Shown one piece after another: positions 1 to 64,000 of a stretch of 64,000 nucleotides of DNA. Origin of the DNA: Afifella marina DSM 2698. Lineage in GTDB: Bacteria; Pseudomonadota; Alphaproteobacteria; Rhizobiales; Afifellaceae. The notes beneath the pieces are model-generated. The model saw only the letters and a program-made list of their open reading frames with translations. It did no database searches and was not told where the DNA came from. The stretch lies in contig NZ_FMVW01000005.1 of assembly GCF_900102695.1 (NCBI RefSeq), positions 1-64,000 on the forward strand, read 5' to 3'. Position numbers and translations under genes: made by a program. The number at the start of each line of letters is the position of its first letter. Position 1 is the first letter of the stretch.

Positions 1-234
1 CGCGAAAGGACCGATGCCCATCGCCTGACACCCTGGGGCAAAGCGATCTACAAGCGGCGCAAGGAGACGGTGGAACGCTCCTTTGCCGATGCAAAGCAGC
101 TCCATGGCCACCGCTACGCCCGGTTCCGAAGTCTGAGCCGCGTCTCCAGCCAGTGCCTGCTCGCCGCCGCCGCCCAGAACATCAAGAAGATGGCCATCGC
201 ACTCAGCCGGATGCCGGCTCCGAGCCCCGCATGA
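1..234 (+). CDS. IS1182-family transposase, C-terminal fragment
   Basis: An open frame enters from the left edge and gives 77 residues before TGA at 232-234. It carries the C-terminal part typical of DDE transposases of the IS1182 type: a basic segment followed by ETVERSFADAKQLHGHRYAR, where ERSFADAK holds the last acidic residue of the catalytic triad, and an Ala-rich tail ending in QNIKKMAIAL. The earlier two acidic residues are off the window. Whether the complete gene is intact cannot be told here. Confidence 0.8.
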   Translation, partial: RERTDAHRLTPWGKAIYKRRKETVERSFADAKQLHGHRYARFRSLSRVSSQCLLAAAAQNIKKMAIALSRMPAPSPA

Positions 235-340
235 GGGCCCCCAGCATCCGCTTCGACGTAGACAGACAAAATCGAGCAGCGATCCGCATCACCACAAAAA
301 ACAAACCCCGCCAAAAATGACGGGGTTCGTCAGCAGTCTG
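1..340 (+). mobile_element. right end of an IS1182-type insertion sequence
   Basis: The window opens inside a transposase gene and the element seems to end near 327-340, where the sequence TTCGTCAGCAGTCTG resembles terminal ends I associate with IS1182-type elements (recalled, not checked). Between the stop codon and this end lies a hairpin with arms AACCCCG (304-310) and CGGGGTT (321-327). The left end and most of the transposase lie outside the window, so no inverted-repeat pair or target duplication can be verified. Confidence 0.55.
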
Positions 341-341
341 G

Positions 342-367
342 GGGCGGCTTCGGCCGCCCTCTTTTTT
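342..367 (+). terminator. rho-independent terminator after the IS
   Basis: A GGGCGGC (342-348), TTCG tetraloop, GCCGCCC (353-359) hairpin is followed by a T-rich tract TCTTTTTTG. It would stop rightward transcription leaving the transposase gene before it runs antisense into the LysR gene. Confidence 0.75.
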
Positions 368-400
368 GTGCGAAGAGCTCTGAAAGAGGTCGAGCAGCCC

Positions 401-1309
401 TTAGGAAAGCTGCTCTGGCGCTGTCTTCTCAAAACGCCCCGCGTCTTCGAAGAGCCAGTCGAGAAGGAGCGTGAGGGCGGCCGGCGCGCGCGGTTGCCAT
501 AGCGCGATGTAGTCGTTGCCACTCGGGCAAAAGCCGAAAGGTGCAACGAGCCGGCCCGCCGCGATGTCGTCTGCCACGAGCGGCCAGGGCCCGATCGCCA
601 CTCCAAGGCCGGCCGTCGCCGCTTCGAGGAGATAGTAGAAGCGCTGATAGACGGTCGCCGCCGGGGCCGCATCGAGATCACTTGCGGGATTTCTCTCGCC
701 GCTCGCCCCTGCCCATTGTGCCCAGGCGCCGGGCCGTGTGCGGGTGTGCAGGATCGGAAGGCCGGCGATGTCTTGCGGGATGAGGCGCGCGATCGACGGG
801 GAGAGGACGGGTCCCGTCCTTTCTGCAAAGAGCGGGCGGGTCAGGAGGGCCGGGGGCCAGGGACCGGTGCCGACGCGGAGTGCAAGGTCGAAATCGATGC
901 GCGCGAATTCCTCGTCGTGGTCGCAGGCCGTCAGACGCACCTCGATCTCCGGGTGCCGCTCCTTGAAGACGTGGAGACGCGGGATGAGCCAGCGCATGGC
1001 GAGCGTACCGCTGCAGGCGAGATCGATGAGTGAGGATCGCCTGGTGGCGACGCGCGCAACCGCCGCCTGCAGCTGATCGAACCCGGCTGTCAGGCCGGGC
1101 AGGAGCGCCCGCCCTTCCTCCGTCAGGCGGATGGCGTTCTTCGGCCCTTCAAAGAGCGAAACGCCCAGAATCTCTTCAAGCTGCTGCACCTGACGGGAGA
1201 CCGCGCTGTGGGTGACGTTCAGCTCTTCAGCGGCGAGAGACATCCGGCCGTGGCGACCGGCGGCTTCAAAGGCCCGCAACGCGTTGAGGGAAGGAAGGCG
1301 TCTAGTCAT
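401..1309 (-). CDS. LysR-family transcriptional regulator (GcvA-like)
   Basis: A 302-residue LysR-type regulator. The N-terminal winged helix-turn-helix spans about residues 5-65, with LNALRAFEAAGRHGRMSLAA and ELNVTHSAVSRQVQQLEE giving the recognition helix, followed by the usual FEGPKNAIRLTEEG wing. Residues ~90-290 form the periplasmic-binding-type effector domain. The sequence style resembles the GcvA group, regulators of amino-acid or beta-lactamase genes, but the effector cannot be read from it. It is divergent from a DUF1127 peptide gene, so its target may be local or itself. The upstream ATG at 1309 gives the normal start of the family. Confidence 0.88.
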   Translation of the reverse strand: MTRRLPSLNALRAFEAAGRHGRMSLAAEELNVTHSAVSRQVQQLEEILGVSLFEGPKNAIRLTEEGRALLPGLTAGFDQLQAAVARVATRRSSLIDLACSGTLAMRWLIPRLHVFKERHPEIEVRLTACDHDEEFARIDFDLALRVGTGPWPPALLTRPLFAERTGPVLSPSIARLIPQDIAGLPILHTRTRPGAWAQWAGASGERNPASDLDAAPAATVYQRFYYLLEAATAGLGVAIGPWPLVADDIAAGRLVAPFGFCPSGNDYIALWQPRAPAALTLLLDWLFEDAGRFEKTAPEQLS

Positions 1310-1381
1310 GTGAGAATATCGAACAATGGCCGCTCGATAATATCGCTTTTCATCCGCGCTTCAAGCGCCTTCTATCGCGGT

Positions 1382-1579
1382 ATGGAGAAGGCGCTCGTTC
1401 GAAAAACGCACTTTAAGGCCGATGCGCCAAGGCAGTTCCTGCCGTGGTTAAGCCTTTGGGTGGCGCGGTCGCGCCAGCGCCAACAGCTGTCAGAGTTGGA
1501 GGCCTGGCAACTTGCCGACATTGCAATTTCGGATCCGGAACGAAAATCCGAATGCCTAAAATGGTGGTGGCAGTCCTGA
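1382..1579 (+). CDS. DUF1127 small protein
   Basis: A 65-residue basic peptide ending in a DUF1127-like segment (SRQRQQLSELEAWQLADIAI), typical of short alphaproteobacterial proteins. DUF1127 proteins of Rhizobiales have been linked to RNA turnover and phosphate or carbon metabolism, but this copy lacks the usual C-terminal Arg-rich end and instead finishes with KWWWQS. I chose ATG 1382 because the longer frame to 1208 would overlap the LysR gene on the other strand. The gene is divergent from the LysR regulator. Confidence 0.6.
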   Translation: MEKALVRKTHFKADAPRQFLPWLSLWVARSRQRQQLSELEAWQLADIAISDPERKSECLKWWWQS

Positions 1580-1618
1580 GCGGTTGAGGCCTGCGTCAGC
1601 CCAGCTTGGGGGGAGACC

Positions 1619-3208
1619 TCAACGGCTGTCGGCGAGATCCATGCTGGCTGGGAAGAACTGCGAGATCCAGGTCTCGGTTAGCGCCTCACCGTCCTTCTTG
1701 AGGAAGAGCCGCAGATCGACCGGGTCTTTTCCGGTGACGTGCACCTCGAAGGCCGCACGGAAGAGCCCGTTGCTGTCCACGACCGGATAGGCGCTGCACC
1801 GCCCCAATGTGCCACGTGAAACATTAACCATGGCGCTCACGCCGTCTTCGCGCGTGAAGCGGCCGAGATCGCCCCCGGCGAAGTCGATGACGAATTGATA
1901 GACGTCCTTTGGACGCGGCTGGCCCGGAACGCCGCCGGCACCGATAAAAGTGTCGACGACCCGCCCGGCCTTTGTCGCGTAAGGCTCGTCGAATCCCCAG
2001 TGCAGGCGATATTTGAGATCGAGTGTCTTGCCGGCCTCGACCTTCTCCTCGGGGGTCCAATAGGCGACGATGTTGTCGTAAATCTCGTCGTCCGTCGGGA
2101 TTTCGACGAGCTGCACCGCGCCTTTGCCCCATCCTTCGATCGGTTCGACCCAGAGGGAAGGGCGCCGGTGATAGAAGACGCCGTCGTCCTGGTAATGGTC
2201 GAAGTGTCGATCGCGCTGAAGGAGCCCGAATCCCTTCGGGTTCTCATCGCTGAAGCTGTTGGTCATCACGGAGGGCGGATTGTTGAGCGGGCGCCAGATG
2301 CGTTCGCCATTGCCCGTCCACATGGCGAGCCCGTCGGAATCGTGGATTTCGGGCCGCCAGTCTTTCGCGTGCTGCCGGTCTTTCTGCGAGTACCAGAACA
2401 TCGAGGTCAACGGGGCGATGCCAAGCCGCGTGACCTCCTGGCGTGGGAAGAGGACCGCTTCCGTCTCCATGACGACGCGCGCCTCTCGGGTGCAATCGAA
2501 GCGGTAGGCTCCGGTCAGGCTCGGACCCTCAAGCAGCGCGTAAACGGTGAGCCGGTCGGGATCGCCCGGCACGCCCTCAAGGAAAAATCGGCTGAAACGC
2601 GGAAATTCCTCGCCCGTCGCGAGCCCGGTATCGATGGCGATGCCACGGGCCGACAGACCGTATTGCTTGCCACTTCCGGGAGAACGAAAATAAGAGGCGC
2701 CGAGGAAGGACAGCCAGTCCCATTTCAAGTCTTCGGCCATCACCCGGAAACCGGCAAAGCCGATGCTCTGGGGCAGGCTGCGGGCGATATGGCCCGCCGG
2801 CATGTCGAAATAGCTCTGGCGGTAAAGAACCTCGTGCGCCTTGCCGTCTTTGACCACGGCGATCGTCACAGGGTCTTTCTGATAGCGACCGAGATGAAAA
2901 AGCTGGATCGGCGCTCCGCCGTCCCCGCCGAGATGCAAGGTGCGGTCCTTGCGATAGCTGATTTGGAAATAGGCGTCGTAATCGATCTTATCGAGGATCT
3001 CCGCCATGTTGGAAGCGGGCGGCTCCCAAGGCGCCTCTGCGAGCGTCTTTGCCGTCTCCTTCAGAAGATCGAACGAGAAGGGCTGCGTCGGCCCGTAAAG
3101 GATACCGTCGGTCTCGACATTGGGCGCTGCGAAGCTCCGGCTCGCAAATGGGCTGAGGGCGAGCGCTCCCCCTCCGGCGAGCGCAGCGCGGCGTGAAATC
3201 TTCATCAT
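1619..3208 (-). CDS. periplasmic glucan biosynthesis protein, OpgG/OpgD (MdoG) family
   Basis: A 529-residue exported protein of the MdoG family, which acts in the periplasm in making or shaping osmoregulated glucans. The N-terminus has a twin-arginine-type signal (KISRRAALAGGGALALSP, cleavage probably after SFA), which is the feature that separates Tat-exported OpgD from Sec-exported OpgG in enterobacteria. The body carries family-typical stretches such as GYNP-like Y-rich N-terminal strands, FSRFFLEGVPGDPDRLTVYA near residue 215, and a Trp-rich central part with DSDGLAMWTGNGERIWRPL. Length matches the family (500-550). No glucosyltransferase opgH is beside it, so the partner enzyme must be elsewhere. 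The exact OpgG versus OpgD label is uncertain. Confidence 0.88.
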   Translation of the reverse strand: MMKISRRAALAGGGALALSPFASRSFAAPNVETDGILYGPTQPFSFDLLKETAKTLAEAPWEPPASNMAEILDKIDYDAYFQISYRKDRTLHLGGDGGAPIQLFHLGRYQKDPVTIAVVKDGKAHEVLYRQSYFDMPAGHIARSLPQSIGFAGFRVMAEDLKWDWLSFLGASYFRSPGSGKQYGLSARGIAIDTGLATGEEFPRFSRFFLEGVPGDPDRLTVYALLEGPSLTGAYRFDCTREARVVMETEAVLFPRQEVTRLGIAPLTSMFWYSQKDRQHAKDWRPEIHDSDGLAMWTGNGERIWRPLNNPPSVMTNSFSDENPKGFGLLQRDRHFDHYQDDGVFYHRRPSLWVEPIEGWGKGAVQLVEIPTDDEIYDNIVAYWTPEEKVEAGKTLDLKYRLHWGFDEPYATKAGRVVDTFIGAGGVPGQPRPKDVYQFVIDFAGGDLGRFTREDGVSAMVNVSRGTLGRCSAYPVVDSNGLFRAAFEVHVTGKDPVDLRLFLKKDGEALTETWISQFFPASMDLADSR

Positions 3209-3407
3209 GTGTCGTCCAGGCGGGTGTCGTTCCGTGCCGGCTAAGATTGGTCTGCGGCAGAAAGGTGACGAATCGGCAGGTTTTCTTTCAGAAGCGATGC
3301 GAACGTCAGCCTGTGGTAGAAAACGTCACTCGGCACACAGTCTCGGGTGGCAGATCGTCGCCCTGGTCGGGCTGAAATGGATCAGGTGAGTGCCACTCAC
3401 CGAGCTC

Positions 3408-4286
3408 TCACTGCGGGCTGGCGCGGCGATAGCACGCCATGCGGCTCGGTGGGCCGAGGCTTGAAGCTTCGCCGCGGGCGACGAGATCGCAAAGATGGGC
3501 CAGCGTCGACTGTGCTGCGGCCTCACGCAGGTTTTCGGCGATGCCCTGATAGACCCGCTCGACGATCGAATCGATGGTCAGAGGGTCCTCGCCGAGGGCA
3601 GCAAGGATCGTCTTCTCGCGTTGGCGCCGATGCTGGAGGAGGGCACGCACAAGCCGTTTCGGTTCCGTAACGGGGCCACCGTGACCGGGCCAGTAGATGT
3701 CGTGGTCGCGATCGAGCAGGCGTCTCAGGGAGGCCATATAGTCGCCCATATTGCCGTCCGGCGGGATCACCACCGATGTCGACCAGCCCATGACGTGGTC
3801 ACCGGAGAAAAGCGCTTTCTCTTCCTCGAGCTCGTAGCAGAGGTGGTTGGCGGCGTGGCCGGGCGTTGCGAGAGCCATCAGCGTGTAATCGGGCCCTTCG
3901 ACCCTTTCCCCGTCCTCAAGCACGCGCTCCGGCGCGTAGGCGAATGCGCTCTCATCTGTGCCGCGGCAGCCCGCAACCACCGCCCCGGTCGCCTCGGCGA
4001 GGGGGGCGACCGCCGGGTAATGGTCGCGGTGCGTGTGCGTCAGCAGGATATGACGCACGCTTTCGCCCGAGACTGCGGTCAGCAGGGCCTCGATATGGGT
4101 CGGATCGGCGGGGCCCGGGTCGATCACCGCAACCTCGCCGGTGCCGACGATATAGGTGCAGGTGCCGCGAAAGGTGAAGGGGCTCGGATTGGGCGCGAGC
4201 ACCCGGCGCACGCGCTCTGACAGGCGGACGCATTCGCCGGGGGCGCCCTCCAGCGTCAGGTCGAATGGAAGCTCGCTCTTCGCCAC
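3408..4286 (-). CDS. MBL-fold metallo-hydrolase (LACTB2-like)
   Basis: A 292-residue metallo-beta-lactamase-fold enzyme. The zinc motif HTHRDH is at residues 84-89, further ligands are in ATPGHAANHLCY and FSGDHVMGW, and the last in WPGHGGP. A C-terminal winged-helix-like segment (residues ~215-290) is as in the beta-lactamase-2 (LACTB2) type. The substrate is unknown; relatives hydrolyse thioesters, phosphoesters or RNA. It lies 24 bp downstream of the ThDP-enzyme gene on the same strand, so the two are probably co-transcribed. Confidence 0.85.
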   Translation of the reverse strand: MAKSELPFDLTLEGAPGECVRLSERVRRVLAPNPSPFTFRGTCTYIVGTGEVAVIDPGPADPTHIEALLTAVSGESVRHILLTHTHRDHYPAVAPLAEATGAVVAGCRGTDESAFAYAPERVLEDGERVEGPDYTLMALATPGHAANHLCYELEEEKALFSGDHVMGWSTSVVIPPDGNMGDYMASLRRLLDRDHDIYWPGHGGPVTEPKRLVRALLQHRRQREKTILAALGEDPLTIDSIVERVYQGIAENLREAAAQSTLAHLCDLVARGEASSLGPPSRMACYRRASPQ

Positions 4287-4310
4287 CCGGCTCCTTCCTC
4301 CTTCGCGTCC

Positions 4311-5996
4311 TCAGCCGGCTTTGCTGCCACGCAGCTCGCTCAAGGTGCGCGCTGGCGTGATGGCTTCCGGATCGATGAAGCAGTGCAGGATCGCCGGCTT
4401 GCCGGAGGCGAGCGCCCGCTCGAAGGCCGGCGCGAATTCCTCCGTCGTCGCCACCGTCTCACCATGGCCACCGAAGGCGCGGGCATAGGCGGCAAAATCG
4501 GGATTGGAGAGCCTGGTTGCGGAGATGCGGTCGGGATAGCGCGATTCCTGATGCATCCGGATCGTGCCATACATGCTGTTATCGACGACGATCACGATGA
4601 TCGGAATATCGTGCTGCACGGCCGTCGAAAACTCCTGGCCGTTCATCAGGAAACATCCATCGCCCGCGAAAGCGACGACGATGCGCTCCGGATAAAGGCG
4701 CTTGGCAAGGACCGCGGCCGGTACGCCATAGCCCATGGAGCCCGACACCGGCGCAAGCTGCGTCGCAAAGCGGCGGAAACGGTAATAGCGGTGGATCCAG
4801 CCGGCATAATTGCCGGCGCCGTTGCAGATGATCGTCTCGGGCGGCACGCGGTCGCGCAGCCAGGTCATCGCCTCAGCGTACTGGAACGGCCCCGGCACGG
4901 TGAGCGGCTCACCCGACCAGTCGAGGAAGTCCTGATGGGCGGCGCCCGCCTCCTGCGCGGGGGCGCCGACATCGAGCCCGGCCCGCACGAGCGCCTTTGC
5001 GAAGGCCTGAGGCGTCGCCTGGATGGCAAGGGTCGGCTGGTAGACCCGACCTAGCTCCTCGGCCCCCGGATGCACGTGCACGAATTTCTGGGCCGGTACG
5101 GGCACGTCCACGAGTGTGTAGGAGGACGATGGCATTTCGGAGAAACGCCCACCGACGAGGAGAATGAGGTCGGCCTGCCGCACGCGTTCTGCAAGCTTGG
5201 GATTGGGCCCGATGCCGAGATCGCCGGCGTAGTTGGGGTGATCTGAGGGGAAGAGATGCGCGCGACGGAAAGAGGTCGCGACGGGAAGGCCGGTGCGTTC
5301 CGCAAAGGCCGCGAAGTCCGCAACGGCCGTCTCGCTCCAACGCGAACCGCCGAGAATGGCAATCGGGCGCCGAGCGTTGCGCAGAAGACGGGCGAGCTCG
5401 TCGAGATCGTCGGCCCCTGGCCAGATCTCGGTTGCTTCGACGCGCGGCGCATCCGCGACGACCGCCTCGTCGACAAGCATGTCCTCAGGCAGAACGACGA
5501 CCACTGGGCCGGGACGTCCCTGCATGGCTGTGCGAAAAGCGCGCGCGACGAGTTCCGGCAGACGCTCCGCCTCGTTCACCTCGACGACCCATTTGGCGAG
5601 GCCGCCGTAAAACGCCTTGTAATCCACTTCCTGGAAGGCGCCGCGCTCGCGCATGCCGCGCTCAACCTGCCCTATGAAGAGGATCATCGGCGTGGAATCG
5701 TGCTCGGCAATGTGGATGCCGTGGCTCGCATTGGTGGCGCCGGGCCCGCGGGTGACGAAACAGACGCCGGGGCGGCCGGTCAATTTGCCGTAAGCTTCGG
5801 CCATCATCGCCGCGCCGCCTTCATTGCGGCACACGAGCACATCGATGGCGCGGTCGTGCATCGCATCGAGGGCTGCGAGATAACTCTCCCCCGGCACGCA
5901 GGTGAGACAGTTGACGCCCTGCGCAACCAATTGATCGATCAGGATCTCGCCGCCGGTGCGTGATTTCGATCCGGTCTCGGTCACTCGCTTTTCCAT
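4311..5996 (-). CDS. thiamine diphosphate-dependent enzyme, acetolactate-synthase-like
   Basis: A 561-residue ThDP enzyme with the three-domain plan of acetohydroxyacid synthase large subunits. The catalytic glutamate is in CRNEGGAAMMAEAYGK (residues ~57-72), and the Mg/ThDP motif is GDGCFLMNGQEFSTAV with the closing Asn in DNSMYG. A Rossmann-type middle domain carries ILGGSRW. There is no ilvH regulatory subunit beside it and the partner gene is an MBL hydrolase, so it is more likely one of the many catabolic or uncharacterised ThDP enzymes than the biosynthetic IlvB. The start ATG 5996 is preceded by GAGGGGTG. Confidence 0.85.
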   Translation of the reverse strand: MEKRVTETGSKSRTGGEILIDQLVAQGVNCLTCVPGESYLAALDAMHDRAIDVLVCRNEGGAAMMAEAYGKLTGRPGVCFVTRGPGATNASHGIHIAEHDSTPMILFIGQVERGMRERGAFQEVDYKAFYGGLAKWVVEVNEAERLPELVARAFRTAMQGRPGPVVVVLPEDMLVDEAVVADAPRVEATEIWPGADDLDELARLLRNARRPIAILGGSRWSETAVADFAAFAERTGLPVATSFRRAHLFPSDHPNYAGDLGIGPNPKLAERVRQADLILLVGGRFSEMPSSSYTLVDVPVPAQKFVHVHPGAEELGRVYQPTLAIQATPQAFAKALVRAGLDVGAPAQEAGAAHQDFLDWSGEPLTVPGPFQYAEAMTWLRDRVPPETIICNGAGNYAGWIHRYYRFRRFATQLAPVSGSMGYGVPAAVLAKRLYPERIVVAFAGDGCFLMNGQEFSTAVQHDIPIIVIVVDNSMYGTIRMHQESRYPDRISATRLSNPDFAAYARAFGGHGETVATTEEFAPAFERALASGKPAILHCFIDPEAITPARTLSELRGSKAG

Positions 5997-6161
5997 TCAC
6001 CCCTCACCCGTCTCGCACTTGCAATCGATGCCCTCATGCGCGCAAGAAGAGGTTGGCGCAAGCCGGCCGAAGCTTTCTGCAGCACTCAGTATGCGGTAAG
6101 CCGATGATCCGGGTCCACCTGCCGCCCATGTGAATGGCGGTTCTACGCACGGCGAAAATCT

Positions 6162-6938
6162 ATGGTTCAGCTGACTCTTCCGAAAAACTCGACAGTTCAC
6201 CGCGGCAAGGTCTGGCCGAAGCCCGCGGGCAGCAAACACAAGGAGTTCCAGATCTATCGCTGGGATCCCGAAGACGGCCGCAACCCGCGTCTCGATACCT
6301 ATTATGTCGATACCGACGATTGCGGACCAATGGTTCTCGATGCCCTGTTGTGGATCAAGAACAAGGTCGACCCGACTTTGACGCTGCGCCGCTCCTGCCG
6401 GGAAGGCATTTGCGGCTCTTGTGCCATGAACATCGACGGATCGAATACACTCGCCTGCACGACGGGCTGGGGCGACATCAACGGTATCGTGAAGATCTAT
6501 CCTCTGCCGCATATGCCGGTGGTGAAGGATCTTGTGCCGGATCTGACGCATTTCTATGCGCAGCATGCGCTGATCGAGCCGTGGCTGCAGACGGTGTCGC
6601 CGACGCCCGAAAAGGAGCACCTGCAGAGCCACGAAGACCGTGAGAAGCTGGACGGGCTCTACGAGTGCATTCTCTGCGCCTGCTGCACGACGTCGTGCCC
6701 GAGCTATTGGTGGAACGGCGATCGGTATCTCGGCCCGGCCGCGCTTCTGCAGGCCTATCGGTGGATTGTCGATTCGCGTGACGAGCGCACCGGCGAGCGC
6801 CTCGACCAGCTGGAGGATCCGTTCCGGCTTTACCGCTGCCACACGATCCTCAATTGCGTGCAGGTCTGCCCGAAGGGGCTGAACCCGGCAAAGGCGATCG
6901 GCGAAATCAAGAAGATGATGGTCGAAAGGCGCGTCTGA
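6162..6938 (+). CDS. sdhB: succinate dehydrogenase iron-sulfur subunit
   Basis: A 258-residue SdhB, the electron-transferring subunit of complex II, which passes electrons from the flavoprotein SdhA to quinone at the inner membrane. The plant-ferredoxin-type [2Fe-2S] ligands are in [12 protein letters not shown], and the [4Fe-4S] and [3Fe-4S] ligands are in [16 protein letters not shown] and [17 protein letters not shown]. Length is normal. Unusually, sdhC, sdhD and sdhA are not next to it: the gene stands alone between a leftward ThDP-enzyme gene and a bidirectional terminator. It must therefore have its own promoter in 5997-6161. Confidence 0.97.
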
Positions 6939-7000
6939 GCGACACCGACCTCCTAGGAAAGACAGACATCGCGGCGTCAGGCGGCGATGTCTGAGACAAA

Positions 7001-7034
7001 AAAAGCCCCGCAGCGCGAAGCTGCGGGGCTTTTT
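7001..7034. terminator. bidirectional rho-independent terminator
   Basis: Arms AGCCCCGCAGC (7004-7014) and GCTGCGGGGCT (7020-7030), loop GCGAA, flanked by an A-run on the left and TTTTT on the right, so it can work on both strands. It separates the convergent ends of sdhB and the Trp-motif repeat gene. Confidence 0.9.
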
Positions 7035-7053
7035 CGTGTTGTCTTGCGACGAT

Positions 7054-9237
7054 CTAGATGATCGGCGATCCCTGCGGGAAGAGCCAGGTGCCGCCATCGG
7101 CCCACTGGCGCTCCGGCAGGCGGGCGCGGAACCACTTCACCATCGCGTAGTAGAAGCTTTCCTCGCTGCGAGCGGGCGTACGAGCCGCGATCGGAGCCTG
7201 GGCAGGCGTCTGCATCGGCCGCTGCGGCCGCACCTGGATCGGCCGGCCGGCCTGGCGCGGAACGCTCGGCACCGTGCGATAGACGCGCGCGCCATTCTGT
7301 GCGGTTGCCTGGGCCGTGTGCGCCGCGGGCTTCTTTTCTGCCGGACGGACACTCGGGAAGAGCCAGGACGACCCGTTCACGCGCGTCTGTGCGGCGCCGT
7401 TGGTCCGGGCCATCACCGTTGCGCGGCTTGCTGCCTGCTGCGGCTGTGCCTGGCGGGTCGCACGGATCGGTGCGCCGGCGTTCGAGCGGTAGAGATATCC
7501 CGCCGTCGCGACACCGTTCGTGGCACGAGCGGGCGCGGCCTGGCGACCATTGGCCTGCTGCTGGGCCGGCCGTTGCGCCGTCTCAGCCTGTGCACGCGGG
7601 TGCGTGCCCGGGAAGAGCCAGCTGCCGCCGTTTTGCGCCGTGCGGGCTGGCGCCCTCTCACGACTTGGTTGCGCGGCCGTGCGGAAGAGCCAGCTCGTCT
7701 GGCCGGCACCTGAAGTTTCAGCCGCTTTGGCGGGTTGCTGTTGGGCAGCCTTGCCGTTGGTTTGAGCCGGGGCACGCTGATGCGTGCCGGGGAACAGCCA
7801 GCTTCCGCCGGTCACAGCCGGCTGAGCCTGCTGTTTGGCCGGCTGCTGCGCGCCGTTCTGTTTCTGTGCGCCGTTCTCAGCCGCAGCGTTGCGGAAAAGC
7901 CAGCTTCTCTGCGGCGTAGCATTGGCGGCCTGCGGTTGCGCTTGCTGCTCGGCCTCGACGGCCTGGCCGCGCCCGTTCGGGAAGAGCCAGCTGCGCTGAA
8001 CCACCTGCGGGGCGGGTTTTGCAGCCTCGGCCTTATCGTTCGTGCGTGCTGCGCCATTCTGGGGCGCGCCGTTGCGGTAGAGCCAGCTCGCCTGCGGGGC
8101 GCCCGTCTGCCGTGCGGGTTCGGCCTTTTGGCTCGATGCCTGCTGCTGAGGCGCGGAATTTCGATAAAGCCAGCTCACCGGTGCCTGCGGCTTCTCCGGC
8201 TCGGGCTTTGCATCTTCCTTCGCCTTGGAGCCGCCGGTGAACCAGCTGCTGATCGTCTCGAAGGGCGAGCCGAACGACGATGCTTCCGCTTTGCCTTTTT
8301 CCTTGGCTTCGGAGGCGAGACGATAAACCCAGCTCATCACTTCGGCCGAGGTCGACTGCTCGGGCTCTTCGCTCTCCTGCGGCGCAGGCTTGCGATAGAA
8401 CCAGCCTTGATGGGTCGACACCGCGGTGTCCTTGAGCGCCGCCTTGCCGTTTGCGTGGCCGTTTGCTTTGCCGTTCGACTGTGCGGCAGGCTTAAAGAAC
8501 AGCCAGCTCGACGGGGCCTCGGCGGGCGCAGCCTGCGGAGCGGAGGTCGCCGTGCCGTTTGTCTGCGGCGCGGCGGGCTTACGGTAAAGCCAGCTCGGAG
8601 AGGTTTGTTCTCGAGCCGGTGGTGCGGCTTTCGCCGCGGCGGCGGGACTCTGGGCAGGCGCAGTCCGCGCCTGTGGGAAGAGCCAACTGCCACCGTTGTT
8701 TGGCGCTCGGGCCGGCTGGCCGCGCGCGCCATTCACCGGTTGGGTGGCGGGCATCATGTTCCTCGTGTTGATAGGCTGAGAGGCTGAGCGGTTCGCGGAC
8801 GGGCGAAAGGGGGGATTGCCCCCGTAGGCCGACCTTGGGGTGGGCGCCTGCGATTGACGGGCCGGGCGCGCGGCCGAAACTTGATTGTGATGCGAAGATG
8901 CTGCGGGAGCGGGGCGCGTCATGCGCGGCCGAAGCCAACTCGCCTGCTGTTCGTCGGCGCGACGATCGCCGCGCGAAATGTCGGGGGTTTGAATGTCGCG
9001 TGCCGTGGGCGCGGCCGCTGCCGGGCCGGAGGCTGACAATCGGGGGGGCGCCGGATGGGATGCGACAGTGCCATCCGGGCGAGCGGCCGAGCCGTCCTCC
9101 CGATCGAGACGGCTTGCCAAGTTCCGACGAAAGAGATCCGCGATCTCCCGCATCGGCTCCTGCAGCCGTTTGGCGACCATGTCCTCCATCGAGAGACCCT
9201 GCCTTATCGCGATCGTCATCATGTCGAAGAAACGCAA
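7054..9237 (-). CDS. repeat protein with ~16 SWLF/SWLYR motifs in disordered linkers (unknown)
   Basis: A 727-residue protein I do not recognise. Residues 1-45 form a possible amphipathic helix without a signal peptide. The rest is low-complexity Ala/Gln/Pro/Asn, punctuated by a short aromatic motif of the form S-W-L-[FY]-[PR]. Its Trp lies at about residues 101, 185, 216, 245, 279, 303, 332, 356, 385, 417, 446, 480, 516, 540, 625 and 718, with a Tyr variant at 581. Spacing is mostly 24-36 residues and linkers are not conserved. Two motif flavours alternate: GGSWLFPGT-like and SWLYRNxAPQ-like. The protein ends GGTWLFPQGSPII, so the motif also caps the C-terminus. The frame starts with TTG; ATG codons at residues 6, 7, 17 and 20 are alternatives. 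The pattern suggests multivalent short linear motifs binding a partner, or a scaffold or condensate protein, but no function is shown. Confidence 0.75.
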   Translation of the reverse strand: MRFFDMMTIAIRQGLSMEDMVAKRLQEPMREIADLFRRNLASRLDREDGSAARPDGTVASHPAPPRLSASGPAAAAPTARDIQTPDISRGDRRADEQQASWLRPRMTRPAPAASSHHNQVSAARPARQSQAPTPRSAYGGNPPFRPSANRSASQPINTRNMMPATQPVNGARGQPARAPNNGGSWLFPQARTAPAQSPAAAAKAAPPAREQTSPSWLYRKPAAPQTNGTATSAPQAAPAEAPSSWLFFKPAAQSNGKANGHANGKAALKDTAVSTHQGWFYRKPAPQESEEPEQSTSAEVMSWVYRLASEAKEKGKAEASSFGSPFETISSWFTGGSKAKEDAKPEPEKPQAPVSWLYRNSAPQQQASSQKAEPARQTGAPQASWLYRNGAPQNGAARTNDKAEAAKPAPQVVQRSWLFPNGRGQAVEAEQQAQPQAANATPQRSWLFRNAAAENGAQKQNGAQQPAKQQAQPAVTGGSWLFPGTHQRAPAQTNGKAAQQQPAKAAETSGAGQTSWLFRTAAQPSRERAPARTAQNGGSWLFPGTHPRAQAETAQRPAQQQANGRQAAPARATNGVATAGYLYRSNAGAPIRATRQAQPQQAASRATVMARTNGAAQTRVNGSSWLFPSVRPAEKKPAAHTAQATAQNGARVYRTVPSVPRQAGRPIQVRPQRPMQTPAQAPIAARTPARSEESFYYAMVKWFRARLPERQWADGGTWLFPQGSPII

Positions 9238-10036
9238 CAGGAGTGCAGCCGAACGAAATCTGGCCCAATTCGGCCAAGTTCGTCGATTGCAAGAGGGATT
9301 CTACAACGATTCACGCCTTTTCTCCAGAAGGGGTTCTGCTCGAAACGGTCGCGGCGGCGAATTGAGTCGGAGCCGCGGGTCCTGCGCGCTGCTGGAAACG
9401 CGGCTGAGCGCGCCTTCTCCCCGTTCTGTCCGCGCGCTTGTGCCGCTGCGCAGCGATACGCGGCGCTCAGCGGTGCATGCACAAGGACAAACGGTGCGGG
9501 CATTCAAGTTTCCCTTCGAAAGCACGCCTGGAAACGTGGCTTTTCAATCCACTGACACCGGCGAGTCTAACCTGTCAAGAATCCTCCAGACAGGTTTCGC
9601 ACTCTACTGACTCTCGATCATGTCAGCGAATATTTCTTAATGAATAATTAACGCTAGTAATAATGGAAGTATTAACCAATTTGAACGCCGTGGGGCAGAG
9701 TCATCATAGACCTGCCTACAGAGGAGTCGGTTCCGCCGCGAACAAGTTGTGGTCGGTCGCGGGAGCACGGATCAGGCGAAAAGCGGTCGCGCCATACCTG
9801 CTATCGAGGCTGCCGATTTTGCCAGTTCCGCACGACCAAGAGAGGCGTCGGCGGCGATTTTTCAGCGTGAAAGCCTGCAAAACCGCGCGAATTGATTCGC
9901 TTTCTGCGCCAAAAGGCGGATGAGCCCCGTACAGAGACGTGTCCCAGAGAGGCGATCGCGACGTTCCTGCGCCGCTGACGCCGCTCTGCAGAGCGCCTCC
10001 TCGCGAAGACACAGCTTATGAAAGAAAGCGCCCGCA
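9238..10036. other. 799-bp intergenic region without a convincing gene
   Basis: Only short overlapping open frames with no recognisable protein are present. A locally AT-rich patch lies at about 9620-9680. On the minus strand CTTGAC (complement of 9573-9578) could be a -35 element for the repeat-protein gene, but no good -10 follows. This could hold the leader and promoter of the repeat-protein gene or an unrecognised small RNA. Confidence 0.4.
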
Positions 10037-10426
10037 ATGATCGACCATCTCGGCATCGCCGCAAGGGATTACACAGCCTCCCGGCTCTTCTATGAAAGAG
10101 CTTTGGCGCCGCTGGGCATGCAGGTGATCATGGCTGTCGGCAAGGAGGAAACGGGCGGATACGAAGGCGCAGGCTTCGGCGCCAACGGAAAACCCTGCTT
10201 CTGGGTCCAATCCATGCCGGACGGCAAAGTCTCGGGGGTTCATGTCGCCTTTGCCGCGCCCGACAGGGCTGCGGTCGACGCCTTTTACAACGCAGCCCTC
10301 AGAGCCGGCGGTCGTGACAATGGCGCGCCGGGGCTGCGGCCACACTATCATCCGAATTACTACGGCGCCTTTGTCCTCGACCCCGACGGCAACAATATCG
10401 AGGCCGTCTGTCACCGGCCCGAATGA
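10037..10426 (+). CDS. VOC family (glyoxalase/bleomycin-resistance fold) protein
   Basis: A 129-residue single-domain VOC protein. The fold's first metal-ligand position is in MIDHLGIAARDY (His4), a central HVAFAAPD strand gives a second candidate, and the terminal DPDGNNIEAVCH carries the conserved Glu. Such proteins act as dioxygenases, isomerases or resistance proteins, and sequence alone does not tell which. It is flanked by the long gene-free region and by the convergent msrB, so it appears monocistronic. Confidence 0.88.
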   Translation: MIDHLGIAARDYTASRLFYERALAPLGMQVIMAVGKEETGGYEGAGFGANGKPCFWVQSMPDGKVSGVHVAFAAPDRAAVDAFYNAALRAGGRDNGAPGLRPHYHPNYYGAFVLDPDGNNIEAVCHRPE

Positions 10427-10487
10427 GCGTTGAGCGGGACGCCGGTGGCGGCGGTATCCAAGGCTCTTTCCGCCCCGCGTCCGGCCG

Positions 10488-11006
10488 TCAGCCCAGAACC
10501 GGCTCGCCGCCGCCGGCCGGCTTGAAGACGAGCGCGACACCGTTGATGCAGTGACGTTTGCCGGTCGGCTTGGGTCCATCGTTGAAGATGTGACCGAGAT
10601 GCCCGCCGCAATTGGCGCAATGCACTTCGGTGCGCGGATAGATGAGCTTGAAGTCGCGCGAGGTCGCGACGGCGGCGGGCGCTATCGCCTCATAGAAGCT
10701 CGGCCAGCCGGTGCCGGAATCGAACTTGGCCTTCGAACTGTAGACGGCGTTGTCGCAGCCGGCGCAGTGGAAGACACCCTGGCGATGTTCGTCATTGAGG
10801 GGCGAGGTGAAGGCGCGCTCGGTCCCTTCGTCGCGCAGCACCGAAAACTGCCCGTCGGTGAGCTTCTTCTTCCATTCGTCCCGGCTCAGCGTCACCGGAA
10901 AGTCGCCGGTGGATTCGGCACCCGCCCGGTGCGGCAAGAAAACTCCGAGCCCTGTCAGCGCGGCCACGGCCGCGCTTCCGGCAAACAGACTGCGTCGTGA
11001 GAGCAT
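10488..11006 (-). CDS. msrB: exported peptide-methionine (R)-S-oxide reductase
   Basis: A 172-residue MsrB, which reduces methionine-R-sulfoxide in proteins. The catalytic cysteine is in RHCINGVALVF, and the structural zinc site is formed by CAGC (in CAGCDNAVY) and CANC (in CANCGGHLGH). Unlike cytoplasmic MsrB, it starts with MLSRRSLFAGSAAVAALTGL, a twin-arginine-like signal, followed by a cleavage site near HRAGA, so it should act in the periplasm. Its electron source there is unknown; the CcdA gene at 53.4-54.2 kb is a possible upstream donor system, which is inference. It is convergent with the VOC gene. Confidence 0.93.
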   Translation of the reverse strand: MLSRRSLFAGSAAVAALTGLGVFLPHRAGAESTGDFPVTLSRDEWKKKLTDGQFSVLRDEGTERAFTSPLNDEHRQGVFHCAGCDNAVYSSKAKFDSGTGWPSFYEAIAPAAVATSRDFKLIYPRTEVHCANCGGHLGHIFNDGPKPTGKRHCINGVALVFKPAGGGEPVLG

Positions 11007-11101
11007 AGGGCTCCTCCTTGAATGGACCCAACCTAAAATGGGTGCCGTGGAGGAGGAGGGAAAGAGGCTTCACCGGCTCGTGAGGAGCGGTGATGGCCGG
11101 C

Positions 11102-11482
11102 TCAGCTTCCCACCCGCTTTGGCTGACCGGTGGCGAAGTCTGTGGTGATGAGCGGAAGGCCTGCCTGTTTCCAGGCGGCGAGGCCGCCTTCAAGATGGGC
11201 CGCCTTTGTGAAACCCGCCTCGATCGCCTTGCGGCTGACGAGCTCCGAGCGCTTGCCAGAGCCGCAATGGAAGACCACGGGCTTGTCCGTCTGGGTCGGC
11301 AGATTGTCGGCATCGAGTTCCGACATCGGCGCGAGCAAAGCGCCGGGAATGCGCTCGAAGGCAAATTCCGCCGGGGTGCGCACGTCTATCAGAACAATCT
11401 CGTGCGCATCGAGCGCCTTGCGCACTTCCTGCGGCGTCATGGTCTCAAAAGGCACGCCGTTGATATCTTCTGTCTTGCTCAT
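11102..11482 (-). CDS. rhodanese-like sulfurtransferase
   Basis: A 126-residue single rhodanese domain. The conserved IDVRTPAEF segment and the active-site loop VFHCGSGKRS with Cys73 (six-residue loop) indicate a sulfurtransferase that carries a persulfide. The start ATG 11482 overlaps the stop of the upstream acyltransferase by ATGA, so the two are translationally coupled. A longer in-frame extension upstream is a shadow of the acyltransferase gene. The sulfur donor and acceptor are unknown. Confidence 0.9.
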   Translation of the reverse strand: MSKTEDINGVPFETMTPQEVRKALDAHEIVLIDVRTPAEFAFERIPGALLAPMSELDADNLPTQTDKPVVFHCGSGKRSELVSRKAIEAGFTKAAHLEGGLAAWKQAGLPLITTDFATGQPKRVGS

Positions 11483-12417
11483 GTGTTGTCGTCCTTCGCA
11501 GTGAAGGGGAGGTCGGGATCCTTGGCTAGGCTCTCGACGCAATAGGTCTGCAGCTGTTCCGTCAGCTTGGCGGCGCTCCCCTGCAGCGCCGTGTGCGGGA
11601 TGAGCGGCCCGAAATTGATCTTGAAGGTCTTGCCGCGCTTGTTGAGCAGCTCGTGGAACACGGTCATGTCCCTGAGCTCCGTCAGCCCCTGATTGCCGAA
11701 GAGATAGAACAGCCAGGAATTGCGAGCCGTGACCCGGCAGGGCAGGACCGGAACCTTGTGCTTTTGGGCCAGCGACACGGCGGAAACCTGCCAGGGTCGC
11801 TCGTTCAGCCGGCCCCCCTGCCAATAGGCGATGCGGCCCGCCGGAAAGACCACGATGGCACGCTCCTCGGCGAAAGCCTTGGAGGAGAGCCGCAGTGTCT
11901 CACGCGTCTTCGTCAGGCTGCGATGCTCTTCGCGCCATTCCACCGGGATGAGATGCTCCACCAGACGTTCGTTCACGCGCACGGCGTCACGGTTGGTGAA
12001 AATGGAGATATCGCCGCGCACCTGGCGCACGGCATCGTAGACCGCGACCCCGTCGGCAATGCCTGTCGGGTGGTTCGCCGCAATAATAAAGCCGCCCTCA
12101 CGCGGAATGCGCGAGATGCCGGAGATCTCCAGGTTGAGGGACAGAAGCTCGCTGATATAGCGCATCCCCGCCGTACCCGGCAGCGGCCCCAACGTATCGG
12201 CCATCTCGACCGCTTCGCTGTAATGGAGGATCTTATAAAGAAGTGGCCGATAAAGCGGCCAGAGAGGATTGGCGACCAGTCCAATGCCGCGTTCGGCGAT
12301 GAGCTGATCGACGATATGACCACGCCTTTGACGGACCGCCGTTCTCAGCGCCCGCTGGCGCGCCCTTTGCATCCAGCCTAGTTCAGCCATCGCCATCTGC
12401 GCCGCCCTTCGTGACAA
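11479..12417 (-). CDS. lysophospholipid acyltransferase family protein (PlsC-like)
   Basis: A 312-residue glycerolipid acyltransferase. The PlsC catalytic motif appears as NHPTGIAD (His116), a variant with five rather than four residues between His and Asp that I associate with a family common in alphaproteobacteria. The third conserved block is VFPAGRIAYWQGG, followed by the proline-containing VPVLPCRVTARNSW. The protein probably transfers acyl groups to a lysophospholipid or related acceptor at the inner membrane. It is the first gene of a two-gene unit with the rhodanese. Confidence 0.85.
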   Translation of the reverse strand: MSRRAAQMAMAELGWMQRARQRALRTAVRQRRGHIVDQLIAERGIGLVANPLWPLYRPLLYKILHYSEAVEMADTLGPLPGTAGMRYISELLSLNLEISGISRIPREGGFIIAANHPTGIADGVAVYDAVRQVRGDISIFTNRDAVRVNERLVEHLIPVEWREEHRSLTKTRETLRLSSKAFAEERAIVVFPAGRIAYWQGGRLNERPWQVSAVSLAQKHKVPVLPCRVTARNSWLFYLFGNQGLTELRDMTVFHELLNKRGKTFKINFGPLIPHTALQGSAAKLTEQLQTYCVESLAKDPDLPFTAKDDNT

Positions 12418-12514
12418 ACCGCCTAGGACGTGCCAGAAGTCGGGTCAAGTCGAGTCTCAGGCTCTCCCGCCAAAAGGCTCGCCAGGTGTTGCACCATCAC
12501 ACGAGAGTCTCGTC

Positions 12515-13087
12515 ATGTCGCATTCCTGGCGCGCGATCGCCGCAACCTCCGCGCTTGCAGCCTCCCTCGCCGCCTGCCAGTCCGCTTATTTCGGTGGCCA
12601 AAGCAGCAATCGTTATTCTCCTCCGCCGCCGCCACGGCCGCTCGCGGCAGCGCCGGTCGGAACCGTTTCGCAGAGCGAGCTGCCGCCTCCGGGCGGGGCG
12701 AACGCCGCTAACGATCCGATGATGGGCGAACCGCCGGATCTGCGTCCGGGCTCCGACGGCGGCGTGCAGACGGCGACGGCCACGCCTCCGCCTTCGGGCG
12801 GCGCCGCTATCGGTCGCGCCGATCTTCTCGGCGGCTGGACTGTGTCCTCCGGCGGTGACAGCTGTCAGCTCTTCATGTCTTTGACCAGCTGGTCGGGCGG
12901 CTATCGGGCCTCGACGCGTGGCTGCACATCGCCGGCGCTTCAGAACGTCTCCGCCTGGAACCTCTCCGGCAATCAGGTCACGCTGCTTGACCAGGGCAGC
13001 AGCACTGTCGCTCGCCTCTATTCGACCTCCAAGACCCAGTTCAATGGTCAAACAGAGGCAGGTGCCGCAATTTCAGTCGCCCGTTAG
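12515..13087 (+). CDS. Inh/AprI-domain lipoprotein (Omp19-like)
   Basis: A 190-residue lipoprotein: the signal ends in the lipobox LAAC at residues 18-21, giving an acylated Cys. A Pro-rich linker (residues ~30-85) leads to a C-terminal domain of the AprI/Inh metalloprotease-inhibitor type (LLGGWTVSSGGDSCQLFMSL, a Cys pair with RGCTSPAL). This is the plan of Brucella Omp19, an outer-membrane lipoprotein that inhibits proteases. Target proteases are not encoded in the window. The downstream gap to the next gene is about 190 bp, so it may be monocistronic. Confidence 0.85.
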   Translation: MSHSWRAIAATSALAASLAACQSAYFGGQSSNRYSPPPPPRPLAAAPVGTVSQSELPPPGGANAANDPMMGEPPDLRPGSDGGVQTATATPPPSGGAAIGRADLLGGWTVSSGGDSCQLFMSLTSWSGGYRASTRGCTSPALQNVSAWNLSGNQVTLLDQGSSTVARLYSTSKTQFNGQTEAGAAISVAR

Positions 13088-13280
13088 CCTGCTTATTGTG
13101 CAAGTGCTGTTGCACAAATGCGCCAGCACTCATCAATTGGTTTAGTAGCGATTTCAATAGATTGCCGCCCTTTATTGGCTTTGTCACACTTCGATGACGC
13201 CGAGTTCTTCGTGTCGGTTTTGCCGGGGTCAAGCTTCCGGCAAGCTCGTCAGGTGAAGCTCGGTCGAACGCAAGGAGTGG

Positions 13281-13637
13281 ATGATGAGAAAGCCATTTGC
13301 AGTTGGGGCGCGCATCGTTCGCTCCGCCGTTCTGGCCGCCGCGGCCGCCGCGGCCGCCGCGCTCTCAACCAGCGCCATGGCGACTAGCCCGATGCTGTCC
13401 GTGCCGAAATGCGCCGAGCATGACGACATGGTGCGGATCCTCGCGAAAGAATACAAAGAGGCCCCGAAGGCGCTCGGTCTCGTGGGCGGTCAGCGCGTCA
13501 TGCAGGTCTTCGTCTCCAAGCAGGGGACGTGGACAATCGTGGTGACCCGCACCTCCGGCGACACCTGCATCGTGGCGGCCGGCCAGAATTGGGAAGAAGT
13601 CCCGATGGAAGTCGGCCAGCTCGATCCGCGCGCCTAA
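13281..13637 (+). CDS. small secreted protein of unknown function
   Basis: A 118-residue protein with a signal peptide whose core is a poly-Ala run (residues ~17-27) and a probable cleavage after SAMA. The mature part of about 80 residues has two cysteines (PKCAEHDDMV and DTCIVAAGQNW) that could form a disulfide. Its QVFVSKQGTWTIVVTRTSG strand pattern suggests a small beta fold. I associate similar proteins with alphaproteobacterial hypothetical families, without a function. The start at 13281 follows AAGGAG-like sequence (GCAAGGAGTGG). Confidence 0.75.
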   Translation: MMRKPFAVGARIVRSAVLAAAAAAAAALSTSAMATSPMLSVPKCAEHDDMVRILAKEYKEAPKALGLVGGQRVMQVFVSKQGTWTIVVTRTSGDTCIVAAGQNWEEVPMEVGQLDPRA

Positions 13638-13742
13638 ACCTACCGTTTCGAAAGCTCTCCCGACACAGCGATCGTGTCGGCGGACCCCTTCCTGACGAAA
13701 TCACACTTGCACCCGGGCGCCGGCCATAGCACATCGCGGGCG

Positions 13743-14876
13743 ATGAAAAATCCGGTTTCCCGTACTTATGATCGCCTGGCGGCGGAAGGTGGCATCACCC
13801 CCGATCCGGTCCAGAAGGAGCTCGCTTCGCGGCTCGACGCGCTTCTTGGCGCGCTTGCAGACGAGCGCACCAAATCGAAAAAGAGCCCTCTCGGATGGCT
13901 GTTTTCCGGGGGACGCCGCCCCGAGCCTGTTCCCGGCCTCTACATCTGGGGTCCGGTCGGTCGCGGCAAGACGATGCTCATGGACATCTTCTTCCAAGCC
14001 GCGCCCAACACCCGCAAGCGCCGGGCGCATTTCCATGACTTCATGGAAGATGTGCACGAGCGGATCGCCCGCTTCCGCCAGCGCCTCAAGGCCGGCGAGG
14101 TGGAAGGTGATGATCCGATCAAGCCGGTGGCGCACGACATCGCGGAAGAGACCCGGCTTCTTTGCTTCGACGAATTCGCCGTGAACGACATCGCCGACGC
14201 CATGATCCTGGGCCGGCTTTTCGAGAAGCTTTTCGCCGAGGGCGTGACGCTCGTCGCCACATCCAACGTGCCGCCCGACCGGCTTTATGAGAACGGCCTC
14301 AACCGGGCACTCTTCCTGCCGTTCATCGAGCTCATCAATAAGTCTAATGCCGTCTTCCATCTCGACGCGCCGCACGATTACCGCCTCGACAAGCATGGCG
14401 AGACGCCGCTCTACGTGACGCCGCCGGGGGAGGCGGCCGATGAGATCCTCGCCGCGCATTTCGAGCGTCTCTCGGGTGAAGTCAAAGGCACTGCGCAGCA
14501 GCTCAGCCTGCACGGCCGTCATCTCGACGTGCCGGAAGCGGCGGGCGGCGTCGCGCGCTTCAGCTTTCACGATCTGTGCGAAAGGCCTCTCGGCAGCGCC
14601 GATTATCTGAAACTCGCCAAGACCTTCCATACGATCATCGTGTCGGGCATCCCGGTCATGAGTCCTCAGACCCGCAACGAGGCGAAGCGCTTCATCAATC
14701 TCATCGATACGCTCTACGACCAGAAGATCCGCTTCATCGCCTCGGCAGAGGCGGAGCCGGATGCGCTTTGGCAGGGCACGAGCGGCGCGGAAGCCTTCGA
14801 GTTTCAGCGCACGGCCTCGCGCCTCACAGAGATGCGTTCCGACGCCTGGCCGGGCGAGCCATCCCAGCGATCATGA
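13743..14876 (+). CDS. zapE: cell division protein ZapE (AFG1-like ATPase)
   Basis: A 377-residue AFG1/LACE1-type P-loop ATPase. The Walker A motif is GPVGRGKTMLMD, the Walker B is LLCFDEFAVND, and sensor segments include TLVATSNVPPDRLYENGLNR. ZapE binds the division ring during constriction in E. coli. I chose ATG 13743, which gives the family start KNPVSRTYDRLAAEG; a GTG at 13674 would add 23 unrelated-looking residues. Placement directly upstream of mdh is a common alphaproteobacterial arrangement. Confidence 0.93.
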   Translation: MKNPVSRTYDRLAAEGGITPDPVQKELASRLDALLGALADERTKSKKSPLGWLFSGGRRPEPVPGLYIWGPVGRGKTMLMDIFFQAAPNTRKRRAHFHDFMEDVHERIARFRQRLKAGEVEGDDPIKPVAHDIAEETRLLCFDEFAVNDIADAMILGRLFEKLFAEGVTLVATSNVPPDRLYENGLNRALFLPFIELINKSNAVFHLDAPHDYRLDKHGETPLYVTPPGEAADEILAAHFERLSGEVKGTAQQLSLHGRHLDVPEAAGGVARFSFHDLCERPLGSADYLKLAKTFHTIIVSGIPVMSPQTRNEAKRFINLIDTLYDQKIRFIASAEAEPDALWQGTSGAEAFEFQRTASRLTEMRSDAWPGEPSQRS

Positions 14877-14881
14877 GTGAA

Positions 14882-14904
14882 GCCGGGCTCTAACCAGCCC
14901 GGTT
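14882..14904 (+). terminator. possible terminator hairpin after zapE
   Basis: Arms GCCGGGCT and AGCCCGGT (14882-14889 / 14896-14903, one G-T pair) with a six-base loop. There is no T-run, so rho-independent activity is doubtful. Confidence 0.3.
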
Positions 14905-14985
14905 CGCCGCGCAATTCCGCGCCCGCTGCAGAGCTGGCCAGCGCTTGCCACGGTGCGACATTCGCGCTACTCCGCGCACTCTCTT

Positions 14986-15014
14986 TTGAGAGTTCTTCGC
15001 TCTCGTTATCTACG
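14986..15014 (+). promoter_or_regulatory. possible sigma-70 promoter for mdh
   Basis: TTGAGA (14986-14991) and TCTACG (15009-15014) are separated by 17 bp, a fair match to an alphaproteobacterial housekeeping promoter. It ends 17 bp before the mdh start. The -10 box is weak, so this is tentative. Confidence 0.3.
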
Positions 15015-15019
15015 TCTAG

Positions 15020-15997
<978 letters not shown>

Positions 15998-16012
15998 ACG
16001 GCGGGGGGCCGG

Positions 16013-17206
16013 ATGAACATCCACGAATACCAGGCTAAGGCCGTCCTCAAGGAATACGGGGCACCGGTCGCTGCCGGCGTCATGATCACGTCTGTCGACG
16101 AGGCGGAAGCGGCGGCCAAGAAGCTGCCGGGTCCGCTTTATGTCGTCAAAAGCCAGATCCATGCAGGCGGCCGTGGCAAGGGCCGCTTCAAGGAGCTCGG
16201 CGAGGATGCCAAAGGCGGCGTGAGGCTCGCCAAAAGCGTTGAGGACGTTGTCGCCAACGCTAAGGAAATGCTCGGCCACACCCTCGTCACCAAACAGACG
16301 GGGCCGGCGGGCAAGGTGGTCAACCGGCTCTACATCGAAGACGGCGCCGATATCGCCCGCGAGCTCTATCTCTCGCTTCTCGTCGACCGCAGCACCGGGC
16401 GTGTCGCCTTCGTGGCCTCGACCGAAGGCGGCATGGACATCGAAACCGTCGCCGAAGAGACGCCGGACAAGATCCTGACGCTGCCGATCGATCCGCTCTC
16501 CGGCGTCAGCGATGCCGATGCGGCGAAGCTCGCCGAGGCGCTCGAGCTTGAGGCTCCGGCGAAAGACGAATTCGGGCAGCTTGCCCGAATTCTCTACAAG
16601 GCCTTCTCCGACGAGGATATGAGCCTTCTGGAAATCAATCCGCTCATCGTCATGAAGGACGGGCATCTTCGCGTTCTCGACGCCAAGGTCTCCTTCGACG
16701 GCAATGCGCTCTTCCGGCATCCGGAGATCGTGGAGCTGCGCGACAAGACCGAAGAGGATGCCAAAGAGATCGAAGCTTCCGAGCACGATCTCGCCTATGT
16801 GGCACTCACCGGCGATATCGGTTGCATGGTGAACGGTGCGGGCCTCGCCATGGCCACGATGGACATCATCAAGCTCTACGGCGCGGAGCCGGCGAACTTC
16901 CTCGATGTCGGTGGCGGCGCCTCGAAGGAAAAGGTGACGGCCGCCTTCAAGATCATCACTGCCGATCCGAATGTGAAGGGCATCCTGATCAACATTTTCG
17001 GCGGCATCATGCGCTGCGACGTGATCGCGGAAGGTGTCATCGCTGCGGTCAAGGAAGTGGGTCTTACGGTTCCGCTCGTGGTTCGCCTCGAGGGCACCAA
17101 TGTGGCGCTCGGCAAGAAGATCATCGAGGAAAGCGGTCTCAACGTCATCGCCGCCGATGATCTCGACGACGCGGCCAAGAAGATCGTTCAAGCCGTCAAA
17201 GGCTGA
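16013..17206 (+). CDS. sucC: succinyl-CoA synthetase beta subunit
   Basis: A 397-residue ATP-grasp subunit, which with SucD converts succinyl-CoA to succinate with ATP (or GTP) formation. It shows the N-terminal [19 protein letters not shown], the grasp loop [12 protein letters not shown], and the C-terminal phosphohistidine-handling region [19 protein letters not shown] followed by FLDVGGGAS and [10 protein letters not shown]. The length is standard. It is followed after only 3 bp by a small membrane-peptide gene rather than directly by sucD. Confidence 0.98.
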
Positions 17207-17209
17207 CCA

Positions 17210-17419
17210 ATGGCTGAATTCATTGCTGTCTGGCTTCCTCTGGTCATCATCTTTCTCGTCTTCGGCGGCTTGATGGTGATCGTGTCGAAAAAGCAGATGC
17301 GCAGCTATTCGAAGCATGTGGCAGAGGTGAAAGCGATCAACGACGAGATCGTTGCCGTCAACCGAGAGGTGATCGCCGAGCTTCGCGAGATCAAACAGAT
17401 TCTGAAGGACAAGAACTGA
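17210..17419 (+). CDS. small membrane peptide with coiled-coil tail, between sucC and sucD
   Basis: A 69-residue peptide of unknown function. Residues 3-25 form one hydrophobic membrane segment ([20 protein letters not shown]), then KKQMR gives a positive cytoplasmic flank. Residues ~35-69 are a charged heptad-like helix rich in Glu, Lys, Ile and Val, consistent with a coiled coil. It begins 3 bp after the sucC stop, and its own stop overlaps the sucD start by TGATG, so it is translationally embedded in the operon. This makes it a genuine gene rather than chance. It could anchor or regulate the succinyl-CoA synthetase or the 2-oxoglutarate dehydrogenase complex at the membrane, but that is inference. 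Confidence 0.75.
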
Positions 17420-18327
17420 TGTCCATTCTCGTCGACAAGAATACCAAGGTCATCGTCCAGGGGCTGACGGGCAAGACCGGCACGTTCCATACCGAGCAGG
17501 CGCTCGCTTATTACGGCACCAAGATGGTTGCCGGCGTGCATCCGAAAAAGGGTGGACAGACCTGGGAGAACGGCGTCGAAGGCGCCGCCGAACTGCCGAT
17601 TTTCGCCTCCGTCGCGGAAGCCAAGGAAAAGACCGGCGCGACGGCCTCGGTCATCTATGTGCCGCCAGTCGGCGCCGGCGCTGCCATCGAAGAGGCGATC
17701 GACGCGGAAGTCCCCTTCATCGTCTGCATCACCGAAGGCATTCCAGTGATGGACATGGTCAGGGTGAAGGCGAAGCTCGACAAGTCGAAGTCCCGGCTTC
17801 TCGGCCCCAATTGTCCGGGCGTTTTGACGCCGGAAGAGTGCAAGATCGGCATCATGCCAGGCTCGATCTTCAAGAAGGGCTCGGTCGGTGTCGTGTCTCG
17901 TTCCGGCACGCTCACCTATGAAGCTGTCTTCCAGACGACGAATGCCGGGCTCGGCCAGACGACTGCCGTCGGCATCGGCGGCGATCCGGTGAAGGGCACG
18001 GAATTCATCGACATCCTGGAAATGTTCCTCGCCGACGACGCGACGGAATCGATCATCATGATCGGTGAGATCGGCGGTTCGGCAGAAGAAGACGCCGCGC
18101 AGTTTCTCGCCGACGAGAAGAAGAAGGGCCGGTGGAAGCCGACCGTCGGCTTCATCGCCGGGCGCACGGCACCTCCGGGGCGCACGATGGGTCATGCAGG
18201 CGCCGTCATCTCCGGCGGCAAGGGTGGTGCCGAGGACAAGATCGCCGCCATGGAAAAGGCGGGGATCGTGGTTTCTCCTTCGCCTGCCAAGCTTGGCGAC
18301 ACCCTGGTGGAGGTTCTCAAGGGCTGA
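17419..18327 (+). CDS. sucD: succinyl-CoA synthetase alpha subunit
   Basis: A 302-residue CoA-ligase alpha subunit, partner of SucC. It carries the CoA-binding N-terminal part ([20 protein letters not shown]) and the active-site loop [13 protein letters not shown], whose His is the phosphorylated residue. A conserved [11 protein letters not shown] lies between. The length is normal. Its ATG overlaps the stop of the small membrane peptide. A palindromic terminator candidate follows at 18394. Confidence 0.98.
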
Positions 18328-18393
18328 AGCCTTTTGCGCCGCGCCGCGAGCCGTGCGCGGGCGGCGCCCCATCCCCTCTAGGCGAAGAAGTGG

Positions 18394-18414
18394 AGCGGAA
18401 ATTTCCGCTTTTTG
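18394..18414 (+). terminator. terminator hairpin after sucD
   Basis: AGCGGA-AATT-TCCGCT (18394-18409) followed by TTTTTGG. It would separate the mdh-sucCD transcript from sucA, though read-through is likely because the genes are in one block. Confidence 0.6.
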
Positions 18415-18553
18415 GATCGTTTCGCAGTTGGCGAAAGCGGCCGATTACACTAACTGCGCGTTTGCAAAAGGCGTATAGATTGCGCCAGGTCGTCGCAGGG
18501 GCAGGCGTCGGCGCAAACCGGGAAAGGCGTAGGATAAGTTCCTGCGGAAGGCT

Positions 18554-21526
<2,973 letters not shown>

Positions 21527-21588
21527 GCCGGGCGCTCAATTGTAGCTTCTGACAGGCGCCGCAACGGCGCGACGAAACGGGACGATCA

Positions 21589-23145
21589 ATGACAACGGAC
21601 ATCAAGGTTCCGACGCTTGGCGAATCGGTCACGGAAGCCACCGTCGGCCAGTGGTTCAAGAAGGAAGGCGAGGCGGTGTCTCGGGACGAGCCGCTCGTCG
21701 AACTTGAAACCGACAAGGTCACGGTGGAAGTGCCGGCACCTTCCGAAGGCACGCTGGAATCGATCGTCGTCAAGGCAGGCGAGACCGTCGAAGTCGGCAC
21801 GCTTCTCGGCTCCATCGCCGCGGGCGACGGCAAGGCGAAACCGGCAGAAAAGCCGGCTGCCGCAGCGTCCAACGGCAGCGGCAAGGCTGAAAAGTCCGCC
21901 GCGGCGCCGGCTGCCGAGCCGGCCTCAGAGGATGGAAGCGGGGAAGGCGAGCTCATCGACATCGTCGTTCCCTCCGCCGGTGAATCCGTGACAGAGGCCG
22001 ATGTCGGCGAATGGTTGAAGCAGGAGGGCGAGGAAGTCGCCCTGGACGAGGCCGTCGTCGAACTCGAGACCGACAAGGCGGCGCAGGAAATCCCGGCGCA
22101 GGCCGCCGGTGTCTTGGCTGAAATCATCAAGAAGCAGGGCGAGACGGTGACCGTCGGCCAGGTTCTCGGTCGCATCCGTGTCGGCGCCAAGGGGGCGAAG
22201 ACGGCGGAGGCATCGGCGCCCAAGGCGGAGAACACGGAAACGGCGCCCGCTGCCGGCGAGCGCAAGCCCGCGCCGTCTGCAGCTAAAATGATGGAAGAAA
22301 AGGGCCTCGCCGCAGCCGATATGGATGGGTCCGGCAAGAAGGGCCAGGTTCTCAAGGGCGATGTGCTGAAGGCGCTCGAACAGGGCTCCGAGCAGCCGCA
22401 GGCGAAGCCCTCGGCACCCCGTGCTCCGTCGCCGGAAGCCGACGAGACGCGCGAAGAACGGGTGAAGATGACCCGCCTCCGCCAGACCATCGCGCGGCGG
22501 CTGAAAGAGGCACAGAACACCGCGGCGATGCTCACCACGTTCAATGACGTGGACATGGGCGCCGTCATGGATCTCCGGAAAACCTACCGCGACCTCTTCG
22601 AGAAGAAGCATGGCGTCCGGCTCGGCTTCATGGGCTTCTTCGTGAAGGCGGCGGTGGCCGCGCTCAAGGAGATCCCGGCCGTCAATGCTGAGATCGATGG
22701 CACCGATCTCGTCTACAAGAACTATTACCACATCGGCGTGGCCGTCGGGACCGACAAGGGCCTCGTCGTGCCGGTCGTGCGTGATGCGCAGGACATGTCG
22801 GTGGCCGAAATCGAGAAGGAGATCGGCTCTCTCGGAAAGAAGGCGCGCGACGGATCCCTGACCCTTCAGGACATGCAGGGCGGCACCTTCACCATCTCCA
22901 ATGGTGGCGTCTACGGCTCCTTGATGTCGACGCCGATCCTCAACGCGCCGCAATCGGGCATTCTCGGCATGCACCGCATCGAGGAACGGCCGGTCGTGCG
23001 GAACGGTCAGGTCGTGGTTCGCCCGATGATGTATCTGGCGCTTTCCTACGATCACCGCGTCGTCGATGGTCAGGAAGCGGTGACGTTCCTCGTCCGCATC
23101 AAGGAGGCGATCGAAGATCCGCAGCGTCTCGTGCTCGATCTCTAA
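21589..23145 (+). CDS. sucB: 2-oxoglutarate dehydrogenase E2 (dihydrolipoyl succinyltransferase) with two lipoyl domains
   Basis: A 518-residue E2o, core of the complex, transferring succinyl groups to CoA. Two lipoyl domains are present: residues ~1-76 with the lipoyl lysine in [11 protein letters not shown] (Lys43) and residues ~121-196 with [11 protein letters not shown] (Lys163), 120 residues apart and joined by an Ala/Lys-rich linker. The E3-binding domain is at ~228-264 ([11 protein letters not shown] and GQVLKGDV), and the catalytic domain ends with [12 protein letters not shown] (His489, Asp493). Classical SucB has one lipoyl domain and about 400 residues, so this is a longer form. 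Both domains have the SucB-type GESVTEA signature, suggesting duplication within the gene rather than swapping from pyruvate dehydrogenase. Confidence 0.96.
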
Positions 23146-23166
23146 GGCATCACCAGGGGGGCTTGA

Positions 23167-23580
23167 ATGGAAGCGGCAGCGGCCGGGCTATCCATGGAGA
23201 TGACGCTTCTTGGCTGGAGCGTCATCCTCCTTATCGTCCATATCATCGTCCAGTCCGGTGCGGCGACGCGGGAGACTGGCCTCGCTTACAACGCGAGCCC
23301 GCGCGACGAGGGCAACAAGGCCTGGGGCGTCATGGCCGGGCGTTCGTCGCGGGCGCTCAAGAATTTTCTCGAGACGTATCCGGCCTTCGTGGCGATGGCG
23401 CTGGCACTTGCCGCGACCGACAAGACCGGTGGCCTTGGAGAAATCGGCGCGCATGTCTGGTTCTGGGCGCGTATCGTCTATCTGCCGCTCTATCTTTTCG
23501 GTATTCCTTATATCCGCAGCATCGTTTGGATGATTTCCGTCGGCGGCATTTTGCTGATGCTTTGGGCGCTGTTCTTCTAG
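23167..23580 (+). CDS. MAPEG-family membrane protein
   Basis: A 137-residue protein with about four membrane segments and the MAPEG plan. The family-typical motif is an N-rich loop after the first helix (AYNASPRDEGNKAWGVMAG) and an RALKNFLETYPAF segment in helix two. Prokaryotic MAPEG proteins are mostly uncharacterised, with some glutathione-linked activity. It lies 22 bp after sucB and appears to travel with the lpd-distal end of the operon. Start at ATG 23167; an ATG at residue 11 is a possible alternative. Confidence 0.85.
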   Translation: MEAAAAGLSMEMTLLGWSVILLIVHIIVQSGAATRETGLAYNASPRDEGNKAWGVMAGRSSRALKNFLETYPAFVAMALALAATDKTGGLGEIGAHVWFWARIVYLPLYLFGIPYIRSIVWMISVGGILLMLWALFF

Positions 23581-23621
23581 AATCGGCGCTGTAGGGTCAG
23601 GGCCGCGACGAAGGGGGGCCC

Positions 23622-24236
23622 ATGGGCGTCGAATTCTTCGTCACCTCGCTTTTGATCATTCTCATTCCCGGCACCGGCGTCATCTATACGCTGGCGGCCG
23701 GGTTGTCCGGCGGGCAACGGCGCGCAATCATCGCCGCCTTCGGATGTACGCTCGGCATCGTGCCGCATCTGACGGCCTCGATCCTCGGCCTTGCCGCACT
23801 CTTGCATGCGAGCGCCACGCTTTTCGCCTTCATAAAGTATCTCGGCGTCGCTTATCTTCTCTATCTCGCTTGGCAGACGCTCAAATCGGCAGGACCGCTG
23901 GCGCTCTCGAGCCGAGAGGAGACGCCGAAGCGTGCGCTATCGATCGTGCGCAACGGTATTCTTCTCAATGTTCTGAACCCGAAGCTGTCGATCTTCTTCG
24001 TCGCCTTCCTGCCGCAGTTCATCACGCCGGGGGAAGCTTCGCCGACGGGTGAACTCCTCGTCCTGTCCCTTTTGTTCATGGCAATGACGTTCGTCGTTTT
24101 CGTCCTCTATGGCGTGTTTGCGGCTGCCATGCGCGCAAAGGTCTTGCAAAACGCCCGGCTTATGCGCTGGCTGCAGCGGACCGTGGCCATCGCGTTCGCC
24201 GGTTTCGGCCTGCGTCTCGCTTTCACCAGTCGTTGA
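23622..24236 (+). CDS. LysE-family amino acid exporter
   Basis: A 204-residue LysE/RhtB-type translocator with about six membrane helices. It shows the family start FVTSLLIILIPGTGVIYTLAAGLSGG (second half quoted in part), a G-rich second helix, the LGVAYLLYLAWQTLKS segment, and the NPKLSIFFVAFLPQFI motif of the middle. It would export small metabolites or amino acids, but the substrate is not readable. It is the third gene between sucB and lpd counting sucB, and is probably co-transcribed. Confidence 0.9.
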   Translation: MGVEFFVTSLLIILIPGTGVIYTLAAGLSGGQRRAIIAAFGCTLGIVPHLTASILGLAALLHASATLFAFIKYLGVAYLLYLAWQTLKSAGPLALSSREETPKRALSIVRNGILLNVLNPKLSIFFVAFLPQFITPGEASPTGELLVLSLLFMAMTFVVFVLYGVFAAAMRAKVLQNARLMRWLQRTVAIAFAGFGLRLAFTSR

Positions 24237-24300
24237 TGCGGCGGGGCCGCCACCTACCTTAGTGACCTATCCTTCGAGAATTCTGGAGTAATCAGCCGAC

Positions 24301-25704
24301 ATGCCTGACACTTACGATCTCATCGTCATCGGCAGCGGACCGGGCGGCTACGTCTGCGCCATCCGCGCCGCCCAGCTCGGGCTCAAGACGGCAGTCGTGG
24401 AAAAGCGCCCGACGTTTGGCGGCACCTGTCTCAATGTCGGTTGCATTCCTTCCAAGGCGCTTTTGCACACCTCCGAGATGTTCGAGCAGGCGGCGCATGG
24501 CTTCGCTGATTTCGGCATCAAGGTGAAGCCCGAGCTCGATCTCGAAGCGATGCTGGCGCACAAGGACAAGACGGTGAAGGCGAACGTCGACGGCGTCGCC
24601 TACCTCTTCAAGAAGAACAAGATCGACACCTTCGAGGGTGTCGGGCGCATCGTCCAGGCAGGCGAGGTCGAGGTGAGGCCCGAGAAGGGGGAGGCGACGC
24701 GCCTTTCCACCAAGGCGATCGTCATCGCGACCGGTTCCGAATCGGCACCCCTGCCGGGAGTGGAGGTCGACGAAAAGAAGATCGTGTCCTCAACCGGCGC
24801 GCTGAAGCTCGGTAAGGTGCCGGAGAAGCTCGTCGTCGTCGGTGCTGGTATCATCGGCCTCGAACTCGGTTCCGTGTGGCGGCGGCTCGGGGCGAAGGTC
24901 ACGGTCGTGGAATTCCTCGATCGCATCCTGCCCGGCATGGACGGGGAGGTGGCCAAACAGGCCCAGCGCCTCTTCAAGAAGCAAGGCATCGACTTCCGTC
25001 TCGGCACCAAGGTGACGGGTGTCGAAACCGAAAAGAAGGGCCTGCGTGTCTCCGTCGAGCCGGTCAAGGGCGGGGATGCGGAGAAGCTCGATGCCGATAT
25101 CGTGCTCGTGGCAATCGGCCGGCGTCCCTATACGGCGGGGCTCGGGCTCGAAGAGGCGGGGGTTGCGCTCGACGAGCGCGGCCGCGTTGCCACCGCCAAG
25201 GATTACAAGACGAATGTCGAGGGCATCTACGCGATCGGCGACGCGATCGCCGGACCGATGCTCGCCCATAAGGCTGAGGATGAAGGCACGGCCGTTGCCG
25301 AAATTCTTGCCGGCCAGAAGGGCCACGTCAATTACGAGGTGATTCCGAGCGTTGTCTATACGGAGCCGGAAATCGCCGTCGTCGGACGCTCGGAAGAGGA
25401 CCTGAAAGAGGCCGGTATCGCCTATCGCAGTGGCAAATTCCCCTTCAGCGCCAATGGGCGCGCCCGCGCGATGAATGCCACCGACGGCTTCGTCAAAGTG
25501 CTGGCCGACGAAAAGACCGATCAGGTGCTTGGCGTGCATATCGTGGGACGGGGTGCCGGAGAGATGATCCACGAGGCGGCCGTCCTCATGGAATTCTCAG
25601 GTGCTGCGGAAGATCTGGCGCGCACCTGCCATGCGCATCCGACGATGTCGGAGGCCGTCCGCGAGGCGGCGATGGCCGCCTGGTTCAAACCCATCCATAT
25701 CTGA
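24301..25704 (+). CDS. lpd: dihydrolipoyl dehydrogenase (E3)
   Basis: A 467-residue FAD/NAD flavoprotein that reoxidises the lipoyl groups of SucB, reducing NAD. The FAD motif is VIGSGPGGYVCAIRAAQLG and the redox disulfide is in GGTCLNVGCIPSKALL. The NAD-binding motif is VVGAGIIGLELGSVW and the C-terminal catalytic segment has CHAHPTMSE with His and Glu. The length is standard. This copy closes the 2-oxoglutarate dehydrogenase cluster. CTGGAG lies upstream as ribosome binding site. Confidence 0.97.
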   Translation: MPDTYDLIVIGSGPGGYVCAIRAAQLGLKTAVVEKRPTFGGTCLNVGCIPSKALLHTSEMFEQAAHGFADFGIKVKPELDLEAMLAHKDKTVKANVDGVAYLFKKNKIDTFEGVGRIVQAGEVEVRPEKGEATRLSTKAIVIATGSESAPLPGVEVDEKKIVSSTGALKLGKVPEKLVVVGAGIIGLELGSVWRRLGAKVTVVEFLDRILPGMDGEVAKQAQRLFKKQGIDFRLGTKVTGVETEKKGLRVSVEPVKGGDAEKLDADIVLVAIGRRPYTAGLGLEEAGVALDERGRVATAKDYKTNVEGIYAIGDAIAGPMLAHKAEDEGTAVAEILAGQKGHVNYEVIPSVVYTEPEIAVVGRSEEDLKEAGIAYRSGKFPFSANGRARAMNATDGFVKVLADEKTDQVLGVHIVGRGAGEMIHEAAVLMEFSGAAEDLARTCHAHPTMSEAVREAAMAAWFKPIHI

Positions 25705-25782
25705 CGTCTCATCAAAGCCCGGGGGTCCGGCCCGCGGGCCCGGCCACCGGCCGGGTCTGACCGTGCCATAAAAACGTGGGGC

Positions 25783-25815
25783 AAAAAAAACGCCGGCCTG
25801 TGGCCGGCGTAAATT
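25783..25815 (-). terminator. rho-independent terminator for the small secreted protein gene
   Basis: CGCCGGCC (25791-25798), TGT loop, GGCCGGCG (25802-25809). On the minus strand the hairpin is followed by eight T (the A-run at 25783-25790), so it terminates leftward transcription; the right side has only TAAATTT for the rightward lpd transcript. Confidence 0.85.
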
Positions 25816-25870
25816 TGATCCGGTTGCTTTTGGCAACCTGGACTGGAGTATCTGGAAAACGTGCAGGGTC

Positions 25871-26116
25871 CTATTTGGTTCCGCTCACGCACGACTGATC
25901 GCCCTGCGCGCAGTTATTTTTTGCTGCCGTGTGGCTTTCGGTGCTGGTGACGGCCGTCGGCAGGGTCGCTGGCGTCGCCATCGCCACCTTTTCCTCAGCG
26001 GCCGGCGCTTTGGAGGCCATCACCTGCTGGCGGTGAAAGCTGCAATCGGCGCTGGCGGCAGATGCCAGCAGGAGGAAGGCGGCGGTCGCGCTGACACATG
26101 TCAAAACCTTACGCAT
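25871..26116 (-). CDS. small secreted protein of unknown function
   Basis: An 81-residue protein with a clear signal peptide (RKVLTCVSATAAFLLLASAA, cleavage after SASA) and a mature chain of about 60 residues. The mature part has three cysteines (ADCSFHRQ, NNCAQGD, QSCVSGTK) and an Ala/Thr/Glu-rich low-complexity middle. Start at ATG 26116 is chosen because AAGGAGAG lies just upstream; the frame to 26167 lacks this. Its own strong terminator follows. No homologous family is recognised. Confidence 0.65.
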   Translation of the reverse strand: MRKVLTCVSATAAFLLLASAASADCSFHRQQVMASKAPAAEEKVAMATPATLPTAVTSTESHTAAKNNCAQGDQSCVSGTK

Positions 26117-26264
26117 GAATCTCTCCTTGTTTCCTCTTGTCTCTCCACGGACAAAGCCTGTGCTCATGTCCGAAAAGTAAGCTAGGGCGGAAAGAAGGCT
26201 GCGCTAAGATCGATTCTGCCTCAATATTCGCCATCTCGAAAACGTGATGACTTGAGAAAAACGG

Positions 26265-27251
26265 TCACGAATGCCGGTGATTGGCGGCGCGTGGATGCGC
26301 CTTTGCATAAATATCGAGGAGCCTCGCCGCATCGACATTGGTATAGACCTGCGTCGTCGACAGGCTCGCATGACCCAAAAGCTCCTGGATCGTCCTGAGA
26401 TCCCCGCCGTCGCCAAGAAGGTGCGTGGCGAAGGAATGGCGCAGCGCATGTGGTGTGACGGTCGGCTCCAGACCCAGGGCAGAGCGGAGCCGCTCCACCA
26501 GTTTCTGGATGATGCGGGCCGACAGAGCGCCGCCCTTGGCGCCGCGGAACAGAGGCTCGCTCGGGGCCAGAAGATAGGGACAGAGACGAATATAGGCTTC
26601 GATCGCCTCGCTGACCTTTGGCAGAACCGGGACGATCCGCGTCTTGCCGCCCTTGCCGGTGACACGAAGCGTGTCGCGGCCCCCGACCGGCGCATCGGCG
26701 CGCGCAATGCCGAGCGCTTCGGAGATGCGCAAGCCGCTGCCGTAAAGCAGGAGAAGGACGGCGCGGTCGCGTGCGGCCAGCCATGGCTCCTCGGTCAATG
26801 TGTCAGCCGCATCCGTCAGCGTCAGCGTATCGGTGACCGACAGGGCCTTTGGGAGGCTATTCTTCTGCTTCGGGCTGCGCACGGCCTCGAAAGCCGAGGT
26901 GGTCGGGATGTCGTGCCGGGCGCAGAAGCGGGCAAGCGAGCGGCACGCGGCGAGCTGGCGGGCGAGGCTGCGCGAACCTGCTCCGGACGCGCGGCGGGCG
27001 GCGAGGAAAGCGCGAATATCGGCGGGCGTGAGGGCGGCGATGTCAGCGATTCCCGGAGGCGCGCCGAGATGTTTCGTCAAAAATTGCGCCAGCTGCGAAA
27101 GATCGCGCTCATAGGCTTCGAGGGTCTTCGGCGACAATCGCCTCTCGTCGCGGAGATAGCTCAGCCAACGCTGCAAAAGTGCGGCGAGGTCGGGCGCAAG
27201 CGTGACGAGAAAGGTCTCTTCGGTGGCCATGGCGCGAGTATCACGCGCCAT
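26265..27251 (-). CDS. xerC: site-specific tyrosine recombinase XerC
   Basis: A 328-residue tyrosine recombinase that with XerD resolves chromosome dimers at dif. The N-terminal core-binding SAM-like domain (residues ~20-105) precedes the catalytic part with Arg in LYGSGLRISEALG, HALRHSFATHLL (His-x-x-Arg) and LGHASLSTTQVYTNVD with the nucleophile Tyr. XerC rather than XerD is chosen from the general style and length, with moderate certainty. Neither candidate start (ATG 27251, or ATG 27230) has a clear ribosome binding site. It stands alone, close to the leftward transaldolase. Confidence 0.88.
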   Translation of the reverse strand: MARDTRAMATEETFLVTLAPDLAALLQRWLSYLRDERRLSPKTLEAYERDLSQLAQFLTKHLGAPPGIADIAALTPADIRAFLAARRASGAGSRSLARQLAACRSLARFCARHDIPTTSAFEAVRSPKQKNSLPKALSVTDTLTLTDAADTLTEEPWLAARDRAVLLLLYGSGLRISEALGIARADAPVGGRDTLRVTGKGGKTRIVPVLPKVSEAIEAYIRLCPYLLAPSEPLFRGAKGGALSARIIQKLVERLRSALGLEPTVTPHALRHSFATHLLGDGGDLRTIQELLGHASLSTTQVYTNVDAARLLDIYAKAHPRAANHRHS

Positions 27252-27308
27252 GGTTAAACAAATGCATAGGGGCGTAAAATCTTGGTTCTGCACCCTTTTT
27301 CATTTGAG

Positions 27309-27965
27309 TCAGAGGATTGACTGACCCGCTTTCTTCCAATCCGCCAGGAAGGCCTCGAGACCCTTGTCCGTGAGCGGGTGCTTGATGAGGGAGCGCAGCA
27401 CCTGCGGCGGCACCGTCACCACATCGGCACCGATCATTGCCGCCTGCTTCACATGGTTGGGCGTGCGCACGGAGGCCGCCAGGATCTCCGTCTCGAAGTT
27501 CGGATAATTGTCGTAGATGATGCGGATCTCTTCGATCAGCTCCATGCCATCGAGATTGATGTCATCGAGCCGACCGATGAAGGGCGAGATGAACGCCGCG
27601 CCGGCCTTGGCCGCGAGCAGGGCCTGGTTGGCGGAAAAGCACAAAGTCACGTTCACCATCCGGCCCTCGTTCGCGAAGGTGCGGCAGGCCTTGAGGCCGT
27701 CCAATGTCAGCGGCACCTTGATCGCGACGTTGTCGGCGATCTCGGCGAGCTTGCGGCCCTCTTTCAACATCGTGTCGTAATCGGTCGCCGCCACTTCGGC
27801 CGAAACCGGTCCCGATACGACATCGCAGATCTCTGCGATGACGTCGGTGATCGGTCGCCCCGCCTTCATGATCAGCGAGGGGTTGGTGGTGACGCCGTCG
27901 AGGAGCCCGGCTTCTGCAAGCTCGCGGATCTCGGCGGTGTCGGCGGTGTCCACGAAGAATTTCAT
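27309..27965 (-). CDS. tal: transaldolase-like fructose-6-phosphate aldolase (TalC/FSA type)
   Basis: A 218-residue TIM-barrel enzyme of the small transaldolase/FSA group. It starts [20 protein letters not shown] and has [12 protein letters not shown]; the Schiff-base lysine is in NVAIKVPLT. At about 218 residues it fits the short, stand-alone transaldolase subgroup, but transaldolase and fructose-6-phosphate aldolase activity cannot be separated by eye. It would link pentose phosphate and fructose 6-phosphate metabolism, complementing the Entner-Doudoroff genes further right. Confidence 0.9.
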
Positions 27966-28125
27966 AGCGTTTGCCTCATCGCTGCGCTTGTCGTCGCGCG
28001 TGATAATCGTCTGCCCTCTCTAGAGCTTTCATCCCCGCCTTTGAAGGCACGACGTGCATGCACGCCTTGCAAAGGCGCCGTGCAGCCCTTCTCTCAATCC
28101 TTGGCGGGCGGTCGTGGCAAAGCCC

Positions 28126-29226
28126 CTAAAGCGCCAAGGCGGAGGCGAGCACGGCCCCCACGTAAAGCACAAGGATTCCCACTGTTTCGAAACCCACATT
28201 GGCGAAGCCGTAGCGCTCGCGCCGGATGAGACCGAGGAGGAGCACGGCGGTCATGGCGATGCCGACCAGTGCCCAGAATTGCGTCGAGGGATCGATGGCG
28301 TTGTAGATGGAGCCGTCGCGGTAGGCGACGTCGGCAGCCGACAGGAACAGAACGTCGAACGTGTTGCCCCCGATGATGCCGCCAAGGGCGAGTTGCAAGG
28401 CGCCCCGCCGCACCGCGGCGAGGGTGGTGACGAGCTCGGGCAGCGAGGTGACGGTCGCCGTCATCAAAGCGCCGACGACGCTGCCGCTGATGCCGGTCTT
28501 CTGGGCGATCGTCGTTCCGGTCTCCGCCACCACGTAGCCCGCAATGGCGACGACGATCACCATCCCCGCAAATGAAAGCGCCAGGTTGAGCGTGGAGCGG
28601 CCTTTCTCGTCTTCTTCCGGCACGTCGTGCCGGGTCTCGGCGGTATCGAAAGGCTTCCACATCGGCTGATCCCGGTCCTGGCGACCGAGCCTCAGACCAA
28701 AAATGTAGATTGCGATCAGGATGATGCTTGCCGGATGCACGCCGAAGACAGTGACCGGCGGGAGCACGCCCGCGATCATCGGAACGCTGAGGAGAAGGAT
28801 GAGCAGCGCCGATTGCGAGAGATTGGTTGGATCGGCGGCCGCGTGTTCCAGATTGGCCTTGCGATAGGCGATGTCGGCAAGAGCGAGGAAGGCGGTCTGC
28901 GCGGCGATGCCGCCGAGCGAATTGGCGTAAGCGAGATCGATGTTGCCGGTGGCGGCTGCCGTCACCGAGGTGACCGTGCCGGCCGCCGATGTCGTCGCCC
29001 CTAAAAGCACCGCCCCCGCGATCGCCTCGCCGAGCCCTGTGCGGTCGGCCAGAACGTCGGCGACGGAGGTGAGCTTCGTGCCAATAAAGGCGATGGTGGC
29101 CGCGGCTACGACGAAGAGCCCGAGCGCGAAAGACAGGGGAAGTTCTGGCAAGAAAAAGATCCGCTTTGTTTGCCTAGCCAACTGGAGAGGCAATGCCGGG
29201 TTCCAACTTTCGCAAATGCGCTTCAT
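28126..29226 (-). CDS. CaCA-family cation exchanger (Ca/Na-type)
   Basis: A 366-residue membrane protein with about ten hydrophobic segments and two inverted alpha-repeats, typical of the cation:cation antiporter superfamily. The repeats are LLGATTSAAGTVTSVTAAAT near residue 75 and MTATVTSLPELVTTLAAV in the second half, the latter with the exchanger Glu. A cytoplasmic loop lies between the halves. It might move Ca2+ out against Na+ or H+. The first repeat lacks the usual acidic residue (SAAGT where PE is normal), which may mean altered transport. The start may lie later than ATG 29226. Confidence 0.8.
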   Translation of the reverse strand: MKRICESWNPALPLQLARQTKRIFFLPELPLSFALGLFVVAAATIAFIGTKLTSVADVLADRTGLGEAIAGAVLLGATTSAAGTVTSVTAAATGNIDLAYANSLGGIAAQTAFLALADIAYRKANLEHAAADPTNLSQSALLILLLSVPMIAGVLPPVTVFGVHPASIILIAIYIFGLRLGRQDRDQPMWKPFDTAETRHDVPEEDEKGRSTLNLALSFAGMVIVVAIAGYVVAETGTTIAQKTGISGSVVGALMTATVTSLPELVTTLAAVRRGALQLALGGIIGGNTFDVLFLSAADVAYRDGSIYNAIDPSTQFWALVGIAMTAVLLLGLIRRERYGFANVGFETVGILVLYVGAVLASALAL

Positions 29227-29336
29227 CGGCGTCGCGATTTTGCTTCATGCTTGCGAATCGCCGCCCACCGCGCTTGGAAGGCGTGTCCGGGACCGCTTAG
29301 GCTCGTTCAGCGGATTCAACGAAAGCCGAGGCTTGC

Positions 29337-31505
29337 TTGCCTGATACGTTTCCGCTCCAGGTGCTTCTCCCCTACGCCCTCGAGCGCAGTTACACCTATC
29401 TTGCCGACCGCCCGCTCGAACCCGGAACGATTGTCGTCGTGCCGCTCGGGCCCCGCGAGGTATTGGGTGTCGTCTGGGACGATGAGGCGCCGCAAACGCT
29501 CAATGCCGGGAAACTGAAGCCGATCGAAGCGGTCCTTCCGGCCTTACCGCTGCCGCATCCGCTGATGCGCCTGGTCGATTTCGTCGCCGATTACACATTG
29601 TCGCCGCCAGGCATGGTGTTGCGCATGGCGCTGCGCGTGACGGCGGCGCTCGCCCCGGAGAAGCCGGTTGCGGCCGTGCGCGTAACGGGGATGGCGCCGG
29701 ATCGGTCGACCGCCGCGCGCCAGCGCGTTCTCGATCTGGCGGGCGATGGTCTCGCCTGGTCGAAAAGCGGCCTTGCCACGGCGGCGGGCGTTTCTGCCTC
29801 AGTGGTCGACGGGCTCGTCAAACAGGGCGCGCTGGAGATGGTGCTTCTGCCGCCGCGCCCCGTCACACGCTCGCCGGTCCCCGATTTCGCGCCGCCGGAG
29901 CTCTCCGGTGCGCAGGCCGAGGCCGGCGCGCAATTGCGTGCGCTTGTGCGCGATGAGGCGTTTTCGGTCGCTCTCATCGACGGCGTGACCGGTGCCGGCA
30001 AGACCGAGGTGTTTTTCGAGGCCGCGGCGGAGGCCCTCGAAAAGGGCCGCCAGGTTTTGATTTTGATGCCGGAAATCGCCCTGACCTCGCAGGCGCTTGA
30101 ACGTTTCGCCGCTCGCTTCGGCTCGCCGCCGGCGGAATGGCATTCGGAGATGTCGCCGAAATTGCGCGAACGCGTCTGGCGCGGGGTTGCCGACGGGACG
30201 GTTCGCGCCGTCGTCGGGGCGCGCTCGGCGCTCTTTCTGCCGTTTTGCGAACTCGGCCTCGTCGTCGTCGATGAAGAGCATGACGGCGCCTACAAGCAGG
30301 AAGAGGGCGTCATCTACCATGCCCGCGACATGGCCGTCGCTTATGGCCATCTCGCGGGCTTCCCGGTGGTGCTGTCGTCGGCGACGCCGTCCGTCGAAAG
30401 TCGGGTCAACGCGCAGCGCGGGCGCTACCGTCACATCCATCTCGACCAGCGCTACAGCGGCGCGGGCCTGCCCGACGTCGACGTCGTCGATCTGCGCGAA
30501 GCTCCGCCGGAGCGCGGCCGCTCCTTGTCACCGAAGCTCGTCGAAGCCGTCCGGCAGACCCTGGCGCAGGGCCACCAGGCGCTTCTCTTCCTCAACCGTC
30601 GCGGTTACGCGCCCCTGACGCTCTGCCGCCATTGCGGCCACCGCTTCACCTGCCCGAATTGTTCGACATGGCTCGTCGAACATCGGTTTCGCGGCGTACT
30701 GGCCTGCCATCATTGCGGGCATGAAGAAAGGCGGCCCGAAGCCTGTCCGGCCTGCGGTGCCGAGGACAGTCTCGTCGCCTGCGGGCCCGGGGTAGAGCGG
30801 CTGCAGGAAGAGGCGCTCGATCTCTTTCCGGAGGCGAGGAGCCTCGTTTTATCGAGCGATCTCGCCGGCGGCGTGCAGCGGCTGCGGCTGGAACTCGCCG
30901 CCGTCGAAAAGGGCGAAGCCGACATCATCATCGGCACGCAGCTCGTCGCCAAAGGTCACAATTTCCCGAAACTTACGCTCGTCGGTGTCGTCGATGCCGA
31001 TCTTGGCCTGGCGCAGGGCGATCCGCGCGCGGCGGAGCGGACCTTCCAGCTTTTGACCCAGGTCGCGGGTCGGGCCGGACGGGCCGGCCAGTCCAGCCGG
31101 GCTTTCCTGCAGACCTGGCAGCCCGGCCATCCGGTCATGACGGCGCTGGCGGGTGGTCAGCCGGAGGCGTTCTTCGAGGCCGAGGTGGAAAGCCGGCGCC
31201 GGGGCGGCCTGCCGCCGTTTTCGCGCCTCGCCGGCATCATCGTCAGCGGGCCGGAGCGTGCCGCGGCGCAGGAGCATGCCCGGGCGATGGCGCGGTCCGC
31301 GCCGCGCGAAGAGGGGGTGGAGCTCTTGGGTCCGGCCGAAGCGCCGCTGGCGCTCATCCGCGGCCGCTATCGCTTCCGGCTTCTGGTCCGTGCGGCCTCT
31401 TCCAACCAGCTGCACCGCTGGCTGCGGGCCTGGCTCGCCGCGGCCCCGAAGGCCCGCGGCAACCTCAGGGTCGCCGTCGATGTCGACCCGCAGAGCTTCC
31501 TCTGA
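29337..31505 (+). CDS. priA: primosomal replication protein N' (PriA helicase)
   Basis: A 722-residue PriA, the DEAH-box helicase that restarts stalled replication forks. The N-terminal 3'BD region (PLQVLLPYALERSYTYLA) is followed by the helicase core with Walker A GVTGAGKTEVF and DEEH box VVVDEEHDGAYKQEEG. Eight zinc-binding cysteines lie in CRHC, CPNC, CHHC and CPAC, and helicase motifs V-VI are in GTQLVAKGHNFP and QVAGRAGRAG. The gene starts with TTG, giving MPDTFPLQ. It is rightward, divergent from the exchanger. Confidence 0.96.
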   Translation: MPDTFPLQVLLPYALERSYTYLADRPLEPGTIVVVPLGPREVLGVVWDDEAPQTLNAGKLKPIEAVLPALPLPHPLMRLVDFVADYTLSPPGMVLRMALRVTAALAPEKPVAAVRVTGMAPDRSTAARQRVLDLAGDGLAWSKSGLATAAGVSASVVDGLVKQGALEMVLLPPRPVTRSPVPDFAPPELSGAQAEAGAQLRALVRDEAFSVALIDGVTGAGKTEVFFEAAAEALEKGRQVLILMPEIALTSQALERFAARFGSPPAEWHSEMSPKLRERVWRGVADGTVRAVVGARSALFLPFCELGLVVVDEEHDGAYKQEEGVIYHARDMAVAYGHLAGFPVVLSSATPSVESRVNAQRGRYRHIHLDQRYSGAGLPDVDVVDLREAPPERGRSLSPKLVEAVRQTLAQGHQALLFLNRRGYAPLTLCRHCGHRFTCPNCSTWLVEHRFRGVLACHHCGHEERRPEACPACGAEDSLVACGPGVERLQEEALDLFPEARSLVLSSDLAGGVQRLRLELAAVEKGEADIIIGTQLVAKGHNFPKLTLVGVVDADLGLAQGDPRAAERTFQLLTQVAGRAGRAGQSSRAFLQTWQPGHPVMTALAGGQPEAFFEAEVESRRRGGLPPFSRLAGIIVSGPERAAAQEHARAMARSAPREEGVELLGPAEAPLALIRGRYRFRLLVRAASSNQLHRWLRAWLAAAPKARGNLRVAVDVDPQSFL

Positions 31506-31596
31506 GCTTCGTAGGACGTGGTCGTGCTTCGGTGCTCCGGCAAGATAACGATGATTTGAGGACTTGGGACGGCGCGTGCCTGCGGTTGCAGTTTCT

Positions 31597-32553
31597 TCAG
31601 AAGGTAACGGCCGCCTGTGCAGTCACGCCAAACATATCGACCGACCAGTCTTCGTCCTGAGCCGTGCCGCCGGCGGCAATGTTCTCGAAATGGGCGTTGC
31701 CGTCCGTCTCCATGTGCCAGTAGCGGCCGCCGAGACCGATCGTGAAGCTGTCGTTCAGCCGGTAATTGACCATTCCCTCAAGCTGGTAGCCCCAGCCGGT
31801 GCCCGTTTCGGGGATCGAACCGGCGAGGTCGGGGCGCAGGTGATGCGAATCGGCCCCGTCGAGATAGACATAGGGGAGGATTGCGCCCTCGGCGCTCACC
31901 AGGATGCGATCGCCGATAAGAGCATCGGCTTTCATGCCGATGCGTGCCGAGTGCCAGTCGTTCTCTTGCGAAATGACTTTTGCGCCGTCGGGAACATCGC
32001 CCGGCTGGCAGATCTCGAAAGCGGCTTCCTGCTGGCACCCATAGGCGTGCACCTGCTGGCGCAGCCAATTGTAGCCGGCAAACACGCCAAGACGTACGTT
32101 CGGCCGTTCAATGAGGTATTTGCCGCCGTCGATGGTGACGTAATAGACGTGGCCGTCGTCCTGATCGCTTTTCGTGCTCGAATAGTCCGGAAGGACCGGC
32201 GGGAAGTCCTCGTCCTGCAACGAGCCGCGCAGGCTCCAGCCGAGGCCGGCATTGCCCTTGGCGAAAATCCCATCATCGGTGATCTCGCCGAAGACTTCTC
32301 CGGCATGGGTATCGAGATCGTCGTAGGTCAGGCGGGAGAGCCTGATGTCTCCGGTCGAATCGTAGAGCGTCTTTTCGGTGTTGCCGGTCGCGTACCAATA
32401 TCTCGTGCCGAGCGTTGCGCTATAGGAGCAGTTGAGCGCACCAGATTTTGCGGAAACGCCGAAATCTGCCGCCAGCGCCCTGCCTTGAACAGCCGCGAGA
32501 CCCAATCCCAGAGCGCAAGCGAGTGTGATTTTTGTTGCTCGTCCAAAACGCAT
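31597..32553 (-). CDS. outer-membrane beta-barrel protein (possibly omptin-like)
   Basis: A 318-residue exported protein starting at an internal ATG (32553) followed by MRFGRATKITLACALGLGLA, a signal peptide, with cleavage near RALA. The mature chain alternates hydrophobic and polar residues with repeated aromatic-girdle segments (TLGTRYWYATGNTEKT, GLGGRYWHMETDG) and ends in Phe, as outer-membrane barrels do. The pattern recalls omptin-like barrels, but I could not confirm the His-Asp catalytic residues. Function is unknown. It is convergent with priA. Confidence 0.7.
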   Translation of the reverse strand: MRFGRATKITLACALGLGLAAVQGRALAADFGVSAKSGALNCSYSATLGTRYWYATGNTEKTLYDSTGDIRLSRLTYDDLDTHAGEVFGEITDDGIFAKGNAGLGWSLRGSLQDEDFPPVLPDYSSTKSDQDDGHVYYVTIDGGKYLIERPNVRLGVFAGYNWLRQQVHAYGCQQEAAFEICQPGDVPDGAKVISQENDWHSARIGMKADALIGDRILVSAEGAILPYVYLDGADSHHLRPDLAGSIPETGTGWGYQLEGMVNYRLNDSFTIGLGGRYWHMETDGNAHFENIAAGGTAQDEDWSVDMFGVTAQAAVTF

Positions 32554-32896
32554 TTGCCGCCCCCAGACTGCGTGTTGCGGTGACAAGCAATGCCGCGAAA
32601 GGTTAAAAGAAATGGTTAATCAATTCTCATGGCGGGGAATCGCCAAAATCGCCGTGTCCCGTGGTCGCCGGGGAGGCAAGCGCGCAGCGCTTTCGGCGAC
32701 TTCCGCGGAGGCAAACCTTTCGTAGGGGTGGCGGCGTTTGTCGGCCTCGGGGCCGCTCGCCGTGTTGCACCCCCCAAAACGCTGTGCTAAGGGGCCCCCG
32801 GCTTGGCATGAGGGGGGCCCCGGCCCCTCCACGGTTGTCTAAACCCACCTGCTTCCGGAGCAACGATCCGGAGCTCTAGCAAGAGATAGGAAACGC
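32554..32896. other. 343-bp region upstream of atpH
   Basis: Contains the leader of the barrel gene on the left and presumably the atp operon promoter on the right. Short frames on both strands resemble no protein family. No clear -35/-10 pair could be picked. Confidence 0.35.
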
Positions 32897-33457
32897 GTGG
32901 CGGACTCCTCCTCCCCTGTATCTGGCGTGGCTGATCGGTATGCGGCGGCTTTGTTTGAGCTGGCGCTGGAGGAATCGGCTCTCGAACAGGTCGAAGCCGA
33001 TCTCGATCGCTATTCGCAGATGCTCGACGAGAGTGCCGATTTCCGCAGGCTCGTCGAAAGCCCGGCTTTCTCCTCCGAGGATCAGCTCGGGGCGATGAAA
33101 GCGCTGAACGAACGCGCAGGCATTGCTAGCCTTGCGGCGAATTTCGTCGGCGTTCTGGCGCAGAACAGGCGGCTGTTCACGCTGCCCGGCGTCATTCGGT
33201 CGTTCAAGCGGCGCGCCGCGGAGCATCGCGGCGAAGCGACGGCCCATGTCACTGCGGCGCAGGCCTTGAGCGAGGAGCAAAAAAGCGCCCTGAAAGCGGC
33301 GCTGAAAGAGCGCCTCGGCAAGGATGCCAATCTCGATCTCAAGGTCGATCCTGCGATTCTTGGCGGCCTCGTCGTCAAGCTCGGTTCGCAGATGATTGAC
33401 ACCTCGCTCAGGACCAAGCTCAACATGATGAAATCACGTCTTAAAGAGGCCAGCTGA
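32897..33457 (+). CDS. atpH: F1F0 ATP synthase delta subunit
   Basis: A 186-residue subunit forming the peripheral stalk link between F1 alpha and F0 b. It starts with a GTG codon ([20 protein letters not shown] after decoding) and shows the family pattern of an N-terminal helical bundle and a C-terminal [15 protein letters not shown] strand region. It overlaps atpA by TGATG. The F0 genes atpB, atpE, atpF are not here, as is normal in alphaproteobacteria, where they form a separate operon. Confidence 0.95.
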
Positions 33458-34989
33458 TGGATATTCGGGCCGCAGAGATCTCCTCGATCCTGAAGGAGCA
33501 GATCAAGAATTTCGGCAAGGAAGCCGAGGTCACCGAGGTTGGCCAGGTCCTGTCCGTCGGTGACGGCATCGCCCGCGTCTACGGCCTCGACAAGGTTCAG
33601 GCCGGTGAGATGGTCGAGTTCGACGGCGGCATTCGCGGCATGGCGTTGAACCTCGAAGAAGACAATGTCGGCGTCGTCATCTTCGGCTCCGACCGGGAGA
33701 TCAAGGAAGGCTCCACCGTCAAGCGGACAGGTGCCATCGTTGAAGTGCCGGTCGGCAAGGGCCTGCTCGGACGAGTCGTCGACGGTCTCGGCAATCCGAT
33801 CGACGGCAAGGGCCCGATCGATTCGACCGAGAAGCGCCGCGTCGACGTGAAAGCGCCGGGCATCATCCCGCGCAAATCGGTGCACGAGCCGATGTCGACT
33901 GGCCTCAAGGCTATCGACGCGCTCATCCCGATCGGCCGCGGCCAGCGCGAGCTCATCATCGGCGACCGCCAGACCGGCAAGTCGGCCATCATTCTCGATA
34001 CGATCCTCAACCAGAAGCCCGCCTGGGACCGCAAGGATGATGATCGGATCCTTTATTGCATCTACGTCGCCGTCGGTCAGAAACGTTCGACGGTCGCGCA
34101 GTTCGCCAAGACGCTCGAAGAGCGCGGCGCACTGGAATATTCCATCATCATCGCGGCGACAGCCTCCGATCCTGCTCCGATGCAGTATCTGGCGCCGTTC
34201 ACCGGCTGCGCGATGGGTGAGTTCTTCCGCGATAACGGCATGCACGCCCTGATCGCCTATGACGATCTCTCCAAGCAGGCCGTGTCTTATCGTCAGATGT
34301 CGCTGCTCCTTCGTCGTCCGCCAGGACGCGAGGCCTATCCGGGCGACGTCTTCTATCTGCATTCGCGGCTCCTGGAGCGCGCGGCGAAGATGAACGACGA
34401 TTACGGTTCTGGTTCCCTGACGGCTCTGCCGGTGATCGAAACGCAGGCGAATGACGTGTCGGCCTATATTCCGACCAACGTCATCTCCATTACCGACGGT
34501 CAGATCTTCCTGGAGACGGATCTCTTCTACCAGGGTATCCGTCCGGCGGTGAATGTCGGTCTGTCGGTGTCGCGTGTCGGTTCGGCGGCTCAGATCAAGG
34601 CGATGAAGCAGGTTGCCGGTTCGATTAAGGGCGAGCTTGCGCAGTACCGCGAAATGGCGGCATTCGCGCAGTTCGGTTCCGACCTCGACCGCGCCACGCA
34701 GCGTCTTCTCGATCGCGGTGCGCGTCTGACGGAGCTGTTGAAGCAGCCGCAGTTCTCGCCGCTCAAAACCGAGGAGCAGGTCGTCGTCATCTATGCAGGC
34801 GTCAACGGCTATCTGGACAAGATCAGGGTTGCGGACGTGCGTCCTTTCGAGGACGGGCTCCTGGTTCTGATGCGCAACGAGCACCAGGATGTGCTCGACC
34901 AGATCCGCACCGAGCAGCAGCTTTCGGACGAACTCCGTGAGAAGCTGACGGCGATCCTCGACAAATTCGCCAAGAATTTCGCGGCGTAA
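33457..34989 (+). CDS. atpA: ATP synthase alpha subunit
   Basis: A 510-residue non-catalytic nucleotide-binding subunit of F1. The P-loop is in [13 protein letters not shown] and the regulatory [16 protein letters not shown] and [13 protein letters not shown] segments are intact. The N-terminal barrel and C-terminal bundle give the normal length. Its ATG overlaps the atpH stop. It is followed by atpG 21 bp downstream. Confidence 0.98.
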
Positions 34990-35010
34990 AGCTCTGAGGA
35001 GAAGCGGCTC

Positions 35011-35886
35011 ATGGCGAGCCTAAAGGACCTACGCAACCGAATCGCCTCGGTTAAGGCGACGCAGAAGATCACCAAGGCCATGCAAATGGTGGCCGCGGCG
35101 AAGCTGCGTAAAGCCCAAGAGGCGGCTGTCGCGGCCCGACCCTATGCGGAGCGCATGGAAAAGGTGCTCGCCAATATTGGGGCCTCGGTCGCCGGCAGCG
35201 AGAGCGCGCCGGCGCTCATCGCCGGAACGGGCAAGGACGACGTGCATCTGCTCGTCGTCTTTACCGCCGAGCGCGGTCTCGCCGGCGCTTTCAATGCCTC
35301 GATCGTCCGCAAGGCGCGCATGGATGCGCGTCGGCTCGTGGGCGAGGGCAAGACGGTCAAGCTCTTTCTTGTCGGCAAGAAGGGCAACGACATGATGCGC
35401 CGCGAGTTCGAGAAGGAAATCGTGGATCGCACAGACTTCCGCGGTGTGCGGCAGTTCGCTTTCAGCGATGCACTGGGCGTGGCGGACAAGCTCCTCAAAA
35501 TGTTCGATGAGGGCGTCTTCGACGTCGCGACGATCTATTATTCGCGGTTCGAATCGGTGATCACGCAGGTGCCGGTCGCTCAGCGGGTCATCCCCGTCGA
35601 TCTCGGAGATGTGGAGGAGGCGGACACTTCGCTGCATTACGAGTATGAGCCGGACGAGGAGACGATCCTCGCCGATCTGCTGCCGCGCAATCTCGCCGTG
35701 CAGATCTTCCGGGCTCTTCTGGAGAACGGTGCCTCCGAACAGGGCGCGCGCATGACGGCGATGGACAATGCGACGCGCAATGCCGGCGAAATGATCGACA
35801 AGCTGTCCCTGTCGTACAATCGTCAGCGGCAGGCCCAGATCACGACAGAGTTGATCGAAATCATCTCCGGTGCAGAATCGCTTTAA
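35011..35886 (+). CDS. atpG: ATP synthase gamma subunit
   Basis: A 291-residue rotor subunit connecting F1 to the c-ring. The N-terminal helix starts [20 protein letters not shown] and the C-terminal helix ends [20 protein letters not shown], both hallmarks of gamma. The Rossmann-like middle domain lies between. Standard length, in the classic order after atpA. Confidence 0.98.
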
Positions 35887-35897
35887 CGCGCCGATGA

Positions 35898-37403
<1,506 letters not shown>

Positions 37404-37429
37404 CGCGGCTTTCAACCGGGGAGCCTTAA

Positions 37430-37840
37430 ATGGCCGAACCATTTCTATTCGATCTCGTCACGCCTTCTGCCCTCCTCATTTCGGAGGAGGTGCAGCAGGT
37501 CGTGGTGCCGGGGCAGGAGGGCTTCTTCACGATGCTGCGGCAGCACGCGCCGTTGATGACGACGCTGAAGCCCGGCTTCCTGGAAGTCTTGAAAACCAGT
37601 GGTGAGACACAGCGCATCTATGTGCGCGGCGGCTTCGCTGATGCGACGCCCGACAGCCTCACCATCCTCGCCGATTTTGCAGTGCCGGAGACGGAGCTCA
37701 ACGCCGATATCATCGACGAGCATATCCGTGAGGCCGAGGCGGAACTGGAAGCTGCGGCCGGCGATATGAGCAAGTATCCGGTGGCGCATAAACGCGTCTC
37801 CGATCTGCATGATGTGCGTCGCTGGATCATCCCGGCCTAG
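37430..37840 (+). CDS. atpC: ATP synthase epsilon subunit
   Basis: A 136-residue epsilon subunit with the N-terminal beta-sandwich (FDLVTPSALLISEEVQQVVV and PGQEGFFTMLRQHAPLMTTL) and a helical tail (EHIREAEAELEAAAGD). It couples rotation and inhibits wasteful hydrolysis. It ends the atpHAGDC operon. No clear terminator follows before the hpf leader. Confidence 0.97.
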   Translation: MAEPFLFDLVTPSALLISEEVQQVVVPGQEGFFTMLRQHAPLMTTLKPGFLEVLKTSGETQRIYVRGGFADATPDSLTILADFAVPETELNADIIDEHIREAEAELEAAAGDMSKYPVAHKRVSDLHDVRRWIIPA

Positions 37841-37985
37841 ACGCGTGATCGCGGCGATGCTGCGCCGCCAGAAGCAACAAGATTGACACGCTCGGGGGAG
37901 GCGCGTAACGCTCCGCGTGACCGCCTCTGCCGACGCTTGTATGCATCCGGGCCATTGAGCCCATTCAACTGGACCTTTCTTAGCG

Positions 37986-38585
37986 ATGGCATTGAAGATA
38001 TCCGGCAAAAACGTCGATATCGGCGAGGCTCTGCGATCTCGGATCGAAGAGACCGTCGAGGCAGCGGTGAAGAAGTATTTCGACGGAGGCTATGCTGGCC
38101 ACGTCGTGGTGGCCAAGAACGGCCGCAACTTCCACACCGATTGTTCCCTGCATCTCGATTCCGGGGCCGTCTTTGAGGCGAGCAGCACCAGCGCTGACGC
38201 CAATGACGGTTTCGATGCGGCGGCGGAGAGGCTCGAAAAGCGCCTCCGGCGATACAAGCGGCGCATCAAGGATCATAAGGGCAAGCCGAGCCACAAGCTT
38301 GCCGGGGCGGCGGCGAACGCCTTCATCATCGAACCCCCGGATGAAGAGGAAGAGATCGGCGAAGAATACGCGCCGGCGATCGTTGCTGAGACCACAACGG
38401 AGATCCGCCGCATGACGGTCAGCTCCGCGGTGTTGCAGCTCGATATGACAGACGCTCCGGTCGTCGTCTTCCGCAACCATTCCCACGGCGGTCTCAACGT
38501 CGTTTATCGTCGGCCCGATGGGCATTTCGGCTGGATCGATCCCGTGTTGAACGAGCCTTCCGAGCCGAACAGCGACGGAAGCTGA
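37986..38585 (+). CDS. hpf: ribosome hibernation promoting factor, long form
   Basis: A 199-residue long HPF. The N-terminal S30AE domain (residues ~2-100, MALKISGKNVDIGEALRSRI) binds the ribosome, and the C-terminal domain (~135-195, SSAVLQLDMTDAPVVVFRNH) is the dimerising part that forms 100S ribosomes. The short form lacks this tail. It is followed by ptsN, as in rpoN loci of rhizobia, but rpoN itself is not upstream here. About 140 bp separate it from atpC. Confidence 0.95.
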   Translation: MALKISGKNVDIGEALRSRIEETVEAAVKKYFDGGYAGHVVVAKNGRNFHTDCSLHLDSGAVFEASSTSADANDGFDAAAERLEKRLRRYKRRIKDHKGKPSHKLAGAAANAFIIEPPDEEEEIGEEYAPAIVAETTTEIRRMTVSSAVLQLDMTDAPVVVFRNHSHGGLNVVYRRPDGHFGWIDPVLNEPSEPNSDGS

Positions 38586-38628
38586 TCAGGGCGTGGTGCA
38601 CCCCGGCGATCAATCTTGGTGAATCCTC

Positions 38629-39099
38629 ATGGATCTTAGCGACCTCCTGAAGCCTGAAGCAGTGGTGCCGAACCTCAAGGCCGTCAGCAAGAAGCAGGTC
38701 ATTCAGGATCTCTGCGCCAAGGCCGCGCGCCTGACGGGTCTGTCGGAACGAGAATTGTTCGACACCATCCTGCAGCGTGAGCGGCTCGGTTCGACGGGGG
38801 TCGGGCAGGGCGTCGCCATTCCGCATGGCAAGCCCCGGCAGATCGACAAGATCACGGGCGTCTTCGCCCGGCTCTCGAAGCCGGTCGACTTCGAATCGCT
38901 CGATGATCAGCCTGTCGATCTCGTATTTCTGCTTTTGGCCCCGGAAGGGGCCGGGGCCGACCATCTGAAGGCGTTGGCCCGTATTGCCCGCGTGCTGCGG
39001 GACGGTCAGGTGGCCGCGAAACTCCGCGCCACCACCGATCCAGACGCGATCTATTCGCTTCTGGTCGATCGCAGCACGTCGTCCCAAAGCGCCGCCTGA
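38629..39099 (+). CDS. ptsN: nitrogen-PTS EIIA component
   Basis: A 156-residue EIIA-Ntr phosphocarrier, part of the regulatory PTS (PtsP-NPr-PtsN). The phosphorylated histidine is in GVAIPHGKPRQIDKI. Family blocks VFARLSKPVDFESLDDQPVD and VFLLLAPEGAGADHLKALAR are intact. It follows hpf after about 40 bp, likely one transcript, linking carbon/nitrogen status to ribosome hibernation control by location. Confidence 0.96.
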   Translation: MDLSDLLKPEAVVPNLKAVSKKQVIQDLCAKAARLTGLSERELFDTILQRERLGSTGVGQGVAIPHGKPRQIDKITGVFARLSKPVDFESLDDQPVDLVFLLLAPEGAGADHLKALARIARVLRDGQVAAKLRATTDPDAIYSLLVDRSTSSQSAA

Positions 39100-39145
39100 G
39101 AGCGGCGTTTCTAGGCGTCTAGCTTCGAGAGCTCACCGCGACGCG

Positions 39146-39400
39146 TCAGTGAACGCTGAGCGGTTCCAGGTCGTTGCTGCGGGCATTGGCAAGGGCTGCG
39201 GCACGCGAATCCGTCAACAGGATCGGCGTCCCGTCGGCCGTCAAGAGAGCCCAAAGCTCCAGCCCCGGGGCAAGTTCGGGGGCGGAGGGGAAGAGGCTCG
39301 CCACATCGTCCGACTTCACGGGCCGGACATAGGCGATTTCGCCGCCTCCGAACTGAGCGAATGCGGCAGTGTCTGCCTTATGCTGTTCGCAATCCGTCAT
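39146..39400 (-). CDS. DUF1150 family protein
   Basis: An 84-residue protein of the DUF1150 family. It shows the ELWALLTADGTPILLTDSRAAAL pattern (family core, DG-P-I-L-L-T-D-S). In many alphaproteobacteria DUF1150 genes lie beside a small heat-shock protein gene; here none is adjacent. The frame runs leftward, divergent from the tamA leader. Function unknown. Confidence 0.82.
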   Translation of the reverse strand: MTDCEQHKADTAAFAQFGGGEIAYVRPVKSDDVASLFPSAPELAPGLELWALLTADGTPILLTDSRAAALANARSNDLEPLSVH

Positions 39401-39800
39401 CTCGTACTCCTTTACGGCCGCCTGCGCGGCCGTGTCCTTCTTTGAAGCGACCTAAGCGGCCGGACCCGAAACGGCGTGCCGGACGCGATCAAGATATGGG
39501 AACGCGGCCGGCCTCCCACAAGAAGCACGCCGGCATGGGGTGAGGCTGGTGTCGGCACAATCCGCGGTCGCCGCTCTCCTTGGCGATTGTGAGAAAGTTA
39601 ATCATCTTGTTGATCTATAAGGACGGTTTGCACCCGGAGGGGGGTGCGGCGAATGGGTCACACTTCTTGAAAGCCTTCCGAGGATAGCTGTCGCCATCTT
39701 TCTGGATCGTCTAGTTTTCTTCGGCGTGGCGGGCGCGTGTGAGTTCGGGGTCGAGCGCAAAGTGCATGTCGGGAATACATATTTGAGGTGGCGCCCGCGG
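39401..39800. other. 400-bp intergenic region between DUF1150 and tamA
   Basis: Contains the divergent promoters of the DUF1150 gene and of tamA-tamB. A relatively AT-rich patch around 39590-39620 (TTGATCTATAAGG) may be a promoter, but the spacing to a -35 box is not convincing. Short frames here show no protein family. Confidence 0.4.
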
Positions 39801-41720
39801 ATGGGCCTTCCTTCCCGCTTCTGTCTGAAGCAAGCAGCGCGTGTCGGCCTCATGGCTGGATGCGCGTTTCTTGTTTTTCAGGCGCCCGCAGCGCAGGCTT
39901 TCGAGCTGTTCGGTCTCCATCTCTGGGGTGAAAAAGAGCCGGACGAGACGGTTCTCGAACCGCAAAGCTATACACTCACCCTCAACGTCAGCCCGGACGA
40001 CGATGACATCGCCGAGCGGATCGAGAACGCGTCGCAGCTCTATGGCAAGCGCGAGGAGCCGGCGGCCGGCACAGCAGGTCTCGTGTCGCGCGCCCGCGGC
40101 GATTACGCCCGCATCCTGACAGCTCTTTATGCCCGCGGCCGGTACGGCGGCGTCATCACCATCACGATCGGCGGCCGTCCTGTCGATGAGGTCACCCCGG
40201 ACATGACGCTGCCGGCGGATGTCCCGGTGACAGTGAATGTCGATCCGGGGCCGATCTATCATTTCGCCGCGATCGACATCGTCAATCGCCCAGATTTCAA
40301 CACGCGCAAGACGCATCGGATCGATACGCCCCAGGAGCTCGGTCTGACCCAGGGCGCGGCGGCGGAATCCGGCGCCATCCTGAAATCGGAAACGAGCCTG
40401 ACCAGCGCCTGGAAGCAGTTCGGATATCCCAAGGTGAAGGTTGAGCGCGAGATCGTTGCCGATCATGCGACGCGCACCGTCGATGTCCACCTTACCGTCG
40501 ATACCGGGCCCTATGCGCGTCTCGGCGAGGTGAGCGTCAGCGGCACGGACCGCATGGATCCCGGCTTTGTCGGCTATATGACCGGCATCAAGGGCGGAGA
40601 AGAGTATAACCCCGACAGGATCAACCGAGCGCGCGAGCGTCTGCGTCGGCTCGAGGTGTTCCGCTCGATCACCATTCAGGAGGCCGAGGCCGTCGGATCA
40701 GACGGTTTCATGCCTCTCTCGGTCCGGGTGGCGGAACGCAAGCGCCGTCTGATCGGCGGCGAAGCGAAATACTCGACCATCGATGGCGCGACGCTCGGCG
40801 CGTATTGGGTCCACCGCAATCTCTTCGGTCACGCTGAACGACTTCGTGTCGAAGGCAGCGTCTCGGGAATCGACGGCGCCGATTACGAGAATTTCGATTA
40901 CATGCTCGCCACGACCTTTACCCGGCCGGGCATCATCACTCCGGATACCGATCTCGTCACCAATGTCACCGCCAAGCGGGAAGACAACGACACCTACGAA
41001 GAGCAGAGCATCTCCGGTCAGGTTGGCCTCACGCACCGTTTCACGGAAGATCTCAGCCTCGATACGGCGGTGAAGTTGGAGCGTTCGCGCATCGAGGATG
41101 CGCTCGGTATCAATCATTATCTGATCGCCTCGCTGCCGACGAAGCTCGAATACGATAGCCGAGACAACAAACTCGATCCGGCGGAAGGCATTCACGCGAC
41201 GCTCGCGGGTGAGCCGTTTTACGAATTCTACGAGGAATATCCGGCGCTGCGATCGGAGGCAGAGCTTGCAGCCTATTATAGCTTCGACCGGCGCGGCTAT
41301 TACGTGCTGGCGGCCCGCGCCAAAGCGGGCAATGTCGTCGGCCCGTCGATCGAGGATCTGCCGGCGAGCCGCCGCTTCCTCGCCGGCGGCGGCGGATCGG
41401 TGCGCGGCTACAGCTATGAGACGATCGGCGTCGACCTCCCGAATGGCGAGACCACGGGTGGCAAGTCGCTCCTGGAAGGCTCGCTCGAATTTCGCGCTCG
41501 CGTCACGGACTCGATCGGCATCGTGCCTTTCGTCGACATCGGAACCGTCAGTGAGGACGCCATTCCGGACTTTTCCGAAGATCTGAAAATCGGCGTCGGC
41601 CTCGGCTTGCGCTATTACACCGGTCTCGGGCCGATCCGGGTCGATGTGGCGATGCCGCTCGATCCCGGCAAGGACGATTCCGATTACGCCATCTATGTCG
41701 GCATCGGGCAGGCCTTCTGA
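39801..41720 (+). CDS. tamA: translocation and assembly module outer-membrane protein TamA
   Basis: A 639-residue Omp85-family protein. It begins with a signal peptide (LMAGCAFLVFQAPAAQA, cut near AFE), followed by about three POTRA-like domains and a C-terminal 16-strand barrel with the family segments GGGGSVRGYSYETIGVD and VGLGLRYYTGLGPIRVDVAM. TamA works with TamB to move proteins or lipids to the outer membrane. Start ATG 39801 was chosen because the frame from 39726 adds 25 residues before the natural signal. tamB overlaps its stop. Confidence 0.93.
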   Translation: MGLPSRFCLKQAARVGLMAGCAFLVFQAPAAQAFELFGLHLWGEKEPDETVLEPQSYTLTLNVSPDDDDIAERIENASQLYGKREEPAAGTAGLVSRARGDYARILTALYARGRYGGVITITIGGRPVDEVTPDMTLPADVPVTVNVDPGPIYHFAAIDIVNRPDFNTRKTHRIDTPQELGLTQGAAAESGAILKSETSLTSAWKQFGYPKVKVEREIVADHATRTVDVHLTVDTGPYARLGEVSVSGTDRMDPGFVGYMTGIKGGEEYNPDRINRARERLRRLEVFRSITIQEAEAVGSDGFMPLSVRVAERKRRLIGGEAKYSTIDGATLGAYWVHRNLFGHAERLRVEGSVSGIDGADYENFDYMLATTFTRPGIITPDTDLVTNVTAKREDNDTYEEQSISGQVGLTHRFTEDLSLDTAVKLERSRIEDALGINHYLIASLPTKLEYDSRDNKLDPAEGIHATLAGEPFYEFYEEYPALRSEAELAAYYSFDRRGYYVLAARAKAGNVVGPSIEDLPASRRFLAGGGGSVRGYSYETIGVDLPNGETTGGKSLLEGSLEFRARVTDSIGIVPFVDIGTVSEDAIPDFSEDLKIGVGLGLRYYTGLGPIRVDVAMPLDPGKDDSDYAIYVGIGQAF

Positions 41721-44700
41721 TGAAGAAACGGACCACCCTTCTTGCTTCTCTGGCACTGGCAGGCACGATCGGCGCCGTGAGTCTCGGCGTGCCGTTCGCA
41801 CTGGCGCAAGAGAACGACAAATCCTGGCTGCAGAATTTCCTAGAGAGCAAGCTCTCCGCCCCAGGCCGGCAGATCTCCATCGGCGCCATTAGCGGCACCC
41901 TTTCCTCAAGCCCGTCGATCGCCTCTCTCACCGTCTCCGACGATGCCGGTCCCTGGCTGACGCTGCAGGATGTCTCCGTCACGTGGAACAGGGGCGCGCT
42001 GTTGCGCGGTCGCCTCGACATCGACAGCCTCAACGCCGCCTCCCTCAATATCGCCCGTAAGCCCAATCCAGGGCCAGAAGCGGCGCCTTCCTCCGATTCT
42101 GGCGGTGACGGCTTTTCTCTGCCGATCGATGTCAAAATCGATGAGATCGCTATTCCGCAAATCCATCTCGGGGCGCCCGTCATTGGGCAAGCGGCCGACC
42201 TCAGCCTGAAGGGCGCTGCGGCCGTTACCTCAGACGAAACCTCGGCCTCGCTTCAGCTCGAACGGCAAGACAATCCGGGCGGCAGCTTCAACGCCCAGTT
42301 CAGCCTTGTGCCCGGTCAGAATGTTCTCGACATCGAGGCAAGCTTCGACGAGCCGGCCGGCGGCCTCGTCAGCACGGCAGCCGGTATCCCCGGCGCACCG
42401 CCGCTTGCCTTCGCGATCGATGGCGAAGGCCCTCTCAACGATTTCACCGCCCAGATCGCCCTGAGCGCCAAGGGCGAGGAGAAGATCAAAGGTCAGGCTG
42501 CCGTCAAACGCCAGGACGCGGCCTACCACATCACGGCCAACCTCTCCGGCTCGCTTTCCGGGCTTGCCACCGGCGACAGCGCGCAGCTCCTTTCGGGGGA
42601 GAGCCAGCTTGCTGTCGACGTTTTGCGCAGCGACGATGGTCGGATCAGCATCCGTCGTGCCGATCTTCAAAGCCAAAAGGTCAATCTTTCCGCCACCGCA
42701 GAACTCGCCGCCGACGGCTTTCCGAGCCAGGGCGACGTCAATCTCCGCATCAATGAGGGACAGTCGGGGCCGCTCGCTCTGCCCGGTTACAATGGCGCGG
42801 CGTCGATCGGTGGGCTCACTCTCACGGCTTCCTTGAGCGGGGATGCGCAGAAGAGCTGGCAGGCCGAGCTCGCGGCCCAGAACGTGACGCATCCGCAAGG
42901 CAATCTCGCGAACCTCAACGTTCGCGGTTCCGGCCAGGCGCAGTCGCTCGGCGATCCGCAGGGGCGCCAGGCAACCTTTGCTGTCGACGGGCAGGCGGAG
43001 GGAATGGAGCCCCGGGATGTGGCTCTGGCACAAGCCCTTGGGCAGGCGCTTAGCCTGAACGCCAAAGGCAGTTGGCAGGCGGGCTCGCCGGTGCGGGTGG
43101 AAGAAAGCCGCGTCGTTGCGGGAAACACCGAAGCGAGGTTTACCGGCGCGGCGTCACTGCGCTCGATCCTCGGTCGCGCCGCTTTATCGACCGCAGATAT
43201 CTCCCGCTTTTCCGGTCTCGCCGGGCAGGATCTTGCCGGCGCCGTCGATGTCGACGCCAATGGCAGCGTCGACCTCAAATCGATGGGCTTTGATCTTACC
43301 GTCGGCGCAAACGGCCGAGGTCTCGGGGTGGGTATCGCGGCTCTCGATGCGCTTCTCACCGGTCCCGTGCGCCTTGAAGGCGGTGTGGCGCGCAACGAGA
43401 CCGGCGGCTTCACCTTCCGCGATCTTCACCTGAATTCAGACGCTCTCGCCCTGACGGCGGACGGCAGCTACGCCGCGGACGCCGTCGATCTCGCCCTGCG
43501 GGCCGAGATCGACGATCTCGCCCGAGCCACAGATCGCGCCAAAGGGGCGGCACGCCTCGTCGTCGATATGTCCGGCACGCAGGCGGCGCCACACATTTCA
43601 GCGACGGCGACGGGCGACGACCTTGTCATGATGGACAAGCGGCTCACCGGCGCCAAGGCGAGCTTCAACGGGACGGTTGCAGGCAGCAAGGTCGACGGCG
43701 AGTTCTCGCTTGCCGGCAATCTCGGCGGCGTGCCGATCGACGGGTCTGGGCGCATTGCCTCGCTTGAGGGCGGGGTCCGTCAGCTGCAGGATCTTCTGGT
43801 CACTGCGGGGGCGGCGAAGCTCGCTGGCGATGCCGTGATGCGTGCCGACGGGCTTGTCTCCGGTGATCTCAGCCTCGATGCGCCCAACGTCGCTGCGATC
43901 GCGCCGCTTTTCCTTATGGAGGCGGAAGGCGCCGTCGATCTCGACATTGCGCTCTCCTCCGACGAGGGGCAGCAGGATGCGCGGGTTTCCGGCACGATCG
44001 ACAAGCTGAAACTCGAGCAGGCCTCGGTCACTTCGGGACGCATCGACCTGTCGGGCCAGAACCTGCTTCAGGCGCCTGCCCTTCAAGGCATGTTCGATTT
44101 TCGCGGCATCCGGGCGGGCGGTTTCGACGTGCGCAGCCTTGAAGGAACGGCCGAGCAGACGGACGGAAACACGGATTTCCGCGTGACCGCCGACACGGCC
44201 GATGGCGGTGGACGGCTTGCGGGCCAACTTCAGCCGATTGAGAAGGGGTTCGCCGTCAATCTCGAAACTCTCTCCTTTTCACATCAAGGCGTGGCAGCCG
44301 AGCTGCAACGTCCCTCGCGCATCGTGCTCGAAAACGGCACGGTCGGCATCGACGATCTGGCGCTTTCCGCAGGTGGCGGCGAATTGACCGTCAATGGCTC
44401 GGCCGGAAACGAGCTCGATCTCCAGGTCGTGCTCGACGCCGTCAATGCGGCGGTCGTGAATGCTTTTGCACCTTCTCTCGATCTCGCCGGCACGATCTCC
44501 GGTAAGGCGAACGTCAAGGGAACTTCGGCGCGACCGGAACCCGCTTTTGACGTCACCTGGCGCGGTGCGACCGCCGCCCCGGTTCGGCAGGCCAATGCCG
44601 GTCCGTTCGATATTTCGGCCAAAGGCAACTATGTCGACGGCTCCGTCGATATCGATGCTGCGATCAATGGCCGGCGCGGCGAGCGCCTGGAGGTCAACGG

Positions 44701-46345
44701 CACGGTGCCCGTCTCCGGCGCGGGCCGTATGGACGTGAACGCCCGTATCGTCAGTCTGCCGGCTGCGGCGATCAATGCCATCCGCCCCGATCTCGGTGCA
44801 GAGGGCAATATCACCGGTACGGCCAGCGCCAAAGGCACGCTCGCGGCACCGGCAGCCCGCTTCGATCTCACCTGGCAGAACGCTTCTCTGCAGCAGACGC
44901 GCTCCATCGGTCTTGGTGCTTTGACGCTTTCCGCCACCGGCGCCTACGACAACGGCACTGTCCGCTTGCAGAACAGCCGCATCACGGGCAGCGGCGTCGA
45001 ACTCGTGATCAACGGCAGCGTCGCGGTGACGGGCGGGCAGAGCCTCGATCTGCGGGTCACCGGGACCGCGCCGCTCGAACTTGCCAATACGTTTCTCGCA
45101 AGCCGCGATGCGGCCCTCAGCGGACGCGCGCAGGTCGATGTCGGCATACGCGGCGCGCTGACCGCCCCACAGATCTCTGGCAGTGCGACGACAAGCGGAG
45201 CCACCTTTGCCGATCCAGAAACCGGGACCGTGCTGCGCAACATCCAATTGCGGGCGAATTTCACCGGCGACCGCGTCGTCGTCGAAAGCCTCAACGCCCA
45301 GTACGCACCCTCCGGCACGCTCACCGGCTCAGGCTCGGTTGGGTTGTCGGGCGGCTATCCGCTCAATCTTACGCTCGCCGCGCGCAACGGGCGCTATTCC
45401 GACGGGGACCTCGCCACGGCCCGCTTCGATGCGGATCTTCAGATCACTGGCCCCGCCCTTGCCGGCCCCACGGTCTCCGGCGAAGTGCGGCTTCAGCGTG
45501 TCGACATCACCGTGCCGGAAAGCCTTCCGGGTGGCGCGCTGGCACTCGACGTGGACCATATCAACGCCACGTCGGCGATCCTGCGGACGGTGCATCAGGC
45601 GCGGCCACGATCGCGACCGGCGAATGGCGCCGATAGCGGCGGCGGCGCCAATCTCGATCTCGTCGTCAACGCACCCAACCGGATCTTCGTGCGTGGCCGC
45701 GGCCTCGACGCCGAGCTTGGCGGTCGTGTGACGTTGCGCGGCTCGACGTCCAACATCGTCGCCACCGGCGGTTTTGAGCTCATTCGCGGGCGCCTGGATA
45801 TCCTGACGAAGCGCATCACGATCGACAGCGGCGAGGTCAATTTCATCGGCGATCTCGATCCCTATCTCGATTTCTCCGCCACCACCGACAGCGGCGATAT
45901 CACCGTGACGATCTCGATTACCGGGCGCGCCTCCGATCCGGCGGTGACGTTCTCGTCCGTGCCGCAGCTGCCCCAGGATGAAGTCCTGGCTCAGCTTCTC
46001 TTCGGCCATTCTCTCGCCGATCTGTCGCCCTTCCAGATTGCCCGCCTGGCTGCCGCCGCGGCTGAGCTCGGGGGCCTCACCGAAGGTCCGGGCCTGTTCG
46101 GCCGGCTCCGCGAAGCGACCGGGCTCGACGATCTCGATATCGTCACCGACAGCGAGGGCAATACCGCCGTGCAGGCCGGGCGCTACATCAGCGACAACAT
46201 CTATCTCGGCGTGCAGAGCGGCGCGGGCGCCGATTCAACCAAGGTGACGATCAATCTCGATGTGACCAAGGGCGTGAAGGTGCGCGGCGAGCTCGGTGCG
46301 GAGGGTGACTCAGCCCTCGGCATTGCGGTTGAACACGAATATTGA
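41720..46345 (+). CDS. tamB: translocation and assembly module inner-membrane protein TamB
   Basis: A 1541-residue AsmA-like protein bridging the periplasm. An N-terminal hydrophobic anchor (LLASLALAGTIGAVSLGVPF) is followed by a very long, repetitive beta-rich region with ~25-30-residue units of the lipid-transport-groove type, and the C-terminal conserved DUF490 domain with DSGEVNFIGDLDPYLDFSAT and LPQDEVLAQLLFGHSLADLSP. The gene overlaps tamA by TGATG, so the pair is coupled. TamB-like proteins are now thought to conduct phospholipids between membranes. Confidence 0.95.
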   Translation: MKKRTTLLASLALAGTIGAVSLGVPFALAQENDKSWLQNFLESKLSAPGRQISIGAISGTLSSSPSIASLTVSDDAGPWLTLQDVSVTWNRGALLRGRLDIDSLNAASLNIARKPNPGPEAAPSSDSGGDGFSLPIDVKIDEIAIPQIHLGAPVIGQAADLSLKGAAAVTSDETSASLQLERQDNPGGSFNAQFSLVPGQNVLDIEASFDEPAGGLVSTAAGIPGAPPLAFAIDGEGPLNDFTAQIALSAKGEEKIKGQAAVKRQDAAYHITANLSGSLSGLATGDSAQLLSGESQLAVDVLRSDDGRISIRRADLQSQKVNLSATAELAADGFPSQGDVNLRINEGQSGPLALPGYNGAASIGGLTLTASLSGDAQKSWQAELAAQNVTHPQGNLANLNVRGSGQAQSLGDPQGRQATFAVDGQAEGMEPRDVALAQALGQALSLNAKGSWQAGSPVRVEESRVVAGNTEARFTGAASLRSILGRAALSTADISRFSGLAGQDLAGAVDVDANGSVDLKSMGFDLTVGANGRGLGVGIAALDALLTGPVRLEGGVARNETGGFTFRDLHLNSDALALTADGSYAADAVDLALRAEIDDLARATDRAKGAARLVVDMSGTQAAPHISATATGDDLVMMDKRLTGAKASFNGTVAGSKVDGEFSLAGNLGGVPIDGSGRIASLEGGVRQLQDLLVTAGAAKLAGDAVMRADGLVSGDLSLDAPNVAAIAPLFLMEAEGAVDLDIALSSDEGQQDARVSGTIDKLKLEQASVTSGRIDLSGQNLLQAPALQGMFDFRGIRAGGFDVRSLEGTAEQTDGNTDFRVTADTADGGGRLAGQLQPIEKGFAVNLETLSFSHQGVAAELQRPSRIVLENGTVGIDDLALSAGGGELTVNGSAGNELDLQVVLDAVNAAVVNAFAPSLDLAGTISGKANVKGTSARPEPAFDVTWRGATAAPVRQANAGPFDISAKGNYVDGSVDIDAAINGRRGERLEVNGTVPVSGAGRMDVNARIVSLPAAAINAIRPDLGAEGNITGTASAKGTLAAPAARFDLTWQNASLQQTRSIGLGALTLSATGAYDNGTVRLQNSRITGSGVELVINGSVAVTGGQSLDLRVTGTAPLELANTFLASRDAALSGRAQVDVGIRGALTAPQISGSATTSGATFADPETGTVLRNIQLRANFTGDRVVVESLNAQYAPSGTLTGSGSVGLSGGYPLNLTLAARNGRYSDGDLATARFDADLQITGPALAGPTVSGEVRLQRVDITVPESLPGGALALDVDHINATSAILRTVHQARPRSRPANGADSGGGANLDLVVNAPNRIFVRGRGLDAELGGRVTLRGSTSNIVATGGFELIRGRLDILTKRITIDSGEVNFIGDLDPYLDFSATTDSGDITVTISITGRASDPAVTFSSVPQLPQDEVLAQLLFGHSLADLSPFQIARLAAAAAELGGLTEGPGLFGRLREATGLDDLDIVTDSEGNTAVQAGRYISDNIYLGVQSGAGADSTKVTINLDVTKGVKVRGELGAEGDSALGIAVEHEY

Positions 46346-46366
46346 GGAAGCCCGCACAGGGCTTCC
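46346..46366 (+). terminator. possible hairpin after tamB
   Basis: GGAAGCCC (46346-46353), loop GCACA, GGGCTTCC (46359-46366), starting right after the tamB stop. No T-run follows, so activity as a rho-independent terminator is uncertain. Confidence 0.35.
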
Positions 46367-46429
46367 CCTGTGCTGCCTGCTGTTAGAACCAGTTTCTTTC
46401 TTTCTCTCTCTTATCGCTCATACGTTGCT

Positions 46430-46459
46430 TTGAGAGACGGGAAACCCGTGGTCCTATAG
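46430..46459 (+). promoter_or_regulatory. candidate promoter of the sulfur operon with a palindrome in the spacer
   Basis: TTGAGA (46430-46435) and CTATAG (46454-46459) are 18 bp apart, a reasonable sigma-70 promoter. The spacer contains a perfect inverted repeat ACGGG-AAA-CCCGT (46437-46449), a position where a bound protein would block RNA polymerase. Assigned by pattern only. Confidence 0.5.
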
Positions 46460-46477
46460 AACAACGTTTCGTTCTAA
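46457..46477 (+). promoter_or_regulatory. candidate operator TAGAAC-N8-GTTCTA overlapping the cysG promoter -10 box
   Basis: Arms TAGAAC (46457-46462) and GTTCTA (46471-46476) around an 8-base centre, overlapping the -10 box and ending 11 bases before the cysG ATG. A further half-site TTAGAAC lies upstream at 46383-46389. The regulator is unknown. Confidence 0.45.
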
Positions 46478-46487
46478 GGGGCATCCC

Positions 46488-47915
46488 ATGGTCGTCTCCC
46501 AGTCCGACAAGCTTCATGTCTTCCCGGCCTTCCACAAGGTGGCGGGCAGATGTGTCCTGGTCGTTGGGGGCGGCGATGAGGCGGCTGCCAAGGTCCGGCT
46601 TCTCGGGGAGAGCCTCGCAGAGATTTCCGTCGTCGCGGCTGAGGTCTCGCCGGCACTGCGGGAAGCGATCGTCTCGACGGGTGCCCGTCATTTCGCGCGC
46701 GACTTCGAGGCATCCGATGTCGAGGGCGCCGTTCTCGTCTTCGCCGCTTCGGGCGAAGAGGCTGAGGATCGTCGCGTCGTCTCAGCAGCTCGGGCGCGCG
46801 GCATTCCCGCCAACGCTGTCGATCGGCCCGAGCTCTGCGACTTCTATACGCCCGCTCTCGTCAATCGGGCGCCTCTTGCCGTTGCCATCACCACGACGGG
46901 TGCAGCGCCGGTGGCTGCGCGACGGCTGCGGGCGCGGCTCGAGGCGATGCTGCCGCGCGATTACGGTCGTTTCATCGCCTTTGCCGATTCCCTGCGCGGA
47001 CGGGTGCGTTCGCGGCTATCCGGCGGCGTGGCACGCCGCCGTTTCTGGGCCGGCTTCTTCGACAGTGCGGCGCTTTCCATGTTTTCGGCGGGCGATCGGG
47101 ATGGCGCGGTCCGCGAAGCCGAACGTTTGATCGATCGGGCAGCTGCGCCTGCCCGCGGCTTCGTCTCGCTCGTCGGCGCCGGGCCAGGCGCGGAAGACCT
47201 TCTCACGCTGCGGGCGCAACGTGTGCTGCAGGAAGCGGACATTATCTTTCACGACGCGCTGGTGCCGGAGGCCGTGATCGCTCAGGGCCGCCGCGATGCA
47301 GAGCGGGTGAATGTCGGCAAGCGCAAAGGCTGCCACGCGAAATCCCAGGACGAGATCAATCGCCTCCTGATCGCCGCCGCGCGCGAGGGGCGCCGGATTG
47401 TGCGGCTCAAGGCTGGCGATCCGATGGTCTTCGGTCGTGCGGGCGAAGAGCTCGCGGCGCTGCGCGCTGCGGGTATCGCTCACGACGTGGTCCCCGGGGT
47501 GACGGCGGGGCTTGCGGCAGCGGCGGATCTCGAGCTGCCGCTGACGCTCCGGGGCACCGCGTCGTCTCTCGTCTTCACCACCGGTCACGACATGTATGGC
47601 GAGGCATTGCCGGATTGGGCGCGGCTTGCGGCCGGCGGGATGACGCTCGCGATCTATATGGGCAGAAGCGTCGCCGCCGATATCGCAGCGCGGCTCGCCG
47701 ATGCCGGCCTCAGCGAGGATACGCCCGTTGCGGTCGTTGAGAATGCGAGCCGGCCAGACAAGCGCATGCTGGTCGGCACGCTCAATGATCTGCCGGCCCT
47801 TGCCGACCGTGATGATCTCTCTGGCCCAGGTCTCGTCATCGTCGGCGAGGCGGTCGCGGCCGCCCGGCTCGATCGGGCCGAACCCCTCCATGTTTCAGAA
47901 AGGCTCGCAGCATGA
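46488..47915 (+). CDS. cysG: sirohaem synthase (uroporphyrinogen methyltransferase / precorrin-2 oxidase / ferrochelatase)
   Basis: A 475-residue trifunctional CysG. The N-terminal NAD-dependent precorrin-2 dehydrogenase has the Rossmann motif VLVVGGGDEAAAKVRLLGE, the middle is the chelatase/dimer part (residues ~115-215), and the C-terminal half is the SAM-dependent uroporphyrinogen-III methyltransferase with LVGAGPGAEDLLTLRAQRVL and RLKAGDPMVFGRAGEE. It makes sirohaem for the sulfite reductase encoded two genes downstream. First gene of the operon; DUF2849 overlaps its stop by 4 bp. Confidence 0.95.
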   Translation: MVVSQSDKLHVFPAFHKVAGRCVLVVGGGDEAAAKVRLLGESLAEISVVAAEVSPALREAIVSTGARHFARDFEASDVEGAVLVFAASGEEAEDRRVVSAARARGIPANAVDRPELCDFYTPALVNRAPLAVAITTTGAAPVAARRLRARLEAMLPRDYGRFIAFADSLRGRVRSRLSGGVARRRFWAGFFDSAALSMFSAGDRDGAVREAERLIDRAAAPARGFVSLVGAGPGAEDLLTLRAQRVLQEADIIFHDALVPEAVIAQGRRDAERVNVGKRKGCHAKSQDEINRLLIAAAREGRRIVRLKAGDPMVFGRAGEELAALRAAGIAHDVVPGVTAGLAAAADLELPLTLRGTASSLVFTTGHDMYGEALPDWARLAAGGMTLAIYMGRSVAADIAARLADAGLSEDTPVAVVENASRPDKRMLVGTLNDLPALADRDDLSGPGLVIVGEAVAAARLDRAEPLHVSERLAA

Positions 47916-48235
47916 GCGGCAAGCGTCAGGACCTTCAGGTCGTCACCGCCAACCGGCTCAAAGACGGGGCTGTCGTCTGGCTCGGTGCCGGGGGGCAGTG
48001 GTTCGACAACATCAACGCGGCCAAAGTCTTTGCGCCGGAGAAGGTTGCGGAAGGCCTTGCGGACGCGGCTGATGCCGTTTCACGCCAGGAAATCGTCGGC
48101 CCGGACGCCATCGCCGTCACGCAGGCGGGCGGCGAGATCGTGCCGGTGAGGTTGCGCGAACGCATCCGGGCGCAGGGCCCGAGCATCCGGCCCAAGGTCG
48201 GCCGCCCGATCACGCTTTTCGAAGACGCGGCTTAA
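47912..48235 (+). CDS. DUF2849 domain protein
   Basis: A 107-residue protein of the DUF2849 family, found in alphaproteobacteria between cysG and cysI. It has the pattern LKDGAVVWLGAGGQWFDNIN and a C-terminal GEIVPVRLRERIRAQGP. Its role in sulfur assimilation is inferred only from the constant gene order. It overlaps cysG by four bases, so translation is coupled. Confidence 0.88.
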   Translation: MSGKRQDLQVVTANRLKDGAVVWLGAGGQWFDNINAAKVFAPEKVAEGLADAADAVSRQEIVGPDAIAVTQAGGEIVPVRLRERIRAQGPSIRPKVGRPITLFEDAA

Positions 48236-48269
48236 GCCGCTCTCCTCTTTCTCAGCGAACGGAACTCTC

Positions 48270-49928
48270 ATGTATCGCTACGATGAATTCGATCACCGCT
48301 TCGTGCAGGAGCGGCTCCGGCAGTTCCGCGGGCAGGTGGAGCGGCGGCTTTCCGGCGAGCTTTCGGAAGACGAGTTCAAGCCACTCAGGCTGATGAACGG
48401 CGTCTATCTGCAGCTCCACGCCTATATGCTGCGCATCTCCATTCCCTACGGCACCCTTTCGGCGCGGCAGATGCACATGCTGGCCCATATCGCGCGCACG
48501 TATGATCGCGGTTACGGGCATTTCACCACGCGCCAGAACCTCCAGTTCAACTGGCCGCGGCTCGTCGATATCCCTGCGATCCTCGATGATCTCGCGAGCG
48601 TGGAAATGCACGCCATCCAAAGCTCGGGCAATTGCATCCGCAACGTGACGGCCGATCATTTCGCCGGTGCCGCCGGCGACGAGGTCGCCGATCCCAGGCC
48701 CTATGCCGAAATCCTCCGGCAATGGTCGTCGATCCACCCGGAGTTTTCCTTCCTGCCGCGGAAGTTCAAGATCGCCCTCATCGGGTCGGAGCGCGACCGC
48801 GCCGCCATCCAAACGCACGATATCGGCCTGCAGCTGAAGCGGGACAATTCGGGCGCCCTCGGCTTCGCCGTCTATATCGGCGGCGGCCAGGGGCGCACGC
48901 CGATGATCGCCAAGAAGGTCCGCGAGTTCCTGCCCGAGGCCGACCTTCTCGCCTATGTGACGGCGATCCTGCGCGTCTACAATCTGCACGGGCGGCGCGA
49001 CAACAAATACAAGGCACGCATCAAGATCCTTGTCCACGAGACGGGGATCGAGGAATTGAAAGCCGAGATCGAGCGGGAATTTGCCGAGCTTCACGGCAGC
49101 GATCTGACGCTTCCCGCCGAGGATATCCGCAAGATCGAGGCGTATTTCGCGCTTCCCGCCCTCACCGATCGCCCGGCACGTTCGGAGGAATTCGAGCGGG
49201 CGCGCGCCGGGGATCCCGTTTTCGGAGCCTGGGTCGACCGCAATGTCGAAGCCCACAAGCTGCCGGGCCATGCCATCGTGACGATTTCGCTGAAATCGAT
49301 CGGCGAGGTGCCGGGCGATGCCTCCGCCGACCAGATGGATGCGATCGCCGATCTTGCCGAGCACTATGGTCACGGCGAAATTCGCGTCAGCCATGAGCAG
49401 AATCTCGTCCTGCCGCATGTGGCGCTTGACGATCTCAAAGCGGTCTACGATCAACTTGTCGCGATCGGGCTCGCGGAAGGCAATGCCGGGCTGATCACCG
49501 ACATCATCGCCTGCCCGGGGCTCGATTACTGCGCGCTCGCCAATGCTCGTTCCATTCCGGTCGCGCAGAACCTCTCCAAACGTTTCGGAGATCCAAAGAG
49601 ACAGCGGCAAATCGGGGAATTGAAGATCAAGATTTCGGGCTGCATCAACGCCTGCGGCCACCACCATGTCGGTCATATCGGCATTTTGGGGGTGGAGAAG
49701 AAGGGCCAGGAATTCTACCAGATCACGCTCGGTGGGTCGGGCGATGAAACCACCACCATCGGCGAGATCGTGGGCCGGGGCTTCTCGTCCGAGGAGGTAG
49801 TTGATGCAGTTGAAACCCTGGTCGATCGGTATCTCGATCTTCGGCTGGATGAGAGCGAGAGTTTTCTCTCCGCTTACCGGCGGCTGGGGCAGGAACCTTT
49901 CAAGGAGGCGCTCTATGCGACCGTTTGA
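48270..49928 (+). CDS. cysI: nitrite/sulfite reductase (sulfite reductase hemoprotein)
   Basis: A 552-residue sirohaem/[4Fe-4S] reductase, reducing sulfite to sulfide. Two nitrite/sulfite reductase ferredoxin-like halves are present, with TTRQNLQFNW in the first. The cluster and haem cysteines are in CPGLDYCALA and SGCINACGHHHVGHIG. The type is the ferredoxin- or NADPH-partnered single-subunit form common in alphaproteobacteria; no flavoprotein cysJ is nearby. The stop lies inside cysH, overlapping it by 14 bp. Confidence 0.93.
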   Translation: MYRYDEFDHRFVQERLRQFRGQVERRLSGELSEDEFKPLRLMNGVYLQLHAYMLRISIPYGTLSARQMHMLAHIARTYDRGYGHFTTRQNLQFNWPRLVDIPAILDDLASVEMHAIQSSGNCIRNVTADHFAGAAGDEVADPRPYAEILRQWSSIHPEFSFLPRKFKIALIGSERDRAAIQTHDIGLQLKRDNSGALGFAVYIGGGQGRTPMIAKKVREFLPEADLLAYVTAILRVYNLHGRRDNKYKARIKILVHETGIEELKAEIEREFAELHGSDLTLPAEDIRKIEAYFALPALTDRPARSEEFERARAGDPVFGAWVDRNVEAHKLPGHAIVTISLKSIGEVPGDASADQMDAIADLAEHYGHGEIRVSHEQNLVLPHVALDDLKAVYDQLVAIGLAEGNAGLITDIIACPGLDYCALANARSIPVAQNLSKRFGDPKRQRQIGELKIKISGCINACGHHHVGHIGILGVEKKGQEFYQITLGGSGDETTTIGEIVGRGFSSEEVVDAVETLVDRYLDLRLDESESFLSAYRRLGQEPFKEALYATV

Positions 49929-50658
49929 GCCTGGAACAGGATCAGCGGGGCCGCGCCGTACGTCGGATGGCGATATCGCCTCGCGCGCTGCCGACCTTGA
50001 GGCACGGTATGGCGATGCGACACCGCAGGAGATCCTGCGCATCGCACTCGACGAATTCGACGCCGACGATATCGCGGCGGTGACGAGCTTCGGCGCCGAA
50101 TCGACCGTGTGGCTGCATATGCTGTCGGAGATCGAGCCGTCGACGCCGGTGCTCTTCATCGACACCGGCAAGCATTTCCCGGCCACGCACCGCTACCGCG
50201 AGACGCTGACGCAGATGCTCGGTCTCAAGGATGTGCGGCTGATCAAGCCGGACCCGGAAGATCTCAAACGCGAAGATCCGGTGGGTATGTTGTTTTCGCA
50301 GGATGCCGATCGCTGCTGCCATCTGCGCAAGACCTTGCCGCTCGCCGGCGCGCTTCAGCCCTTCTCGGCCTGGATGAACGGCCGCAAGCGCCATCAGAGT
50401 GCCACCCGGGCGCGTATGCCCGCCTTCGAGGTCGACGGACCCAGGCTCAAGGTCAATCCGCTCGCCAGCTGGGGGCCTCAGGATATCCGCGCCTATTTCG
50501 AGCGTTTCGACCTGCCGCGCCATCCGCTGGTAGCGGAAGGCTATCCCTCGATCGGCTGCATGCCGTGCACGTCGCGCATCAAGCCCGGTGAGGATGAGCG
50601 GGCAGGGCGCTGGCGTGGGCGCGACAAGACCGAATGCGGCATCCACCTGGCTCCGTAA
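49915..50658 (+). CDS. cysH: adenylyl-sulfate reductase (APS reductase type)
   Basis: A 247-residue PP-loop reductase converting APS to sulfite. The substrate-binding segments are FGAESTVWLHMLSE and DTGKHFPATHRYRETL. The paired cysteines DRCCHLRK together with GCMPC form the [4Fe-4S] cluster site that marks APS reductases, and the catalytic Cys is in TECGIH near the C-terminus. Start ATG 49915 follows AAGGAGG; the longer frame from 49801 is a cysI shadow. It uses APS directly, so PAPS formation is not needed in this pathway. Confidence 0.94.
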   Translation: MRPFEPGTGSAGPRRTSDGDIASRAADLEARYGDATPQEILRIALDEFDADDIAAVTSFGAESTVWLHMLSEIEPSTPVLFIDTGKHFPATHRYRETLTQMLGLKDVRLIKPDPEDLKREDPVGMLFSQDADRCCHLRKTLPLAGALQPFSAWMNGRKRHQSATRARMPAFEVDGPRLKVNPLASWGPQDIRAYFERFDLPRHPLVAEGYPSIGCMPCTSRIKPGEDERAGRWRGRDKTECGIHLAP

Positions 50659-50713
50659 GACTGGCCGGTGGTTGACCGGACGATCTCAAGAATTGGCTCT
50701 CAGGGAATGAACC

Positions 50714-51244
50714 ATGAGTGATGAGACGCGCCTCTGGCGCAAGGGCGGTTTTGTCGTCGATGAATGGCGCCTCCTCCAGACCGACGAGGCTATCGCGGCA
50801 GACGACAAAGTCATTCTGCCGGCCGCCCGGCTGGACGAACAGGTGGCGGAAGCGCGCCTCACCCCGATGGGCGCGCTTCTGAACGCGGGTGAACCGGTCG
50901 ATCTCCTCGTCCCGCATCTGGCGGGCCTCGAACTGGTGGCGCTCGATTTTCCAGCCTTCACGGATGGGCGCTCCTTTTCCAAGGCTGAGATCTTGCGCTC
51001 CCGGCACGGTTTTTCCGGGGAGATTCGTGCCGTCGGCGACGTGCTCATCGACCAGATCCCTTTGATGCTGCGGTGTGGCTTCGACAGCTTTCTGGTGCGC
51101 AACCGGCCGACGATTGCCGCACTCGAGCGCGGTGCGCTACCGGGCGTCGATCTCTTCTACCAGCCCGGTCAGGGTGCGGAGACGGCTGTGGCTGGGCGTT
51201 CCTGGGCGCGCCGCCCGGCGATCCGCGAGGCGTCTTCGCTCTGA
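50714..51244 (+). CDS. DUF934 family protein
   Basis: A 176-residue DUF934 protein, recurrent at the end of bacterial sulfate-reduction operons. It shows the conserved RHGFSGEIRAVGDVLIDQIP and MLRCGFDSFLVRN segments. It is thought to help sulfite reduction as an accessory protein, but no activity is established. It follows cysH after 55 bp and ends the operon; the next gene is convergent. Confidence 0.9.
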   Translation: MSDETRLWRKGGFVVDEWRLLQTDEAIAADDKVILPAARLDEQVAEARLTPMGALLNAGEPVDLLVPHLAGLELVALDFPAFTDGRSFSKAEILRSRHGFSGEIRAVGDVLIDQIPLMLRCGFDSFLVRNRPTIAALERGALPGVDLFYQPGQGAETAVAGRSWARRPAIREASSL

Positions 51245-51252
51245 TCCAACGC

Positions 51253-52425
51253 TCAGGTCTTGGGCTTGCGGAGCCGCGAGACGAGCCCGAAAGCGGCGTT
51301 TGAGGTGATGAGAACGATCAGGATCCGTGCGATGTGATGCGTTGCCACGAAGGCGACCTCCACCTGCAGCGACAGGGCGACGAGGCTCATCTCCGTCAAG
51401 CCACCCGGCGAATAAGCGAGCATCAAGGCGAGCGCGTTGAAGCGCGTGAAATGCCCGATCGTATAGGCAAAGCCGTAGGTGACGGTGAGCAGGATCACGG
51501 TCGAGCCGAGCGACAGAAGCATCACCTTGAGGACGGTCGCCGGCGGGGTTGAGCGGAAACGGCAGCCGATGACCGTGCCCAGAACGAGCTGCGCGGCGAT
51601 GACGAGCCCATAGGGCGGCACGAAATGCGTAACGCCGGAGAGATGAATGGCGGCGCTCACCGTCATCGGTCCGATCATCTCCGGCGAAGGGAAACGCAAG
51701 AGGCGCCCGATGATGACGCCCAAGACGGCCGAGACCAGGAACCAGAAGGCTCCCTCGATGAAGGGTGTCCCGGCTCCGGCGCTGCCGGTCCCGCTCGTGA
51801 TCGTCTCGCCGGAAAGCCATTCGACCAGAAACGGCAGCGTCATGACGACGAGAAGGATGCGCGCGGCATGTACGAGCGCGATCATGCCGCCGTCACCGCC
51901 GCGTTCTTCTCCGAGCACCGTCATGACGACGAGACCTCCCGGCATGCCGGAGAAATAGGCCGTCACCCAGTCGAACCCTGCCACGACGCGAAAATAGGTG
52001 ATGCACAAGACCGCGGAGACGGCGACGAACAGGACAAGTCCGAGGAGCGTGGGGACCCAGTCCGCCAAGTGCCCGATCAAATCCGGCCGGAACCCCGATC
52101 CCAAAAGAACACCGATGATGATGATCATCGGCGGGCGCACGATGGATGGTGCTGCGATCGGCGCCTTCAAAAGGGCGCCGACGGTGCAGAAGGTCATCGG
52201 GCCGAGCATCCAGGCGAGCGGCAGGCCGAAATAGTAAAAGAGCGAACCCCCCGCGCCACCGAGAACGAGGGCGGTGATGAATTTGCGATAGGGAAAGCGC
52301 TCGCGCTTGAACGGCCCAAGGCTGGAGGCGAGAGCGCGGCGATATCGGAGAGACGCTGGCTGCGCCGGGGAGGCGCTGAGGGGGTCAGGGGCGGGCTTGT
52401 CAGACAATCCTTTGGTATTCCACAA
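51253..52425 (-). CDS. AbrB-family membrane protein (duplicated AbrB domain)
   Basis: A 390-residue polytopic membrane protein with about ten helices, of the AbrB duplication family (once called ammonia monooxygenase-like). Repeated segments PLAWMLGPMTFCTVGALL and RFPSPEMIGPMTVSAAIHL mark the two halves. The function is unknown; the family is membrane-embedded despite its regulator-like name. The frame starts with TTG; no closer ATG is available. It is convergent with the sulfur operon and divergent from the KDG kinase. Confidence 0.82.
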   Translation of the reverse strand: MWNTKGLSDKPAPDPLSASPAQPASLRYRRALASSLGPFKRERFPYRKFITALVLGGAGGSLFYYFGLPLAWMLGPMTFCTVGALLKAPIAAPSIVRPPMIIIIGVLLGSGFRPDLIGHLADWVPTLLGLVLFVAVSAVLCITYFRVVAGFDWVTAYFSGMPGGLVVMTVLGEERGGDGGMIALVHAARILLVVMTLPFLVEWLSGETITSGTGSAGAGTPFIEGAFWFLVSAVLGVIIGRLLRFPSPEMIGPMTVSAAIHLSGVTHFVPPYGLVIAAQLVLGTVIGCRFRSTPPATVLKVMLLSLGSTVILLTVTYGFAYTIGHFTRFNALALMLAYSPGGLTEMSLVALSLQVEVAFVATHHIARILIVLITSNAAFGLVSRLRKPKT

Positions 52426-52487
52426 CGATTTCAGGAAGCTCTGGGGACGGCGCCAAACGAGGTGTCGGAGGGGAGGAGAGGATCGAA

Positions 52488-53399
52488 ATGGGTGTGCGGG
52501 TGCTGTCGATCGGCGAGTGCATGATCGAGCTATTCAAAACTAGCTTGGGTTCCTACGCCATCCAATATGGCGGCGATACCTTCAATACGGCCGTTTATCT
52601 CGCCCGAGAGGGGGTCAAAACGGGCTATGCTACGGCCCTTGGCGGGGATGACCCGTTCAGTGGGGCGATCGTCTCGCTCGCTCAGGTGGAAGGTCTTTCC
52701 ACCGATGCCGTCCTGCGTGTGCCAGACCGGCTCCCGGGCCTTTACGCGATCGAAACTGATTCGGCCGGCGAACGGCGGTTCTTCTACTGGCGGCAGAACG
52801 CACCCGCTCGCGAGCTCTTCGAGCTTGAGGACAGCTCGCGCATCAAGGGCGCGATGGCGGAGGCGGAGTGGATCTATTTCTCCGGAATTACGCTCGGCAT
52901 TTATTCCGATGCGGGGCTTGAACGTTTTGAGGCCGCGCTGAAACGCGCGCGGCAGGCGGGGACGAAAATCGCCTTTGACAGCAATTATCGCCCGACCTTG
53001 TGGGCAGGCGATATTGAGCGGGCTCGCTCGGTTTTTCGCCGCTTTCTGCCTCTTGCCTCGCTGCTTCTGCCGTCGTGCGACGATGAAAGGCTGTTGTGGG
53101 GGCTCGATACCGATGATGATGTCATGGCCGCCCTGCAGGATTTCGGGGCAGAAGAAATCGTCCTGAAGCGCGGTGATGCAGGCGTCCTCGTGCGCCATGG
53201 CGGTGGCGAGACCGAGGTTCCAATCGGTGAAAAGGTTGTGCCCGTCGATACGACGGCAGCAGGCGACAGCTTCAATGCGGCCTATCTCGCCGCCCGCCTG
53301 CAAGGCGCTGAGCCCGAAGCGGCCGTGGCGCGGGGACAGGCGCTGGCGCGCCGTGTGATCATGGTGCGCGGCGCGCTCATTCCGCGAGAGGAGCCCTGA
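52488..53399 (+). CDS. kdgK: 2-dehydro-3-deoxygluconokinase (PfkB family)
   Basis: A 303-residue PfkB-family sugar kinase. It starts LSIGECMIELFKTSLGSYAI, has YGGDTFNTAVYLARE for sugar binding, and ends with the catalytic DTTAAGDSFNAAYLAARL. The KDG kinase assignment rests on overall similarity and on the Entner-Doudoroff genes nearby, because its product KDPG is the substrate of Eda (59.7 kb). Other sugar specificities are possible. Confidence 0.8.
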   Translation: MGVRVLSIGECMIELFKTSLGSYAIQYGGDTFNTAVYLAREGVKTGYATALGGDDPFSGAIVSLAQVEGLSTDAVLRVPDRLPGLYAIETDSAGERRFFYWRQNAPARELFELEDSSRIKGAMAEAEWIYFSGITLGIYSDAGLERFEAALKRARQAGTKIAFDSNYRPTLWAGDIERARSVFRRFLPLASLLLPSCDDERLLWGLDTDDDVMAALQDFGAEEIVLKRGDAGVLVRHGGGETEVPIGEKVVPVDTTAAGDSFNAAYLAARLQGAEPEAAVARGQALARRVIMVRGALIPREEP

Positions 53400-53436
53400 C
53401 GGCTGAAGCCGTCAGGGGCCGGGTCGGCTTCAGCCG
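53396..53436. terminator. palindromes at the convergent ends of kdgK and ccdA
   Basis: CTGACGGCT-GA-AGCCGTCAG (53396-53415) covers the kdgK stop, and the alternative arms GGCTGAAGCC (53401-53410) and GGCTTCAGCC (53426-53435) make a longer hairpin reaching the ccdA stop. No T-run follows on either strand. Probably a shared transcript-end structure. Confidence 0.45.
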
Positions 53437-54167
53437 ATCGTCTGCAAAGAGGGGAAGGTTTCCAGGAGCCAATAGGACAGGCTCGCCATGTCGCCGGTCA
53501 GGAAGAGAATGCCGGTCAGGACGAGGAGGCCGCCCATCGCCTTCTCCACCGTCGCCATGTGGCGGCGGAAGCCGGAGGCCCAGCGCAGGAAGGGGCCGGC
53601 GAAGAGAGCCGCAATCAGGAACGGCAAGCCCATACCCATGCCGTAGATGAAGAGAAGGAGCGCGCCCTCGGGGGCGGAGCCCTCGCGTCCGGCAAGGGCG
53701 AGGATGGTGCCAAGAGCCGGACCGACGCAGGGCGTCCAGCCAAAGGCGAAGGCAAGGCCGATCAGATAGGCCCCGAAGAGCCCCGGCGGCTTCTCCCGGA
53801 CCTGAAAACGCGCCTCGCGGTAGAGGAACCCGAAGCGGAGAAGCCCCAGAAAATGCAGGCCGAAGCCGATGATGACGACGCCCGCCACGATCGCCAGCCA
53901 GTCCTTATATTCCGCCAGGAGCCGGCCGATGCCGGAGGCCGTCATGCCCAGCAGGACGAAGACCGTGGTGAAGCCCAGCACGAAGGCGAGGGCGGCGGTG
54001 AAGACTTTGCGTGTCAGGCCGGAAGGAACGTCCCCCTGACCTGAAAGCTCATCAAGAGACACACCGGCGATAAAGCACAGCGAAGCCGGGACGATCGGAA
54101 GAACGCAAGGCGAGACGAAAGATAAGAGGCCGCCGATAAAGGCGCCGACCCAGGTGATGTCGAGCAC
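53430..54167 (-). CDS. ccdA: cytochrome c biogenesis protein CcdA
   Basis: A 245-residue inner-membrane thiol-disulfide transporter of the CcdA/DsbD type, with about six helices, moving reducing power from cytoplasmic thioredoxin to periplasmic proteins. The paired cysteines are in SPCVLPIVPASLCF and GWTPCVGPALGTI. Start GTG 54167 is chosen because AGAGGA lies eight bases upstream; the frame to ATG 54206 has no ribosome binding site. The gene is divergent from the ArsR-type regulator, suggesting local control. Confidence 0.9.
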   Translation of the reverse strand: MLDITWVGAFIGGLLSFVSPCVLPIVPASLCFIAGVSLDELSGQGDVPSGLTRKVFTAALAFVLGFTTVFVLLGMTASGIGRLLAEYKDWLAIVAGVVIIGFGLHFLGLLRFGFLYREARFQVREKPPGLFGAYLIGLAFAFGWTPCVGPALGTILALAGREGSAPEGALLLFIYGMGMGLPFLIAALFAGPFLRWASGFRRHMATVEKAMGGLLVLTGILFLTGDMASLSYWLLETFPSLQTIG

Positions 54168-54361
54168 GGTCTGTCCTCTGGAATATGAAGGTTGAGGCCC
54201 GCGCATTCAGCGCTTGGGCAAAGTTTGAAGTTCCTCTACATATGGCTCGGATGGCGATAAAAAGAGATTCAAGAGAACGTTATGGTACCGCGCCGCGATG
54301 TCGCGGGCGAAGCGACCATAGCGCGCGACCTCATCGCTGACGAGAGCTGGCTAGGACACCA

Positions 54362-54748
54362 ATGCCTCTTGCAAGACCGCTGACCGAGACCGACGAGCCC
54401 GAACTGCCGAGCCTTGCCGAAAAGGCGGCTGCGGCGAGCGCCTTCCTGAAGGCGCTGTCGCATGAGAGCCGACTGATGATCTTGTGTCATCTGGCCGATG
54501 GGGAAAAATCGGTCACGGAGTTGGAGACGCTTCTGGCGCTGCGCCAACCGACGGTGTCGCAGCAGCTTGCGCGTCTGCGCCTGGAAGGGCTGGTGGCAAC
54601 CCGCCGCGAGGGAAAGACGATCTTCTACAGTCTCGCTTCCGGACGGGCCCGGCGGCTCATCGATGTCATCTACGACATGTTTTGCGGCGAAGATGAAGGC
54701 TCCGCGTCGCCTGAGAGGAGCCGACGGAGCTCTTCGACCAATTCCTGA
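54362..54748 (+). CDS. ArsR-family regulator, BigR/SqrR-like two-cysteine type
   Basis: A 128-residue winged-helix ArsR-type repressor; the recognition helix is in LLALRQPTVSQQLARLRLEG and the wing is in REGKTIFYSLAS. Two cysteines are present, Cys42 (RLMILCHLADGE) and Cys108 (DVIYDMFCGED). This two-Cys pattern, with closely matching positions, is that of Xylella BigR and Rhodobacter SqrR, which sense persulfide or oxidised thiols by linking the two cysteines. No metal-binding CVC motif is visible. It is divergent from ccdA, and its 3' end overlaps the end of the convergent ABC ATPase by 79 bp. Confidence 0.85.
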   Translation: MPLARPLTETDEPELPSLAEKAAAASAFLKALSHESRLMILCHLADGEKSVTELETLLALRQPTVSQQLARLRLEGLVATRREGKTIFYSLASGRARRLIDVIYDMFCGEDEGSASPERSRRSSSTNS

Positions 54749-55572
54749 AACGGCTGGCTGGTGCGATAGTCCGGCCGGCGTGGGCGCGCTGCGCCGTTCC
54801 TCACTTCACCGATGATGCGGCCTGGGCGCGGCGAGAAGACGACGACGCGATCCGCCAGGAAGGCCGCCTCGTACAAGGAATGCGTCACGAAGAGGACGGT
54901 GAATTTCTGCTCTTCCTGAAGCGCCATGAGCTCGTCGCCGAGGCGGAAACGCGTCATCTCGTCGAGCGCCGCGAACGGTTCGTCGAGAAGCAGAAGATTC
55001 GGCTTCGTCACCAGTGCGCGTGCCAGCGAGGCGCGCATCGCCATGCCGCCGGAGAGCTGACGCGGCAATGCCTCGGCAAAATCGGCGAGACCGACATTCT
55101 CCAACGCGGCTTTTGCCTCCGCATCGGCTGATTTTCGCGGCTTCTTGCGCAAAGTGAGCGGCAGGCGGACATTTGCAAGGACGCTCGCCCAGGGCATCAA
55201 GGTGGGCGTTTGAAAGACGTAGCCGACCTCGGCAGGCCGATCGGGTGCGGCGCTTTCGACGGTGAGCCTCCCGTCGCTCAACGGCTCCAGGCCTGCCGCT
55301 ATCCGCAAGAACGTGGTCTTGCCGCAGCCGGATGGGCCGAGAAGCGCGATAAATTCTCCGGGTTCGACCTCGAGAGACACAGTCTCAAGTGTCTGAAGAC
55401 CGTCGGCGAAGGTCTTGCTCACGCCCGCGGCCGCGATACGTGCTCCAGGAGATCCGGAGTTCGTCCCACTCCTCACGCCCGCACGAGAGGGGCTCCCTTG
55501 ACCGGGACTGGGGAATGTGGCGGAACGCTGGGACAAGTTGTCGCTTCTTTCTTCTCTGCAGGCTGTCTTCAT
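54670..55572 (-). CDS. ABC transporter ATP-binding protein (SsuB/TauB/NrtD type)
   Basis: A 300-residue ATPase of the nitrate/sulfonate/taurine import family. Walker A is LLGPSGCGKTTFLRIAAGL, the signature is LSGGMAMRASLARAL and Walker B is LLLLDEPFAALDE. No permease or binding protein is nearby, so it is an orphan. The 5' end overlaps the zwf start (ATG at 55572 shares CATG with the ATG of zwf); GTG 55476, just before the family-like ARIAAAGVSKTF region, is an alternative start. Its 3' end overlaps the ArsR gene tail-to-tail. Confidence 0.83.
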   Translation of the reverse strand: MKTACREERSDNLSQRSATFPSPGQGSPSRAGVRSGTNSGSPGARIAAAGVSKTFADGLQTLETVSLEVEPGEFIALLGPSGCGKTTFLRIAAGLEPLSDGRLTVESAAPDRPAEVGYVFQTPTLMPWASVLANVRLPLTLRKKPRKSADAEAKAALENVGLADFAEALPRQLSGGMAMRASLARALVTKPNLLLLDEPFAALDEMTRFRLGDELMALQEEQKFTVLFVTHSLYEAAFLADRVVVFSPRPGRIIGEVRNGAARPRRPDYRTSQPFQELVEELRRLLSGDAEPSSSPQNMS

Positions 55573-57049
55573 GACCTACCGCGTCATCCCGGTCGAGCCC
55601 TTCGACTATATCGTGTTCGGAGGCACGGGCGATCTCGCCCGCCGCAAACTCCTTCCGGCCCTTTATCACCGCATGCGCGACGGCCAGATTCCCGCCGAAG
55701 GGCGGATCATCGCTGCCTCCCGGCGAAAGATGAGCGACGATGATTATCGTGCGATGACGGAAGAGGCACTGACGGAGTTCGTACCGGAAGGCGAGCGCTC
55801 GCGCGAGACGCTCGATGCGTTCCTTGGCATGCTCTCATACCGCTCGCTCGACGCCTTGTCGGATGAGGGTTGGGATGCGCTGAGAGATGAGCTTGATGGT
55901 GACACAGAGCGTGTGCGCGCCTTCTATCTCGCGGTTGCTCCGAACCTCTTCGACGATCTGTGTCAGCGTTTCGCCCAGCACGGGCTCGTAACGCCAAACT
56001 CGCGAGTCGTTATCGAAAAACCGGTCGGGCGCGATCTCGCCTCTGCGGTCAAGGTCAACGATGCGGTCGCTCAGGCCTTTCATGAGAGCCAGGTCTTCCG
56101 CATCGATCATTATCTCGGCAAAGAGACGGTGCAGAACCTCATGGCTCTGCGCTTCGCCAACACGCTCTTCGAGCCTCTGTGGAACTCCGCCCATATCGAT
56201 CATGTGCAGATCACGGTGGCGGAATCGATCGGAGTCGGCTCGCGCGGCGATTATTACGACACGTCCGGCGCGCTCCGCGACATGGTGCAGAACCATATGA
56301 TCCAGCTTCTGTGCCTCGTCGCGATGGAGCCGCCCGATTCTTTCGACGCCAATTCGCTCCGCGACGAGAAGCTCAAGGTTCTGCGGGCGCTGAAGCCGAT
56401 CAATGCCTCGAATTACGATCGCCTGACGGTGCGCGGCCAGTACCGCGCCGGAGCTGCGGAAGGCGGCGCGGTTCCCTCCTATGCGGAGGAGATCGGCAAC
56501 AAGCGCAGCCGCACGGAGACGTTTGCGGCTTTGAAGGTGGAAATCGCCAACTGGCGCTGGGCGGGCGTGCCCTTCTATCTGAGGACCGGCAAGCGGCTTG
56601 CCGACCGGGTCTCGGAGATCGTCATCACCTTTCGGGCGATCCCGCATTCCATCTTTCCGAAGGATTCCGGCGTCATCTCGCAGAACCGGCTCGTCCTGCG
56701 CCTGCAGCCGGACGAAGGCGTGAAGCAGTGGATCATGATCAAGGATCCGGGCCCGGGCGGTATGCGGCTCAATTACGTACCGCTCGATATGAGCTTCGCG
56801 GAATCCTTCCAGGAACGCTATCCCGATGCGTATGAGCGGCTGCTCCTGGACGTCATTCGCGGCAACCAGACGCTGTTCATGCGGCGCGACGAGGTGGAGG
56901 CGGCCTGGGCGTGGACCGATCCGATCCATGATGCCTGGGACGAAGACGGCAGCCCGCCCGTGCCCTACACGGCGGGTACCTGGGGACCGTCGGCTGCCAT
57001 CGCCCTTATCGAGCGTGACGGCCGCACCTGGCATGAGGACACCGACTGA
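55571..57049 (+). CDS. zwf: glucose-6-phosphate 1-dehydrogenase
   Basis: A 492-residue NADP-linked G6PDH, first enzyme of the Entner-Doudoroff and pentose phosphate routes. The dinucleotide motif is YIVFGGTGDLARRKLLPALY, the catalytic His is in FRIDHYLGKETVQNLMALRF and the substrate-binding region is RTGKRLADRVSEI. Start ATG 55571 is set because MTYRVIPVEPFDY is a natural beginning; the extension to 55517 is not. pgl overlaps its stop by TGATG. Confidence 0.97.
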   Translation: MTYRVIPVEPFDYIVFGGTGDLARRKLLPALYHRMRDGQIPAEGRIIAASRRKMSDDDYRAMTEEALTEFVPEGERSRETLDAFLGMLSYRSLDALSDEGWDALRDELDGDTERVRAFYLAVAPNLFDDLCQRFAQHGLVTPNSRVVIEKPVGRDLASAVKVNDAVAQAFHESQVFRIDHYLGKETVQNLMALRFANTLFEPLWNSAHIDHVQITVAESIGVGSRGDYYDTSGALRDMVQNHMIQLLCLVAMEPPDSFDANSLRDEKLKVLRALKPINASNYDRLTVRGQYRAGAAEGGAVPSYAEEIGNKRSRTETFAALKVEIANWRWAGVPFYLRTGKRLADRVSEIVITFRAIPHSIFPKDSGVISQNRLVLRLQPDEGVKQWIMIKDPGPGGMRLNYVPLDMSFAESFQERYPDAYERLLLDVIRGNQTLFMRRDEVEAAWAWTDPIHDAWDEDGSPPVPYTAGTWGPSAAIALIERDGRTWHEDTD

Positions 57050-57747
57050 TGGTGCATAACTGGCACAATTTCGAGGACCGGGACGCACTCGCCGAAAGTC
57101 TTGCCGACCTCACGGAGCGCACACTTGCCGCAGGCATTGCCAAGAACGGTGTGGCGAGCCTGGCACTCTCCGGCGGCTCCACGCCCAAGCTCTTTTTCGA
57201 GGTCCTGTCGCAGCGTCCGCTCGCTTGGGAGAAAGTCCTCGTTACGCTCGTCGATGAACGCTGGGTGCCGGTGGAGCACGAGCGGTCCAATGCACGGCTC
57301 GTGGCCGAGCATTTCGGCAAAGGTCCGGCGAAGGCCGCCCGCTTCATTCCGCTTTATACGGGGGCAGACACGCCGGAGGATGGCGTGGGTGCGGCGACGC
57401 TTGCAACCGAAGCATTGCCGGAAACCTTCGACGTCGTCGTCATGGGCATGGGATCGGACGGTCACACCGCCTCCTGGTTCCCGGCTGGAGACAATCTCGC
57501 CGCGGCCATCGATCCGGCGCAGGAGCTGCCGCTCCTGCCGATGCGCGCGGAGGCAGCGGGCGAGCCACGCATCACCTTCACTCTACCCCGGCTTCTTACC
57601 GCCAAGGCGCTGATCCTGCATATCGAAGGCGAGGAGAAACGCGCCGTCCTCGACAAAGCGCGCCTTGACGGCGACATCGAAGAGATGCCGATCCGCGCTA
57701 TCTTGAGACAGGACCGGGTCCCCACCGAAATCTTCTATGCGCCGTAA
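57049..57747 (+). CDS. pgl: 6-phosphogluconolactonase
   Basis: A 232-residue lactonase hydrolysing 6-phosphogluconolactone to 6-phosphogluconate. It shows SLALSGGSTPKLFFE, TLVDERWVPVEHERSNARL and VVMGMGSDGHTASWFP, hallmarks of the glucosamine-6-phosphate isomerase-fold pgl family. It is coupled to zwf by overlap and precedes edd by 15 bp. Confidence 0.96.
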   Translation: MVHNWHNFEDRDALAESLADLTERTLAAGIAKNGVASLALSGGSTPKLFFEVLSQRPLAWEKVLVTLVDERWVPVEHERSNARLVAEHFGKGPAKAARFIPLYTGADTPEDGVGAATLATEALPETFDVVVMGMGSDGHTASWFPAGDNLAAAIDPAQELPLLPMRAEAAGEPRITFTLPRLLTAKALILHIEGEEKRAVLDKARLDGDIEEMPIRAILRQDRVPTEIFYAP

Positions 57748-57762
57748 GGCGAAGGAGTTCTT

Positions 57763-59604
57763 ATGTCAGTTCGCTCCGAAATCGCAGCCGTGACGGAACG
57801 CGTCGCGGCGCGCTCGGCCTCAACGCGTCAGGCGTATCTCGATCGCATCCACAAAGCCCGCGATGCGGGTCCGCGCCGTCAGACCCTGTCGTGCGGCAAC
57901 CTCGCCCATGGCTTCGCCGCCTGCGCTGCATCCGACAAGGCGGCGCTCGCCGGCGATACGACGCCCAATCTCGCGATCGTCACGGCCTACAACGACATGC
58001 TCTCGGCGCATCAGCCTTACGAGCGTTTTCCCGACGTGATCCGCAGGGCGGCGCACGAGGCGGGCGGTGTGGCACAGGTCGCGGGCGGCGTGCCGGCGAT
58101 GTGCGATGGCGTCACTCAGGGACAGACGGGCATGGATCTGTCGCTCTTCTCGCGCGACGTCATCGCCATGGCGGCCGGGATCGCGCTGTCGCACAACATG
58201 TTCGATGCCGCCGTCTTTCTCGGCATTTGCGACAAGATCGTTCCCGGCTTGACGATCGCGGCGCTGTCCTTCGGGCATCTGCCTGCGGTTTTCGTGCCGG
58301 CAGGGCCGATGCCGTCGGGTCTTCCCAACGACGAAAAGGCACGCATCCGCCAGCTCTACGCCGAAGGCAAGATCGGGCGCGCGGAGCTTCTGGAGTCGGA
58401 ATCAAAATCCTACCATGGACCCGGCACCTGCACCTTCTACGGCACGGCCAATTCCAACCAGATGCTGATGGAGATCATGGGCCTGCACCTGCCCGGAGCC
58501 TCCTTCGTCAATCCGAACACGCCGCTGCGGGACGCGCTGACGCGCGCGGCAGCGAAGCGGGCGCTCGCCATCACCGCTCTCGGCAACGACTACACACCGG
58601 TCGGCGAGATCATCGACGAGAAGGCGATCGTCAACGGCATCGTCGGTCTGCACGCGACCGGCGGATCGACCAATCACACGCTGCATCTCGTGGCGATGGC
58701 ACAGGCCGCCGGAATCGTCGTCAATTGGGAGGATTTCGCCGCCCTTTCGGAGGTCGTTCCGCTCGTCACGCGCATCTATCCGAACGGTCTTGCCGACGTG
58801 AACCATTTCCATGCGGCCGGAGGCATGGGCTATCTGATCGGCACGCTCCTCGATGAAGGCTTTCTGCACGAGGATGTGCGCACGGTCGCCGGCGGTGGTC
58901 TTTCGCAATATCGCCGCGAGGCGGCGCTCGACGCCGATGGAGAAGCGACCTGGCGCGACGCGCCGGAGAAAAGTCACGACGAGAATGTTTTGCGCTCCGC
59001 TGCCAATCCCTTCCAGGCGACGGGCGGCTTGAAGCTTCTCACCGGCAATCTCGGCCGCGCCGTGATCAAGGTTTCCGCCGTCAAGCCGGAACGGCATATC
59101 GTCGAGGCGCCTGCGATTGTGTTTCATTCGCAGGAGGATCTCCTTGCGGCCTTCAAGGCGGGTGAGCTCGATCGCGATTTCGTGGCTGTCGTGCGCTTCC
59201 AGGGGCCGAAGGCGAATGGCATGCCGGAGCTGCATAAGCTTACGCCGCAACTCGGTGTGCTGCAGGACCGGGGTTTCAAAGTGGCCCTCGTCACCGATGG
59301 GCGCATGTCCGGCGCTTCCGGCAAGGTGCCTGCCGCCATCCATGTCACACCGGAGGCCGTCTCTGGCGGTCCGATCGCAAAGCTCAGAACCGGTGATGTC
59401 GTTCGTGTCGATGCGACGGCCGGCACACTCTCCGCCCTTGTCGACGAGGCGGAATGGGCGGCGCGGAAGGCCGAGACGGGCGATCTCTCCGGCAATCAGT
59501 TCGGCATGGGACGCGAGCTATTCGCCGCCTTCCGCTCCATGGCGGGCGATGCCGAAGAGGGGGCAGGGGTCATCCGTCCCGCCGCGCTCACCGAGGCCGC
59601 TTGA
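57763..59604 (+). CDS. edd: 6-phosphogluconate dehydratase
   Basis: A 613-residue [4Fe-4S]-containing dehydratase of the IlvD/Edd family, converting 6-phosphogluconate to KDPG. Cysteines in the cluster sites are seen in [32 protein letters not shown] and LGICDKIVP. The C-terminal part has [20 protein letters not shown]. The length is standard. Middle gene of the operon, with eda following after about 125 bp. Confidence 0.97.
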
Positions 59605-59729
59605 GGCATAGAGAGGGGGCGTGCGCAGAGGTCGCGCTCGCCTTCTTGGAGGAAGTCCTAGATAGGCGAAGATCGTGGGTATCACGCCCGCGGGGGGCTG
59701 AGCGAATTCAGGAAAGAAGACCAGAAACG

Positions 59730-60371
59730 ATGCATCACAAGACCGAAGAACTCGAAAGCCTTCTCGGCGCACAGCCCGTCGTTCCCGTTCTCATTCTGGA
59801 CGATGCGGAGGTTGCTGTGCCGCTCGCGCGCGCTCTTCACGCCGGCGGTATTTCCACGATCGAGATTACGCTCAGGACTGAAGCCGCTTTCGAGGCCGTG
59901 CGGCGTATCGTGGAGGAGGTCGAAGAGGTCGCGGTCGGTGTCGGCACCGTTCTCGCCCCCGACCATCTGAAGCGTGCGGAACGTTCCGGCGCGCGCTTCT
60001 GGGTGTCGCCGGGCATGAGCCCGCAGCTTCTGGAAGCGGCGCGTCATTGCGTGCTGCCGGGCCTGCCGGGTTCCGCCACGCCGTCGGAGGCGATGGCGCT
60101 GGTGGAAGCCGGCTATCATCACCAGAAATTTTTCCCCGCCGAGGCGGCCGGCGGCGCCGCCTACCTCAAATCTCTCGTCTCACCGCTCGGAGAGATCCGT
60201 TTCTGCCCGACGGGCGGCATCAATCCCGGCAATGCCGGGGATTATCTCGCGCTTCCCAATGTCGCCTGCGTGGGCGGTTCCTGGCTTGCGCCGAAGGAGG
60301 CGATTGCCGCCGGCGATTGGTCGAAGATCGAAAGCCTCGCCCGAGAGGCGGTCAATCTGCGCAAGGCGTAA
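59730..60371 (+). CDS. eda: KDPG / KHG aldolase
   Basis: A 213-residue aldolase cleaving KDPG to pyruvate and glyceraldehyde 3-phosphate. The Schiff-base lysine is in [14 protein letters not shown], the substrate-binding Glu in [15 protein letters not shown], and the C-terminal [16 protein letters not shown] is typical. Start ATG 59730 was chosen over the longer frame from 59454, which is a shadow of the edd end. It closes the Entner-Doudoroff core; pgi follows. Confidence 0.96.
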
Positions 60372-60426
60372 ATTCTCGCCGCTTTTGAAGATCCCCACGA
60401 AAGATCCCTCACGGAGGAATGACACG

Positions 60427-62064
60427 ATGAAGCCTGCCGCCCGGACAGCGCTTGAAGCCCTGAAGGTGCATGAAAGCCGCCTTGCCGCGCGCCATCTGCG
60501 CGAGCTTTTCCAGGAGGATCCGGGCCGGTTTGAGCGCTTTTCGGCGAGCCTCGGCGATCTCACGCTCGATTATTCCAAGAACCGAATCACCGCGGAGACC
60601 TTCGATCTTCTGATCGCGCTTGCCCAGGCTGCGGAAGTGGAGGCGCTGCGGCATGCCATGTTCACCGGCGAGGCCATCAATCTCACCGAGAAGCGAGCCG
60701 TGCTGCACACCGCCCTGCGGGCGCCGGAATCGGCCTCCGTCGAGGTCAATGGCGTCGATGTCATGCTCGGCGTGCATGACGTTCTGGAGCGCGTGGGCGA
60801 ATTCGCCGAGGGGGTGCGCTCGGGCAAGATTACGGGCGCGAACGGCAAGGCCTTCACCGATGTCGTCAATATCGGCATCGGCGGTTCCGATCTCGGTCCC
60901 GCGATGGCGGTGGCGGCTCTTACGCCCTTCCGCGATGGCGGGCCGCGCGTGCATTTCGTCTCCAATGTCGACGGGGCGCATATCCACGACACGCTCGCCG
61001 AACTCGATCCGGAGCGTACGCTCTTTCTGATCGCCTCGAAGACGTTCACGACGCTCGAGACGATGACCAACGCCGCCTCGGCGCGCGAGTGGATCGTGGA
61101 GCGGCTCGGCGAGGAGGCGGTTTCGGCGCATTTCGCCGCCCTTTCCACCAATCTCAAGAAGGTCGGCGAATTCGGCATCGACGAAGAGCGCGTCTTCGGT
61201 TTCTGGGACTGGGTCGGCGGGCGATATTCCGTATGGTCGGCGATCGGCCTGCCGCTGGCGATCTCGATCGGCTTCAAGAACTTCAAACGCTTTCTCGCCG
61301 GCGCGCGGCAGATGGACGAGCATTTCCGCACGGCGCCGCTCGCTGAGAACCTCCCCGTCATCATGGGGCTTATCGGGATCTACCACCGCAATGTCTGTGC
61401 CTATCCGACCCAGGCGGTGATCCCCTACGATCAGCGGCTCAGCCGTTTCGCCGCGCATCTGCAGCAGCTCGATATGGAATCGAACGGCAAGCGGGTGACG
61501 CGCGGAGGCAAGGCGGTTGATTACCAGACCGGGCCGGTCGTCTGGGGCGAGCCGGGCACCAACGGTCAGCACGCCTTCTTCCAGCTCATCCACCAGGGCA
61601 CGGAGGTCGTGCCCGTCGATTTCCTGATTGCGGCGGAACCCAACGAAGCGATGGGCGACCATCATGCCAAGCTCCTCGCCAATTGCCTGGCGCAGGCGCA
61701 GGCGCTGGCCTTCGGCCGCACCGAGGACGAGGTGCGCGCGGAGCTTTCATCCCAGAAGATGGCGCCGGCGGAAATCGACCGGCTCTCCCCGCACAAGGTG
61801 TTTCCGGGCAACCGGCCGTCGAACACGCTCATCTACAAGCGTCTCGATCCGCACACGCTCGGCATGCTGATTGCGCTTTACGAGCACCGGGTCTTCGTGA
61901 TGGGCGCGATCTGGGACATCAATTCCTTCGATCAGTGGGGCGTGGAGCTCGGCAAGGCGCTCGCCTCCAACCTCCTGCCGGTCATCCGCGACGGAGCGAC
62001 AACGGACGGTCTCGATTCCTCCACCGCCGGCCTCGTGGAGCGCTACCGGGCGCTGTCGCGGTAG
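60427..62064 (+). CDS. pgi: glucose-6-phosphate isomerase
   Basis: A 545-residue isomerase interconverting glucose 6-phosphate and fructose 6-phosphate. It shows the [16 protein letters not shown] sugar-phosphate loop, FDWVGG-type [18 protein letters not shown] and the C-terminal [17 protein letters not shown] signature. The length matches the standard SIS-fold family. CGGAGG precedes the ATG. It supplies or drains the G6P used by zwf, linking fructose metabolism to the Entner-Doudoroff genes. Its end overlaps the convergent hyi-like gene by 22 bp. Confidence 0.97.
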
Positions 62065-62825
62065 GTCTTCATCCAGGAAAGGCCCGCCTCCACCGTCGTG
62101 CGGGGGCGGTATTCGGCGCCGATCGCGCCCTGATAGCCGAGACGCTCGATCTCCGGCAAAAGCCAGGAATAGGCGACTTCGCCTTCGTCGGGCTCGTTGC
62201 GTCCCGGCACGCCGGCGATCTGGATGTGGCCGAGCTTCGGCATCAGCGTCGCGACGCGGCGGGTGACATCGCCTTCCATGATCTGGGCGTGATAGCAGTC
62301 GAACTGAAGCTTCATATTGTCGGCCGCCACCATGTCGATGATGCGTGCCGCTTCCGCGCTCGATGACAGAAAGTAGCCCGGTACGTCGCGTGCATTGATC
62401 GGTTCGATCAGGACCGTGAGGCCGTGCCGCGCCGCCCGACCCGCGGCATAGGAGAGGGCGTTCACAAAAGCTTCCTTGCAGCGGCGGACAGGCGTTTCGT
62501 CGTCGGCAATGCCGGCCATCACATGCACGGCGGTGCCGCCGAGATCGACGGCCCATTCGATCGCCTCATCGATCGCGGCGAGGGCTTCCTTCTCTCGCCC
62601 GGGGAGTGCGGAAAGCCCAAATTCGCCGTCCTTACCGGTTCGCGTATTGAGGCCGAGAAGCGGCAGGCCGGTTTCGCGAAGCGCCTGTCTCAGCGTTTCG
62701 CGTGACGCGTCATAAGGGAACTGAAACTCAACCGCGTCGAAACCTGACTTTTTCGCTGCGACGATTCGCTCCTCCAGTGGCCGGTCTGTCCATAAAAATC
62801 CGAGATTGGCAGAGAGCTTGAGCAT
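62043..62825 (-). CDS. hydroxypyruvate isomerase family TIM-barrel protein
   Basis: A 260-residue sugar-isomerase-like barrel of the hydroxypyruvate isomerase / OtnI type. Metal-binding acidic residues are in [45 protein letters not shown] and GAEYRPR, in family order. The length equals that of E. coli Hyi (about 258). It may isomerise hydroxypyruvate to tartronate semialdehyde or a related four-carbon acid. ATG 62825 is taken; the frame to 63248 lies in the cbiX leader and is not real. Confidence 0.88.
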
Positions 62826-62989
62826 TTCACTTTTATCTTCAGCTATTTCCGTCGAAAAGAGCAGTCCACTTTTCGGCTGGCAAGTGGCCAAAAGGCTTCC
62901 GTGATTGACGCGCCTTCCTTCGCTCTCTAGAGCCGGTTCAGGGATGGTCGCCCGTCGAAGGGCTGAAAACGATCTCGGGCGCGGCTGAC

Positions 62990-63153
62990 CCCTACCGGGA
63001 GCCAAAACCGGGGCCGTCCAGCGCCACAGTTCCGCTGTGGGCGGGTCATCCGTTCGTTTTTGTGAAGGCCCGCCGTGACGCAGCCCTGCTTCCTCCCTGC
63101 TTTTGCGCCCATGCGCGGTCGCCTCGCCACCCGAAAATCGGAGGATTGAACGC
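62990..63153 (+). ncRNA. possible structured leader of cbiX (cobalamin-riboswitch candidate)
   Basis: The 5' region of the chelatase gene holds hairpins: CCACAG (63024-63029) with CTGTGG (63035-63040), and GGCGGG (63040-63045) with CCCGCC (63069-63074). Cobalamin-linked chelatase genes often have a B12 riboswitch, but I could not match the B12-box consensus with confidence. Treat as a candidate only. Confidence 0.25.
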
Positions 63154-64000
63154 GTGTCGGAAAAACTCGGATTGATGATTTGCGGCCATGGCAGCCGCAA
63201 CAAAGCGGCGGTCGACGAATTTGCCCGTCTTGCAACGGAAGCGCGCAAGCTCTTCCCGCAATGGCCGGTCGAATACGGCTATCTGGAGTTCGCCGAACCG
63301 GTTCTGCGCACCGGCCTCGACAAGCTGGTGGATCTCGGTTGCACGCGCATTCTCGCCGTTCCAGGCATGCTGTTTGCCGCGGGTCACGCCAAGAACGACA
63401 TCCCCTCCGTCCTCAACACCTATCAGGCCGAGCGCGGCGTTCCGATCGATTATGGCCGCGATCTCGGCATCGATCCGCGTATGATCCGTGCCGCCTCCGA
63501 CCGCATCTCGGAAGCTCTCGCCGCGGCGCCCTCCGACGTGCCGTTGCATGAGACGCTTCTCGTCGTCGTCGGACGGGGCGCCTCCGATCCCGACGCCAAT
63601 TCCAATGTCTCCAAGATCACCCGCATGCTGTGGGAAGGCTTCGGTTTCGGCTGGGCGGAGACCGCTTATTCCGGCGTTACGTTCCCGCTCGTCGAGCCGG
63701 GCCTCGAACATGCGGCCAAGCTCGGCTACCGGCGCATCATCGTCTTCCCGTACTTCCTCTTCACCGGCGTCCTCGTCAGCCGCATCTATATGGCGACGGA
63801 TGCCGTGGCGGCACGTCATCCGGAGATCGAGTTCCTCAAGGCGGGCTATCTCAACGATCACCCGCAGGTGATCGCGACCATGGCCGACCGGGTCAACGAG
63901 ATCCTGAACGGCGCCAATCTGATGAACTGCCAGATGTGCAAATACCGGGAGCAGATCCTGGGCTTCGAGGCGGAGATCGGCCTGCCGCAGGAAAGCCACC
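63154..64000 (+). CDS. cbiX: sirohydrochlorin/cobalt chelatase CbiX-type, partial at window end
   Basis: The open frame from GTG 63154 runs off the right edge after 282 residues. GGAGG (63140-63144) lies nine bases before the start. It shows LMICGHGSRNKAAVDEFARL with the metal-ligand His, a repeat-half motif VVVGRGASDPDANSNVSKI, FPYFLFTGVLVSRIYMATD and a cysteine pair in NCQMCKYRE. It is the long, two-repeat CbiX of B12 biosynthesis. It inserts cobalt into a corrin precursor. Because the cys operon also makes sirohydrochlorin, the two could draw on the same tetrapyrrole. Confidence 0.9.
   Translation, partial: MSEKLGLMICGHGSRNKAAVDEFARLATEARKLFPQWPVEYGYLEFAEPVLRTGLDKLVDLGCTRILAVPGMLFAAGHAKNDIPSVLNTYQAERGVPIDYGRDLGIDPRMIRAASDRISEALAAAPSDVPLHETLLVVVGRGASDPDANSNVSKITRMLWEGFGFGWAETAYSGVTFPLVEPGLEHAAKLGYRRIIVFPYFLFTGVLVSRIYMATDAVAARHPEIEFLKAGYLNDHPQVIATMADRVNEILNGANLMNCQMCKYREQILGFEAEIGLPQESH

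Follow-up and report, generated by a model that had tools for sequence, protein, structure and literature searches.

A tryptophan-motif array in a probably disordered Afifella protein: a candidate multivalent scaffold with cell-cycle-type promoter sites

The locus and its reading frame

We analysed a stretch of 64,000 nucleotides from the purple bacterium Afifella marina DSM 2698 (contig NZ_FMVW01000005.1, positions 1 to 64,000), here called the window. It contains a gene whose product carries many copies of a short tryptophan motif. The features of this gene and its product are the following.

7054 to 9222, minus strand: coding sequence of the multi-motif protein, from ATG 9222 or 9219 (TTG 9237 in the initial annotation; ATG 9189 possible)
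7000 to 7034, no strand assigned: terminator-like hairpin with a 15-pair stem, between the convergent sdhB-like gene and the multi-motif gene
7078 to 7089, minus strand: last motif, TWLF, seven residues from the C-terminus (motif coordinates)
7120 to 7164, minus strand: predicted C-terminal helix, residues 686-700, in the three close species only (AlphaFold2; conservation of the last 60 codons)
7357 to 8688, minus strand: disordered tail with 14 of the 15 [SGTA][WY][LVIF][FY] motifs (motif coordinates; pLDDT mostly below 50)
9085 to 9189, minus strand: predicted N-terminal helix, residues 11-45 counted from ATG 9219, a remnant of the later part of DUF4760 (AlphaFold2; alignment to the long homologues)

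The minus-strand frame at 7054-9237 is open for 727 codons from the TTG at 9237 and ends with the stop codon TAG at 7054-7056. Besides this TTG, in-frame ATG codons at 9222, 9219 and 9189 are candidate starts. Residue numbers and motif counts of the window protein are taken from ATG 9219, which gives 721 aa. Among the window species and its two closest relatives (G003 and G001) nucleotide identity is 100% at 9200-9229 and 97% at 9170-9199. A start codon within 9170-9229 would fit this high identity, none of the candidates being proven.

Changes between the three close species fall mainly at the third codon position (66/38/140, 59/33/104 and 67/40/123 by position in the three pairs) and therefore the frame is coding. 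The initial annotation had described an unclassified protein of 727 residues here and had named a random codon-position pattern as an outcome that would speak against it. The substitutions display third-position bias instead and, together with a dN/dS of 0.22-0.27, this identifies the frame as a real gene.

The multi-motif gene lies tail to tail with a plus-strand gene at 6162-6938, which we take to be sdhB from inspection by eye. Terminator-like sites numbered six in the scanned stretch against a shuffle mean of 4.2, and the hairpin between the two genes has the longest stem. On the other side lies a plus-strand gene at 10037-10426, presumably glyoxalase-like as judged by eye, followed by a SelR/MsrB gene at 10488-11006 on the minus strand. 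In G002 (L054) the glyoxalase-like gene is missing from its place between msrB and the multi-motif gene, which there adjoins an msrB-like frame (by eye). Farther along, the protein encoded at 12515-13087 contains an Inh (protease inhibitor) domain, PF02974.

The motif array and the predicted disorder

The window protein contains 15 matches to [SGTA][WY][LVIF][FY], 14 of them with W, whereas 2000 residue shuffles of the same protein gave 0.05 motifs on average and two at most. Most of its tryptophans (14 of 18) stand within motifs; moreover, SWLR at Trp 95 and SWFT at Trp 326 resemble degenerate copies. Spacing is 24-53 residues along the array and then 93 before the last copy. The five homologues hold 15, 15, 14, 18 and 18 copies, where shuffling gave means of 0.03-0.09. 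Their consensus is mostly S-W-L-F/Y-[R/P], with 14-18 copies per chain that are usually 24-40 residues apart. The tail is rich in Ala, Pro, Gln, Ser and Gly, and carries a net charge of +45 in all five species but one, where it is +62. The initial annotation had proposed about 16 SWLF and SWLYR motifs of two alternating types. The array itself stands far above chance, but the P and R types alternate strictly only in the second half of the window protein. In the long homologues the R type prevails (13 of 18 and 12 of 18 motifs).

A second motif-array protein was not found in the same genome with one degenerate DNA pattern for a motif followed by P or R, which takes in only some codon and residue choices. 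The pattern matched 22 times genome-wide, 11 times in the multi-motif gene and 11 times as single matches elsewhere, compared with 21 matches of the reversed control.

AlphaFold2, run on a two-row alignment, gave the window protein a mean pLDDT of 39.5, with 634 of 721 residues below 50, and predicted helices at residues 11-45 and 686-700 only. The disorder that had been expected for the linkers is borne out by the prediction. A helix within residues 1-45 had likewise been proposed. It is predicted at 11-45, its amphipathicity is marginal (hydrophobic moment equalled by 5% of shuffles) and its origin has to be corrected, as described below. For the C-terminal helix no counterpart was found in the two long homologues in the alignment of five proteins. 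An amphipathic C-terminal helix as substitute for a lost membrane anchor was considered and found no support, since 63-90% of shuffles equal its hydrophobic moment.

Searches with the window protein in Pfam and NCBIfam (E up to 10) and among PDB sequences (E up to 1) were empty, and membership in a known family was rejected on these grounds. The earlier statement that the protein has no known domain is right for the window protein itself, but its long homologues carry DUF4760. Nothing relevant to the SWLF motif or to disordered Trp-repeat scaffolds appeared among the papers listed by literature searches, which were judged partly by title. Several copies of one short motif, above chance and in a chain predicted to be disordered, are what a scaffold would be expected to have.

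Selection acts on the motifs more than on the linkers

We estimated dN/dS from Nei-Gojobori counts for the three pairs of the three close species, from the ATG onwards. At a dS of 0.25-0.32, overall dN/dS was 0.22, 0.24 and 0.27. It was 0.026, 0.041 and 0 in the motif columns compared with 0.24, 0.26 and 0.29 in the linkers, with only 0-1 non-synonymous changes inside the motif per species pair. Non-synonymous change was rarer in motifs than in linkers at Fisher p values of 4e-4, 2e-3 and 1e-5 for pairs that share sequences and are not independent. The last 60 codons are also well conserved (dN/dS of 0.06-0.09), and the first 45 codons gave 0.31, 0.22 and 0.73 on few changes.

Similarly, identity between the two long proteins is 76% in the motif columns, 51% in the linkers and 69% in the N-terminal 170 residues. 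Four of the 18 motif copies are gapped or unmatched in this comparison. Therefore, the kind of motif and its rough number are held while single copies turn over. The initial annotation had suggested that selection acts on the motif while linkers differ, and the contrast in dN/dS supports it. Selection on the motif that exceeds selection on the linkers is, in these alignments, the pattern that a scaffold would leave.

A different way to read the same array is that the aromatic stickers bind each other instead of a receptor and that the basic chain undergoes phase separation, by itself or together with RNA or DNA. Spaced aromatic-plus-Arg stickers in a chain of this composition and positive charge are consistent with such a homotypic condensate, as is the motif pattern elsewhere in the genome, which is isolated and at control level. 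However, the fixed S-W-L-F/Y order is probably tighter than aromatic stickers would need. We consider self-association unlikely as the main explanation. The near absence of replacements in the fixed core speaks rather for binding in a specific pocket of a partner protein.

Homologues and the long form

A search for homologues had been proposed as a check on the protein, and they were found in all five Afifella genomes examined. In a protein search that covered the window's own genome and 40 relatives, four of the 41 genomes had the gene. The search with a longer homologue in 11 genomes of the family found it in 5/5 Afifella and 0/6 others; Afifella is placed in Hyphomicrobiales, Afifellaceae. 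A profile of the five proteins was run against 397 genomes of the order and 385 of the class, both even draws from larger groups, with at most two candidates scored per genome. Six genomes matched in the order, namely the five Afifella and one with a DUF4760-only protein (G146, 171-aa frame). Three matched in the class, namely the window's genome and two with DUF4760-only proteins (163- and 177-aa frames). In these samples the profile thus detected the tail only in Afifella. Sampled profile searches of this kind leave room for a rare or distant homologue beyond the genus. A three-motif DNA pattern matched 4/397 genomes of the order, all Afifella, while its control had 0 matches. The array is present in G002, the fifth Afifella, yet its motifs and spacing do not fit this pattern. 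Single-protein scans of a named genome collection, from which near relatives of the window may be left out, matched only Afifella sp. IM 167. A phage or plasmid origin was rejected after a search with the long homologue P0002, which matched none of 50,697 phage and 72,556 plasmid records.

Two of the five species encode a long form of 991 residues (G004) and 1014 residues (G002). It consists of a transmembrane helix, DUF4760 and a tail with 18 motifs, with six residues after the last motif. In G004 the hydrophobic helix reaches a 19-residue hydropathy of 2.56 from residue 6, and the N-terminus of the long form had a mean pLDDT of 64.9 in a single-sequence prediction. DUF4760 (PF15956) was matched in the long homologues P0002 and P0004 with 30.4 and 28.4 bits at a curated cut-off of 25. 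The window protein gave 0 matches to this model (E up to 10), so that it is homologous to DUF4760 proteins and not a member by the Pfam test. The window species, G003 and G001 have a common in-frame TAG within the DUF4760-homologous part, and the transmembrane helix is absent.

9301 to 9303, minus strand: in-frame TAG common to the three close species, inside the DUF4760-homologous stretch (tblastn, protein and profile searches)
9304 to 9348, minus strand: remains of the DUF4760 coding sequence, upstream of the TAG (protein search; tblastn with the G004 N-terminus)

Since the TAG interrupts the DUF4760-homologous frame, the N-terminal helix of the window protein corresponds to the later part of DUF4760. 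The long form is probably ancestral, as DUF4760 proteins occur elsewhere in the order and the sequence left upstream of the TAG still matches the long form. The TAG is common to three species and therefore selection on the tail most likely acted after the truncation. Read-through of the stop codon to restore the long form in the three species was rejected: in the 350 nt upstream of the TAG the best 19-residue hydropathy in the three minus-strand frames was 1.10, 1.19 and 1.37, which is no transmembrane helix compared with 2.56 in the long form. A 94-aa frame at window 9219-9503 on the minus strand, in another frame, overlaps the start of the gene. It is mildly hydrophobic at its start and its ATG lies about where the long-form start would lie, so that it is perhaps a frameshifted relic of the lost N-terminus.

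Of 249 genomes searched in the order, 21 had a DUF4760 match. Apart from the two Afifella long forms and one open frame of 647 aa without motifs, the open frames have 150-276 aa. The 647-aa frame (G020) was rejected as a second case of DUF4760 with a tail, because the domain lies near its end and there is no motif array. A second DUF4760 match with frames of 271-276 aa was noted in three Afifella genomes (G001:C2:973189-973434, G002:C10:70350-70901 and G004:C6:100542-100802). In the same scan none was listed for the window's genome or G003. In the literature searched, DUF4760 was named in a single paper, and there in a table only.

A stop codon in DUF4760 may also be taken as the mark of a pseudogene, with the similarity of the tails due to the closeness of the three species. 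The loss of the transmembrane part along with the common TAG fits a decaying gene, as does the dN/dS of 1.95, 0.42 and 0.62 in the 26 codons between TAG and ATG, on few changes. However, the tail has stayed open for about 700 codons past the TAG at the divergence given above, and its motifs are nearly invariant. Moreover, the promoter block is kept and the long form is uninterrupted in two other species. Decay is already disfavoured by the overall dN/dS from the ATG onwards, which does not look like relaxed selection, and we regard it as scarcely probable.

The gene might instead encode a low-complexity or surface protein without a particular scaffold function. Its Ala/Pro/Gln-rich composition and its presence in one genus only, in the samples searched, would agree with this. 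On the other hand, the short form has no hydrophobic signal-like stretch (best 19-residue hydropathy of 0.25-0.42 in the three species). In the long form, basic residues directly follow the transmembrane helix, which suggests, by the positive-inside rule applied by eye, a tail in the cytoplasm. As selection is in addition concentrated on the motifs, we judge this explanation very unlikely.

Another reading is that of a multivalent membrane tether, in which the W-L-F/Y-R motifs dip into the lipid interface so that the chain adheres to or bridges membranes such as photosynthetic lamellae. An aromatic plus Arg motif and the transmembrane anchor of the long form speak for it, and photosynthetic reaction-centre genes are present in 5/5 genomes with the multi-motif gene. 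For A. marina and A. pfennigii one study describes lamellar photosynthetic membranes that occupy restricted zones along the length of the cell (PMC6030561). However, G007 and G010 of the same family have reaction centres and no multi-motif gene, and 22-43% of the motifs are followed by P instead of R. The same study reports restricted lamellae also for Rhodoplanes and Rhodopseudomonas (PMC6030561), while the array occurs in 0 non-Afifella genomes of the 397, which may or may not include these genera. We find a tether of this kind distinctly unlikely.

Promoter and CtrA-type boxes

The region upstream of the gene contains the following features.

9500 to 9679, minus strand: conserved non-coding block, probably promoter and leader (90-100% identity per 30 bp in three species)
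9637 to 9651, no strand assigned: CtrA-type box TTAA-N7-TTAA, the sole exact one in the window, with a counterpart before the gene in 5/5 species
9609 to 9613, no strand assigned: GANTC (CcrM-type) site, aligned in all five species
9579 to 9583, no strand assigned: GANTC site, aligned in all five species; it lies inside AGGATTCTTGACA as read on the minus strand
9698 to 9702, no strand assigned: GANTC site, aligned in all five species

Identity among the three close species drops to 57-87% in the bins that flank the block. The block keeps its identity though the adjoining gene has a dS of about 0.3. An RNA element in the block was considered and rejected, as no Rfam family matched over its gathering score. 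AGGATTCTTGACA is common to all five species and is followed by GGTGTC at constant spacing.

The CtrA consensus described for a stalked budding bacterium is TTAA-N7-TTAAC (PMC7200025). An exact TTAA-N7-TTAA stands upstream of the gene in all five Afifella species, with three different N7 sequences. In the window one exact box was found where dinucleotide shuffles give 0.04. In the two long-form species the box lies 151-152 nt before the ATG and a second box with one mismatch lies 21 nt further on. A box conserved in this way among species is what control by CtrA would predict.

GANTC is described as the target of CcrM (PMC3973325). Three upstream sites are aligned in 5/5 species and five in the three close ones, compared with 0.38 expected per 255 bp from the density of the window. 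The same source gives GANTC as more than 1.5-fold over-represented in the intergenic DNA of these bacteria (PMC3973325) and the excess in the promoter is therefore smaller than it appears. The extended GcrA motif is given as YGAKTCK (PMC7987155). None of the three five-species sites fits it on either strand, and one three-species site (window 9563-9567) fits on the other strand. GcrA is encoded in the window's genome. GANTC sites conserved among species would be in line with control by CcrM or GcrA.

Genome-wide, 13 exact TTAA-N7-TTAA sites were found, and the reversed control pattern also gave 13, so that the box count by itself proves nothing. Gene starts beside the boxes were set by script at the first ATG or GTG. 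Single boxes stand 52 nt before a gene for a penicillin-binding protein (PBP), 55 nt before ftsK and 60 nt before ftsE. Another lies 30 nt upstream of the earliest start that the gene of an outer-membrane protein could use, and a further one 237 nt before cheZ. The remaining exact boxes are near genes for NusG, a dehydrogenase and uroporphyrinogen decarboxylase or near frames without a Pfam match, the frames of L108 and L109 having been left out of the Pfam scan. At G000:C9:116314-116339 (L100 and L101) two exact boxes 11 nt apart overlap, 54-65 nt before a 143-aa frame that had no Pfam match at E 1e-4. Taken from the sites themselves, the promoter suggests that the protein is made in step with division and envelope growth.

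Proposed function

The reading that we prefer is that of a cell-cycle-timed, genus-specific multivalent scaffold whose Trp motifs bind a putative partner. We hold it tentatively, at just short of an even chance; the binding of a partner, clustering, location and timing are what we infer from the sequence. A long, basic and disordered chain would display the 14-18 stickers as weak, almost identical binding sites, each of which would be held by a pocket on the putative partner protein. One chain could thereby gather many partner molecules, which may result in a cluster or condensate. In the long form the chain would lie in the cytoplasm, hung from the transmembrane helix and DUF4760, so that clusters would form at the inner membrane. 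The window species would have lost the anchor and kept the tail, with a short N-terminal helix and the conserved C-terminal helix. Three species lack membrane attachment, and what is selected can thus do without it. CtrA and CcrM methylation, perhaps also GcrA, would switch expression of the gene together with that of division and envelope genes. The initial annotation had likened the protein to scaffold or condensate proteins. The plan agrees with the motif array, the selection on motifs and the predicted disorder; scaffold or condensate action itself remains a candidate.

A more specific version would make the protein a factor that places photosynthetic membranes. A condensate of Trp stickers, timed by CtrA and CcrM, would gather or hold the lamellar membranes in their restricted zones. 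Two members of the family have reaction centres but lack the gene; this version therefore stays a bold guess, which we think highly improbable.

If the scaffold reading is true, a motif-array scaffold arose within a single bacterial genus and was connected to its cell-cycle circuit. With three species lacking the anchor and two having it, the genus would then offer a natural experiment on how a multivalent tail acts when it is attached to the membrane and when it is not. As the motif is clear, a partner can be searched for directly, with a synthetic SWLYR/SWLFP peptide as the obvious bait. Besides, DUF4760 would gain a possible cell-cycle context.

Comparison with known systems

The polarity scaffolds PopZ, PodJ, SpmX and TipN of Alphaproteobacteria have disordered parts, are in some cases membrane-anchored and are under cell-cycle control. 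To our knowledge, a repeated Trp motif is not known in them, and the multi-motif gene differs from these scaffolds in its presence in one genus only in the samples searched. The FG-nucleoporins bind folded partners through numerous short aromatic motifs set in disordered linkers. The Afifella protein differs in being bacterial and in its Trp-based motif, and has no known relation to them.

EPYC1 and CsoS2 are multivalent linker or scaffold proteins with a disordered chain and spaced short motifs, in which the motif is kept and the linkers are free. The multi-motif protein shares this plan and differs in motif and neighbourhood, and its partner is only putative. With DUF4760 proteins the two long Afifella homologues share a domain match over the cut-off and an N-terminal hydrophobic helix, whereas the window protein retains only the later part of the domain. 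As judged from its sequence, the multi-motif protein has the build of a multivalent scaffold, belongs to no family in the libraries searched and is a relative of the DUF4760 membrane proteins.
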